Of a stretch of DNA of 41,046 nucleotides, positions 1 through 41,046 are shown one piece after another; position 1 is the first letter of the stretch; each line of letters opens with the position of its first letter. Location: positions 1 to 41,046 of the forward strand of contig JABXKU010000013.1 in the NCBI GenBank assembly GCA_013619105.1, read 5' to 3'. The position numbers were made by a program, and so were the translations under genes. Source of the DNA: Desulfuromonadales bacterium. GTDB taxonomy: Bacteria; Desulfobacterota; Desulfuromonadia; Desulfuromonadales; Syntrophotaleaceae. Below the pieces are notes generated by a model. That model did not search any database. It was not told where the DNA came from and saw only the letters and a list, made by a program, of their open reading frames with translations.

Positions 1-32
1 TTTTACATCCGCATAATGGAAAGTTTTGAAAC

Positions 33-416
33 GTGGCAAGACCGAGGAAGCCGTCAGCAGTCCTTGAACTTAAGGGGGCATTCAAAAAAGACCCGCAGAG
101 ACAGCGTGACGCCGAGCCAGTACCGTCTGACGACATAGGCGATCCGCCCGACCACTTTGCCGTGGCTCACTGCAAGGCGTGGCACGAAGTCGTCAGCATC
201 GCCCCGCCTGGGGTGCTGTTTAACTCTGACCGTCTCGCGCTGGAAATGTTCGTCTGTTTACTGGTGGAGTTTCGCGGCAACCCCAACGGTTTTCATCAAG
301 CCAAACTCGGCAGGTTGGAATCGTTGTGCGGCAAGTTCGGCATGACTCCAAGCGACCGCAGCAAGATCATCGTAGCGCCGAAGGAACCGGGCAAGAAAGG
401 GTTTGCAGCACTGTAA
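33..416 (+). CDS. terminase small subunit (P27-like)
   Basis: 127 aa. The N-terminus (MARPRKP...ELKGAFKKDPQR) is typical of P27-family small terminases, which bind the packaging site and recruit the large terminase. The protein ends in a basic stretch (KEPGKKGFAAL). The start is GTG; an upstream ATG at 16 is out of frame. It lies first in the packaging-head module, with a small inserted gene between it and the large subunit. Family call is from recalled sequence pattern and position, not from a search. Confidence 0.85.
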   Translation: MARPRKPSAVLELKGAFKKDPQRQRDAEPVPSDDIGDPPDHFAVAHCKAWHEVVSIAPPGVLFNSDRLALEMFVCLLVEFRGNPNGFHQAKLGRLESLCGKFGMTPSDRSKIIVAPKEPGKKGFAAL

Positions 417-434
417 AGCAAAGGGGGAGGGAAG

Positions 435-734
435 ATGAAAACATATGAGGAGGTTTGCGAGGAGTGGCTTAAAGGCTGCTCTTGTGCCGACAGCGGAAAG
501 CCAGAACAGTGCGAAGAATGCACGGCGGCGTTTCTGGAGTCTGATAAGAGGATATGGGCGTCGAGGATTATAAATAAAAATTTACTTGAGCGCCTCAAAG
601 ATTACATCGAGGAGATAGAGCAGCTTGTTGATTGGGATAGAGGGTTAGGCAGGAGTACGGAAAAAATGATTTCCGAAGGTGATATGCCGGACCTTTATGC
701 AGAGATTCTTAGGGAGATTGAAAAACAAAAGTAA
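435..734 (+). CDS. hypothetical protein, Cys-rich N-terminus
   Basis: 99 aa, preceded by a good ribosome binding site (gggaggg). The N-terminal 35 residues hold five cysteines (C-x-C and C-x2-C pairs), which suggests metal binding; the rest is acidic and helical. It is more AT-rich than its neighbours and separates the two terminase genes, so it may be a late insertion. No family recognised. Confidence 0.6.
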   Translation: MKTYEEVCEEWLKGCSCADSGKPEQCEECTAAFLESDKRIWASRIINKNLLERLKDYIEEIEQLVDWDRGLGRSTEKMISEGDMPDLYAEILREIEKQK

Positions 735-738
735 GCCA

Positions 739-752
739 CTGTCGTGAGACAG
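739..752 (+). promoter_or_regulatory. GNRA-loop hairpin upstream of terL
   Basis: CTGTC-GTGA-GACAG forms a 5-bp stem with a GUGA (GNRA) tetraloop, 14 nt before the terL start codon. The same element is found upstream of the major capsid gene (4251) and the tail-tube gene (9612). Likely a leader RNA hairpin acting in stability, processing or translation; function is inference. Confidence 0.6.
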
Positions 753-766
753 CGGGAAAGTGAAAC

Positions 767-2440
767 ATGGCAAAAACACCACACACTAACGAGGCTACAA
801 AATACGCCCGCGACGTGGTGAAAGGCAAGATACCTGCTTGCTTATTTGTGCGGCAGGCTTGCCAAAGACAGTTGGACGACCTCAAGAAATGGCCCGGCAA
901 AACCGGGCCATTTTATTTTGACAAAGCGGCGGCTGAAAAGTTCATCAACTTTGTTGAACTGATGCCGCACGTCAAAGGGGAGTGGGCGCGAAGAAAAGAA
1001 ACGCTCAAGTACGAGCCGTGGCAAAAGTTCCTCTGGACTACCTTGTTTGGCTGGAAACGCACCAAGGACGATACGCGGCGCTTCCGTGAGCTTTACGGAG
1101 AGATACCGAGGAAGAACGCCAAGTCAACACAGGTTGCCCCCGCCGGCCTTTACATGCTGACCGAAGATGGCGAGGGCGGCGCAGAGGTTTACTGCGGAGC
1201 GACTACAGAAAAACAGGCGTGGGAGGTGTTCGGCCCTGCTCGGCTCATGGCACAGCGGGCCGAAGGGTTCAGCGACTTCTATGCCGCAGAGGTCAACGCA
1301 CGAAACATTTGCATGCTGGCAGAGGGCGCGAAGTTTGAACCGTTGATTGGCGACCCCGGCGATGGGTCTTCGCCTTCATGCGCGATCATCGACGAATACC
1401 ACGAGCACAAAACGGACGCCATGTTTAACACTATGCTGACCGGCATGGGTGCGCGGCGGCAACCTTTGATGTTGGCGATCACCACGGCAGGTTTCAACCT
1501 TGGCGGTCCTTGCTACGCCATGCGCGACAGAGCTAGGAAGGTGCTCGGCGGCATCATCGAAGACGAAGAACTCTTCGCCATCATTTACACCATCGACAAA
1601 GACACCGACTGGACCAGTAAAGAGGCACTTATCATGGCAAATCCCAACTACGGGGTTTCCGTCATGGAAGATTTTCTTTTAGCGCAGCAACGCAAGGCGA
1701 TGCAGAACCCGAACAAACAGAACGCCTTTAAGACAAAGCACCTCAACGTGTGGTGCAACGCTTCAACCGCCTGGATGAACATGTTGAAATGGGACGCGGT
1801 AGCCGATGCCTCTTTGCGGATTGAAGACTTTGCCGGGGAGCAGGCCATTGTGGCGCTCGACCTTGCATCGAAGATCGACATTGCCGCCAAGGTCACAGTG
1901 TTTACCCGCGAGATAGACGGCGAAGCTCACTATTACGGGTTCGGCAAATACTATCTACCCGAAGAAACGGTACAGGAAAGCGGCAACGAGCAGTATCAAG
2001 GATGGGCGCACGAAGAACGGCTGACCCTTACTCCCGGCAACGTCATTGACTTTGCTTACATCGAGGACGATTTAAAAGAAGACGCCAGCCGCTTTGAGGT
2101 GGTTGAGGTTCCTTACGATCCATTCCAGGCCACGCAGCTATCGACGCGGATGCTGGAAGAGGGTTTCCCGATGGTGGAGATACGCCCCATTGTGCTGAAC
2201 TTCTCCGAGCCGATGAAGGAACTTGAAAGCCTGGTGCTGTCGGGCCGTTTCCACCATGACGGATGCCCGATATTAACGTGGATGGTTAGCAACGTCGTCG
2301 CGCACACCGACACCAAGGACAACATTTACCCGCGCAAAGAACGGCCAGAGAACAAAATTGACGGAGTGGTGGCGTTGATTATGGCGCTCGGTCGGGCGCT
2401 GGTGCCGCAACCTGTAGAGAAATCCTTTTGGGAGCAATGA
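767..2440 (+). CDS. terL: terminase large subunit
   Basis: 557 aa, the usual length for a Terminase_1/COG4626 large subunit, the ATPase-nuclease motor that packages DNA into the prohead. Visible are a Walker A-like segment near residues 113-120 (EIPRKNAKS), a Walker B segment near 205-210 (CAIIDE) and the start of the RNase H-like nuclease domain (IVALDLASK, near 365). It overlaps the portal start (ATGA). The ribosome binding site is weak and a GNRA hairpin lies just upstream, so translation may be controlled. Confidence 0.93.
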   Translation: MAKTPHTNEATKYARDVVKGKIPACLFVRQACQRQLDDLKKWPGKTGPFYFDKAAAEKFINFVELMPHVKGEWARRKETLKYEPWQKFLWTTLFGWKRTKDDTRRFRELYGEIPRKNAKSTQVAPAGLYMLTEDGEGGAEVYCGATTEKQAWEVFGPARLMAQRAEGFSDFYAAEVNARNICMLAEGAKFEPLIGDPGDGSSPSCAIIDEYHEHKTDAMFNTMLTGMGARRQPLMLAITTAGFNLGGPCYAMRDRARKVLGGIIEDEELFAIIYTIDKDTDWTSKEALIMANPNYGVSVMEDFLLAQQRKAMQNPNKQNAFKTKHLNVWCNASTAWMNMLKWDAVADASLRIEDFAGEQAIVALDLASKIDIAAKVTVFTREIDGEAHYYGFGKYYLPEETVQESGNEQYQGWAHEERLTLTPGNVIDFAYIEDDLKEDASRFEVVEVPYDPFQATQLSTRMLEEGFPMVEIRPIVLNFSEPMKELESLVLSGRFHHDGCPILTWMVSNVVAHTDTKDNIYPRKERPENKIDGVVALIMALGRALVPQPVEKSFWEQ

Positions 2441-3630
2441 TGCAATTTAACTTCTGGCCTTTCAGACGCAAGGCCACGCCTGTCGATGTGCTTGCGGCGA
2501 TTGTTTCCGGTCGCAACAGTACGTCAGGAAAGAGCGTTTCCCTCACTACCAGCATCAAGGTCGCAGCGGTTTACGCTTGCGTCCGTGTTATATCGGAAGG
2601 GGTCGCTCAGGTACCATTTAAGTTGTTTCAGGAAAAAGGAGACAACAAACTACCGGCCAAAGATCACCCGCTATATGATTTGCTGCACCGAAAGCCCAAC
2701 GCGCACAGCACCAGCTTTCAGTGGCGCGAAACGCTGACGATGAATGCAGCTCTAGCGGGCCACGGTTATTGTTTCATTAACCGAGGCAGGGGGCGCGTTC
2801 TGGAGTTAATCAACATCAACCCTAGTGCTGTTACTATTGAGTGGCCGGACAAACTAGGCTCCGCTCCAGCATACATGGTCGAGGGGAAAAGTGGCGAGAA
2901 AAAACCATTTCCCGCTGAGTCGATCCTGCACATAGCGGGGCCGAGCTGGGGGCAGAACGCCCTTGAGCCGGTGCAGATTGCCAGAGACGCAATAGGCTTG
3001 GCGATTGCCCTTGATGAATCAACCGCCAGGCTGCATAAGAATGGTGTTCGCGGTGGAGGTCTGCTGTCCGTAGAAGACCCGCTCCAGCCGGAGCAATACA
3101 AGCAACTTAAAGAGTGGCTAGAATCAGAGCACGAAGGCAGCGAGAACGCATTTAAGACGATGGTGCTTGACCGTGGCGCAAAGTACACTTCGATGGCCAT
3201 GAGCGGGGTAGATGCGCAGCAGATTGAGAGCAGGCGATTTCAGATTGAGGAAATCTGTCGTTTCTTCCGTGTGCTTCCTATCATGGTTTGTTCTTCCGAC
3301 AAAGCGACCACCTACGCCAGCGCCGAGCAGATGTTTCTTGCTCACGTTGTCCACACCCTCACCCCTTGGTATGAGCGCATTGAGCAGGCGATTGACTGCC
3401 AGTTGCTCACGGACGCAGAACGAGCTCAGGGCTATTACACAAAGTTTATAACTCAAGGGCTGCTGCGCGGTGCCATGAAGGATACTGCCGAATATCTTTA
3501 TCGGCTGGTTAATATCGGCATCATGACCCGCAACGAAGCCCGGAGCTTGTTAGAAATGAATCCGAAGGATGGCTTAGACGAACCCCTGACGCCTGCAAAT
3601 ATGGGCATCGGAGAGCAAAACAATGCGTGA
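2437..3630 (+). CDS. HK97-family portal protein
   Basis: About 397 aa, typical for the HK97 portal, the dodecameric ring through which DNA enters the capsid. Recognisable features are the N-terminal segment VYACVRVISEGVAQVPFKLF, the HPLYDLLHRKPNA segment and the central IARDAIGLAIALDE region. ATG 2437 overlaps the terL stop (ATGA), and ATG 2440 is equally possible; an in-frame TTG at 2428 is less likely. The 3' end overlaps the protease start by 8 nt. Confidence 0.92.
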   Translation: MMQFNFWPFRRKATPVDVLAAIVSGRNSTSGKSVSLTTSIKVAAVYACVRVISEGVAQVPFKLFQEKGDNKLPAKDHPLYDLLHRKPNAHSTSFQWRETLTMNAALAGHGYCFINRGRGRVLELININPSAVTIEWPDKLGSAPAYMVEGKSGEKKPFPAESILHIAGPSWGQNALEPVQIARDAIGLAIALDESTARLHKNGVRGGGLLSVEDPLQPEQYKQLKEWLESEHEGSENAFKTMVLDRGAKYTSMAMSGVDAQQIESRRFQIEEICRFFRVLPIMVCSSDKATTYASAEQMFLAHVVHTLTPWYERIEQAIDCQLLTDAERAQGYYTKFITQGLLRGAMKDTAEYLYRLVNIGIMTRNEARSLLEMNPKDGLDEPLTPANMGIGEQNNA

Positions 3631-4240
3631 TTATTTAGATCGACCGTTTAAGATTAAGGAAATCAGCGAGGACGGCACCTTTAGCGGCTACGGTTCAGTC
3701 TTTGATGAACTTGACAGCTATAAAGATGTCGTCGTTAAGGGGGCTTTTGTTAAGTCTCTGGAGCAAAAAAAGCCGTCATTACTGTGGCAGCACCGCAGCA
3801 GCGAGCCGGTCGGCGTCTATACCGAAGTGCGCGAAGACGACCATGGGTTGTTCGTTGCCGGGAAACTGGCGCTCAAGACGGCGCGAGGTATGGAGGCTTA
3901 CGAGCTGTTGAAGATGGGCGCTATCTCTGGCCTATCCATCGGCTACGTCACGATGGAGGACAATTACGACAGAGAAACCGGCATAACCACGCTGAAAGAG
4001 ATTGATTTGTGGGAGGTATCGCTAGTCACCTTTCCGGCCAACCACTCGGCGCGGGTATCGGCGGTAAAGAGCATTGACGAAATTGACACGCTGGCACAGG
4101 CGGAAGACTACTTGAGAGAGTCAGGTCTGTCGAAGTCTGAGGCGTGTCGCATAGTGGGCAAAGTGAAGGCCGTGGGTCTGAGAGAGTCCGACCTAAAGCA
4201 TGAGCTTGCCGCACTTGCAAAGAAACGAAGCGTTTTTTAA
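3623..4240 (+). CDS. HK97-family prohead protease
   Basis: 205 aa serine protease (U35/HK97 gp4-like) that cleaves scaffold or delta domain during head maturation. It has the family order: FSGYGSVFDELDSYKDVV near the N-terminus, then LLWQHRSSEPVG with the likely catalytic His, then GAISGLSIGY with the catalytic Ser, and finally LWEVSLVTFPAN. It sits between portal and capsid genes as in HK97. The C-terminal 60 residues are helical and may act as scaffold or targeting tail. Confidence 0.92.
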   Translation: MRDYLDRPFKIKEISEDGTFSGYGSVFDELDSYKDVVVKGAFVKSLEQKKPSLLWQHRSSEPVGVYTEVREDDHGLFVAGKLALKTARGMEAYELLKMGAISGLSIGYVTMEDNYDRETGITTLKEIDLWEVSLVTFPANHSARVSAVKSIDEIDTLAQAEDYLRESGLSKSEACRIVGKVKAVGLRESDLKHELAALAKKRSVF

Positions 4241-4250
4241 CCAATCATGA

Positions 4251-4264
4251 CTGTCGTGAGACAG
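4251..4264 (+). promoter_or_regulatory. GNRA-loop hairpin upstream of the capsid gene
   Basis: CTGTC-GTGA-GACAG, identical to the copy upstream of terL. It is followed at 4272-4283 by a second small hairpin, ACCC-GCAA-GGGT, also with a GNRA loop. Together they fill the leader between the protease stop and the capsid start at 4301. Confidence 0.6.
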
Positions 4265-4300
4265 CCAATCCCACCCGCAAGGGTAGATGGAGCTTTTACC

Positions 4301-5503
4301 ATGGAACAAGTTAAGACTTTGCTTGAATCTCAGGGCAAGGCGTTTGAAGCCTTCAAGGAGGCCAACGACGCCCGACTGAAAGCCATTGAGGAGAAGGGCT
4401 ATGCCCCCGCCGACCTGACCGAGAAGGTTGACGCCATCAACGCCGATCTTGCCAAGCTCGACAAGGACTATACCGAGTTTATCAAGAAGGCACAGCGCCC
4501 CGACGCTGGAGAGCTTGCCGAAGAGCAAGCCGAGCATGCAAAAGCATTCGACAAGCTCCTGCGTAAAGGCCGCGCTGATGACCTTGAAGCATTCAACACC
4601 AAGGCAATGAACGGCTTGTCCGACCCTGACGGAGGTTATTTGATCCTGCCGGAGATGGACAAGATCATTGAACGCATCGTGCCGACTATTTCCGCAATCG
4701 GTCGCCTTGCTTCCAATGTCACCATCGGCTCTGCCAAGTGGGAAAAGCTGATGAAAACTTCCGGCATGGCCATGCGGCGTGTTGCTGATGGCGGTACTGG
4801 CGGCGAAACCACCGAGCCGAAATATAGCAAGGTGGCGATTGAGGCTTTTGTGGCTGAAGTAGAGCCTTGGGTTTACAACGAAACCTTGGAAGACGCCTAT
4901 GTTAATTTGGCATCCGACCTGGCAGAAGAGGCGGGGATTGGCTTTGCTGAAGGCGCTGGGTCCGAGTTCGCTATTGGCGACGGCGTAGGTAAAGCAAAAG
5001 GTATCACCGCCTATACTACGGTTGCCAATGCCTCCTATGCTTGGGGTTCTGTTGGTTATATCGCGTCCGGCGCTGCCGGTGCGTTTGCTACCTCCGCTCC
5101 TGCTGACGAACTTGTTCAGCTCCAACATTCTCTCAAGCAGCAGTACCGCCCTGGTGCCGTGTTTGTTATGAGTGACGGCACCTTGTCTTCTGTGCGGCAA
5201 ATGAAGGACGGCAGCGGGTCTTATTACCTCTGGCAGTCTGACCCCACTGCTGGCTTCGGTGGTCGCCTGCTCGGTTCCCCGGTTGAGGTAGATGACAACA
5301 TGCCTACCATCGCCGCCAACAGCCTGTCTATCGCTTACGGCAACATCGCCAGAGCATACAAGGTGGTTAATCGCGCCGGAACGACCGTGATCCGCGACAA
5401 CATTACCTCGAAAGGGCAGACCAAGTTTAACTTCCGCCGCCGGTTCGGTGGAGGCATCTATAACTTTGAAGCCCTGAAGTTGATGAAATTCGCTGCATCG
5501 TAA
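4301..5503 (+). CDS. major capsid protein (HK97 fold)
   Basis: About 400 aa from ATG 4301. The N-terminus (MEQVKTLLESQGKAFEAFKE) is the helical delta/scaffold region common in HK97-type capsids, removed by the upstream protease. The mature shell domain begins near NTKAMNGLSDPDGGYLILPE and contains the usual EPKYSKVAIEAFVAEVEPWV segment. An in-frame ATG at 4247 exists, but the reading would then run through the leader hairpins, so 4301 is preferred. It is followed by a strong terminator. Confidence 0.92.
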   Translation: MEQVKTLLESQGKAFEAFKEANDARLKAIEEKGYAPADLTEKVDAINADLAKLDKDYTEFIKKAQRPDAGELAEEQAEHAKAFDKLLRKGRADDLEAFNTKAMNGLSDPDGGYLILPEMDKIIERIVPTISAIGRLASNVTIGSAKWEKLMKTSGMAMRRVADGGTGGETTEPKYSKVAIEAFVAEVEPWVYNETLEDAYVNLASDLAEEAGIGFAEGAGSEFAIGDGVGKAKGITAYTTVANASYAWGSVGYIASGAAGAFATSAPADELVQLQHSLKQQYRPGAVFVMSDGTLSSVRQMKDGSGSYYLWQSDPTAGFGGRLLGSPVEVDDNMPTIAANSLSIAYGNIARAYKVVNRAGTTVIRDNITSKGQTKFNFRRRFGGGIYNFEALKLMKFAAS

Positions 5504-5509
5504 TAAAAC

Positions 5510-5536
5510 AGGGGGTCTTCGGGCCCCCTTTCTTTT
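5510..5536 (+). terminator. Rho-independent terminator after the capsid gene
   Basis: AGGGGGTC / GGCCCCCT form an 8-bp stem capped by a C(TTCG)G loop, followed by TTCTTTTTT. It lies 7 nt after the capsid stop and probably sets the ratio of capsid to downstream messages. Confidence 0.9.
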
Positions 5537-5552
5537 TTAAAGGAGTCCGCAC

Positions 5553-5981
5553 ATGAACGATCTGCATAATAATTGCCGCGCCTCGCGGGTCATTTCCCCC
5601 GTTGCTTGCGGGACCACCGGCACCGGGCTGACTGGTGAAATCATCGACCGACAAGACTATGGCGGCGTCGAGTTGATTGTTGCCTATGGAGCGGTAACGT
5701 CTTCCGTTGCAACCGTAACCGTTACGGTGCTTGAAGGCGACGTTACCGGCACCATGACTTCTGTTGCCGATGCTGATTTGCTCGGTACTGAGGTTTTAGC
5801 TGGCCTTGCCGCTGGTGCCAGGGTTGACGGTTCGACCGAAAAAGTTACCAAGCGCATCGGTTACAAGGGCAACTGCCGTTATGTAACCGTAAAAGAAGTG
5901 CCGACCGCGACCGCCGCAGCCGTTATCGGAGTTCATGCTGTTCTGCATAGCCCGAAAATCGCCCCGACCGCTAACCCTTAA
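5553..5981 (+). CDS. putative capsid decoration/auxiliary protein
   Basis: 142 aa, starting after a strong ribosome binding site (aaaggag). It is rich in Val, Thr, Ala and Gly with alternating hydrophobic residues, so probably all-beta. Position right after the capsid gene and terminator is where decoration or head-fibre proteins are found. No signature motif seen; function from context only. Confidence 0.6.
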   Translation: MNDLHNNCRASRVISPVACGTTGTGLTGEIIDRQDYGGVELIVAYGAVTSSVATVTVTVLEGDVTGTMTSVADADLLGTEVLAGLAAGARVDGSTEKVTKRIGYKGNCRYVTVKEVPTATAAAVIGVHAVLHSPKIAPTANP

Positions 5982-6060
5982 TTAACTAAATCGGCTGTGG
6001 TGCCCATCCCACCTACAGCGCCGGACCCGTAACCGGCATTAACCCTGGATGGGAGGAAAT

Positions 6061-6651
6061 GTGGAATTTACAACTGGCGGCGAAGCCCTTGATTTGTTCG
6101 TCGCACTGCCGATTGATGGGTATGTTCTTGATATCGGGAGTGGAGACGGGGCTCACGCTGCGCACATGAGGAAAAGCGGCCTTGATGTAGTAACACTCGA
6201 TAGCCATAAAGCCGCTGACATTAACGATGCTTGGCCGGCCAGCGTTGAGGAAACAGCAGGTGGTATCTGGTGTTGTCATACGCTTGAGCACAGCCGCAAC
6301 CCCGGCGCATTTCTCGATGCCTGCCGGTTAGCATTAAAACCTGGCGGCTGGTTGGCGATAACTGTTCCCCCGGCGAAGCATAACATCGTTGGCGGGCATG
6401 TGACGCTTTGGAATGCAGGACTGCTGCTTTATCACCTTGTTTTGGCCGGGTTCGACTGCCGCAGTGCGATGGTCAAGGCTTACGATTATAACATCTCCGT
6501 CATTTTAAGGCGTCAAGACACCGAACTGCCCGCCTTGGCTTGCGATAATGGGGACATTGAACGATTGTCGCATCTGTTCCCATTTTCTGCCGGACAGGGT
6601 TTTGACGGGGACATCGACAGTTATCGGTGGGGAACATACGGGAATGGATAA
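6061..6651 (+). CDS. class I SAM-dependent methyltransferase
   Basis: About 196 aa with a Methyltransf_11-type fold: motif I YVLDIGSGDG, an acidic motif II strand ending LDSH, then CCHTLEHSRNPGAFLDA and LKPGGWLAITVPP. Substrate is unknown; no target-recognition domain for DNA is visible. GTG 6061 is chosen because gggagga lies 3-4 nt upstream, matching the arrangement of the next gene; ATG 6049 is the alternative. The 14-nt element CCTGGATGGGAGGA precedes both this gene and the next. Confidence 0.8.
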   Translation: MEFTTGGEALDLFVALPIDGYVLDIGSGDGAHAAHMRKSGLDVVTLDSHKAADINDAWPASVEETAGGIWCCHTLEHSRNPGAFLDACRLALKPGGWLAITVPPAKHNIVGGHVTLWNAGLLLYHLVLAGFDCRSAMVKAYDYNISVILRRQDTELPALACDNGDIERLSHLFPFSAGQGFDGDIDSYRWGTYGNG

Positions 6652-6670
6652 AACCTGGATGGGAGGACAA

Positions 6671-7411
6671 ATGGAAGCACCAGAACGTGTAGCAATATTG
6701 GGCCTCGGCCCTTCAATTAACCAGTATCTTGAGTTCACCAAGCGCAACGGAAACAGACGGACACTATGCGACGAAGTATGGGGAATAAACGCCCTCGGTG
6801 ATGTTTTTAACTGCGATAAGATATTTCACATGGACGATGTGCGGGTGCAGGAAATCCGCGCTAAGGCAAAACCGGCATCGAACATAGCAGCCATGTTGGA
6901 ATGGCTCAAAACAACGACAGTGCCGGTTATTACCAGCAGAGCACACCCCGATTATCCGGCATTGCAGGAGTTCCCGCTTGAAGATGTGCTGAATAAGCTG
7001 CAATTTGACTATTTTAACAGCACGGCAGCTTATGCAGTCGCTTATGCAATCCATATCGGGGTCAAAGAAATCTCACTTTTCGGGGTGGATTACACCTACC
7101 CGAACGCGCACGACGCTGAAAAGGGCAGGGGATGCGTTGAATTTTGGCTTGGTATTGCGTCGGCGCGGGGTATTAAAATCAGGCTACCGCAGAATACAAG
7201 CCTTATGGACGCTATTTTGCCACGCAAAGACAGGCTTTATGGCTACGACACGCAGGAAGTCGTGTTCCATGACGTTGGCGATGGTTCTTTGCGGCTTGAG
7301 TTTAAGGACTTGGAAGAATTGCCAACTGCCGAACAAATAGAGGCCGACTATGACCACACCGCACACCCTAACCCGCTAGTGGAGTATGCCGATGAAGTAC
7401 GAAGTTCTTAA
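6671..7411 (+). CDS. MptE/DUF115-like or GT42-like Rossmann protein
   Basis: About 246 aa. The N-terminal VAILGLGPSI is a Rossmann P-loop as in the DUF115/MptE-like group. STAAYAVAYAIHIGVKEISLFGVDY resembles both this group and bacterial sialyltransferases of family GT42. Either way it is probably a nucleotide-sugar or pterin-type transferase. The upstream extension from 6548 lacks a ribosome binding site; ATG 6671 follows gggagga. With the preceding methyltransferase it forms a two-gene insert between capsid and connector genes, perhaps for virion or host-surface glycan modification. Confidence 0.65.
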   Translation: MEAPERVAILGLGPSINQYLEFTKRNGNRRTLCDEVWGINALGDVFNCDKIFHMDDVRVQEIRAKAKPASNIAAMLEWLKTTTVPVITSRAHPDYPALQEFPLEDVLNKLQFDYFNSTAAYAVAYAIHIGVKEISLFGVDYTYPNAHDAEKGRGCVEFWLGIASARGIKIRLPQNTSLMDAILPRKDRLYGYDTQEVVFHDVGDGSLRLEFKDLEELPTAEQIEADYDHTAHPNPLVEYADEVRSS

Positions 7412-7592
7412 AACCTTTAAAGGTTCCCCTGATGGTCGATTTGCGGTTGATTATCACGCAGGCGAAACGGTGGAATTAACGCAAAGCCTTGCCGATGTTG
7501 CCTTGTCGGAGGGGTGGGTTAAAGAGCTTCGGCAGACCGCCGCAAAAACACGGGCTCCAGAAACCAAGCGGCGTAAAGGAGCCAGAAAATAA
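7392..7592 (+). CDS. small head-module protein
   Basis: 66 aa from ATG 7392 (tggag 7 nt upstream); ATG 7386 is also in frame. It begins MKYEVLKTF, probably a small beta fold, and ends in a highly basic tail (RAPETKRRKGARK). Similar short genes often precede the gp6-like connector in HK97-type phages. It overlaps both neighbours by a few nucleotides, so is translationally coupled. Confidence 0.7.
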   Translation: MKYEVLKTFKGSPDGRFAVDYHAGETVELTQSLADVALSEGWVKELRQTAAKTRAPETKRRKGARK

Positions 7593-8146
7593 TGTATCTT
7601 TCACGCACAGTTGCCCCGGCTACCGAGCCGGTCACGCTCATAGAGGCCAAGGCGCACCTGGGCGTAACAATTGAAGATGACGACACCCGCATCACGGCGC
7701 TTATTGTGAGCGCAAGGGAGTGGGTAGAGAACGAAACTGGCCGCTCTCTGATTACTCAAACCTGGGCGGCTAAGTTTGACGCTTTCCCTGTTGGCGGCAT
7801 TATCAAGCTGCCAAAAGCGCCGATTCAGTCCGTCACCTCCGTGGCGTACCTGGACGAAAACGGCGATACTCAGGCGTTCACCGGCTTCACGTTGGATGCC
7901 AGCGGAGAGCGACTGCACTTGCAATACGGTGAAGATTGGCCGAGTACGCAGGATATAGAAAACGCTGTGACGATCACCTTTGTGGCTGGCTACGGTGCTG
8001 CTGCTGCGGTTCCTGAGTCCATCAAGGCGGCAATGAAGCTAAAAATTGATCTATTGTTTGACCGACCAGAGGCGGCGTATGCGAAGGCCTTGAATAACGC
8101 TATTCTTTCCATCATCAACCCCTACCGCGACATGAGGCGATTGTGA
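7592..8146 (+). CDS. head-tail connector (gp6-like)
   Basis: 184 aa, phage_gp6/HK97 gp6-type DNA-packaging adaptor that forms a ring under the portal. The signature LIEAKAHLGV...DDDTRITALIVSAREWVENETG is clear, followed by IKLPKAPIQSVTSVAYLD and a C-terminal helix containing LLFDRPE. It overlaps the next gene by four nucleotides. Confidence 0.9.
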   Translation: MYLSRTVAPATEPVTLIEAKAHLGVTIEDDDTRITALIVSAREWVENETGRSLITQTWAAKFDAFPVGGIIKLPKAPIQSVTSVAYLDENGDTQAFTGFTLDASGERLHLQYGEDWPSTQDIENAVTITFVAGYGAAAAVPESIKAAMKLKIDLLFDRPEAAYAKALNNAILSIINPYRDMRRL

Positions 8147-8460
8147 GAGCCGGAACCCTACGCCAAAGCATAAGCATTGAGCAAGCCACGGAAGGCCGCG
8201 ACACCTTCGGCGCCGTGACCGTCTCATGGGCTACCTACGCCACGTTAAGAGCGCGGCTGGCTATCACCGGAGGGCGGGAGTTCGTCACCGCTCAGGCGCT
8301 GCATTCTGAACTGTCGACGCTGTTCGTCTGCCGCTACGCTTCCGGCGTGACGCCAAAGATGCGGATCAACCACGGCGGTGTCTATTACGACATTCTGGCC
8401 GCTTACGACCCGACCGGGCTAGGCAGGGAACTGCAACTAGCCTGCAAGGTGATTAGCTGA
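8143..8460 (+). CDS. head-tail adaptor / head closure protein
   Basis: 105 aa, GTG start overlapping the previous stop (GTGA). It matches the SPP1 gp16 / phage_H_T_join pattern: RAGTLRQSISIEQ..., TFGAVTVSWATYATLRARL and a C-terminal strand YYDILAAYDPTG. It joins the connector ring to the tail. Confidence 0.88.
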   Translation: MRAGTLRQSISIEQATEGRDTFGAVTVSWATYATLRARLAITGGREFVTAQALHSELSTLFVCRYASGVTPKMRINHGGVYYDILAAYDPTGLGRELQLACKVIS

Positions 8461-8900
8461 TGGAAATAACCGGCCTCAAAGAGTTGAACAAGCGCCTTAC
8501 CAAGCTGCCGGAACGCATTGAAAAGAACATCATGAGCGCAGCGGTCAGGGCCGGGGCTAACGAGATCAAGAAAGCCGCTGTCGCCAATTTGGGCGGCAAA
8601 AAGTCCGATATTGTGGTGAAAAAGTCCCGCGCACCGAAAGGAACCACGAAGTACAAAATTGGCATTAATGCTAAGAAGTTTTATCTGTATTTCAAGGAAT
8701 TTGGCACGAAACCGCACGTTATTAAGAGCAAAAAAGGGCTATTAACAGACGGTTCGGTGGTTTACGGCAAGGTTATCGACCATCCAGGGCAATCTGCCAA
8801 GCCATTCTTGCGGCCTGCTTTTGATGAAAACGCCCACAGAGCCATCGACGCAATGAAAAAGAAGATAGCGCAGCGGCTAGAAAAGGAAGCGGCTAAATGA
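8460..8900 (+). CDS. HK97 gp10-like tail-joining protein
   Basis: 146 aa, strongly basic. Features of the HK97-gp10 family: GLKELNKRLTKLPERIEKN at the start, GANEIKKAA, and YLYFKEFGT followed by AKPFLRPAFDEN near the C-terminus. Overlaps the previous stop (TGATG) and the next start (ATGA). Confidence 0.88.
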   Translation: MEITGLKELNKRLTKLPERIEKNIMSAAVRAGANEIKKAAVANLGGKKSDIVVKKSRAPKGTTKYKIGINAKKFYLYFKEFGTKPHVIKSKKGLLTDGSVVYGKVIDHPGQSAKPFLRPAFDENAHRAIDAMKKKIAQRLEKEAAK

Positions 8901-9253
8901 TCGAAGAGACTATTTTTAGCGATTTAAGCAGCTTTGCTGGCCTTTCGGCCCTTATCGCCACGCGAATCTACCCTTTGCGGATGCCACAGGGCAGCACGTT
9001 CCCTGCGGTTGTCTATACGCGGGTGAGCGGGGCGCGAATCAACAACCTCGACGGCGAGAACATCCAGAATCCGCGCTATCAGATAGACTGTTGGGCCGAA
9101 ACCTACAGCGCAGCAAAGGCAGTGGCCGCACAAATCGAACTGGCCTTTGCCGCGTCCTCGCTGCAAGCGGTATTGATAGCCGACAGGGACGATAAAGACG
9201 ACTCGGTTAGGCTTTACCGCGTCAGTCTGGATTACTCTGTGTGGTCAGTCTGA
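8897..9253 (+). CDS. tail terminator (DUF3168-like)
   Basis: 118 aa with the DUF3168 pattern: FSDLSSFAGLSALIATRIYPLRMPQG, FPAVVYTRVSG and YQIDCWAETYSAAKAVAAQI. This family caps the tail tube. The gene ends convergently with the antisense lipoprotein; both stop codons lie in a 7-bp-arm palindrome at 9242-9256. Confidence 0.85.
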   Translation: MIEETIFSDLSSFAGLSALIATRIYPLRMPQGSTFPAVVYTRVSGARINNLDGENIQNPRYQIDCWAETYSAAKAVAAQIELAFAASSLQAVLIADRDDKDDSVRLYRVSLDYSVWSV

Positions 9254-9556
9254 CCAACCGGACACGCGGTTGTTGGTGAAATAAACATAGGTCGTGCTGT
9301 ACCCGTATCTGTCCCATGCACTCCGATAAGACCAGGTGTCTATGTCCATCCCTTCATAGTGGGTGTCTGAGCCGCCGGACCTCTCCCCCCAGGAGGCTTT
9401 AACCTGCTCCTTGGTCATTCCGGTCTTGATCTGTTTCTTTTGGATGCAAGCCACAATGTCGGACGGGGCGCCCGGGTTGTCTCGCAGATAACGCCCGGCA
9501 TAATCCGGCATACAACCGCACAGCACAACAGCCAGTAATAAAATAACAGCTTTCAT
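9245..9556 (-). CDS. BamE/SmpA-like lipoprotein moron
   Basis: 103 aa from the second in-frame ATG (9556), which has ggag at proper spacing. A signal peptide with lipobox (VVLCGC) is followed by a BamE/SmpA/OmlA-like domain (IKTGMTKEQVKASWG...). The product should be anchored in the outer membrane or inner leaflet. It is antisense in the middle of the tail operon, with its own consensus promoter, so probably expressed from the prophage. A role in superinfection exclusion or host envelope alteration is inferred by analogy with other lipoprotein morons. Confidence 0.82.
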   Translation of the reverse strand: MKAVILLLAVVLCGCMPDYAGRYLRDNPGAPSDIVACIQKKQIKTGMTKEQVKASWGERSGGSDTHYEGMDIDTWSYRSAWDRYGYSTTYVYFTNNRVSGWSD

Positions 9557-9579
9557 AATAATCTCCATTTCGTAAAACC

Positions 9580-9606
9580 ATTATAACAAGTTTTCGCCAA
9601 TGTCAA
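9580..9606 (-). promoter_or_regulatory. sigma70-type promoter of the antisense lipoprotein
   Basis: On the minus strand, a perfect TTGACA (9601-9606) and perfect TATAAT (9580-9585) are separated by 15 bp. A TGn extended -10 element is present, which compensates for the short spacer. The lipoprotein start is 24 bp downstream of the -10. Confidence 0.8.
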
Positions 9607-9611
9607 CGGGC

Positions 9612-9625
9612 CTGTCGTGAGATAG
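9612..9625 (+). promoter_or_regulatory. GNRA-loop hairpin upstream of the tail-tube gene
   Basis: CTGTC-GTGA-GATAG, third copy of the hairpin seen at 739 and 4251. The one base change (C to T) keeps pairing as a G-U wobble, which supports an RNA structure. A second hairpin, CCACT-TCCG-AGTGG (9641-9654), lies between it and the start codon. Confidence 0.6.
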
Positions 9626-9670
9626 CCCCACAATTACCCTGCCACTTCCGAGTGGTTAGAAGGAGTTTCT

Positions 9671-10306
9671 ATGTCCAGCAGCGCCATCTCCGCTCAAGGC
9701 AGTCAGTTTTTTATCGGTTCCGGCACTGCCGGAGCTAAGACTATCACCGCCATCACCCAAGCCTACCGCGCACAAGCCTCTTCCACTGCTCACGCCCTCG
9801 CCATCGGTGATCGTGTAACCTTCGCTTCGGTTGTTGGCATGACCGAAATCAACGCACTGGTCGGCACTGTCATTGATGTTGATACCGACACCTTTGTGGT
9901 CGACATCGACTCCCGCGCCTTCACCGCTTATTCCTCCTCCGGCACCGCAACCCCCGTTACTTGGACACAGGTTAAAGACATTTCCACCTTTAACTTTGAA
10001 TCCGGCGAGCGCTCCGAAATCGACGTAACCAACCTCGACAGTACCGCCAAAGAGTTCCGTTTGGGGCTCAAGGATAACGGTAACTTCTCCGTTGCTATGC
10101 GGGTGGTTCATGCCGATTCCGGTCAAGCCGCCTGCCTTGCCGCCCTGGGTTCTGACGATGTTTCCAGCTTCAAGCTGGTCCTGCCGAATGCCGAAGTTGG
10201 CACGTTTTCCGGCCAAGTCAAGTCGATGCCTGAAAGTGGCGGCGTTGATGCCGTTTATGAAGGCAGCATGAATGTTCGCGTCTCTGGTGACATCACCTGG
10301 GCCTAA
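9671..10306 (+). CDS. major tail tube protein
   Basis: 211 aa. The start MSSSAISAQGSQFFIGSG and the later KDISTFNFESGERSEIDVTNLDSTAKEF are typical of tail-tube proteins of lambda/HK97-type siphoviruses. An inserted 60-residue beta region (ALAIGDRVTFASVVG...) resembles modules seen in some tail-tube proteins. The ribosome binding site agaaggag is strong, fitting a highly expressed product. Confidence 0.88.
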   Translation: MSSSAISAQGSQFFIGSGTAGAKTITAITQAYRAQASSTAHALAIGDRVTFASVVGMTEINALVGTVIDVDTDTFVVDIDSRAFTAYSSSGTATPVTWTQVKDISTFNFESGERSEIDVTNLDSTAKEFRLGLKDNGNFSVAMRVVHADSGQAACLAALGSDDVSSFKLVLPNAEVGTFSGQVKSMPESGGVDAVYEGSMNVRVSGDITWA

Positions 10307-10326
10307 TTGATTAAGGGAGGGAACGT

Positions 10327-10668
10327 ATGAGCTTACGCGACGCGGTAATGCAAGAGTTTAAGACGGAGCAGGTTGAAGCCTTCGGCGGGGTTGTCACCGT
10401 GTCCGAAATCGGCGCACTAGGGCGAATCGCCTATATCGAATATCTGCAAAAGATGCAGGCCGACGAGGTAGGCAATGAACGGGCCGGAATGCTGTTGCAA
10501 GTGTTCCTCATGGTCAAGTGCGCCATCGAAGACGGCAAGAGGGTCTTTGAGGACGACGAGGTGGAGAAAATCGCAGACAGCAACATCAATCTGCTCGACT
10601 TGTCAAAAGTATTCACCGCTGCCGCGAAGCTCAACAAGCTGACGGCTGAGAGCCAAGAGGGAAACTAA
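10327..10668 (+). CDS. tail assembly chaperone gpG-like
   Basis: 113 aa, between tail-tube and tape-measure genes, the standard place for the tail assembly chaperone. Acidic and helical (VFEDDEVEKIADSNINLLDLS). Its last codons contain the slippery heptamer GGGAAAC directly before the stop, so a fraction of ribosomes should make a gpGT fusion with the next reading frame. Confidence 0.87.
   Translation: MSLRDAVMQEFKTEQVEAFGGVVTVSEIGALGRIAYIEYLQKMQADEVGNERAGMLLQVFLMVKCAIEDGKRVFEDDEVEKIADSNINLLDLSKVFTAAAKLNKLTAESQEGN
10659..10665 (+). promoter_or_regulatory. programmed -1 frameshift site GGGAAAC
   Basis: G|GGA|AAC is set in the gpG frame exactly as X XXY YYZ, one codon before the TAA stop. A -1 slip continues into the gpT-like frame that is open to 10994. 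Lambda uses the related GGGAAAG at the same place. Confidence 0.85.
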
Positions 10669-10994
10669 GCGCCCGGTTCCAAGACCAGTTCCCCTTTGTG
10701 CTGTGCTTGGAATTGGGCTTTCCCCATCCAGACTACCTGCTGCCACTGCTTTCCTCGGCTCAATACGCAGATTGGCAGGCGTTTTATAACGTCTCACCCT
10801 TCGGAGATCGGAGGGCAGACAGGCGGGCGGCAGGCATACAGGCCATGGTAGCCAACCGCCACAGAGGGCCGAAAGAGAAGCCCTACACCGTCGAAATGTT
10901 CATGCCGTTTGAACCGAAACCGGAACAACCGGAACAGACGCCAGAAGAAATCAGCGCACAACTAAAGGCGGCGTTTTCGTCGCTTAAAGGATAG
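10665..10994 (+). CDS. tail assembly chaperone gpT-like extension (frameshift product)
   Basis: About 109 residues read after the -1 shift, starting LSARFQDQFPFVLCLELGFP. The segment YLLPLLSSAQYADWQAFYNVSPFGDRRADRR is typical of gpT/DUF4035 tail-assembly proteins. No ribosome binding site supports independent translation, and the frame is open upstream to the slip site, so gpGT fusion is the likely form. The end (PEQPEQTPEEIS) is proline- and glutamate-rich. It binds the tape measure during tail assembly. Confidence 0.83.
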   Translation, partial: LSARFQDQFPFVLCLELGFPHPDYLLPLLSSAQYADWQAFYNVSPFGDRRADRRAAGIQAMVANRHRGPKEKPYTVEMFMPFEPKPEQPEQTPEEISAQLKAAFSSLKG

Positions 10995-10997
10995 TCG

Positions 10998-13010
10998 ATG
11001 GCGCAAAAAGTCGGAAATCTGGTCGTCGAAATGTCGGCCAATGTCGCACGTTTGCAGCGCGACTTCAACAAGGCCAACAGCCAAGCTCAAGGCGTTGCCA
11101 GAAAATTCAAGTCCATCTTTAAGGGCGTTGGGCTGTCTATCGCTGCGGGACTGAGCGTGGTTGGGCTGAAAAGGGTTATTACCTCCTCCCTTAATGCCGC
11201 TGATGCCATCGCCAAGGGCGCAGCAAAAGCCAACATCGGCACAGGGGCATATCAGGAGTTGACCTTTGCGCTGGATAAGTTCGACGTGTCGCAGCAACAG
11301 GTATCATCGGGGCTTATGGCGTTCACAAAGCGTCTCGGTGAAGCGCGAGCCGGGACCGGAACCCTCGTAACTTTCCTAAAAAAGTACGACGAAGCGCTGC
11401 TTGATTCTTTAACTTCGGCAGAGTCCAACGAGCAGGCGCTAAACATCTTCATGGAGGCGCTAGGCGGGGTTAAAAACGATGCTGACCGTGCTGCCTTGTC
11501 TGCTGCTGCCTTCTCCCGTTCTGCTGGTGTAGGTATCGCAAGCGCCCTCAAAGATGGCGGCAAAGCCCTTGACCAGTGGCGCAAGAAGGCTCGCGATTTT
11601 GGCATTGTGGTTGACGCCGACATACTGGAAAAGGCCGAGGACGCAAAAGACCGCTTCGCCACGCTGGCACAGGTTGTCCAGTCGGAAACCATTGTCGCCA
11701 TGTCTGACCTGGTAGGCGTTCTTTCAAGCCCTGCGTTTTTGGATTCTTTAAGGGACGCCGTAAAGCTCACCGCAAGCCTTGCGAAAGTCATGGCTCTTCT
11801 TGCGTCAGGGCCAGAGGGTGTTTTTGCGGTTTTCCAGGCCGACATAGAAACCCTGCCGGAGCAAATCGCCACGGCAAGCGATGAGGTTGCCAAGTTTAAA
11901 GCCGAAGTCGCTCGAATGGAGGGGTCTATCTTCCCTGCGATATTCGGCGGGGAAATCGACAAGTTCAAGGAAAAACTACATTGGGCAGAAAACAACCTGA
12001 AAAGGTTGACCAAGCTCAAGGAACAAGCAGCGGCGCTAAACAAACCTGATGGCGCGGCTGGCGTTAATGGCGGGACAACAGCCACACAAACAAACGAAAC
12101 GGCTGCAAAAGTTATAGAAGCCCTGCGTTTCGAGCAAGAGCAGTTAAACCGGCTGATAAAAGACGGCGCGATTGAGCAGGAGGTTTATAACAATCTCAAA
12201 AAGGCTGGCGTAACGATCAACAGCGATACGGGACGCACCATCGCGGTCTTGGTTCGTGGGTTGGAGCAGCAAAAGGCGGCACAGAACGCCGCCAAGGATG
12301 CCGCCATTGCCCACTCAGCAGCCCTGGTGAAGCAGGCAGAAGACAGCCAGCTTTTAGCAATCAGGGCGGCTGAGATTTACGAGTCGTTAAAAAGTCCGCG
12401 AGACGCCTTCGAGGAAGGGATAGCGGAACTTGACCTGCTGAAAGAGGTCGGGCTTATCGACCCGGCAACCTACACGGCGGCATTTAACCGGCTTGGCGAC
12501 GACTTTGCCTCTACCGTGGACAGGGTGAAAGACTCCACCACAGAACTGTCGGAGTTTACCAAAGAGGCGTTTCGCTCCATGCAGAATGTCGCCTCGGATT
12601 TCTTTTTCGACACCTTGGAAGGCAATTTTACCGACTTGGGCGATTCCTTCCGCACGATGGTCAACCGGATGCTCGCGGATTGGGCCTCAGTCAAGATGAT
12701 GGGTGGGCTGTTCGGTAAGGATTTCGGCAAGACCGGCGAACTGGGCGGGATGCTCGGCAGCATCTTCGGCGGTGCTCGCGCCCTTGGTGGGCCTGTTTCG
12801 GCGGGCAGTGCTTACCTGGTCGGGGAACGTGGTCCTGAACTGTTCATGCCGCAGACTTCCGGCAATGTGGTCGCCAACAACAAGCTAGGCGGCGGCACCT
12901 CGATTAGCGTACCAATCGGCAACATCGACGGCGGCAGCAAGCAACTGCTGGCGAACCTGCCGGGGATGATTGAAAACGCAGTCCTTGAATCAATGCGGAG
13001 ATATGCCTGA
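10998..13010 (+). CDS. tape measure protein
   Basis: 670 aa, the tail-length ruler and a component ejected with DNA. The N-terminus (ARLQRDFNKANSQAQGVARKFKSIFKGVG) is the helical start common to tape measures, followed by a hydrophobic segment, then coiled-coil-rich middle with GVGIASALKDGGKALDQWRKKA typical of the TP901/lambda-type group. The C-terminus contains GLFGKDFGKTGELGGMLGS and ARALGGPVSAGSAYLVGERG, as in phage_tail_S/lambda gpH-like ends. From its length a tail of about 100 nm is expected (1.5 angstrom per residue rule). Confidence 0.92.
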   Translation: MAQKVGNLVVEMSANVARLQRDFNKANSQAQGVARKFKSIFKGVGLSIAAGLSVVGLKRVITSSLNAADAIAKGAAKANIGTGAYQELTFALDKFDVSQQQVSSGLMAFTKRLGEARAGTGTLVTFLKKYDEALLDSLTSAESNEQALNIFMEALGGVKNDADRAALSAAAFSRSAGVGIASALKDGGKALDQWRKKARDFGIVVDADILEKAEDAKDRFATLAQVVQSETIVAMSDLVGVLSSPAFLDSLRDAVKLTASLAKVMALLASGPEGVFAVFQADIETLPEQIATASDEVAKFKAEVARMEGSIFPAIFGGEIDKFKEKLHWAENNLKRLTKLKEQAAALNKPDGAAGVNGGTTATQTNETAAKVIEALRFEQEQLNRLIKDGAIEQEVYNNLKKAGVTINSDTGRTIAVLVRGLEQQKAAQNAAKDAAIAHSAALVKQAEDSQLLAIRAAEIYESLKSPRDAFEEGIAELDLLKEVGLIDPATYTAAFNRLGDDFASTVDRVKDSTTELSEFTKEAFRSMQNVASDFFFDTLEGNFTDLGDSFRTMVNRMLADWASVKMMGGLFGKDFGKTGELGGMLGSIFGGARALGGPVSAGSAYLVGERGPELFMPQTSGNVVANNKLGGGTSISVPIGNIDGGSKQLLANLPGMIENAVLESMRRYA

Positions 13011-13378
13011 TGGCAAGAATGGTTTTGGGATCGTACACCTTTGAGGACAACCCGACCTCTGTTAGCGACTTAATGACGCCGGAGCGCAAGAGCGCCTTTG
13101 TCGAAACTTACTCGTCAGGAGCGTTTTTTAGTTGGGGCGCATCCATCGGCGGCAAGCCGGTAGAACTGACCTGGACGCAGACCTCGGTCGATCAATACGG
13201 TGAACTGCAAACACTATTAGTAGCTGCCGCGGCGGTGGTTTTCAGCCCGCAAGACGGCGAAGGCAAGACCTACAACGTCGAAGTAACCGCCTTGCACGGC
13301 GAATACTGGCTTTATTTGTCCGGTTCGTATCGTCAGAACGTGACCCTCTCCCTGCTCGTTTTGAGCGAGGTGGCTTAA
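13010..13378 (+). CDS. tail-tip associated protein
   Basis: 122 aa, beta-rich, between tape measure and the large tail-tip protein, where minor tail or distal tail proteins are found. Start overlaps the previous stop (TGATG) and stop overlaps the next start. A short structural protein at the tail tip is likely; no family motif recognised with certainty. Confidence 0.7.
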   Translation: MARMVLGSYTFEDNPTSVSDLMTPERKSAFVETYSSGAFFSWGASIGGKPVELTWTQTSVDQYGELQTLLVAAAAVVFSPQDGEGKTYNVEVTALHGEYWLYLSGSYRQNVTLSLLVLSEVA

Positions 13379-16300
13379 TGGCATTAACGCTCGATTCAAC
13401 ATTGCAGACCGCGCAGGACGGCGACAATCACCGGCCCGTCTGCTCGCTGACCGTGGGCAAGAGCGTGGACGACTATCCGCTGACCGGCAGTTACATCACC
13501 CATGATAACGACCAGGATTGCTCGCAGCCGCTGCTGCTGAGTGACGGCCGGATGGCCATTGTCCATAGCGGCCTCGGTTGGAACGGCGATAACAAGGAAC
13601 TGCGGGTGGTCTTCTCCGACACGGAACAGACCACCTTTGATGCCTTTGTCGCTGTGGACGATGAAACCTACGAGGTGATCGAAAACATCGATGCCGTGGT
13701 GCTGGACGACTCCGACACCATCGGCGTGATCTGCACCCGGCGCAACAGCACCGACTTAGATGTCCAGGCCTACAAGGTCAGCAGTGCCGGGGTCAAACTG
13801 TCTGGTAATCTGGTCAAGGATTCGGACACGGCTTATTTCAGTTCGGGCGTGGCGGCGCTGAAAAAAGGCACTAACGATTTTGCCGCCTTCTGGCCGGAAG
13901 CGACGGACGGCACCAACTGGTACATTTACATGTCCGCTTCGACGGACTTCTCGACCTGGGGCGGTCCCGCCGCCCGGGCGATTGGCGGACTGACCAGCAC
14001 CCGCATAATCAAAGACCCGAAGATCCTCAAGCTCGCCGACAACAGCTATTTCATGGTGTTCAGTTACGAGAGCACCAAGAACGATTCCGGCTCTATCTAT
14101 AACCTCTATTACACCACCAGTTCCGACCTGTCCACCTGGGCTGATGCGGTCGCCATCACGACCAACGCCAACATGAGCAAGGACTTCAGCAAGCCAGACT
14201 TGGTGCAAAAGAGTGACGGCACCTTGACGGTATCTGCCTTGGACCAGAACACCTCCATGTATAAGGATGCATCAGATATTACAGGCGTCAGCCGATTCAA
14301 TCTCGGCTCCTGTTGGTATTCATCCTCTACGGGCAAGCTGTACTTTGCCGGAGGCAGTGTCAGTGACAACCACGCCTTTGGTGCTGTAATCGACCTCGCC
14401 ACCTTTGTTGTCGAGAAATATTACACCAATACAACCACTCCTGCTATTCCCGATTACTTCTGGGAGGATGCGCACGGCACCTCGAACAGCTTGGGCGAAG
14501 AACATCTTATCGTTCTCGTTGCCAGCGAGGGCGTCTGCATTATCGACACCGATGCGGACACCATTACGCCCTATTATTTTACAGACCTATCCGCAACGCA
14601 TGGTGCTGGGGCTGCTCTCAATGTAAATATTGATCGACCCACTGACGGGTGGTACGGCACTTTCCCCAGTAATATTGCTTTTGCACAAGTGGATGCAGCG
14701 GCCAATCGCCTTTATGTGTGCCTAAGCTCAGCCTATTATTACAATCATGAAATATTGTTTGGATATATTGACCTAACTGACACCACTCCAAACTATGATT
14801 TTGTTGTGCTTGTTGAGGATTATTCTGGCGCCGATGGCCGTACTGTATTCACAAAAGCTAAATTCTATCCAGATGATGATCTATTTGTCGCAGTACGGGC
14901 TAGTGGCGATGCGAGTGGTGCAGGTTATTTAAAGATGTGGTCACCATCTGAAGACGCCTTGCTGAAACAGTATGAGCGCACAGCTTATCCAGAATTTCCA
15001 CATGGCGGGTTTTATGATGTTATCTATGCCAATGGAAAAGTGTGGGCATTGGTCAACTGGGAAGATGATTATGCCTCAGATGTGTATAAGAAGGGTTTGG
15101 CAGAAATTGATCTGGACACAGATCAAATAATCTACCATGAACCCACCTGGTTCGATGCGGCTAATAATGGCCTACAGCACATGTCTTACTCCGCTAGTAC
15201 CACTGAACTGATAATGTGGGGTGAGGAAGGCCTCGCGGTATTCAACATTGCCACCTACGCCTGGACTTCTTATGCAAACTTGATTGATTGTGACAGCGGC
15301 CATCCGAATTGGACGCCGATCTACTACCCGGCTGCGGATGTATTCTTTCTCCCTTACCAAACAGGAGGCGGAGTCAGCGCCGATGGCCGACTATACATGC
15401 TGCCCCGAAATGGAACCTTGGATATTGCGAGGTATGTGGAGGGAACCTTCACGACCAGCTGGGCATTTTCAGATATTGAAACTCTAGTATATGGATATAA
15501 GGCCTCTGAGCTGGCCTTGACTGTACAGGATGATGATTCCATTTATTTCTCTTGGACGGATAGCACAAATGCAGAATCTTGGATTAAGTGGGACAAGACA
15601 GGCGCGGAACTAGACCTGTTGCCATACCTGACCGGCGAAACGGCCACATTATGGAGCATCGAAGGTTCTCCCAACCGGCTGGACCTTACCCTCAGCCACG
15701 GGCATCTGTTCGACCCGGCCAATACCAACTCCATCCTGAATTTCTATCTGCAAAAGGGTAGCAAGGTGGTTCTGCGCTTTGGCGAGACGGTTTCAACGGT
15801 CGATTACTACGCTAATCAGGGCAGTTTTTTAATCTCAGAGATTTCCACCGTCTACCAGAAAGGCACATATCCGCTGGCCAAGGTCGTCGCCCATGACCGC
15901 AGGTGCCTGTGGGATGCTCACGAAGTCGATGTGTCGGCGCTGTCGGAAACCTATCCCGAAGACGCCATCAAGAACCTTGTGACCGCTGAGATGGGCGACA
16001 CCACCGACGACTACGACCTGCCGACCTTCGCAGGGCGCTTTTCTTTCGACGCCCAGTGGATCGACACGCGACTTAAAGACATCGTCGAGCAAATCGCCAA
16101 CCGCTTCGGCTGTTTCTTGACGGTGGACGTGGACGACAAGCTCACCGCACGGCTAATCTCCGACAGCAACGCCGTGGACCATGCCTACACGGACACGACG
16201 CAGATTATCAATTTCACCCCCGACGACACCTTTTCCGATTTCGTCAACCGCATCGTCGTCACCGGGGAAAGCCTCACCTATACCGAGGTGCTTTACGACG

Positions 16301-17058
16301 AGGAACGCATCACCGGCAAGGCTGGCACGATTGGGTGGTGGGGCTGCAAGAAAGACCAAACGGTCTGGTACAGCGACGACCAGAGCCGCAGGGTGCGCTT
16401 CCCGCGCCTGGAGGTCTTGGAGAGCGCCAGCAGTATCGCGTTCCAAATGGCCGGGGATGTGCGCGAGAGCATTACCGAGATCGACGAGGATGATCTGTAC
16501 TGCGTGGTAGAGATTGACGCGCCTAATCTTATCCCGATGCTGGTCAGCGGCACCGCCATGTATTTTGCCGGAAACAAGCTAGGCGATGTAACGGTGGGTA
16601 TCGGCGGCGGCTATACAATCCCTTACGGGCGACTCATCGAAGGCGTCGGCCTTTATGCGGCGCTGATGGTCCTCGGCTCAGTGGGCAATTATCAGTATGA
16701 AGTCTACGGTAGGCCGGTGGGCTATGTGCGCCGCTCGGTGTCAGGGCAGGCCGACGATTTAGAGTTGCAACAGCGCATCGGCACGGTAGTCGTCAATAAG
16801 ATCGAAGGGTTTTTGACCGACACCGCCGCCCGCTGCACGAACGTAGCCGAGTTTGAATTGATGCTGGCCCGGCTCCAGCGAAGCCGCGCCAAGCTGACCA
16901 AAGTGGCTCACTTGCAGGACCAAGTCGGGGATACCATCACCTTTCCCCATCCGCACACCGGCAACACGGTCAAAATGTTTATTACCGACATTAAGCGGAA
17001 ATACAAGCCGACCAAGGACGGCCATTTTCTCGATGAGATCGAAGGGTGGGTACTCTAA
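13378..17058 (+). CDS. large tail-tip/baseplate hub protein with propeller-like insert
   Basis: 1226 aa. The part after about residue 755 (LWSIEGSPNRLDLTLSHGHL, then LKDIVEQIANRFGCFLTVD and IINFTPDDTFSDFVNRIVV) looks like a gp44/hub-type baseplate protein. Residues about 40-750 consist of repeating beta strands with Ser/Asp/Trp-rich turns (e.g. STDFSTWGGP, SSDLSTWADA), as in BNR/sialidase-like propellers, so a glycan-binding or cleaving domain is inferred. The DNA for about 14250-15620 is AT-richer than the rest (45 GC in 14701-14820), suggesting a swapped receptor domain. Confidence 0.8.
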   Translation: MALTLDSTLQTAQDGDNHRPVCSLTVGKSVDDYPLTGSYITHDNDQDCSQPLLLSDGRMAIVHSGLGWNGDNKELRVVFSDTEQTTFDAFVAVDDETYEVIENIDAVVLDDSDTIGVICTRRNSTDLDVQAYKVSSAGVKLSGNLVKDSDTAYFSSGVAALKKGTNDFAAFWPEATDGTNWYIYMSASTDFSTWGGPAARAIGGLTSTRIIKDPKILKLADNSYFMVFSYESTKNDSGSIYNLYYTTSSDLSTWADAVAITTNANMSKDFSKPDLVQKSDGTLTVSALDQNTSMYKDASDITGVSRFNLGSCWYSSSTGKLYFAGGSVSDNHAFGAVIDLATFVVEKYYTNTTTPAIPDYFWEDAHGTSNSLGEEHLIVLVASEGVCIIDTDADTITPYYFTDLSATHGAGAALNVNIDRPTDGWYGTFPSNIAFAQVDAAANRLYVCLSSAYYYNHEILFGYIDLTDTTPNYDFVVLVEDYSGADGRTVFTKAKFYPDDDLFVAVRASGDASGAGYLKMWSPSEDALLKQYERTAYPEFPHGGFYDVIYANGKVWALVNWEDDYASDVYKKGLAEIDLDTDQIIYHEPTWFDAANNGLQHMSYSASTTELIMWGEEGLAVFNIATYAWTSYANLIDCDSGHPNWTPIYYPAADVFFLPYQTGGGVSADGRLYMLPRNGTLDIARYVEGTFTTSWAFSDIETLVYGYKASELALTVQDDDSIYFSWTDSTNAESWIKWDKTGAELDLLPYLTGETATLWSIEGSPNRLDLTLSHGHLFDPANTNSILNFYLQKGSKVVLRFGETVSTVDYYANQGSFLISEISTVYQKGTYPLAKVVAHDRRCLWDAHEVDVSALSETYPEDAIKNLVTAEMGDTTDDYDLPTFAGRFSFDAQWIDTRLKDIVEQIANRFGCFLTVDVDDKLTARLISDSNAVDHAYTDTTQIINFTPDDTFSDFVNRIVVTGESLTYTEVLYDEERITGKAGTIGWWGCKKDQTVWYSDDQSRRVRFPRLEVLESASSIAFQMAGDVRESITEIDEDDLYCVVEIDAPNLIPMLVSGTAMYFAGNKLGDVTVGIGGGYTIPYGRLIEGVGLYAALMVLGSVGNYQYEVYGRPVGYVRRSVSGQADDLELQQRIGTVVVNKIEGFLTDTAARCTNVAEFELMLARLQRSRAKLTKVAHLQDQVGDTITFPHPHTGNTVKMFITDIKRKYKPTKDGHFLDEIEGWVL

Positions 17059-18119
17059 TGCTGCATCAATACGGCAAGCGGTTTTTGCGGAACAAGGCCC
17101 GGCGAGAAACCGCCAAGCGCATCGAAACGCGAGACGCGATTCTGTGGGACGTTTTCCCCAGCGAAAAATACTGCAGGGTCAAGATTCAGGGCAGCAACAC
17201 GCTAATCAGGGCTTACTATCCAGAGAACATGATGCAGGCCGAGGCGTGGCTGAAACCGGGCAACTCGGTGAGGATTCAGCATGTTGGCGGCAACCGCAAC
17301 CGAATCGAGATCATTGGCCACGGTGCGTCCATCCCGACCCCCACCGGGGCGGCGATGTTCCCTGTCGCCCAGGCTGGACCGGATGCGGTGCTTGGCGGTT
17401 GTAAGGTCAGGGCGACGGATGCGGGCATGTACGTCTACATCGAAACCGGCACCTATCGTATCAACGGCACAACCTACACCCTGACGGCGATGACAGCAGC
17501 AGAAACTAACATCGCTACGGCGGCGATGGGCTTCCCCATTGATGTCACCCACTGCGTCAAGGCCATTGATGCCGCCAGTTCGACCCTTTACCGCTTCGAC
17601 CTGCTGCTGGTCGGCACCGATGGCACGGTTGACCTGATAAAAGGCACCGCCGCCTCGACACCGGCCATGCCAGCCACCCCAGCCGACCACGTGGCGCTCG
17701 GCTGGGTGCTGATACCACCAGGGACCACGGATATTACCGGCGCTTTGATTAATCGCCCCTTTGCCGAGCCGGTGGCATCGACCTTGAGCGTGACCGTAGC
17801 CGATGACGATATGGCATGGACCGAAGCCACAACCACCGTCACCGTTGAAGTGCTCGACCAGTATCAGCGGGCAATCACCGGCACCAACTGGGGCCTTTAC
17901 GGGGAGTTTGTAGGCGGCAACGGAACCCTAGACGGCAGCAGCACCGCAACCCGCAACACTGGCACATCAAGCGCCAGCACGGTTATCACCTATGCGCGTG
18001 GGCTGGCCGATCCCGGCGATGAAAGCCCACGCCTCAAATTCAGCCTGGCCCAAAACCCTGACGTACAGATGCAAACCGTTATCCTGCTGCGCGACGCCAG
18101 CAACGACATAATGATGTAA
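17058..18119 (+). CDS. baseplate/tail fibre protein with Ig-like C-terminus
   Basis: 353 aa. Start overlaps the previous stop (TAATG). The basic N-terminus is followed by an OB-like segment (KYCRVKIQGSNTLIRAYYP...VRIQHVGGNRNRIEIIGHG), which fits a hub spike or connector. Residues about 110-240 resemble phage fibre modules (GTYRINGTTYTLT), and 245-353 resemble an Ig-like/Big_1 domain (SVTVADDDMAWTEATTTVTVEVLDQ). Probably a distal adhesion component. Confidence 0.7.
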   Translation: MLHQYGKRFLRNKARRETAKRIETRDAILWDVFPSEKYCRVKIQGSNTLIRAYYPENMMQAEAWLKPGNSVRIQHVGGNRNRIEIIGHGASIPTPTGAAMFPVAQAGPDAVLGGCKVRATDAGMYVYIETGTYRINGTTYTLTAMTAAETNIATAAMGFPIDVTHCVKAIDAASSTLYRFDLLLVGTDGTVDLIKGTAASTPAMPATPADHVALGWVLIPPGTTDITGALINRPFAEPVASTLSVTVADDDMAWTEATTTVTVEVLDQYQRAITGTNWGLYGEFVGGNGTLDGSSTATRNTGTSSASTVITYARGLADPGDESPRLKFSLAQNPDVQMQTVILLRDASNDIMM

Positions 18120-18127
18120 GGAGGCAC

Positions 18128-18298
18128 ATGGAAGACCTGTTGAAAAAAATCCTGGCCGAGCTGAAGGAACTCAACCGGCAGGTTGCGGCAACGAGTCAAG
18201 CAGGACAAAAGCAAGTCAACGCGGCAGACGATCTGATGAAAAACCTTTTGGGGGCTTTGCCTACCAGTTTAATGAAGGGAGCGAACGATGTCGGCTAA
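18128..18298 (+). CDS. small coiled-coil protein in tail-fibre region
   Basis: 56 aa, start after a good site (aaggaggc). The N-terminal 20 residues (MEDLLKKILAELKELNRQVA) form a heptad-like amphipathic helix. It overlaps the next start by 11 nt. May be a trimerising or chaperone-type helper of the fibre; function unknown. Confidence 0.65.
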   Translation: MEDLLKKILAELKELNRQVAATSQAGQKQVNAADDLMKNLLGALPTSLMKGANDVG

Positions 18299-18743
18299 CC
18301 ATTACACGGAAATTGCCGAGTCTTTTAAGTTCCGCACCTCCGAGCTTAACGTGCCTTTTGGCGAACTCGATGCGGCGATCACGACCAACGCTGAGGCCCT
18401 TGCCGCCGCCGGAACAGGTCTGGAATTAACCGGCTATTCTGAAACTGAGGTCGGGCCGGTCGATGCCAGCAGCGGCACCGCCAACATCGACTATTCGGCG
18501 GGTAATATCCAGCGGGTTACGGTTGGCGTTTCAACCAATGCCGCCTTGACCTTCACCAATCTACCGACGGGTAAAAGTTGCAGCGCGACCCTGCGCCTAG
18601 AAATGGCGGGCACTGTCCCGGCGTCGATAACGGTGCAAAGCCTCTCTGCGGATTTAACCGACGTGACTTCTGGGGGCGAAGTGTTAGTGGAAATGCTACG
18701 CATCGGCTCGACGTGGTATCTGGGGGTGCACCATGCCTCTTAG
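18288..18743 (+). CDS. putative tail fibre/tip protein
   Basis: 151 aa. N-terminal helix region then beta-rich sequence with many Thr/Ser/Val (VTVGVSTNAALTFTNLPTGKS, ITVQSLSADLTDVTSG). Resembles the generic beta-strand end modules of phage fibres that lie before a LamG protein. Overlaps both neighbours, so coupled to them. Confidence 0.6.
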   Translation: MSANHYTEIAESFKFRTSELNVPFGELDAAITTNAEALAAAGTGLELTGYSETEVGPVDASSGTANIDYSAGNIQRVTVGVSTNAALTFTNLPTGKSCSATLRLEMAGTVPASITVQSLSADLTDVTSGGEVLVEMLRIGSTWYLGVHHAS

Positions 18744-19410
18744 TTGCCGAGGCAGGAGGATGGCGGGGTCTGAAGGCGGCGTGGTTATTCCGACCGAAGG
18801 CTTGGTTGCTCACTGGACGATGGACAGCATCACCGGCTCGACCCTGGAAGACGAAACCACCAGCTACGACGCTACAATCAGCGGGGCGGTACAGACCACC
18901 GGCAGCGGTGGGCATATCGGCGAGGCGCTGGAGTTCGATGGCACCGACGATTATTTCTACTGTGCCGATTCCGGCCTGAACCTGAGCGTGTTCACCGTCT
19001 CTATGTGGTTTAAGTCGGACGACGCTTCGTACAGCAACGAGCGGCAACTGTGGACCACCACGGACTCCAGCAATACCTCCGGCACGCTGACCGCACACAT
19101 TGACGATTCCGGCAATGATCTACAGTTCGGCGTTCATGGCGGTTCGATCTTGGAGGGTGACACGATCTTCACAGACACCGACTGGCACCATGTTGCCTTC
19201 TCCAGAGACTCAGACGGGTCGGCTAAAATCTGGCTGGACGGCAATCTGGAAAAATCCGGCACGTTGTCGCCTCCGAGCGCCTATGAGCAGTTCCAGGTCG
19301 GCAAGGGGCACACGGCTTACGGGGCGTGGGACGGACGCATAGACCATATGCGAATTTACAACCGCGCCTTGAGTGAGAGTGAGATCGGCATATTGGCCGC
19401 GGAAGCATAA
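18733..19410 (+). CDS. LamG-like (concanavalin fold) tail protein
   Basis: 225 aa (or 216 from ATG 18760, which has ggagg close by). A LamG/laminin-G-like jelly-roll is seen: LVAHWTMDSITGST, EALEFDGTDDYFYC, FTVSMWFKSDD, TDWHHVAFSRDSDGSAKIWLDG and IDHMRIYNRALSESEI. Such domains bind sugars at the tail tip, so it is a likely receptor-binding component. Confidence 0.85.
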   Translation: MPLSCRGRRMAGSEGGVVIPTEGLVAHWTMDSITGSTLEDETTSYDATISGAVQTTGSGGHIGEALEFDGTDDYFYCADSGLNLSVFTVSMWFKSDDASYSNERQLWTTTDSSNTSGTLTAHIDDSGNDLQFGVHGGSILEGDTIFTDTDWHHVAFSRDSDGSAKIWLDGNLEKSGTLSPPSAYEQFQVGKGHTAYGAWDGRIDHMRIYNRALSESEIGILAAEA

Positions 19411-19453
19411 TGGCACCAGCGTCGTGCAGATGACGCCAAGCTGGTAGTGATGG

Positions 19454-19816
19454 TTACTGTGAGCACGTCATGACACTAGGCCAGTAATAGTTCGGCCAAC
19501 CGCCTCTTCCAGAGAGTGTAAACATTCCCCGACTTTCCACTACAACAGCGGGCCCTTTCTGGACGAAGAAAAATTCGCACACTGTGTTGAAAGAATCTGG
19601 GTTGACGACAAAAACCCTAGCGGTTTGTTTGGCCCTATTGACCCTCAAGTTGTGGCTAAGCTGGCTGTTTTCGTCAAAGTTGTTCAGGGAACAGTTTGCT
19701 AACTGTTCATAGTTCCCATTGATGTGTTCGGTTCTTGTTGGGCTCGTTTCACGCAGGCCGCGTGTGGTTGAGCACCCAACAGTAAGCATTGCCAACAAAA
19801 GACAAATATATTTCAC
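19454..19816 (-). CDS. second antisense lipoprotein moron
   Basis: About 121 aa from GTG 19816, which has aaggagg at 8 nt; GTG 19822 would be only 2 nt from that site. Signal peptide and lipobox are clear (ICLLLAMLTVGC). The mature part has four Cys and is otherwise unfamiliar. Like the lipoprotein at 9245 it is antisense to the late operon and sits at a module border. Probably expressed in the lysogen; function unknown. Confidence 0.75.
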   Translation of the reverse strand: MKYICLLLAMLTVGCSTTRGLRETSPTRTEHINGNYEQLANCSLNNFDENSQLSHNLRVNRAKQTARVFVVNPDSFNTVCEFFFVQKGPAVVVESRGMFTLSGRGGWPNYYWPSVMTCSQ

Positions 19817-19856
19817 AGACACGCCCTCCTTAGCTTCATGTTAAGAGTCTGTTAAC

Positions 19857-19883
19857 AGTATACCTCGCCCCTTGAGAAATCAA
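19857..19883 (-). promoter_or_regulatory. candidate promoter of the second lipoprotein
   Basis: Minus strand TATACT (19857-19862) with TTGATT (19878-19883) 15 bp upstream, about 40 bp before the GTG start. The -35 lies within the stem of the plus-strand terminator. Weaker match than the promoter at 9580. Confidence 0.4.
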
Positions 19884-19892
19884 GGGGTTTTT
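19868..19892 (+). terminator. Rho-independent terminator of the tail operon
   Basis: CCCCTTGA-GAAA-TCAAGGGG is a perfect 8-bp stem with GAAA loop, followed by TTTTT. It separates the tail genes from the lysis genes. Confidence 0.9.
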
Positions 19893-19906
19893 CATTTGGA
19901 GCACCC

Positions 19907-20137
19907 ATGCCCCCTGAGCGCAACTTTACGGACGCCGACCTGCGGGCTCTAAAGAAACTCCTGGCCGAGCAACACCAGTGCCAGTTTTCCGAAGACGACC
20001 GGCACGACATGCGAACCCTGTTGCAGATATACCGCGACACGACCAGTGAGGTGCGGAAGTGGTTTATCAGGCTTGCAGTTTTCGGCTTGCTGCTGCTGGC
20101 GGGGCTGGGGTTTTACACCAAGACGAAAGGGGGGTAG
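19907..20137 (+). CDS. small membrane protein, holin-like
   Basis: 76 aa. The N-terminal 50 residues are soluble and charged (FTDADLRALKKLLAEQHQCQFS...), followed by one transmembrane segment (LAVFGLLLLAGLGFYTKTKGG) and a basic tail. It lies directly before the endolysin, separated by its stop, as holins or lysis regulators do. One membrane span and the N-terminal helix resemble XhlA-like topology; assignment is by context. Confidence 0.6.
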   Translation: MPPERNFTDADLRALKKLLAEQHQCQFSEDDRHDMRTLLQIYRDTTSEVRKWFIRLAVFGLLLLAGLGFYTKTKGG

Positions 20138-20488
20138 ATGGCAAGCCATTTCAACAAAGGCGAGTTTGCTTGCAAGTGCTGCGGTGTTGAGATAATCGAC
20201 GCCGCTTTTTTGTTGCGGCTCGACAAAGCGCGGAAGATTGCCGGTGTGCCGTTCAATATCGAAAGTGGCTACCGTTGCCCTGTCCACAACGCCGAAGTCG
20301 GCTCACGGCCAACCTCGTCGCACATCAAGGGGCTGGCGGTGGACATTGTGGCAATTGACAGCCGCAGCCGGTTTCTTATCCTCGCTGCGCTTATCAAAGC
20401 GGGCTTTACCCGTATCGGCACCGGCAAAACCTTTATTCATGTGGACGACGATGGCGACAAAGCCCAAAACGTAGCTTGGCTTTATTAG
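20138..20488 (+). CDS. endolysin, M15-type D,D/L,D-peptidase
   Basis: 116 aa, Peptidase_M15_3 pattern. Zinc ligands are probably His62 and Asp69 (SHIKGLAVDI) and His101 (FIHVDDD); Arg46 lies in IESGYRCPVHN. Cleaves peptide crosslinks in peptidoglycan at lysis. No signal peptide, so export depends on a holin, probably the preceding gene. Confidence 0.88.
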   Translation: MASHFNKGEFACKCCGVEIIDAAFLLRLDKARKIAGVPFNIESGYRCPVHNAEVGSRPTSSHIKGLAVDIVAIDSRSRFLILAALIKAGFTRIGTGKTFIHVDDDGDKAQNVAWLY

Positions 20489-20496
20489 GAGGCGTA

Positions 20497-20649
20497 ATGT
20501 CCTGTACCTGCACCAAGACCGAAGATGACCGCTGCTGCTGCTCCTGCAACTCCCCCTGCTCGATGGAGTGTCCCGCCGTGGCCGATGCCGACCTTTGCCA
20601 CAACCCCACTTTCAGGAGGCTGGAAGATGACCGTGAAGGCGAAATGTAG
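20497..20649 (+). CDS. Cys-rich 50-aa protein
   Basis: MSCTCTKTEDDRCCCSCNSP... has nine Cys in 34 residues, including CxC and CCCxC clusters, suggesting metal binding. A strong ribosome binding site (taggaggcgta) precedes ATG 20497. It overlaps the next gene by 23 nt in another frame. No known family; could be a metallothionein-like or Zn-finger peptide. Confidence 0.6.
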   Translation: MSCTCTKTEDDRCCCSCNSPCSMECPAVADADLCHNPTFRRLEDDREGEM

Positions 20650-20779
20650 CAAGGCCACCGAAGTCTACTCCCGCGTTTGCGGATTCTTCCGCCCCGTCCA
20701 GCAATGGAACAAGGGAAAAAAGGAAGAGTACGGCGAGCGCAAGACCTACAAAGTCACCGAAAGCATGGGGAGCGAATGA
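20627..20779 (+). CDS. stand-alone NrdD-type glycyl-radical domain
   Basis: 50 aa, from ATG 20627 with aggagg 7 nt upstream. The whole protein matches the C-terminus of class III (anaerobic) ribonucleotide reductase: VYSRVCGFFRPVQQWNKGKK followed by EEYGERKTY. The RVCGF segment corresponds to the RVCGY glycyl-radical motif of NrdD. No NrdD catalytic barrel is present in the window. It may replace or repair the radical domain of host NrdD, as the GrcA/YfiD protein does for pyruvate formate-lyase; this is inference. Confidence 0.7.
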   Translation: MTVKAKCSKATEVYSRVCGFFRPVQQWNKGKKEEYGERKTYKVTESMGSE

Positions 20780-21630
20780 CACCAGAGCAACGCATGGAGA
20801 CGGCCTATCGTGAGCACCCACAGGGCATAGGCCGCGACAAGCTGGCAGAACTGGCGCAAGTCGGCACCAAGATGGCGCGCACGTTCCTGCGAAAGAAGCG
20901 CGAGACGATGGAAACCGTTGTCAGCCTCACAGATTGGCATGTGCCGCATGAGGACGAGCGGGCCGTCAATTGTGCGCTGAACTTCTGCAAGGCTATTCAG
21001 CCTGACGTTATCGTAATGCACGAGGTTCACGACTTCTACGACCTGAGCCGGTTCAACCAAGACCCCGCCAGAAAAGACACCCTGCAAGATGAGCTTGACG
21101 GCGCAACAAAGTACCTGCGAAGGCTGCGGAAGTTCTGCCCCGACAGCCGCTTGATAATGCTGGAATCAAACCACCTTGACCGGCTGCGGCGGTTCCTTTG
21201 GACGGAAGGCCGACCGCTGTCCTCCCTGCGAGCCTTGAAACTAGAAAGCCTGCTGGAATTGCCGGAGCTAGACATTGAGCTGCGGGAGGTTTGGCACCAC
21301 AAGGGCGTCCTATTCAAGCACGGCAACATAGTGCGGCGACATTCTGCCTACACCGCCAAGGGCGAGTTCGACAAGGAAGGTTGCGCGGGGGTGACAGGCC
21401 ACACGCACCGGCTCGGCGCATTCTACACACGGAAGCGGGGAGGTTCCTACGTATGGATAGAGAGCGGCTGTCTGTGCGACCTCGACCCTGAGTATATTTC
21501 CGGCGTGGCAGATTGGCAGCATGGCCTCACCCTCGTCAACTTTGAGCGCAACGGCAGTCAGTATTTTGCCGAACCAGTACCGATTATCAACGGTCAATTG
21601 ATCTACGGCGGGAGGGTGATAAGTGCATGA
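20776..21630 (+). CDS. calcineurin-like metallophosphoesterase
   Basis: 284 aa from ATG 20776 (ATGA overlap with previous stop). An N-terminal helix-turn-helix-like part (GIGRDKLAELAQVGTKMART) precedes a metallophosphoesterase core: SLTDWHVPHEDE (DxH), HEVHDFYDLSRF, SNHLDRLRR (NH[DE] site) and GVTGHTHRLG (GHxH). Found in many phages; may act on nucleic-acid ends or nucleotides. Located after lysis genes and possibly acting early, its timing here is unclear. Confidence 0.85.
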   Translation: MTPEQRMETAYREHPQGIGRDKLAELAQVGTKMARTFLRKKRETMETVVSLTDWHVPHEDERAVNCALNFCKAIQPDVIVMHEVHDFYDLSRFNQDPARKDTLQDELDGATKYLRRLRKFCPDSRLIMLESNHLDRLRRFLWTEGRPLSSLRALKLESLLELPELDIELREVWHHKGVLFKHGNIVRRHSAYTAKGEFDKEGCAGVTGHTHRLGAFYTRKRGGSYVWIESGCLCDLDPEYISGVADWQHGLTLVNFERNGSQYFAEPVPIINGQLIYGGRVISA

Positions 21631-21773
21631 TCCGTGATTATCCCTATTGCCACCAATGCGACAAGCCCGAAGAACAGCCCTGCGACTGCTTTGCCAAGTG
21701 CAAGGAGTGCGGCAAAGCCTACAGCGACGATTGCCAGCAATGCCTAAAGGACAAGCGATGGAATACCAAATAA
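21627..21773 (+). CDS. small zinc-finger-like protein
   Basis: 48 aa with nine Cys and a His in pairs (CHQC, CDC, CKEC, CQQC), consistent with two zinc knuckles. ATGA overlap with the metallophosphoesterase and a 16-nt overlap with the next gene. No family recognised. Confidence 0.6.
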   Translation: MIRDYPYCHQCDKPEEQPCDCFAKCKECGKAYSDDCQQCLKDKRWNTK

Positions 21774-22105
21774 ACCAAATGATCCTCGGTGACGGAAACT
21801 ACCGGCTCAACAACACGATAGTTTACTACTCCGAGCGATACGGCAAGACAACCACCGTTGATGCCGGGGAAATATCTGACGGTGCTACGGGTGCGTTTGA
21901 CGTTGTTTCGCGGGCGTGGTGGGTCCATGACAAACTGTGCAAGACAGGCAAATGGGATGATGGCACCAAGATCACCAACTGGCAATGCTCGCAGGTTTTG
22001 CAGGACATCTTGACCGAGGAAGGCCGGAGATTCCAGGGCCACTATTGGTTCTGGAGTACATGGGCGATTGGAGGCGGGGAGGCGCGGAAGAATGGGATGT
22101 TTTAA
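21758..22105 (+). CDS. DUF1353-like phage protein
   Basis: 115 aa. The pattern TVDAGEISDGATG...SRAWWVHDKLCKTGKWDDGT is like DUF1353, a common protein next to lysis genes. Function is not known. Ends overlapping the lipoprotein gene by 14 nt. Confidence 0.65.
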   Translation: MEYQINQMILGDGNYRLNNTIVYYSERYGKTTTVDAGEISDGATGAFDVVSRAWWVHDKLCKTGKWDDGTKITNWQCSQVLQDILTEEGRRFQGHYWFWSTWAIGGGEARKNGMF

Positions 22106-22322
22106 ATATCTGCTTCTCTGTCTGCTCCTTTCAGGTTGCGCCATGACCGACAACCTCTCCACCTATGACGCCGTTGTGTCCACCGATTCAGCTACCTACC
22201 GCGTCCACAACAAACACGGCTCACTGCTCACCCTGAAACAACCGGACGGCAGGTGCCTTGCCGATAAGCTGCGGGACTGGTTATGGTGTGTGACTAGACC
22301 AGTCAAACAAGGTAGCATGTAA
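22092..22322 (+). CDS. small lipoprotein, possible outer spanin
   Basis: 76 aa from ATG 22092, with signal peptide and lipobox (LLCLLLSGC). The gene overlaps the preceding one and lies last in the lysis block, as Rz1-type outer spanins do. It lacks the proline-rich stretch of Rz1 and no inner-membrane Rz partner is evident, so the spanin role is only possible. Confidence 0.65.
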   Translation: MGCFKYLLLCLLLSGCAMTDNLSTYDAVVSTDSATYRVHNKHGSLLTLKQPDGRCLADKLRDWLWCVTRPVKQGSM

Positions 22323-22412
22323 GGTGTTGAAATTGCTACTAACCCCAGTTTGATTTTCGTACTCAGTGTACTTCGTGCTGGTTTTTGAGGATTTGTTTTA
22401 GGTAGGAAAATT
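22323..22412 (+). other. candidate attP region
   Basis: 90 bp AT-rich non-coding DNA between the last rightward lysis gene and the integrase end. It contains the dyad GTAC-TCAGT-GTAC (near 22359) and AT-rich flanks that could carry arm sites. Adjacent to integrase, so the best place for attP, but no core can be proved without a host junction. Confidence 0.35.
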
Positions 22413-22446
22413 AAGGGGTTACGTCTTGCGACGTGGCCCCTTTTTC
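22413..22446. terminator. bidirectional terminator between lysis genes and integrase
   Basis: AAGGGGTTACGTC-TTGC-GACGTGGCCCCTT forms a 13-bp stem with two G-T wobbles, followed by TTTTTC on the plus strand and AATTTT on the minus strand. The last codons of the integrase gene lie within the stem. Confidence 0.88.
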
Positions 22447-23456
22447 TTTGATGTGTGACTGGTGGTTGACTGGTCGATGTAGTCACGCATTTTGTCCGAG
22501 CCGCTTTGCAACCGCGTGGCGCTAATTTGCGTGTAGACGGTCGTGGTGGCAATGTCCTTGTGTCCGAGCGCGACTTGCACCAGGCGCAAGTCTCCATCGG
22601 CTTCCAGCAGGAAGGTGGCGTAGCTGTGGCGCAACAGGTGGGCGTTGATCTTGATGCCCGACTTGAGCGAGGCGGTCTTAAACGTCTTCACTAAACTTTT
22701 ATACGGTTCGCCGGTTACGGGGGAAGGGAAGACCCAGCCGCTTGCTTGTTCCTCTACCAGTTCGTCGGTTTCCTCCGGCCATAATATGCGCCGATGTTCC
22801 CCCTTAGAGGTGCGGATCGTCGCCGTGCCTCGCTCCCTGTCTACGTCCTCCCAGCGCAAATGTGTTGCCTCGCTCGACCTCACCCCAGCATAAAGCATAA
22901 GCCATGCCATCGCCTTAACCGGCCCGTTTATCGCATTGATGAACTTGAAAATCTTGTCCGGTGAAGGAATGTTGGGCAGCTTCCGCTTGCTGGGGAGCTT
23001 CTTAATCTTGAACGCTACCGGGTCGGCGTAGCCGTTATCGACCATCCAAGAGAGAAGCCCTTTCAGGTGAGCCAACTCTTTATTGATTGTTCCCGGTGCT
23101 CTACCGGCCCGGCTGAGTTGGTATTGGACGATATGCTGCTGCGTGATGTGGGCGACGGTGAGCGCGGCAAAAATAGGCCGCAACCACTGCCAGCTTAGGA
23201 GGGTGTTTTGCGTCGAGGAAGGTTGCCGGTTGAGTTGATGCCACTGGATATACTCTGGGAAAACGGCGGACAGTGGAGGGTTGCGATGTGGGGATGCGGA
23301 GCGGCAAAGCTGCTGCTCGACGGCGAGGGCTTCGGCTTTGGTTCCGTGGAATCTCTCGCGGACCCGCTCGCCTTTGCAGCCTGGGGGGTAATAGTCGATA
23401 ACCCATGAATTTGGAACGATGACGCCTTTTCGGTTTTTGACTTGCCGTATCGACAT
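22419..23456 (-). CDS. int: tyrosine recombinase integrase
   Basis: 345 aa, normal for a phage integrase. The N-terminal arm-binding domain (NSWVIDYYPPG) is followed by a core-binding SAM-like domain (TINKELAHLKGLLSWMVDNG) and catalytic domain with Arg in YAGVRSSEATHLRW, the HLLRHSYAT box (H-x-x-R) and LGHKDIATTTVYTQ carrying His and the Tyr nucleophile. Basic tail ends in the terminator. Transcribed left, near repressor, fits a temperate phage. Confidence 0.95.
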   Translation of the reverse strand: MSIRQVKNRKGVIVPNSWVIDYYPPGCKGERVRERFHGTKAEALAVEQQLCRSASPHRNPPLSAVFPEYIQWHQLNRQPSSTQNTLLSWQWLRPIFAALTVAHITQQHIVQYQLSRAGRAPGTINKELAHLKGLLSWMVDNGYADPVAFKIKKLPSKRKLPNIPSPDKIFKFINAINGPVKAMAWLMLYAGVRSSEATHLRWEDVDRERGTATIRTSKGEHRRILWPEETDELVEEQASGWVFPSPVTGEPYKSLVKTFKTASLKSGIKINAHLLRHSYATFLLEADGDLRLVQVALGHKDIATTTVYTQISATRLQSGSDKMRDYIDQSTTSHTSKKKGPRRKT

Positions 23457-23554
23457 CTTCGCCTCGCTATCACAACCAAGTCGGCCAAATCCTCTTCTGA
23501 CAGTTCCCGCGCATAACGATGTAGTTCATCCAGCACAGCCCCCCCCCTTCTCAT
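23195..23554 (-). CDS. possible small gene upstream of integrase (doubtful)
   Basis: An open frame of 119 codons whose first part (LDELHRYARELSEEDLADLVVIARRR) looks like a real helical protein and lies outside integrase, while the rest overlaps integrase out of frame with low-complexity Pro/Ser sequence. It begins at a run of nine G on the minus strand. It may be a short regulator that is frameshifted, or a shadow. No family recognised. Confidence 0.25.
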   Translation of the reverse strand: MRRGGAVLDELHRYARELSEEDLADLVVIARRRCRYGKSKTEKASSFQIHGLSTITPQAAKASGSARDSTEPKPKPSPSSSSFAAPHPHIATLHCPPFSQSISSGINSTGNLPRRKTPS

Positions 23555-23607
23555 TAGAAGTTAAGAAAAGTTTACCCGGGAAAGACTACGCCTAAAGTTA
23601 GAAGGGG

Positions 23608-23934
23608 TCAAGTTTTTTCAAGGCGCTCGGCTATGGCATCGGCCAAAATTCGCAGTACAAGGTCTTTGTCTCTTTGGTCGGCCAAGGCGAAGTAGCGCAG
23701 GAAACGGTCTGCCTCCTTATCGCGCACCCCCTCCTCGCCAGTGATTAGATAGTCCAGCGTCACACCGAACAATGTTGCCAACTTCACAAGGTCAGGGATA
23801 GGGCAAAACACCTGCCCTTGCTCTCTGCTCTGATATGAACGGTGTGAGACACACAGCCACTCGGCCATTTGTGCCTGACTCCAGCCTAGTTTTTTTCGCA
23901 GGGTCTTTAACCGCTGCCCGATTTCCTTTTCCAT
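23608..23934 (-). CDS. XRE-family HTH repressor
   Basis: 108 aa. The N-terminal XRE/Cro-CI helix-turn-helix is clear (IGQRLKTLRKKLGWSQAQMAEWL...LVKLATLFGVTLDYLITGEE). The short C-terminal helix likely dimerises; no LexA-like autopeptidase domain is present, so induction would not be by RecA self-cleavage. Divergent from the early operon: probable lysogeny repressor. Confidence 0.88.
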   Translation of the reverse strand: MEKEIGQRLKTLRKKLGWSQAQMAEWLCVSHRSYQSREQGQVFCPIPDLVKLATLFGVTLDYLITGEEGVRDKEADRFLRYFALADQRDKDLVLRILADAIAERLEKT

Positions 23935-24213
23935 ATCCCCTCATCTTCAACCATTTGAACATTTATGTCAACTCATTTTAGCGCGCAACTACCTAGAAGC
24001 ATTGCGTTTGCGTGTTTCGCTATTTAAACACGTTGTTTTTATGTCATTATGTTGTTGACGTGATTAATTATCTGCGTATACTTGGAATCAACAACGCAGA
24101 AAACACGTTCCTTGACAACTGAATATCACTAGCTCTCGCCTCATTGTCTGTAATGGGCTAAACGGCCAACTAGTGAACGGAATACCCAAAAAAACAACGA
24201 AAGGAGCCACACA
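23935..24213 (+). promoter_or_regulatory. immunity/early control region
   Basis: 279 bp, AT-rich, between the leftward repressor and the rightward early operon. It holds an inverted repeat CGTGTTT-8-AAACACG (24011-24032), a second AAACACGTT half-site (24101-24109) and a promoter described separately. Repressor operators are expected here. A minus-strand TAAAAT near 23980 could be the repressor -10, without a good -35. Confidence 0.55.
24055..24082 (+). promoter_or_regulatory. probable early rightward promoter
   Basis: TTGACG (24055-24060), 16-bp spacer, TATACT (24077-24082). It lies between the AAACACG repeats at 24026 and 24101, so would be blocked by a repressor bound there. It should drive the operon starting at 24214. 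Confidence 0.6.
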
Positions 24214-24375
24214 ATGAAACGAAGACCAACATCTGTAGACGCTGGAGTGCTCCTTGATCTGCGACAACTCGCAATAGAGAAGCAGCAGCAAGGGCAAACA
24301 GCAAAGCCGCACGAACTGGTGGACCAAGCCTTACGACAGTACGTGGCGCGAGAGCGCAAACGCCTTGCTTCTTAA
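24214..24375 (+). CDS. ribbon-helix-helix-like small regulator
   Basis: 53 aa, starting after aaaggag. SVDAGVLLDLRQLAIEKQQQ and ELVDQALRQYVARERKR resemble the strand and helices of CopG/Arc-type proteins. First gene of the early operon, so it may play the Cro-like role. Family call is tentative. Confidence 0.55.
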   Translation: MKRRPTSVDAGVLLDLRQLAIEKQQQGQTAKPHELVDQALRQYVARERKRLAS

Positions 24376-24402
24376 ATACTACCCACGCCAAGGAAATTAG
24401 CA

Positions 24403-24552
24403 ATGACCGAACTTGAGGAATTGAGGGACCGAATTGAGCGCCTGGAGGCGAAGGCGAACCATCCCGGCGACCGGGTGCATGAAATCTTGCGACTTAAAAA
24501 GTTAGGGCTGAAAGACGAGGCCCGCCAACTGATGCTACGGGGGGAACGATGA
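24403..24552 (+). CDS. small helical protein
   Basis: 49 aa, very charged and helical (TELEELRDRIERLEAKA forms heptads). Ends with TGA overlapping the next ATG. No family recognised; coding status supported by coupling on both sides. Confidence 0.5.
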   Translation: MTELEELRDRIERLEAKANHPGDRVHEILRLKKLGLKDEARQLMLRGER

Positions 24553-24707
24553 CACCGACACGGAAGCAATCTGGCCCAGCAATCTACCTTGTCGCCCTAC
24601 TCGCCTTAACCCTCGCCGCATGGTCGGTTCTTACTGACGTATCGCGGCAAGCGGAGATTGAGTCGGCCAAATCACCGTTCGCAACCGTTGCGCTGGTGCT
24701 TGAATGA
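24549..24707 (+). CDS. single-span membrane protein
   Basis: 52 aa with one transmembrane helix (AIYLVALLALTLAAWSVL) after a short basic N-terminus. ATGA overlap with both neighbours. Function unknown. Confidence 0.5.
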   Translation: MTPTRKQSGPAIYLVALLALTLAAWSVLTDVSRQAEIESAKSPFATVALVLE

Positions 24708-24973
24708 GGCGGGTGTGTAGCTGGTGCGATGCGTTCATGGGGGAAACGGAGGACGGCGAAGGAGAAACGCACGGTATTTGTCCGAACTGCCTCGCCAAGT
24801 TTTTCCCGGTAGAGGCAGCGACAATCCAACAACGAGGGGGAGGACGACATGACGCTACAACCAGCAACAACGGAAGCCCTCCACAACATCAACACGATCT
24901 TGCAGGAGCGGCGAGGCCGGTATCTGGCGATGTTTCCGAAAGTGGAGAAGGACGGTATCTGGCTTATGGCTAA
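24704..24973 (+). CDS. zinc-ribbon-like protein, C-terminal part uncertain
   Basis: 89 codons. Residues 1-40 form a CSWC...CPNC zinc-ribbon-like domain with an acidic linker. The remaining Gly/Asn/His-rich sequence overlaps the next gene by 125 nt and does not look natural, so the true gene may be shorter or frameshifted. Confidence 0.45.
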   Translation: MRRVCSWCDAFMGETEDGEGETHGICPNCLAKFFPVEAATIQQRGGGRHDATTSNNGSPPQHQHDLAGAARPVSGDVSESGEGRYLAYG

Positions 24974-25073
24974 GGGACCGGGGAGGGTGTGGAACGTGGC
25001 AGCCTGTCAGGATGAATCGGACCTGCTGCGGCACCTTGGGACCGTGGCAGAGATGCTTGAGGAGGTGGTGTGA
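24849..25073 (+). CDS. hypothetical early protein
   Basis: 74 aa after gggggagg. A helical start (LQPATTEALHNINTILQERRGRYLAMFP) precedes a strand-rich part with GRVWNVAACQDES. Start and stop fit an ATG-coupled operon. No family recognised. Confidence 0.6.
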   Translation: MTLQPATTEALHNINTILQERRGRYLAMFPKVEKDGIWLMAKGPGRVWNVAACQDESDLLRHLGTVAEMLEEVV

Positions 25074-25384
25074 TGCGCTTCGACACACCAGAACTCGCCG
25101 CAGCCATGCGAGCCACGAAGATGGACCGCATCGCAGCCCACAAAGCGGACAGGCGGGAACATTGCCCACATAGCGAAGGGTGCGAGGACGACTGCTTTGC
25201 TTGCAAGTTCACGCATTCAGAGCCGCCAGTTGTCGAAGCGCCACCGCAGCCGGAACACCACAACCGTTGCCTGAACTGTCAGCAGCACGTTTTAACCACC
25301 ACCGGCACGGACCCGCTGAACTGCTGGAAATGCCGCGACCTTCTGGAATCAAGCGACCCTTGGCACCGGAAGTCATGGAGCTAA
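25073..25384 (+). CDS. two-zinc-motif protein
   Basis: 103 aa from ATG 25073 (TGATG overlap). Cys/His groups CPHSEGCEDDCFAC and CLNCQQH...CWKC suggest two zinc sites. The middle is Pro/Glu-rich. Probably a small nucleic-acid-binding protein; not recognised. Confidence 0.6.
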   Translation: MRFDTPELAAAMRATKMDRIAAHKADRREHCPHSEGCEDDCFACKFTHSEPPVVEAPPQPEHHNRCLNCQQHVLTTTGTDPLNCWKCRDLLESSDPWHRKSWS

Positions 25385-25403
25385 CAAGGAAGAGGGGGAG
25401 GAT

Positions 25404-26051
25404 ATGACACACAGCGAACAAATCAACGAACTGGCGGCGGCTCTTTCTGCTGCTCAAGGCATGATTGAAAATGCCACCAAGGGTAGCGAGAACCCACACT
25501 TTCGCAGCAAGTATGCGGACCTTGCCGAAATCATCAACGCGGTTAGGCCGGTCTTCTCGACCCACGGTTTGGCCTTCACGCAATGCCCTGCTTACGAGGG
25601 CGGCATTGCATCGGTGGAGACAATCCTGATGCACAAGAGCGGGCAGTATTTGTCCAGCACGATCAGCATTCCGGTGAGCAAGCAGGACGCCCACGGCATC
25701 GGCAGCGCCCTCACCTACTGTCGCCGCTATGCCCTGGCCGCTGTTGCTGGAGTCGGCCAAGAAGACGACGACGCTAACGCAGCAGTCGGGAGCAAGGAAC
25801 CACCACGCCAGCGCAGCAACGGAGCAAGCAAACAGCAAAGCGCAGCGCCAGAAGAGAAGACAGACCTCGCCATTATAGGGGCAGAAATTAGTCGCCTTAT
25901 CGGTGGGGCCAAGGACTTGGAAGCTGTCGCTAAGGTGCTCGACTTCTACAAGACCGAAATTGCGGGAATGCAGAAGGATTGGCAGGCCAAAATAACCGGC
26001 CTCGCCGAAGCCAAGCGCCAAGAACTCACACCCGCAGCGGTCAACCAGTAA
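25404..26051 (+). CDS. erf: ERF-family single-strand annealing protein
   Basis: 215 aa. The ERF core is clear: INELAAALSAAQGMIENATKG, NPHFRSKYADLAEIINAVRP, SKQDAHGIGSALTYCRRYAL and AGVGQEDDDAN. It promotes annealing of ssDNA during phage recombination and genome circularisation. The C-terminal 70 residues are a Gln/Lys linker and a helical domain. SSB, RusA and YbcO-like genes in the same operon complete the recombination set. Confidence 0.93.
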   Translation: MTHSEQINELAAALSAAQGMIENATKGSENPHFRSKYADLAEIINAVRPVFSTHGLAFTQCPAYEGGIASVETILMHKSGQYLSSTISIPVSKQDAHGIGSALTYCRRYALAAVAGVGQEDDDANAAVGSKEPPRQRSNGASKQQSAAPEEKTDLAIIGAEISRLIGGAKDLEAVAKVLDFYKTEIAGMQKDWQAKITGLAEAKRQELTPAAVNQ

Positions 26052-26061
26052 GGGGGAGACG

Positions 26062-26238
26062 ATGGGGAAACTCAAAGCGACCATCAACGAAGAGGCTCAG
26101 CAGCTTGAACGCATGTTTGACGAGCACACCAAGCTGGAAGTCGCTCTTCTCACGGAGCATATCAAATCCGCGCACAAGGTTCTTGAATCACTCCAAGGGC
26201 ATCACAAGATGCTGACCGGCCAACGCTATCACTGGTAG
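26062..26238 (+). CDS. small helical protein
   Basis: 58 aa after gggggaga. Amphipathic throughout (TINEEAQQLERMFDEHTKLE), ending in a His/Tyr/Trp-rich tail. Follows ERF directly and may belong to it functionally; no family recognised. Confidence 0.5.
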   Translation: MGKLKATINEEAQQLERMFDEHTKLEVALLTEHIKSAHKVLESLQGHHKMLTGQRYHW

Positions 26239-26247
26239 GAGGACGAC

Positions 26248-26448
26248 ATGGAAACCGGAATCTGCTCAAGATGCAAATGCCATTGCGGGGCCGAATACGA
26301 CGATGGAATGCAAACCCTCCCATCCCTGGCGCACGGAGGCCAGGACAGGGTGATGCAGGTCCGTCAAGGCGAATGGTTGTCCAACTGCTGCGGCGCTTCG
26401 CTGGTAGACGAGGAGCGGGAAAGCTTCTGGTACGAGGGCGATCGCTAA
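26248..26448 (+). CDS. small zinc-binding protein
   Basis: 66 aa, with CSRCKCHCG near the N-terminus and NCCGASLVDEE near the C-terminus, a split zinc-ribbon pattern. Start follows taggagg. The CCGA.l.....f.y ending is common in short phage zinc proteins. Confidence 0.6.
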   Translation: METGICSRCKCHCGAEYDDGMQTLPSLAHGGQDRVMQVRQGEWLSNCCGASLVDEERESFWYEGDR

Positions 26449-26461
26449 CGATTAAGCCAAC

Positions 26462-26511
26462 CCCGCGCCGAGGCGGGAGCGGCACCCCGCCCTTTAATCG
26501 TAAAGGGCGGG
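26462..26511 (+). repeat. two GC-rich hairpins in an early-operon gap
   Basis: First CCCGC-GCCGAG-GCGGG (26462-26477), then a perfect 11-bp stem CCCGCCCTTTA-ATCG-TAAAGGGCGGG (26486-26511). No T-run follows, so it is not a normal terminator. It may stall polymerase, protect the mRNA 3' end, or act in DNA form. Confidence 0.65.
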
Positions 26512-26534
26512 ACACTTAAACACGGAGGGATGGA

Positions 26535-26669
26535 ATGAAGTGTGTCACTGACAAGATGGATTTACAGACCTACCGAGTAAAGGACAGCGAAGCGACCCGC
26601 AAGATCGCCAGTGGCCGCTACGAATTAACCTCAAAGCGCACCTGGAAGGCGCAGGGGAGGCGCCGGTGA
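26535..26669 (+). CDS. small basic protein
   Basis: 44 aa after an acggaggga site; the C-terminus is strongly basic (SKRTWKAQGRRR). It overlaps the next GTG start by 4 nt. No family recognised. Confidence 0.45.
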   Translation: MKCVTDKMDLQTYRVKDSEATRKIASGRYELTSKRTWKAQGRRR

Positions 26670-26833
26670 TTTGGCAAATTGAATTTGAAGACGGAACCGT
26701 GCGCGACTTTGACGCAGAAAGCGGCACGGAAGCGATGAACACCGCAGACGCATGGTATGCGCGGAAGTTCGACACCCTACTCAGCGAGATAGGGATTATC
26801 GGATGCAGGGAGGTGGACGTTGAACACATCTGA
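26666..26833 (+). CDS. small hypothetical protein
   Basis: 55 aa, GTG start overlapping the previous TGA. Begins IWQIEFEDGTVRDFDAESGTE, likely a small beta-alpha fold. Overlaps the following TTG-start gene by 14 nt. Confidence 0.45.
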   Translation: MIWQIEFEDGTVRDFDAESGTEAMNTADAWYARKFDTLLSEIGIIGCREVDVEHI

Positions 26834-27278
26834 CATTGTTTTCTTCAAAGATGAACTGCTCTTGCTTCGTTGGGGCGACAATTCCCGCGACGGCATGACC
26901 GTCACCTTCCAACTCCCCGGCGAGTACGACACGCACCCATTTAAACACTCTGCCACCGGCAAGAAGACCGGCAAACGCTACGCGGCTGTTCTGGTGGAGA
27001 TCAACGACGACGAGACGCCGGTTGTGCAGAAGCCGAAGGGCGGCAGGTTGAGCAAGGAGGCGGCGGGGCTAGCGAAGAGACAGGACTTCCAAGCGTTCGC
27101 TGAAAAAACCGGGCTGTTTTGGTCTTACGGGGATGCAGCGGAAAAGAACGCAACCGAGTTTATTCGTATGCGTTGCTGCATCAACTCCCGCGCCGAACTA
27201 GACCACCACGCAGGACCGGCTCAAGAGTTCGCCCACATCAAGCGCGAGTTTCAGGAATGGCAGAAGGTGGAAGCATGA
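26820..27278 (+). CDS. hypothetical protein of the recombination block
   Basis: 152 aa, TTG start with ggagg 7 nt upstream. The first half is a possible OB-like region (LLLLRWGDNSRDGMTVTFQL), then basic linker, then a helical part. It precedes the YbcO-like nuclease with an ATGA overlap, a common arrangement for accessory recombination genes; no family recognised with confidence. Confidence 0.6.
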   Translation: MNTSDIVFFKDELLLLRWGDNSRDGMTVTFQLPGEYDTHPFKHSATGKKTGKRYAAVLVEINDDETPVVQKPKGGRLSKEAAGLAKRQDFQAFAEKTGLFWSYGDAAEKNATEFIRMRCCINSRAELDHHAGPAQEFAHIKREFQEWQKVEA

Positions 27279-27583
27279 TGTTTCCGAAGCACAAAAGATG
27301 GAAGTCGAAAAAATACCGAGACGCCGCCCGCGACCAAGATTGCACCATGCGCCTGCCTGGATGCCAGAACGCCACGGCGACAACGGTGCTGGCTCACGAA
27401 AACGGAGCAGGCATGGCGATGAAGGCTGACGATCACAACGGAGCGGATATGTGCAGCCATTGCCACGCGATATTCGATAGGCCGGACCATTGGCCGTTCA
27501 GTTGGGACGTGATGGAAGCGGTCTTTGAACGCGCCCGCATTGAAACCATTATCAATCGCATCGAGAGGGGGATTCTGAAATGA
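27275..27583 (+). CDS. YbcO/DUF1364-like nuclease
   Basis: 102 aa from ATG 27275 (ATG 27278 also possible). Pattern CTMRLPGC...TVLAHENGAGMAMKADDHNGADMCSHCHAIFD matches DUF1364 proteins such as YbcO, HNH-like DNA nucleases of lambdoid recombination regions. The Cys pairs probably hold a structural zinc. Confidence 0.85.
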   Translation: MMFPKHKRWKSKKYRDAARDQDCTMRLPGCQNATATTVLAHENGAGMAMKADDHNGADMCSHCHAIFDRPDHWPFSWDVMEAVFERARIETIINRIERGILK

Positions 27584-27711
27584 GTTATTCAACCCTACTA
27601 ACCGAGATACGCAGCCGCCGCGGCAGTAGCCACGCCCTGTTGATATTTCGCCGGGACAACCAGCAGATTCCGGTGTCTAAGTGGAACGCGGCAGTTAAGG
27701 AGGCCGTTTGA
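27580..27711 (+). CDS. small basic protein
   Basis: 43 aa, ATGA overlap with the nuclease. Basic (EIRSRRGSSH, FRRDNQQ). Its stop TGA overlaps the TTGAATG start region of the next two frames, and its end holds the aaggagg site used there. Confidence 0.5.
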   Translation: MSYSTLLTEIRSRRGSSHALLIFRRDNQQIPVSKWNAAVKEAV

Positions 27712-28409
27712 ATGAGTTGGCACTATTTGCAGGGGCCGGAGGAGGAATCCTGGGAGGGAAACTCCTTGGATGGCACACCGTCTGCGCTGTTGAATTTGCT
27801 GAATATCCCAGAAGAGTGCTCCTTGCTCGCCAGCGGGACGGACTGCTGCCAAGGTTCCCAATCTGGGACGATGTGCGAACCTTCGACGGTAGACCGTGGG
27901 AAGGGCAAGTCGATGTTATCTCTGGCGGGTTCCCGTGCCAAGACATTAGCGCAGCGGGATCGGGAGAAGGGCTCGACGGAGAGCGAAGCGGGCTCTGGGT
28001 GGAAATGGCCAGGATCATTCGTGAAGTACGACCTCGCCACGTCTTCGTGGAAAACTCGCCAATGCTCACTTCTAGAGGGCTTGGACGAGTTCTCGGAGAC
28101 TTGGCCGAAATGGGGTTCGATGCGCGATGGGGAGTGCTTGGCGCTCACCACGTTGGAGCCTGCCACAAAAGAGAACGCATCTGGATTCGTGCCGACTCCC
28201 TTGGCCAACGATTGGAAGGGGGGGGCGAAGTCGGGGCGAGACAGCGAGTTCAAACACTGGTTGAAGCGGAGACATGGGGGAACCTATCCGAACCCCCGAC
28301 GTGTAGAGGAAATGATGCAGTGGCCAATCGGGTGGACAGAACTAGAGCCCTTGGCAACGGACAAGTTCCGCGAGTGGCAGCACTCGCATGGAGACTGTTG
28401 ACAGCATAA
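27708..28409 (+). CDS. C5 cytosine DNA methyltransferase (short form)
   Basis: 233 aa. Dcm-type motifs in order: I LALFAGAGGGILGG, IV GGFPCQDIS with catalytic Cys, VI VENSPML, VIII HKRERIW and X RALGNGQVP. The target-recognition region is very short, so this is a mini-methyltransferase. It probably protects phage DNA from host restriction. TTG 27708 is only 4 nt from aaggagg. Overlapped nearly fully by the +1 frame at 27712. Confidence 0.87.
   Translation: MNELALFAGAGGGILGGKLLGWHTVCAVEFAEYPRRVLLARQRDGLLPRFPIWDDVRTFDGRPWEGQVDVISGGFPCQDISAAGSGEGLDGERSGLWVEMARIIREVRPRHVFVENSPMLTSRGLGRVLGDLAEMGFDARWGVLGAHHVGACHKRERIWIRADSLGQRLEGGGEVGARQRVQTLVEAETWGNLSEPPTCRGNDAVANRVDRTRALGNGQVPRVAALAWRLLTA
27712..28401 (+). 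CDS. dual-frame ORF nested in the methyltransferase gene
   Basis: 229 codons without a stop in the +1 frame of the methyltransferase. ATG 27712 lies 8 nt after aaggagg, a better distance than for the methyltransferase TTG. The protein (e.g. FSETWPKWGSMRDGE and QWPIGWTELEPLATDKF) resembles a widely annotated phage protein that I recall from many genomes, always of this length. It may be a true overprinted gene or a conserved shadow of methyltransferase codons. Confidence 0.5.
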   Translation: MSWHYLQGPEEESWEGNSLDGTPSALLNLLNIPEECSLLASGTDCCQGSQSGTMCEPSTVDRGKGKSMLSLAGSRAKTLAQRDREKGSTESEAGSGWKWPGSFVKYDLATSSWKTRQCSLLEGLDEFSETWPKWGSMRDGECLALTTLEPATKENASGFVPTPLANDWKGGAKSGRDSEFKHWLKRRHGGTYPNPRRVEEMMQWPIGWTELEPLATDKFREWQHSHGDC

Positions 28410-28484
28410 CCAATCACCGGCTGCGTCAGGTCAACCTTCCGTTGATTTAACCACACCCTGGCGCGGCCACCCTTTGGAGGGAGT

Positions 28485-29177
28485 ATGCAGCAATCACTAT
28501 TTGGAGAACAGTTTGGAAGATGGAAGGTAAAGGGGACCGGAGAGAAAGAAAGCCACCTTCTTTGTGAATGTTCGTGCGGGACCGTGAAGGAGGTCTACAA
28601 GGCCAGTCTCGTGAAAGGGAAAAGCAAGAGTTGTGGGTGCGCTTTTAAGAAACACGGAGAGACAAAAACTAGGCTTTTCAGGATTTGGTCACGGATGAAG
28701 GAGCGTTGCTATAACAGAAACCATCAAGCGTATCCATCATACGGAGGGCGCGGCATAACGGTTTGCGAAGAGTGGTCTAGCAGTTTCTTGTCGTTCAAGG
28801 AGTGCGTCGGAGAGCCGCCAACAACAAAGCACCAGATTGACAGGATCGACAACAATTCAGGCTATATGCCTGGGAATGTCAGGTGGGCAACACCTAAACA
28901 ACAGGGCAACAATCGGAGGACAAATATTGTTTTAGCCTACAAAGGAGAGTCGAGAACTGTTTCTCAGTGGGCAGAGGCAATTGGAGTTAAAAGGGCAACT
29001 CTTTATAGCAGAGTAAATAAGGGGTGGCCTGTAGATAAAATTCTTCACACGGGAACCGTCCCGCGTGAAAGCCGAGGTAAGGGATATGAATGCCTGCCGG
29101 AGAAACTTAACTATCAGCCGCCCAACGTCAAGACCAACTGGCGGGAGCGGGTCACTCATGTGGAGAGCGCTAGATAA
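28485..29177 (+). CDS. HNH homing endonuclease
   Basis: 230 aa after tggaggg. The N-terminal zinc-like CECSCG part is followed by IWSRMKERCYNRNH, SYGGRGITVCEEW, and HQIDRIDNNSGYMPGNVRW, the core of free-standing phage HNH endonucleases. A NUMOD/HTH-like part follows (SQWAEAIGVKRATLYSRV). More AT-rich than its neighbours and not needed by the operon, so likely a mobile insertion next to the methyltransferase. Confidence 0.85.
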   Translation: MQQSLFGEQFGRWKVKGTGEKESHLLCECSCGTVKEVYKASLVKGKSKSCGCAFKKHGETKTRLFRIWSRMKERCYNRNHQAYPSYGGRGITVCEEWSSSFLSFKECVGEPPTTKHQIDRIDNNSGYMPGNVRWATPKQQGNNRRTNIVLAYKGESRTVSQWAEAIGVKRATLYSRVNKGWPVDKILHTGTVPRESRGKGYECLPEKLNYQPPNVKTNWRERVTHVESAR

Positions 29178-29401
29178 TGTGTAAATCATGCCAAGACAAG
29201 ACAGCAGCCCTGGAAGAACTCGCCGCAGACCGCCTCAAGATCATCGGTGCGCTTGGCGGGGATATCGCCCGAATGCAGCAGATCATCGGCGAACTCCAGA
29301 CCGAGAACACCACCCTTCGCCGCCGCATCATCGAGGCGATTGACCACTACCGGCAGCAGCAGGCCGCTGTGTGTCGGGCGCTGAACGGGGAGGGGGCATG
29401 A
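29177..29401 (+). CDS. coiled-coil protein with N-terminal CxxC
   Basis: 74 aa. Starts MCKSCQDK, then a continuous coiled coil (QQIIGELQTENTTLRRRIIE). ATG overlaps the previous stop (TAATG) and its TGA overlaps the RusA start. Function unknown. Confidence 0.6.
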   Translation: MCKSCQDKTAALEELAADRLKIIGALGGDIARMQQIIGELQTENTTLRRRIIEAIDHYRQQQAAVCRALNGEGA

Positions 29402-29769
29402 CCGCCAGCGCCAGAGGAAGGAGCTACCCGATAACCCCCGTTCCTAAGCCGCGAATGACCCGCAGCGACAAATGGAAAAAGCGGCCAGCGGTACTCAGAT
29501 ACCGCGCCTATTGCGACGAGGTTAGGCTGAGGGTCGTTCAATTACCAGAGAGCGGCTACCATGTCACCTTCATTCTGCCGATGCCTAAAAGCTGGTCAGG
29601 GAAGCGGAAAACGGAGATGGACGGCAAGCCTCACCAGCAAACCCCTGACAAGGATAATTTGGAGAAGGCTTTACTCGATGCGCTGTTCCAGGATGACAGC
29701 CATATATGGGATGGGAGGGTGACGAAGCGGTGGGGGCAAGAGGGCAAGATCATTGTTGATGCAGCGTAA
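29398..29769 (+). CDS. rusA: RusA-like Holliday junction resolvase
   Basis: 123 aa. Signature VPKPRMTRSDKW at the N-terminus and PDKDNLEKALLDALFQDDSHIWD with the catalytic aspartates; the end KRWGQEGKIIVD matches too. Resolves branched DNA formed by ERF-type recombination or replication. Start at ATG 29398 (ATGA overlap) rather than 29371. Confidence 0.93.
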   Translation: MTASARGRSYPITPVPKPRMTRSDKWKKRPAVLRYRAYCDEVRLRVVQLPESGYHVTFILPMPKSWSGKRKTEMDGKPHQQTPDKDNLEKALLDALFQDDSHIWDGRVTKRWGQEGKIIVDAA

Positions 29770-29791
29770 CGCTACTATTCATGGAGGGGCA

Positions 29792-30127
29792 ATGCCCGAC
29801 GCAATAGCATGGTTTGACCTTGGCGAAGATACCGAAATCCACGAGAAGATGGTGGCGGAAAACGGTGTCGATTATCAAGTGAATAAATATTTTGAGGAGC
29901 TTGCCGAAGCCGTGACCGCGTGGCTGCAATATCAGAACAAGCCAAGCGCCGCCACCCTGGACGCCCTGATGGTTGAAATATCCCATGTGGAGAACGTGGC
30001 GCCATATCCGCGCATGAAGTGGGGCAACGAGGTGATCGAGCGGCACAAGGCGGCGGCAAGGGACAAGATGGAACGGGAACTTGAGAGGGGGGAAGAATGG
30101 AACATACACCGGGGCCGTGGGAGATAG
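29792..30127 (+). CDS. possible all-alpha NTP pyrophosphatase (MazG-like)
   Basis: 111 aa from ATG 29792 after ggagggg; the longer frame from 29753 overlaps RusA. YQVNKYFEELAEAVTAWLQYQ and LDALMVEISHVENV resemble the Glu-rich helices of MazG-like enzymes that clear non-canonical dNTPs. The match is partial. Overlaps the next gene by 31 nt. Confidence 0.5.
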   Translation: MPDAIAWFDLGEDTEIHEKMVAENGVDYQVNKYFEELAEAVTAWLQYQNKPSAATLDALMVEISHVENVAPYPRMKWGNEVIERHKAAARDKMERELERGEEWNIHRGRGR

Positions 30128-30438
30128 TGCGAGACGGAGACAACTACGACAAGCAGCTTAACGAGGACTTTTTGTGCTCGATATGCGACACGAAACAAGA
30201 GTTTTATATTTGCAGAGTGTGGGAAGACGCCGGAGAAGAGAGGGAAGAAAGCGAAGCCAACGCCCGCCTCATCGCCGCCGCCCCTGACATGCTCGCCATG
30301 CTGGAGGAGTTGGAGTGGAACATCCCAGGATGGTCAAAAGCGGATAAGTGTCCTTGTTGTGGATATCTTAAATTTAAAGGCCACACCGAAGACTGCAAAC
30401 TCGGCAACCTACTAAAACGAATCAAGGAGATTAAATAA
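30097..30438 (+). CDS. phage early protein with HTPGPW motif
   Basis: 113 aa after gagggggg. Has the common phage pattern HTPGPWEIV ... EANARLIAAAPDMLAMLEEL, of unknown function, plus a C-terminal CPCCGYLKFKGHTEDC zinc motif typical of such proteins. Lies just upstream of SSB. Confidence 0.7.
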   Translation: MEHTPGPWEIVRDGDNYDKQLNEDFLCSICDTKQEFYICRVWEDAGEEREESEANARLIAAAPDMLAMLEELEWNIPGWSKADKCPCCGYLKFKGHTEDCKLGNLLKRIKEIK

Positions 30439-30439
30439 C

Positions 30440-30904
30440 ATGGCAAGCGTAAATCAATGCACCTTCATCGGCAACCTGACCCGCGACCCTGAGCTTCGGT
30501 ACTCTGCATCGGGTGTAGCGGTCTGTAACTTTTCCATCGCCTGCAACGAGAATTTCAAGGACCGCGACGGAAACAAGCAGGAGAAAGTTGAATATATCAA
30601 CATCGTAGCTTGGAAGAACCTCGCGGAAATTTGCGGCAAGTATTTAGAAAAAGGGAAGCCCGTCTTTATCTCCGGCAAGATGCAAACCCGCAAGTGGCAG
30701 GACAGAGACGGCGCAGATAAATATACGACTGAAATCGTCGCCAGGGACATGCAGATGCTTGGGAGCAGGGAAGGGCAAGGCCAGCAGCAGGAACGCCCCG
30801 CACAGAGCCAGCAAGCGTCCTCTGGCGGCATGGACAACAACCAGTTCTATCCAGACGATGACATTCCATTTAATTGCCTTCCCCACTGGCGTGAAGAGAT
30901 ATAG
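30440..30904 (+). CDS. ssb: single-stranded DNA-binding protein
   Basis: 154 aa with a complete OB fold (NQCTFIGNLTRDPELRYSASG, VEYINIVAWKNLAEICGKYL, GKPVFISGKMQTRKWQDRDG). The usual acidic C-terminal tip DDDIPF is present but followed by ten more residues (NCLPHWREEI). In normal SSB the tip is terminal and binds partner proteins. One missing T in CCATTTAAT could explain the extension. Works with ERF and DnaB. Confidence 0.93.
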   Translation: MASVNQCTFIGNLTRDPELRYSASGVAVCNFSIACNENFKDRDGNKQEKVEYINIVAWKNLAEICGKYLEKGKPVFISGKMQTRKWQDRDGADKYTTEIVARDMQMLGSREGQGQQQERPAQSQQASSGGMDNNQFYPDDDIPFNCLPHWREEI

Positions 30905-30913
30905 GAGGCCGCA

Positions 30914-31360
30914 TTGACCAAATCTGAGAAGGCAAAGCGAGACTACCACCTCCGTTGCAAGCGGGAAATATTTAGAGGAGAGCGACCGCCTGCCGGACCG
31001 GGGGAGGTGTTCGACCTCATCGCGCACCAAGGGTTCGACCTGCCGCCAGTGGCCGCAGAGCGGTTCAAGGTCCAATGGCAGCGCAACGATAACGTTATCC
31101 ATCGCAATTACGCTAAAAGCTACAAGATGACCGACCAGTTGCCCCCCTGTCACGACTGCCCGCCGATGGTCGTCGCCTTCTGCGCCAACTCAGGCCGAGA
31201 GTGCAAAGCCTTCGCCACCTGGACGGTGGAAGGGACGCGGCGACTCACGGTAGCCGAGGCAGAGCGGGGAGTTGTCCGGCAGACGAAGAACAGCGATCGG
31301 ACAAAGGCGCGGCGGGAGTTGCGGAGGCAGAAAAAGCGGGAGCAGTCCCTGGCAAGTTAG
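30914..31360 (+). CDS. hypothetical protein, Cys-containing
   Basis: 148 aa, TTG start 6 nt after ggagg. Basic N-terminus, a middle part with CHDCPPMVVAFCANSGREC (zinc-like) and a very basic C-terminal tail (ARRELRRQKKREQS). It sits between SSB and the replication initiator. No family recognised. Confidence 0.6.
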   Translation: MTKSEKAKRDYHLRCKREIFRGERPPAGPGEVFDLIAHQGFDLPPVAAERFKVQWQRNDNVIHRNYAKSYKMTDQLPPCHDCPPMVVAFCANSGRECKAFATWTVEGTRRLTVAEAERGVVRQTKNSDRTKARRELRRQKKREQSLAS

Positions 31361-31442
31361 CGGCGGGCTACGGGGCTGGACATGGCGCACCCGCCAGACG
31401 CCGGAGACACTATACCAGAAATAGGGAAGCGATGGAGGGAAG

Positions 31443-32249
31443 ATGGCAAGGATCAGAACTGTCAAGCCTGAGCTTTTCAGGCATGAAAAATTGCAAGACT
31501 TGGAGGCTGAACACGCAAATCTTCACCCTATGCTGGTCTTTATCGGGCTGTTTACCCAGTGCGACAAAAACGGCGTCTTTGAGTGGAGGCCGAGGCAACT
31601 TGCCCTGGACATATTGCCCTTCGTTTGGAAGGGAAGCACTGGGGAAGCGCTGGGGAAATCCCTAACGCTTCTCAGGGAAAACGACCTTGTGACGCACGTT
31701 GAAAAGGACGGCAAACAGTACGGAATCATACCAACCTTTAATAAACATCAGAGGATTAGCGGCAAAGAGAAGAGCGACCCGGCACGGTTTCCTGAAGCGT
31801 CTGAATTTGTTGAAGTTTCTAGCAGGGAAGCACTGGGGAAGCAACAGGGAAGCACTGGGGAAGCACCGGGGAAGGCAGGAAGGGAAGGGAAGGGAAAGGG
31901 AAAGGATATATGTCCAGAGCTTCCCGTTGGGAACTCTGCACCGAAAGCTGTCGTTGAAATCCTTTTGAACTCAAAAGCGCTTTACCCTCTTTCGCAGAAT
32001 GATATTGACGATTGGCAATCCCTCTTCCCGGCGGTTGATGTTGTCGGGGAGTTGCGGAAGATGGCGGCATGGGCCGAAGCCAACCCCACCCGCAGGAAGA
32101 CCGACAAGGGTGTGCGAAGGTTTGTCGTCGGCTGGCTGTCCAAGGAGCAAGACAAAGGGCATCGAGTGCCAGCGGTGGTTAGCCAAGCCCCAACCCCGCA
32201 ACAGGATGAGGAGGAAAAGGAATGGCAGCAAGCACTCTCGCGGACCTGA
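31443..32249 (+). CDS. replication initiator/helicase loader (DnaD- or O-like)
   Basis: 268 aa. The N-terminal MARIRTVKPELFRHEKLQDL...FIGLFTQCDKNGVFEWRP is typical of phage replication proteins with a winged helix, placed directly before DnaB. The middle (about 125-155) is low-complexity Gly/Lys/Glu sequence produced by an 11-bp DNA repeat array. The C-terminal helical part (NDIDDWQSLFP...) may bind DnaB. By analogy with lambda O it probably binds the repeats inside its own gene. Overlaps dnaB by 28 nt. Confidence 0.8.
   Translation: MARIRTVKPELFRHEKLQDLEAEHANLHPMLVFIGLFTQCDKNGVFEWRPRQLALDILPFVWKGSTGEALGKSLTLLRENDLVTHVEKDGKQYGIIPTFNKHQRISGKEKSDPARFPEASEFVEVSSREALGKQQGSTGEAPGKAGREGKGKGKDICPELPVGNSAPKAVVEILLNSKALYPLSQNDIDDWQSLFPAVDVVGELRKMAAWAEANPTRRKTDKGVRRFVVGWLSKEQDKGHRVPAVVSQAPTPQQDEEEKEWQQALSRT
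31631..31663 (+). repeat. iteron group 1 (three 11-bp units)
   Basis: Tandem units GGGAAGCACTG, GGGAAGCGCTG and GGGAAATCCCT, each 11 bp. Same consensus as the larger array at 31825, about 160 bp further on. Confidence 0.75.
31825..31905 (+). repeat. iteron group 2, candidate replication origin
   Basis: Five tandem 11-bp units (GGGAAGCACTG, GGGAAGCAACA, GGGAAGCACTG, GGGAAGCACCG, GGGAAGGCAGG) run to 31879, followed by purine-rich AAGGG repeats to 31905 and GATATATG. Since 11 is not a multiple of 3, the repeat is read in different frames, so selection is at the DNA level. Position inside the initiator gene resembles lambda ori in gene O. Confidence 0.75.
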
Positions 32250-33532
32250 CGGCGGAGCGGGCAATTATCGGAACGGTCCTTGTCTACCCCGAAGCCTTGG
32301 ACCATGTGTTTCTCCAAGTCGACGACTTTACCGCAGATTTAACCCGGCAAGTCTTTGAGGCGATCCAAACGGTATCTGGCAAGGGGGTGCAGCCGGACTT
32401 GATAGCGGTGAGCTCGGCCCTTCTCGGCAGAGTACCCGCAGCGACAATAAGCGGACTGATTGACGAACACGGCTTACCTTCGATGATCGGCTATTACTGC
32501 CAGGCGGTCCGCAAGTGTTCAACGGGGCGTAAGTTGGCGGCGGCGTGTCGGGAGATTGTAGCCGGCCTGGACGATGACAACGCCCTGGATATGGCCGAAG
32601 CTAAAATAATGGAGATCCGCGAAGGGGGCGGGGCGAAGCAAACAGCCGTCAGCGTAAGGGACACGCTGGGGCCGGTCTTTAAGGAGCTGGAACATCTCAA
32701 CAAGCAGGGGGCAAGCATCACCGGAGTGCCGACCGGGTTCAGCGACTTGGACAAAATGACCGCAGGGCTGCAACCCTCCGACCTTGTGATTTTGGCAGGG
32801 CGTCCATCTATGGGCAAGACCGCCCTAGCCCTGAACCTGCTAGAGAATGCCGCCGTGGCCGACAAGAAGAGTTTAATTTTCTCCCTTGAAATGAGCAAAG
32901 AGCAACTGGTCAAGCGGCTAATCAGCACCGTGGGGCGAATAGACGGGCAACGGGTAAGGAACGGGCAATTCACCGCAGGCGATTGGTCCCGCATGACGGA
33001 CGCTTCTGGCAAGATATCTTCCATGCCGGTGTGGATAGACGATGGTTTCAACCTGGGGGTGATGGAACTAAGAGCGAAGGCGCGGAGGCACAAACGGAAA
33101 CACGGTCTTGATCTGCTGGTTATCGACTACCTGCAACTGATGAAGATGCCGAAAGCAGACAACCAAACCTTGGCCGTTGGGGAAGTGTCCCGACAACTCA
33201 AGGCGCTGGCGAAGGAACTAAAGGTGCCGGTTGTTTGCCTGTCGCAGCTTAATCGGTCGCTGGAAAGCCGACAAGACAAGCGGCCCATGATGTCTGACCT
33301 GCGGGAATCGGGGGCGATAGAGCAAGACGCCGATGTGATTATGTTTGTCTATCGGGACACCGTGTACTGCGAGAAGTGCAAGGCCGGAACCTGTGATGTT
33401 CAGCACCACGACAAGCGAGCGGAAATCATTATAGGGAAGCAGCGCAACGGCCCGACCGGCACGGTAAAAATGGTCTGGTCGCCGGAGTTCTCACAGTTTG
33501 GCAGTCTGGACACTTTCAGGGAGGGGATATGA
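32222..33532 (+). CDS. dnaB: replicative DNA helicase (DnaB-like)
   Basis: 436 aa. N-terminal DnaB domain (LADLTAERAIIGTVLVYPEALDHV), RecA-like core with Walker A GRPSMGKTA, IFSLEMSKEQL, Walker B LLVIDYLQLM and CLSQLNRSLESRQDKRP. Unusual feature: the loop after FVYRDTVY contains CEKCKAGTCDVQHH, a likely zinc site, where normal DnaB has a short polar loop. Unwinds DNA at the fork after loading by the preceding protein. Confidence 0.95.
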   Translation: MAASTLADLTAERAIIGTVLVYPEALDHVFLQVDDFTADLTRQVFEAIQTVSGKGVQPDLIAVSSALLGRVPAATISGLIDEHGLPSMIGYYCQAVRKCSTGRKLAAACREIVAGLDDDNALDMAEAKIMEIREGGGAKQTAVSVRDTLGPVFKELEHLNKQGASITGVPTGFSDLDKMTAGLQPSDLVILAGRPSMGKTALALNLLENAAVADKKSLIFSLEMSKEQLVKRLISTVGRIDGQRVRNGQFTAGDWSRMTDASGKISSMPVWIDDGFNLGVMELRAKARRHKRKHGLDLLVIDYLQLMKMPKADNQTLAVGEVSRQLKALAKELKVPVVCLSQLNRSLESRQDKRPMMSDLRESGAIEQDADVIMFVYRDTVYCEKCKAGTCDVQHHDKRAEIIIGKQRNGPTGTVKMVWSPEFSQFGSLDTFREGI

Positions 33533-33660
33533 AACAGGCCGAACAGCTCCAGCGGGAGTTGAAACTTTTGCAGGAAATCCATTTGCTAAAGATCGACAAC
33601 AACATTTTGCGGACGCAGCGCGACGAATGGAAAGCCGAGGCGAGGAGGGAGGGGAGATAG
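33529..33660 (+). CDS. small coiled-coil protein
   Basis: 43 aa, ATGA overlap with dnaB. Wholly helical heptads (AEQLQRELKLLQEIHLLK, then RTQRDEWKAEARRE). No family recognised. Confidence 0.5.
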   Translation: MKQAEQLQRELKLLQEIHLLKIDNNILRTQRDEWKAEARREGR

Positions 33661-33882
33661 ATGTTCAAGGTTCACGGTTTTTTAGATGACAAGTTGGTTA
33701 TTGATTGGCCAATGGAACACCTACCGCGGCGCGGCGACACGATGCGGTTTTCTGGTGAGCGATACGGCACCGTCGAAGAGGTCATTTGGTGCATGGATGA
33801 AACGGTTGGCCCTTTGCAGCGAGTAAATATCCGCATCGAGTCAGAGGAGTTTAAAGCCAAGGACAAGGAGGGGAGAGGATGA
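33661..33882 (+). CDS. small beta-rich protein
   Basis: 73 aa immediately after the previous stop, with ggaggggag upstream. Resembles short SH3-like or beta-barrel phage proteins (RRGDTMRFSGERYGTVEEVIW). Overlaps the next gene (ATGA). Function unknown. Confidence 0.55.
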   Translation: MFKVHGFLDDKLVIDWPMEHLPRRGDTMRFSGERYGTVEEVIWCMDETVGPLQRVNIRIESEEFKAKDKEGRG

Positions 33883-34202
33883 GCCACTACGATTGCAAGA
33901 AGTGTGGCGCGGCATACTGGCAGGAATGCACATGCTCAGGAGGGCAACCAATGACGGTAGACAAGGCGAAGCGGTTTCACATTTACAGCGGCATGAACAA
34001 AACCGACTTGCTTGCGGAGGCGTTAGAGCAAGCAGGCAAGGGCGATACCCTCGCCGCCGAGGTGCGGAGGCTGCGGGAAGCAAATGAATCACTGAAAAGG
34101 CTGGCGGCGTCGGTTAAGTGTAGCGAGTTTGACGGGATGAGGTGTGAAGACGTTGACGGAATGAACTGGTACGACAGAAGAGATGAGCTAAGTGATGGCT
34201 AA
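33879..34202 (+). CDS. zinc-motif and coiled-coil protein
   Basis: 107 aa. Begins CKKCGAAYWQECTCSGG (zinc-like), then a coiled coil (EVRRLREANESLKRLAAS). Overlaps neighbours at both ends. Function unknown. Confidence 0.55.
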   Translation: MSHYDCKKCGAAYWQECTCSGGQPMTVDKAKRFHIYSGMNKTDLLAEALEQAGKGDTLAAEVRRLREANESLKRLAASVKCSEFDGMRCEDVDGMNWYDRRDELSDG

Positions 34203-34374
34203 AGGCCCGAAGCGCGAACCGCTAGTGACCTGCCTCTGCCCCGAATGCAACGGCGCGAAGATCGACCAGACGGCGAAGCTCAGGCACAGCGGAGAAACCA
34301 AGAGCGGGGTGGCGAAGATGCCGGAGCGGGTGTGGATGATGGGGTGTTGGTGGAGACAGGAGGAAATATGTTGA
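34195..34374 (+). CDS. small Cys-containing protein
   Basis: 59 aa from ATG 34195. TCLCPECNGAKI is a zinc-knuckle-like motif; the end (CWWRQEEIC) overlaps the next start by 7 nt. No family recognised. Confidence 0.5.
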   Translation: MAKGPKREPLVTCLCPECNGAKIDQTAKLRHSGETKSGVAKMPERVWMMGCWWRQEEIC

Positions 34375-34637
34375 AATATTCAGAAGGGGTAATGGAGGAC
34401 GGGGCAGCGATACTCAAGGAAGGCCAGCGGATGACTGTTAGCGAAATCGTTGCCGAACTTAACACGACCGAAGCGCAGACAGCCGAGGCGGGGAAGATGA
34501 AAGACGATCTTTCAAGGATAAAGACGGCTGTTAGGAGGCGACTGCTTGGCGAGACAACAGAAAGCGAACACCTGCGAGAAGTGAACAGGCTGGCGATGAA
34601 ACACGCACACGGCCACTACCCGAAGGAGGGCGCATGA
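34368..34637 (+). CDS. helical regulatory-like protein
   Basis: 89 aa from ATG 34368 (ggaggaa upstream). Helical with QRMTVSEIVAELNTTEAQTAEA, which could be a helix-turn-helix, and a basic segment (KTAVRRRLLGET). Last residues include His-rich HAHGHYP. Function unknown. Confidence 0.55.
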   Translation: MLKYSEGVMEDGAAILKEGQRMTVSEIVAELNTTEAQTAEAGKMKDDLSRIKTAVRRRLLGETTESEHLREVNRLAMKHAHGHYPKEGA

Positions 34638-34834
34638 GAGACAACCTGCTCCGAATTATCCAACGGCAGGAGTGGTGGTCTGACTTCGTTAGGGAACATG
34701 GGCAGACAAGGCACACAGGTTGTAGCTCTACCACTCTCAAAATTAAGCCAGCTACGACATATCTGCTGCCAGTAGAGTTGTTGTGTGGTGGTGGGTTGGA
34801 AGGTGCAGTTTACACTTTTCTCACGGAGGTTTAA
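34634..34834 (+). CDS. hypothetical short protein
   Basis: 66 aa, ATGA overlap with the previous gene. The first 25 residues look natural (NLLRIIQRQEWWSDFVREHG); the rest has less protein-like composition. The DNA at 34726-34763 also holds a GTAGCT...AGCTAC inverted repeat, so part may be leader for the next gene. Confidence 0.4.
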   Translation: MRDNLLRIIQRQEWWSDFVREHGQTRHTGCSSTTLKIKPATTYLLPVELLCGGGLEGAVYTFLTEV

Positions 34835-35199
34835 TGGATTGGAGACAACGCAAGAAGGTATTTCTCGCTGCGCTGGAAGTCCTAGAACTGTCTCACCATG
34901 CCACCGCCTGCGGCATGACGCGCAAGTTTGACGAACTGGCCGAGTTTGTGAAGGATGGCGGCAAGCTACAAAGCGGGGCGCTGTTCGTAACGGCAGCGCG
35001 AGGGAGTAACCACACTTGGCTTGATTGGGCGGTGGACTTCCTGGGATGCCTGCCCGCCGACGAGAAGCAGCGCCGGAAGATTTACCTTGCCTACAAAGGG
35101 GACGGAGAACACGACCGCTGGGCAGTTCGGAGGTTTTGGGATGATGTGGCGGCGAAGAAACTAGACACAGCGGGGCTGGCGATTGCGAGGGCAATGTGA
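34834..35199 (+). CDS. hypothetical early protein
   Basis: 121 aa from ATG 34834, after cggagg. Mixed helical protein (QRKKVFLAALEVLELSHHA, then LDWAVDFLGCLPADEKQRRK and DRWAVRRFWDDVAAKKL). Overlaps the next GTG start by 4 nt. No family recognised. Confidence 0.6.
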   Translation: MDWRQRKKVFLAALEVLELSHHATACGMTRKFDELAEFVKDGGKLQSGALFVTAARGSNHTWLDWAVDFLGCLPADEKQRRKIYLAYKGDGEHDRWAVRRFWDDVAAKKLDTAGLAIARAM

Positions 35200-35591
35200 C
35201 AAATGGCCGGATTTATCACAGGTTTGAAAAGTGGGAAGAGTATCACGCGGGCATGTGGAGGATTCCAAGCAAGACAGAACAGCGAGAGCTTTTGCCAATA
35301 GCTGTAGCTTTGATAAAAGACACCAAGGCTTTCAGCGCGGCAATGATGGAGGTAGTTGAAAAATGGCCATTCTCATGTGAGCACAACTTGACCAACCTAG
35401 ATAGCAACCGAGTGGCGTGGATAGGGCAAGCTGCTTGCTGTTTGGTCACAGGATGCACGGAGGACGTAACAAGGAGGGCATGGGGGCTTGTTTCCGACGA
35501 AGAGCGCCACGGGGCAAATATGGAGGCCGAAGCAGCCATAGAAAGATGGAGGGTTGGGCGTGAAGGGGAGAATCTCAAGCTATTTAGTTAG
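35196..35591 (+). CDS. hypothetical early protein
   Basis: 131 aa, GTG start coupled to the previous stop. Segments FEKWEEYHAGMWRIP, NRVAWIGQAACCLVTGCTEDVTRRAW and ERWRVGREGE are typical of a small helical early phage protein seen in other genomes; function not known. Overlaps the following cassette gene by 32 nt. Confidence 0.6.
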   Translation: MTNGRIYHRFEKWEEYHAGMWRIPSKTEQRELLPIAVALIKDTKAFSAAMMEVVEKWPFSCEHNLTNLDSNRVAWIGQAACCLVTGCTEDVTRRAWGLVSDEERHGANMEAEAAIERWRVGREGENLKLFS

Positions 35592-35799
35592 TTGGGGCAA
35601 TAAGGGCTATAATGGTAATATACCAGAAGAGGCACCGATCAAACTTGAGGCGGCAAACAAGGCCCCATCATACAGGGCGATATGCAGGGCTATTCTTAAA
35701 AACGACACAAACCTTGCAACTTTAGGGTTTACGGTTAAAAAGTGCGAGGCTTATTCAGTTTTAAAACGAATAGAGATAGAGGCGAGGGGGAGGAAATGA
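35560..35799 (+). CDS. small protein homologous to the C-terminus of the DUF3440 protein
   Basis: 79 aa from GTG 35560 (aagg upstream). Its residues about 38-60 (PSYRAICRAILKNDTNLATL, then GF) align with PTYKRMCVCIMKNDHLCKYM then GF near the end of the next protein: Y, C, K-N-D and G-F are shared. It is thus a free copy of the DUF3440 C-terminal domain. First gene of the cassette; a TATAAT at 35608-35613 lies inside it. Confidence 0.7.
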   Translation: MKGRISSYLVSWGNKGYNGNIPEEAPIKLEAANKAPSYRAICRAILKNDTNLATLGFTVKKCEAYSVLKRIEIEARGRK

Positions 35800-37085
35800 A
35801 TGTTTATGAGGCGGCTAAAGAAAGAATAAAGTTTGTTTTTGAAGAGTTCGACAACGTGTATGTATCTTTCAGCGGCGGTAAGGACAGCGGTGTGTTGTTG
35901 CACCTGTGCATAGACTATATCAGGGAACACGCACCACACAGGAGAATGGGCGTTTTCCACATAGACTACGAAGCGCAGTATCAAATGACCACAGACTATG
36001 TTGACCTTGAGTTGTCGAAAAACAGGGACATTATAGACGTGTACCGGGTTTGCTTACCCTTGGCCGCTGCTTGTGCCACAAGTATGTATAGCGACCACTG
36101 GATACCTTGGGACGCCGACAAAAAAGATATTTGGGTGCGTGATTTACCAGAAGAGAGTATTAACGAAGATAACCACGAATTCTCATGGTTTAAAAAAGGC
36201 ATGAGGGATTACGATTTTCAAGAAAGGTTTTCTTTGTGGTTCCATAAGAAGAACAAAGCCAAGAAAACTGCCTGTCTAGTTGGGGTTAGGACTCAAGAGA
36301 GCTTCAACCGATGGCGGGCCATCTACAGCGACCGCAACCAAAACAAGTACAAGGACCGGAGCTGGACGCTTGAGCTACACGAGAACGTGTGCAACGCTTA
36401 CCCTGTGTTCGATTGGAAGGTTGAAGACGTTTGGACCGCCAACGCAAGGCAGGGGTGGGAGTACAACAAGCTGTATGACATTTTCTATCAGGCAGGGCTG
36501 ACTCTAGGGCAAATGAGGGTAGCAAGCCCCTTTCATGATTGCGGAATGGAAAACCTGAAAATGTATAAAGTCATTGATCCCGGCAATTGGGGAAAGATGA
36601 TCGGCAGGACAAACGGGGTCAACTTTGCGGGGCTTTACGGCGGCACAACCGCTATGGGGTGGAAGTCGATAAAGCTGCCACCAGGGCATACATGGAAGAG
36701 TTACATGGAGTTTTTATTAACAACTCTTCCAGGCGAAGCCCGCGAAAACTATAAAAAAAAGCTCCTTGCCAGTATGGCTTTCTGGAAAAACAAGGGAGGT
36801 TGCCTTTCTGAAGAGGTAATCAAGAAGCTGAAAGACAAAGATGTTGATTTTGTCGTTGGTGAAGCAACAAATTACCGCACCACTAAACTGCCAGTAACGA
36901 TGGAATACCTTGATGATATTGACATTGATGAGTTTAGGGAAATCCCGACATATAAGCGGATGTGTGTCTGCATCATGAAAAACGACCACCTGTGCAAGTA
37001 CATGGGGTTCTCGTTAACCAAAACAGAAACCGAACTAAGGGCGACGGCTGAACGCAAGTATGCGAAGCTGAAGAAAGGGGGGTGA
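35796..37085 (+). CDS. DUF3440 PP-loop protein (IbrA/PAPS-reductase-like)
   Basis: 429 aa from ATG 35796 (gggggagg upstream). N-terminal ATP-pyrophosphatase PP-loop SFSGGKDSG at about 24-32, as in PAPS reductases and DndC. Further segments ACLVGVRTQESFNRW, DWKVEDVWTAN, LTLGQMRVASPFHDCG and a C-terminal KND domain are those of DUF3440/IbrA proteins. It probably adenylates a substrate; no classical PAPS-reductase C-terminal Cys motif is seen. In E. coli IbrA acts with ParB-like IbrB, found here two genes on. AT-rich (42 GC in 36121-36240). Confidence 0.85.
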   Translation: MNVYEAAKERIKFVFEEFDNVYVSFSGGKDSGVLLHLCIDYIREHAPHRRMGVFHIDYEAQYQMTTDYVDLELSKNRDIIDVYRVCLPLAAACATSMYSDHWIPWDADKKDIWVRDLPEESINEDNHEFSWFKKGMRDYDFQERFSLWFHKKNKAKKTACLVGVRTQESFNRWRAIYSDRNQNKYKDRSWTLELHENVCNAYPVFDWKVEDVWTANARQGWEYNKLYDIFYQAGLTLGQMRVASPFHDCGMENLKMYKVIDPGNWGKMIGRTNGVNFAGLYGGTTAMGWKSIKLPPGHTWKSYMEFLLTTLPGEARENYKKKLLASMAFWKNKGGCLSEEVIKKLKDKDVDFVVGEATNYRTTKLPVTMEYLDDIDIDEFREIPTYKRMCVCIMKNDHLCKYMGFSLTKTETELRATAERKYAKLKKGG

Positions 37086-37089
37086 TGGT

Positions 37090-37512
37090 GTGAAAATCAC
37101 GGAATATGAGTTTGGCGAAGAAGGCAAAAGTTGCAGGCTGCTTGTGCTGGTCTGGAAGTGGGTTTTGTCGAAACAGGTTCATGAAGAACTAGGCATGGCG
37201 ATTACTAGTGATAGCGGTGACGTTTGGCTGGTAGCGACAGAGGAAGAAACGCCCGTCGGGTTTACGCAGATCAGGGTGTTGAAGAACAAGAAAGCCCACA
37301 TAAGGTATCTGTTCGGAGAAACGAAGGTAGCCAGGAGAAGGCTTGCCAGAGAATCTGAGGTTGTAGCTTGTAGGCTCGGCTGCTTGAGCATGTTTACAAA
37401 CGACAGGGAAGAGGTCAGGGTGTGGGAGTCGTTAGGCTATAACGCGGCTCCTGGCGCGAGACGGGGGAGGTTTGTAAGATGGGAAAAGGAAATAAAAGCG
37501 GGGGGTGCATGA
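37090..37512 (+). CDS. GNAT-family acyltransferase
   Basis: 140 aa, GTG start 5 nt after the previous stop. GNAT fold indications: EEETPVGFTQIRVLKNKKAHIRYLF for strands 3-4, a basic acyl-CoA loop region (KVARRRLARESEVVA) and the C-terminal VWESLGY motif. The Q-x-x-G-x-G loop is degenerate. Between IbrA- and IbrB-like genes with ATGA overlap, so part of the same system. Mu Mom is a GNAT-fold DNA modifier, offering one model. Confidence 0.65.
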   Translation: MKITEYEFGEEGKSCRLLVLVWKWVLSKQVHEELGMAITSDSGDVWLVATEEETPVGFTQIRVLKNKKAHIRYLFGETKVARRRLARESEVVACRLGCLSMFTNDREEVRVWESLGYNAAPGARRGRFVRWEKEIKAGGA

Positions 37513-38030
37513 AGAGTCCAGTTTATAACGTCAAGGCTGTTCCCTTGGAGAAGATAAGGGCAAACACCTACAACCCGAACGCGGTAGCCCCTCCTGAAAT
37601 GGAGCTTCTGGAAATCTCGATATGGGAGGACGGCTTTACGATGCCGGTTGTCTGCTACTATGTCGAAGCCGAAGATATGTATGAAATCGTTGACGGCTAT
37701 CACCGCTATACAACGATGCTGACAAGCAAGAGAATCAGGGAGCGTGAAAACGGTCTGCTGCCCGTTGCGGTTATAGACAAAGACGAAACAAACCGGATGG
37801 CCTCAACCGTCCGGCACAACAGGGCTAGAGGTTCGCACTCGATAGAGCTAATGTCTAATATCGTTGCAGAACTTACAACCGCAGGCATGAGCGATGCGTG
37901 GATATTGCGCCATGTCGGCATGGACAAGGATGAGCTATTGAGGCTAAAGCAGGTAACGGGGCTTGCTGCGCTGTTTAAAGACTCTTCTTTTAGCGAAGCT
38001 GAAAATAAAAAGACAGGCACGGAAGGCTGA
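37509..38030 (+). CDS. ParB-like nuclease-domain protein (IbrB-like)
   Basis: 173 aa from ATG 37509. ParB/Srx fold: VYNVKAVPLEKIRANTYNPNAV, then SIWEDGFTMPVVCYY and EIVDGYHRYTTML (GxxR-like box with HR), RMASTVRHNRARGSH. The order PP-loop then ParB is that of IbrA-IbrB. In known ParB proteins this fold binds CTP or ATP, so it may be an NTP-dependent DNA-binding or modifying partner. Ends the early operon before a terminator. Confidence 0.85.
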   Translation: MKSPVYNVKAVPLEKIRANTYNPNAVAPPEMELLEISIWEDGFTMPVVCYYVEAEDMYEIVDGYHRYTTMLTSKRIRERENGLLPVAVIDKDETNRMASTVRHNRARGSHSIELMSNIVAELTTAGMSDAWILRHVGMDKDELLRLKQVTGLAALFKDSSFSEAENKKTGTEG

Positions 38031-38037
38031 ACAGGTC

Positions 38038-38067
38038 AGGGGGTGTTTATTCGCCCCCTCTTTTTTT
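38038..38067 (+). terminator. Rho-independent terminator of the early operon
   Basis: AGGGGGTG-TTTATT-CGCCCCCT 8-bp stem with one T-G wobble, a C, then seven T. Eight bases after the IbrB-like stop. Confidence 0.9.
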
Positions 38068-38105
38068 GTGCAAAATGCAAAATACTGATATACTTAAAAG
38101 TTTTC

Positions 38106-38135
38106 TTGACAATGAGCAACAAGATATGCTATATT
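38106..38135 (+). promoter_or_regulatory. promoter of the non-coding locus
   Basis: TTGACA (38106-38111), 18-bp spacer, TATATT (38130-38135) with a TGn extended -10. The predicted start near 38142 falls in the inverted repeat GTGTAC-10-GTACAC (38138-38159), possibly an operator or a 5' hairpin. Confidence 0.75.
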
Positions 38136-38141
38136 CCGTGT

Positions 38142-38417
38142 ACAGTTGCAAGAGTACACAGAGAAGCAGTTAGAAAAAGGGGCCGCAGAGATTGCGAGCC
38201 CTTTTTTGTTAGCTCACCTGCCATGTGTAGGCAGAGATCCTGGCCCGCTACGGCGGCGATTGCAAAATTACATGGCGTTCCTGAGACGGGTCTGCTTGTG
38301 ACGCGGTAGCGGAAAATGGCCAGTTCGTGAAACGCACAAGCGGTTACAGGTGCAACTCCTGCTTCGCCGCCAATCAACAACGCCCGCCACTCTTCGGAGT
38401 CGGTGGGCTTTCCTTTT
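38142..38417 (+). ncRNA. candidate structured phage small RNA
   Basis: No protein-like frame with a ribosome binding site here. The predicted transcript is about 275 nt and contains: a terminator-like hairpin AAAAAGGG...CCCTTTTTT (38174-38207) that could end a short 65-nt form; CTGCC-ATGTGTA-GGCAG (38218-38234); an 8-bp outer stem GGCGGCGA (38252-38259)/TCGCCGCC (38364-38371) enclosing GCTTGTG (38294)/CACAAGC (38335) and a T-arm-like hairpin ACAGG-TGCAACT-CCTGC (38346-38362); and an end terminator. tRNA-like parts are present but no complete tRNA can be folded. Confidence 0.6.
38382..38417 (+). terminator. terminator of the non-coding locus
   Basis: GCCCGCCACTC-TTCG-GAGT-c-GGTGGGC: 11 bp with one bulged C and one G-T wobble, followed by TTTCCTTTT. 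It lies just before the ribosome binding site of the gene at 38432. Confidence 0.8.
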
Positions 38418-38431
38418 GAGAGGGGGAAAAG

Positions 38432-38704
38432 ATGAAAAGTCTAAAGCTGATTTATCTGGTGTTGGTCTTTTCCTTGCCTGTGTGGAAGCTGCCTAAATAC
38501 CGATTTCTTGACGATATGCCCAAGTGGATGCAGACCGCCATTAGGGTGCGGAACGAATACCGACGCGTTAACGGGTTGCTCGATGTGTTTTATCTAGCGA
38601 AGGTCGGCAGGTTGTATGTCAGGGACCCGCACAGCTACCCGATGGGGTCAGTCTGGAAACACTCTCGCAAGCACCTGTTCGCATGGAAGTACGCGGACGC
38701 ATAA
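38432..38704 (+). CDS. hypothetical protein with N-terminal hydrophobic helix
   Basis: 90 aa after gaggggg. The N-terminus (LKLIYLVLVFSLPVWKLP) is a signal anchor or uncleaved signal; the rest is basic and aromatic-rich (RNEYRRVNGLLDVFYLAKVGR). Placed between two structured non-coding regions. No family recognised. Confidence 0.6.
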   Translation: MKSLKLIYLVLVFSLPVWKLPKYRFLDDMPKWMQTAIRVRNEYRRVNGLLDVFYLAKVGRLYVRDPHSYPMGSVWKHSRKHLFAWKYADA

Positions 38705-38711
38705 CCAACAC

Positions 38712-38832
38712 AAAACGCCCACAAAGCCTCTCGACGATGCTCAAACCCGTGGGCTAATTACGCAAGCAGCACCTCCCCCTCCTCCTGGGTGCTGTGGATG
38801 CCTCGGCAGTTAACGCTGCCGGGGGCGTTTTT
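38712..38832 (+). repeat. structured non-coding stretch with nested inverted repeats
   Basis: AAAACGCCC (38712-38720) pairs with GGGCGTTTT (38823-38831), or GCCCAC (38717) with GTGGGC (38749); inside lie CAGCACC (38767)/GGTGCTG (38788) and the terminator stem at 38801. Non-coding and probably an RNA 3' region or second small RNA. Confidence 0.5.
38801..38832 (+). terminator. Rho-independent terminator
   Basis: CCTCGGCAG-TTAACG-CTGCCGGGG, 9 bp with one T-G wobble, then GCG and five T. Closes the transcript of the gene at 38432. Confidence 0.75.
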
Positions 38833-38854
38833 ATTGGAGGGGAAGGGGGAGGGG

Positions 38855-39292
38855 ATGGATTATTTAATTCTGGATTGTTTCCATTGCGGACGGAGCTATC
38901 AACACCCAGCAAACGTCACCCTGGCTAAGTGCCAAAGTTGCGGGCTGTATTGCGACAAGAACGAGGGCCGTTCGCAAGAACACAACGAGCGCCTAACCGA
39001 CGACCGGCCAGGACGGAAACTCGGCACCTTTGAACAACTCGGCACAGAAATCGGAAAACTCACCGACCAAAAGCAAGGGGCATACGGTGACAGCTTCGGC
39101 AAGGCCGGTGACGTCATGCGGATTCTCTACCCTAATGGAATCACCGGGGAGCAGATGGACGATGCCTTGGCGGTGGTCAGGGTGATAGATAAGCTGTTTC
39201 GCATCGCAACCCAAAAGGACGCCTTCGGGGAAAGCCCTTGGAGGGACATTGCGGGGTATGGGTTGCTAGGTGCTGCTAGATGCCCGAAATAA
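38855..39292 (+). CDS. zinc-ribbon + DUF1599-like protein
   Basis: 145 aa from ATG 38855. The N-terminal CFHCGRSYQHPANVTLAKCQ and following SCGLYC form a zinc ribbon. The C-terminal part (GAYGDSFGKAGDVMRILYP, then VVRVIDKLFRIAT and SPWRDIAGYGLL) resembles DUF1599, a domain grouped with phage nucleotide modification. Fusion of the two is notable. A link to the IbrA/GNAT/IbrB cassette is speculative. Confidence 0.65.
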   Translation: MDYLILDCFHCGRSYQHPANVTLAKCQSCGLYCDKNEGRSQEHNERLTDDRPGRKLGTFEQLGTEIGKLTDQKQGAYGDSFGKAGDVMRILYPNGITGEQMDDALAVVRVIDKLFRIATQKDAFGESPWRDIAGYGLLGAARCPK

Positions 39293-39456
39293 CCCCATGC
39301 CCAATCCTCCTACCGCCCAAGCTCATGACAATGCCTGAGCGGTGCGGAGGTAAGAGGGTGATCGACTATGGCGAGCCATTTCGCGGCAGGAATCATCCAG
39401 ACAACACAATCGTCTGCACCAAGTGCGGGGCGCGGAGCAAGATGGAGGAGGGGTGA
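39280..39456 (+). CDS. small zinc-binding protein
   Basis: 58 aa, start inside the end of the preceding gene. C...C pairs (CPIL..., CGGKR, CTKCGARS) suggest a late C-x2-C zinc site; IDYGEPFRGRNHPDNTIVC is in between. Ends TGATG with the next gene. Confidence 0.55.
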   Translation: MPEITPCPILLPPKLMTMPERCGGKRVIDYGEPFRGRNHPDNTIVCTKCGARSKMEEG

Positions 39457-39731
39457 TGAAGACGTTATTTAACAAACTGTGCTTTTGGCGGGAAACGCAA
39501 CCAACGAAGCCAACATTTAAGCCAAGGGTGCTGGTCATTCCAGCCGAGGACGTTAAGGAGGTTTTGCATTTATGCGACATCTTCGAAAGAGCAAGGAGTG
39601 GACCAGCCAGCCATGAAGCCAGGTACGATTTGTGGAAATGCTTGACTGATATTTTCCCAGAAGCAAAAGACGGGAGTTGGACTCTTGACTTGAGCGGAAC
39701 CCTAAAAGTTAAGCTCCGCGAGAAGGCTTAA
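39456..39731 (+). CDS. hypothetical protein
   Basis: 91 aa from ATG 39456. Short basic N-terminus, then VLVIPAEDVKEVLHLCDIFE and a helical middle with a beta end (WTLDLSGTLKVKL). No family recognised; coupled to the preceding gene. Confidence 0.55.
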   Translation: MKTLFNKLCFWRETQPTKPTFKPRVLVIPAEDVKEVLHLCDIFERARSGPASHEARYDLWKCLTDIFPEAKDGSWTLDLSGTLKVKLREKA

Positions 39732-39735
39732 TTTA

Positions 39736-39903
39736 ATGCCCATCTATCACCTACGCTGCGACTGCGGCCACGAAACGGAATTACGTTGCAAGATGGACGA
39801 AGTAATCAAGTGCCCCTGCGGGAAAGAAATGCAGAGGGTTCCTGCTGGCGGCAGCTTTCAGCTTAAAGGCGGGGGCTGGTACGCGGATGGATATAGCAGA
39901 TAG
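39736..39903 (+). CDS. FmdB-like zinc ribbon protein
   Basis: 55 aa. MPIYHLRCDCGHETELRCKM and CPCGKEMQRVP make a two-knuckle zinc ribbon with the MPIY start typical of FmdB-type small regulators. The end GGGWYADGYSR is also common in that family. Confidence 0.75.
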   Translation: MPIYHLRCDCGHETELRCKMDEVIKCPCGKEMQRVPAGGSFQLKGGGWYADGYSR

Positions 39904-39911
39904 GAGGCGGC

Positions 39912-40139
39912 ATGGACGACGCACTAACACGGCTCGTTACTTCTCCACGCAACCAGACGGAATACGACGACCTGTTTGATGACCTCCCTGCTTACCTTGC
40001 ACCGGAGCCCCTGCCGATGTTCTGGCGCTGTCCGAGTTGCCAAGAGATTCAAGCCACGGTGATAGGAGAGAAGGCGCGATGTGTGGGGTGCGGGAGTATG
40101 CCGCTAAGACCTGAGCCGATGACGGAGCCGGTGCTATGA
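39912..40139 (+). CDS. small zinc-ribbon protein
   Basis: 75 aa after ggaggcgg. Acidic N-terminus then CPSCQEIQ...CVGCGS zinc ribbon. ATGA overlap with the next gene. Function unknown. Confidence 0.6.
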   Translation: MDDALTRLVTSPRNQTEYDDLFDDLPAYLAPEPLPMFWRCPSCQEIQATVIGEKARCVGCGSMPLRPEPMTEPVL

Positions 40140-40252
40140 CGGAGAAGATAACGGTAGCGGTGATCGGGCTTGCCGTCCTAGTGGTTGTAGGAGTGACGTG
40201 CTATCGCATCCAGGTTGCGTTCATGGCGGCGAGTGCGGCGTTATGCCAGTAG
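40136..40252 (+). CDS. small membrane protein
   Basis: 38 aa with a single transmembrane helix (VAVIGLAVLVVVGVTCY). ATGA overlap with the preceding gene, and overlap with the HNH gene start. Function unknown. Confidence 0.5.
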   Translation: MTEKITVAVIGLAVLVVVGVTCYRIQVAFMAASAALCQ

Positions 40253-40581
40253 CAGCAAAGAAACCATGCAAGCATCCAGGGTGTCCCAACCTGACAGACG
40301 GTAGCTACTGCCAAGCCCACCAGCAAGCAGAGGGCAAGCGATACGACACGGCAAGGGGTACGGCAGCACAGCGGGGATATGACGCAGCATGGCGCAAGGT
40401 AAGAGCGCAGAAGCTACAAAGCAACCCACTATGTGAACGATGCGAGAAGGCGGGAAGGGTAAGGCCAGCAACGCGAGTTCATCACGTTGACCGCAACGCC
40501 AAGAACAACACAATGCCCAACCTTGAGGCGCTATGCAAGCCGTGTCATGAGGCAGAGCATGATGGGGAGCGGTTTAGATAG
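40243..40581 (+). CDS. HNH endonuclease (packaging-associated)
   Basis: 112 aa from ATG 40243. Zinc pairs CKHPGC...YC and CERC...CKPC frame the HNH core ATRVHHVDRNAKN...NLEALCKPCHEAEH. It resembles HK97 gp74-type nucleases that work with terminase, and the gene lies at the end next to terS on a circular map. Confidence 0.88.
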   Translation: MPVAAKKPCKHPGCPNLTDGSYCQAHQQAEGKRYDTARGTAAQRGYDAAWRKVRAQKLQSNPLCERCEKAGRVRPATRVHHVDRNAKNNTMPNLEALCKPCHEAEHDGERFR

Positions 40582-40595
40582 GAGGCAGCGTGACA

Positions 40596-40673
40596 ATGTA
40601 TCTTATAGGCGTGGTGCTCGGCTTTTGTAGCGGGTGGCTGCTTTTTAGTGGAGAACCAACGAAACGAGGCTAG
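40596..40673 (+). CDS. tiny membrane protein
   Basis: 25 aa: a single hydrophobic helix (YLIGVVLGFCSGWLLF) with a short polar tail. ATG is 10 nt after aggagg; GTG 40590 is possible too. Coding status uncertain. Confidence 0.4.
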   Translation: MYLIGVVLGFCSGWLLFSGEPTKRG

Positions 40674-40706
40674 AGGGTGGGGGGGAGTGGTGATGGGCGG
40701 TGACGC

Positions 40707-41039
40707 ATGATTAATTGGTTGAAGGAGAAGCTAGGGATAGCCGCGCTGAAGCGTGACAACGAAACACTGAAGGCTCAACTGGCTCGGCACAAACAGTTTG
40801 TTGCCGATAAGGTTTCAGAACTAAAAGAATATACAAGGGTTGACGCTGATATTGGGTACAGGGGCAATAACACAATTGTCCTGACGGGAGTTTACAGGCG
40901 AAAAGCCTTTGTCCGGTTCTATGATATCGGAGACGGTGAGTTTGAACGGCTGGTTGAGCAGTTGCGCCACATGAAAGATCATGCGCTAGTTCGCCACTTG
41001 GATAAGCCGCCAAGCTTTAGCGGACACTTTGATATCTAG
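40707..41039 (+). CDS. hypothetical protein before terS
   Basis: 110 aa. N-terminal coiled coil (LKRDNETLKAQLARHKQFVADK), then beta-rich part (NNTIVLTGVYRRKAFVRFYD) and a helix. Last gene of the window. On a circular map it would lie directly before terS and near a cos or pac site. No family recognised. Confidence 0.6.
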   Translation: MINWLKEKLGIAALKRDNETLKAQLARHKQFVADKVSELKEYTRVDADIGYRGNNTIVLTGVYRRKAFVRFYDIGDGEFERLVEQLRHMKDHALVRHLDKPPSFSGHFDI

Positions 41040-41046
41040 TAGGGCA

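Follow-up and report, generated by a model that had tools for sequence, protein, structure and literature searches.

The closest described relative of the locus analysed here is the IbrA-IbrB pair of Escherichia coli and phages (phrog_2302 and phrog_2159; PF11922), in which a PP-loop plus DUF3440 protein and a ParB-fold protein are encoded by adjacent genes. E. coli IbrAB reportedly co-activates prophage eib genes; this is the sole published function that we are aware of, and we know of no covalent product described for the pair and of no mechanism. Other systems among the closest are those of the Mycobacterium phages Gaia and Nebkiss and the Pseudoalteromonas phage XCL1123. The ybdN/ybdM operon of E. 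coli K-12, which pairs a DUF3440 gene with a ParB-like one, is under repression by CitR (PMC9068703). DndC/DndB, as presented in PMC10853773, joins a PP-loop enzyme to a ParB-superfamily partner, as does IbrA-IbrB. Matches to the pair occur in approximately 217 phage records, many of them near-identical; these records often label ibrA a sulfur-metabolism gene and ibrB a partition protein. IbrA-IbrB is an already known phage pair, and the core of the present locus is not new.

The window, that is, the whole stretch of 41,046 nucleotides that was analysed, contains the same two families in the same order, with three additional genes, in a compact phage operon of five genes, X-mini-ibrA-GNAT-ibrB, on a prophage-like contig:

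35196..35591, + strand: X, 131 aa, all-helical, uncharacterised family (profile match 6.2e-45 on the window)
35560..35799, + strand: mini, a stand-alone DUF3440 C-terminal domain (PF11922 positions 143-179)
35796..37085, + strand: ibrA, PP-loop (PAPS-reductase-type) domain at residues ~1-233, then DUF3440 at 234-413, with a long-type C-terminus
37090..37512, + strand: GNAT-fold partner, 140 aa, assigned by family profile against clear GNATs
37509..38030, + strand: ibrB, ParB/Srx-fold protein of 173 aa (phrog_2159 match)
38038..38067, + strand: intrinsic terminator, a G+C-rich hairpin followed by a U run

Relative to the known pair, the window adds X, a separate mini and, between the two core genes, a GNAT-fold gene; it also encodes an IbrA of the long type. 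The genes overlap or sit 4 bases apart. The likely start of mini is GTG 35560, which gives a 32-base overlap with the X stop, and ibrB probably starts at 37509, in an ATGA overlap with the GNAT stop, rather than at 37479. The sequence-only reading had described four coupled genes closed by a strong terminator. All four are present, but the extent proved too small, as X, directly upstream and overlapping mini, had been overlooked. The terminator was borne out by folding of 38026-38070 against shuffles (-16.7 kcal/mol, z -3.03, 1 of 200 shuffles equally stable). So was the low GC content (42 of 120 bases in 36121-36240): ibrA has 46.4% against 54.1% for the window, and no 1290-bp segment clear of the cassette is as poor in GC as ibrA. 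The figure of about 60% given for the tail genes does not hold, the tail region (10998-17058) having 54%.

The assignments of the core as an IbrA-like PP-loop/DUF3440 protein and an IbrB-like ParB-fold protein are well founded, with Pfam matches of 1.7e-87 (DUF3440) and 8.9e-16 (PAPS_reduct) for IbrA and a phrog_2159 match of 7.7e-77 for IbrB. The PP-loop residues, whose conservation had been proposed as a check, are retained: SxGKDS occurs in 232 of 234 IbrA sequences and GxRxxESxxR in all 234. IbrB carries DGxHR in 240 and RHNRARG in 238 of the 241 sequences, and the GxxR phosphate motif of the ParB-CTPase/Srx fold, named in PMC12704722, in 240 of 241. The AlphaFold model of IbrA (pLDDT 89.4) matches the folds of FAD synthase (Z 16.3), CysD (15.3) and APS reductase (15.3). 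Both genes were found in 229 loci, a count that still includes repeats of one contig, and were in A-B order in 228.

X is tied to ibrAB as a near-obligate neighbour. When X was fetched independently, 79 of 80 X loci adjoined ibrA or ibrB, and the lone exception lay at a contig end. The protein has no Pfam match, and its best PHROG hit is insignificant (E 0.29). Its AlphaFold model is all-helical (pLDDT 94.8) and found no significant PDB match with Foldseek (best E 2.4) or VIA-align (best Z 3.9); such a result does not demonstrate a new fold. X is also linked to the full, mini-type form of the DUF3440 C-terminal domain, which sits either inside a short-type IbrA or in a separate mini. The domain accompanies X in 99 of 101 loci and is present without X in 1 of 140 (99 both, 2 X only, 1 domain only and 139 neither among 241 loci), by a profile criterion with a stricter E-value and slightly shorter span whose cut-offs were chosen after seeing the exceptions. 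The earlier cut-offs gave 98, 3, 6 and 134, respectively, the six domain-only loci being L071 plus five with weak matches (L101, L103, L190, L197 and L198). The profile criterion had itself replaced a count with a five-letter motif, whose ten apparent exceptions turned out to be motif variants in seven cases and otherwise a fusion (L033), a contig cut short (L243) and a read-on ORF (L255). In the final count, X stands alone in L158, where mini amounts to a short ORF that matches the profile's second half, and in L243, at the contig end; the domain stands alone in the E. coli phage locus L071. On the IbrA tree, the X-domain link is represented by 8 independent pairs (mean 6.9 concordant, 0.0 opposite; median p 0.016).

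The mini of the window, taken by the sequence-only reading for a DUF3440 C-terminal mini-protein, does match DUF3440 positions 143-179 (24 bits, 3.7e-5, just below the Pfam cut-off of 25). Across 53 minis, the window's included, Pro-Ser-Tyr is kept in 94% and Asn396 in 100%, and leucine (87%) takes the position of IbrA Cys400 (92%). X and mini occur together in 52 of the 54 loci having either, and in L033 mini is in frame with IbrA. Three loci that appeared to hold a mini in the slot (L064, L143 and L145), together with L125, contain pieces of a frame-broken ibrA and were kept as pieces.

The GNAT-fold partner is divergent. The Pfam match of the window protein is weak (E 0.08), no single Pfam GNAT model is matched at 0.01 by more than 4 of 36 family members, and the best PDB profile match has an E-value of 0.003. 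The fold is nevertheless supported by an hhalign value of 97.6% between the window's family (A9) and Pfam-positive GNATs (A10). The canonical acetyl-CoA loop, [QR]xxGx[GA], is absent from the window protein and present in 3 of 68 of these GNATs. Thus, of the claimed GNAT acyltransferase, the fold is supported by profile comparison and the activity is doubtful, and the proposed "adenylate-plus-acyl" chemistry is weakened. The protein is not the constant partner it was asked to be: it was found in 66 of the 241 ibrAB loci, whereas 39 have a cupin and 130 no recognised partner. Measured against the refuting conditions of the sequence-only reading, the picture is mixed, and its interpretation is supported in part. 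The GNAT is, however, dedicated to ibrAB. In 20 Bacteroidota genomes, picked for holding ibrAB, the GNAT profile gave one match each in 19, all directly upstream of ibrA and none elsewhere. The homologous gene thus adjoins ibrA as in the window, but lies upstream of it rather than between ibrA and ibrB. Narrower searches returned little. The window GNAT as a single query found no relative in the phage collection or the viral contigs, and a two-sequence alignment (A1) none in the genome contigs; the L055 and L034 proteins and A1 recovered only their own contigs among the viral contigs, and both proteins were unmatched in the phage collection. These narrow searches were misleading, as a broader profile later recovered the homologues upstream of ibrA.

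In place of the GNAT, 39 loci carry an EctC-like cupin, 3 a methyltransferase and 4 a PD-(D/E)XK protein; the 130 loci without a recognised partner indicate that the core does not require one. GNAT and cupin never co-occur, against 10.7 loci expected if they were independent, an absence that partly reflects descent because the cupin essentially forms a single clade, with 2 changes on the tree. An association of X with the cupin was dropped, as it amounts to only 1 independent pair. The cupin is fused to IbrB in 16 loci. Nebkiss (L068), XCL1123 (L069) and a 90,460-bp contig (L221) share ibrA, ibrB, X and mini with the window, but the cupin replaces its GNAT and, in Nebkiss and L221, forms a fusion with IbrB. 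Among the 66 GNAT loci, 2 have a detected X, the window being one; the 6-kb stretch of E. coli phage PhiR5_2 (L071) yielded no recognisable X or partner. Values of dN/dS for mini, X, cupin and GNAT had medians of 0.33-0.56, with single pairs >1; they were set aside, as many of the pairs approach saturation and the pairs are non-independent.

The operon joins the known pair to a two-part accessory with strict linkage, made up of X and the DUF3440 C-terminal domain, and to a single representative of the alternative partners (a GNAT-fold, EctC-like cupin, methyltransferase or nuclease-like protein). Comparison with 240 other copies points to a pair that acts together with its own helper protein and often also with one of several partners that can replace one another. 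The searchable listings and passages of the literature contained nothing linking GNAT, cupin or X to ibrAB; three points were not found in it, namely the tie of X to ibrAB, the dedicated but inconstant GNAT and the alternative partners.

The best reading is an ATP-using IbrA-IbrB core whose output would be set by swappable partners. IbrA would adenylate a target as an enzyme of the ATP-pyrophosphatase type, and IbrB would be a nucleotide-binding ParB/Srx-fold subunit. The two may act as a single complex on nucleic acid or a nucleotide-linked substrate, and the alternative partner would modify or deliver the product. The short-type ("GIPDE") form of the DUF3440 C-terminal domain may be the docking site of X, and phages whose IbrA lost that form would for this reason carry a separate mini. 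The outcome could be changed phage or host gene expression, as is said of E. coli ibrAB, or protection of phage nucleic acid. Taken whole, with core pair, accessory, one alternative partner and this chemistry, the explanation is tentative and given slightly less than an even chance.

A plausible but rather unlikely competitor would limit IbrA-IbrB to transcriptional co-activation, the other genes being phage-specific co-regulators, with no covalent modification; the activation of eib genes attributed to E. coli IbrAB would fit. It would also agree with the CitR-repressed ybdN/ybdM operon (PMC9068703) and with the frequent role of ParB-fold proteins as NTP-dependent switches (PMC12704722). A pure scaffold, however, would need neither the PP-loop nor the arginine motif so consistently kept in IbrA, and 33 of the 39 EctC-like cupins have active-site-like motifs. 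Variable contents, the many loci without a partner and the frequency of cargo insertion between operon genes in phages would suit partner genes that are unrelated morons at a tolerant site. Such an origin is improbable in view of the GNAT matches found only beside ibrA in the ibrAB-bearing genomes, the phage-collection records in which X (6 of 6) and GNAT (4 of 4) are accompanied by ibrA, the cupin-IbrB fusions and the lack of any locus with both GNAT and cupin. That mini is a dead fragment of a replaced, older ibrA is very improbable. It is homologous to the IbrA end and adjoins ibrA in the window, and the short ORF of L158 indicates that decay can happen; yet the 53 minis, whose placement with respect to ibrAB varies, have in common the leucine at Cys400 and the invariant asparagine, and mini and X are seldom found apart.

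Two sulfur-based explanations fare worse. Dnd-like DNA phosphorothioation, in which IbrA would be the sulfur-transfer enzyme, draws on the ParB-fold partner, as with DndB, and on a DndC match that is only weak and partial (7e-7, 26.6 bits). It merits very little weight: at the level of alignment columns and motifs a cysteine dyad is not evident, as only C86 (98%) and C400 (92%) reach 90% among Cys columns of 199 IbrA sequences and CxxC occurs in 6 of 234, and no cysteine desulfurase, DndD or DndE was detected among the four cassette proteins scanned with PADLOC. PHROG and record annotations ("phosphoadenosine phosphosulfate reductase") and the predicted PP-loop fold of the PAPS-reductase (CysH) type would make IbrA an auxiliary sulfur-metabolism enzyme. 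The catalytic motif of PAPS reductase is ECG[ILV]H; it occurs in 0 of 234 IbrA sequences, and the ParB-fold partner and DUF3440 domain fit such a role badly. A true PAPS reductase is scarcely credible and was rejected on the missing motif.

Returning to the core with swappable partners, its boldest form is a modular phage modification system, in which the adenylating pair would make a common intermediate on nucleic acid or nucleotide, the partner would decide the final product, and X with the DUF3440 C-terminal adapter would direct the complex. This form is speculative and on balance unlikely. From the linkage rules, X should bind the short-type DUF3440 C-terminal domain, and exchange of GNAT for cupin should change an ibrAB-dependent product. 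Cultured phages with ibrA, ibrB, X, mini and cupin exist in Nebkiss, grown on M. smegmatis mc2 155, and XCL1123. The linkage rules found here make the chemistry of IbrA-IbrB a testable problem and, if the modular system is true, it would constitute an undescribed biochemical pathway that several phyla harbour in their phages and prophages.

The window is a full contig of 41,046 bp belonging to a 3.3 Mb draft genome, and its terminase, capsid, tape measure, integrase and DnaB-like helicase genes mark it as a prophage or phage contig. An HNH endonuclease gene lies at one contig end and the terminase at the other, which would fit a complete phage genome; the first 15 and last 15 bases do not recur within the window (1-41046). 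The sequence-only reading had described a cassette of four genes closed by a terminator. All four (the DUF3440 C-terminal mini-protein, IbrA, the GNAT-like protein and IbrB) are found on one strand, followed by a hairpin-plus-U-run terminator, but the cassette is larger than claimed, with a fifth gene, X, overlapping the start of the mini gene.

Genes and junctions of the cassette (junctions read from the sequence)
35196-38030 (+), cassette X-mini-ibrA-GNAT-ibrB
35196-35591 (+), X, uncharacterised helical family
X-mini junction, 32-base overlap
35560-35799 (+), mini, stand-alone DUF3440 C-terminal domain
mini-ibrA junction, ATGA overlap
ibrA-GNAT junction, 4-base gap
37090-37512 (+), GNAT-like gene
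GNAT-ibrB junction, ATGA overlap

The low GC content ascribed to the cassette holds (48.2% across 35196-38030 versus 54.1% for the whole window) and is consistent with separate acquisition. No cassette-free 1290-bp window is as GC-poor as ibrA. Across 277 same-class genomes, a strong IbrA match (707.6 bits) was obtained only for the window's own protein; weak matches in other genomes do not exceed 38.4 bits.

Elsewhere in the window, two reading frames share ~690 bases, and each matches families of phage proteins. One (27708-28409, +) encodes a C5 cytosine methylase (PF00145, 2.3e-28; phrog_363, 2.2e-63); the overlapping +1 frame (27712-28401, +) has no match in Pfam and hits the DNA methyltransferase family phrog_1008 (1.9e-20) as well as phrog_35493 (9.4e-10). 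A nearly complete gene overlap is possible.

The IbrA-IbrB pair itself is already known, phage IbrA/IbrB being named in the available parts of PMC4490671 and PMC8813620. In the phage collection 217 records match IbrA and 218 match IbrB, with identical leading host genera, and some are annotated as IbrA/IbrB. The order ibrA then ibrB was seen in 228 of 229 two-gene loci (repeats of one contig still included), and IbrB was absent from three of 66 IbrA-fetched loci; in all three, ibrA reaches the stretch end or stops ≤20 bases short of it. Later X-fetched loci contributed B-X-A arrangements, so the final set comprises 217 A-B and 24 B-A loci. These 241 loci, made non-redundant by keeping one for each IbrB at 97% identity and including the window's own (L067), are a non-random sample to which each scan contributed its best ≤80 matches.

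The expectation that the PP-loop is conserved was borne out, SxGKDS being kept in 232 and GxRxxESxxR in all of 234 near-complete IbrA sequences; the PAPS-reductase motif ECG[ILV]H was found in none of the 234. The IbrA AlphaFold model (mean pLDDT 89.4) matches FAD synthase (Z 16.3), ATP sulfurylase CysD (15.3) and APS reductase (15.3) over residues 1-267, while the C-terminal part is barely addressed by the match list. Among 199 IbrA sequences, Cys86 (98%), Cys400 (92%) and Cys390 (81%) are conserved. IbrB retains DGxHR (240/241) and RHNRARG (238/241), and among PDB entries its profile matches Noc, ParB, SbnI and free serine kinase (3e-5 to 0.014).

X has no Pfam match and only an insignificant PHROG match (E 0.29); its confident, all-helical AlphaFold model (pLDDT 94.8) gave no significant structural match in the PDB. 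The 209 non-redundant loci collected prior to the X scan contain X in 53 cases, mini in 53 and both in 52, always adjacent; the pair precedes ibrA and ibrB, follows them or lies between the two. When viral contigs were scanned with X alone, ibrA or ibrB lay ≤6 kb from X in 79 of the 80 loci retained (the best 80 of 592 matches, some on contigs already in the set); in the exception, L294, the contig end falls inside X. All six X records of the phage collection also carry ibrA. Many X-fetched loci lack a separate mini but encode a shorter IbrA whose own C-terminus is mini-like ('GIPDE'), and in L033 mini is in frame with IbrA. In L255:4071-5333, a stop-to-stop frame, the mini domain (4137-4331) continues into a 421-aa frame.

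Counting the full mini-type domain whether separate or within IbrA, by a profile criterion, 99 of the 241 loci have X and the domain, two X only (L158, L243), one the domain only (L071) and 139 neither; these cut-offs were chosen after inspecting exceptions, the first ones giving 98, 3, 6 and 134. Restricting the count to the 188 representatives with numbers up to L232 gives 47, 1, 1 and 139. On an IbrA tree (FastTree, first 335 residues, states by the first cut-offs), eight supported independent pairs differ in X, and the domain changes in the same direction in 6.9 on average and in the opposite direction in 0.0 (median p 0.016, range 0.016-0.070). Most simply read, X would require the DUF3440 C-terminal domain, which phages with a diverged IbrA C-terminus would encode as a separate gene.

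The slot between ibrA and ibrB is empty in 157 of the 217 A-B loci; the others hold varied content.

Content of the A-B slot
EctC-like cupin: 17 separate, 16 fused to IbrB, 4 with X-mini
GNAT: 8 loci
Methyltransferase: 3 loci
PD-(D/E)XK protein: 3 loci
X-mini alone: 1 locus
Frame-broken ibrA pieces: 3 loci
No family assignment: 5 loci

Pfam supports the cupin (Ectoine_synth in 3/3 tested, 1.8e-44 to 1.7e-35) and GNAT types 2 and 3 (GNAT, best 2.7e-7 or lower in 3/3). PDDEXK_1 falls slightly below the cut-off (2e-4, 2e-3), and the methyltransferase matches Pfam weakly (7e-4, 8e-6, none) and PHROG once (4.5e-19). EctC-like motifs, presumably active-site residues, are kept in 33 of 39 cupins. The sole locus with two partner types, L171:3408-5051, has the methyltransferase between ibrA and ibrB and the PD-(D/E)XK gene after ibrB.

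Whether GNAT is a constant partner had been posed as a test. It is dedicated but not constant: 66 of the 241 loci carry it, 39 a cupin and 130 no recognised partner. GNAT and cupin never co-occur (10.7 loci expected under independence, an assumption that relatedness violates). The IbrA tree requires 20 partner-state changes, two for cupin and 13 for GNAT, the latter inflated if divergent GNATs escape detection. Where the record names the organism, GNAT is present in 54/58 Bacteroidota, 1/4 Bacillota, 1/1 Verrucomicrobiota, 0/7 Pseudomonadota and 0/1 Actinomycetota loci. It lies upstream of ibrA in 58 loci and between ibrA and ibrB in nine (L175 has both), and with broader profiles 55 of 71 genome loci prove to have a GNAT-fold homologue immediately before ibrA. 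In 20 whole Bacteroidota genomes drawn from 80 fetched genome loci, and hence ibrAB-bearing by choice, the GNAT profile has a single match in 19 and nowhere else, always 4-41 bases upstream of an ibrA match; that of G283 contains an in-frame stop. In the phage collection, ibrA accompanies GNAT in 4/4 records and cupin in 4/5, these four being all those checked. Two genomes, G289 and G290 (loci L140, L148), each have two full-length ibrA genes with GNAT upstream of one copy only. A long ORF, helicase-like by eye, immediately or shortly precedes ibrA in the following loci without an upstream GNAT: L034, L055, L082, L101, L121, L134, L135, L140, L146, L149 and L153. At this position Pika and Nebkiss carry a gene annotated as a DNA helicase.

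The proposed acyl modification is weakened, as the acetyl-CoA loop pattern of GNATs, [QR]xxGx[GA], occurs in only 3 of 68 of these GNATs and is absent from that of the window; near-misses such as RxxGxF are seen in some proteins of types 2 and 3. No single Pfam GNAT model matches more than 4 of 36 window-type members at 0.01, so that the GNAT assignment of this type depends on profile comparison. The GNAT-fold protein of the window may act as a non-catalytic subunit. Such partnerships exist elsewhere, since one bacterial ParB-acetyltransferase fusion binds GTP according to the available part of a published survey (PMC12704722).

Operon architecture and linkage are directly observed. We infer that IbrA would be an adenylating enzyme and IbrB its nucleotide-binding partner; complex formation, an adapter role and any product are likewise putative. 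The main rival is that IbrA-IbrB acts as a regulator only, a reading on which the ybdNM work (PMC9068703) bears, as reportedly does that of Sandt et al. 2002. In the literature searched, as far as the sources were available, no description of the X/DUF3440-C-terminal rule or of interchangeable partners was found, and these two features are what would be new around the known pair.
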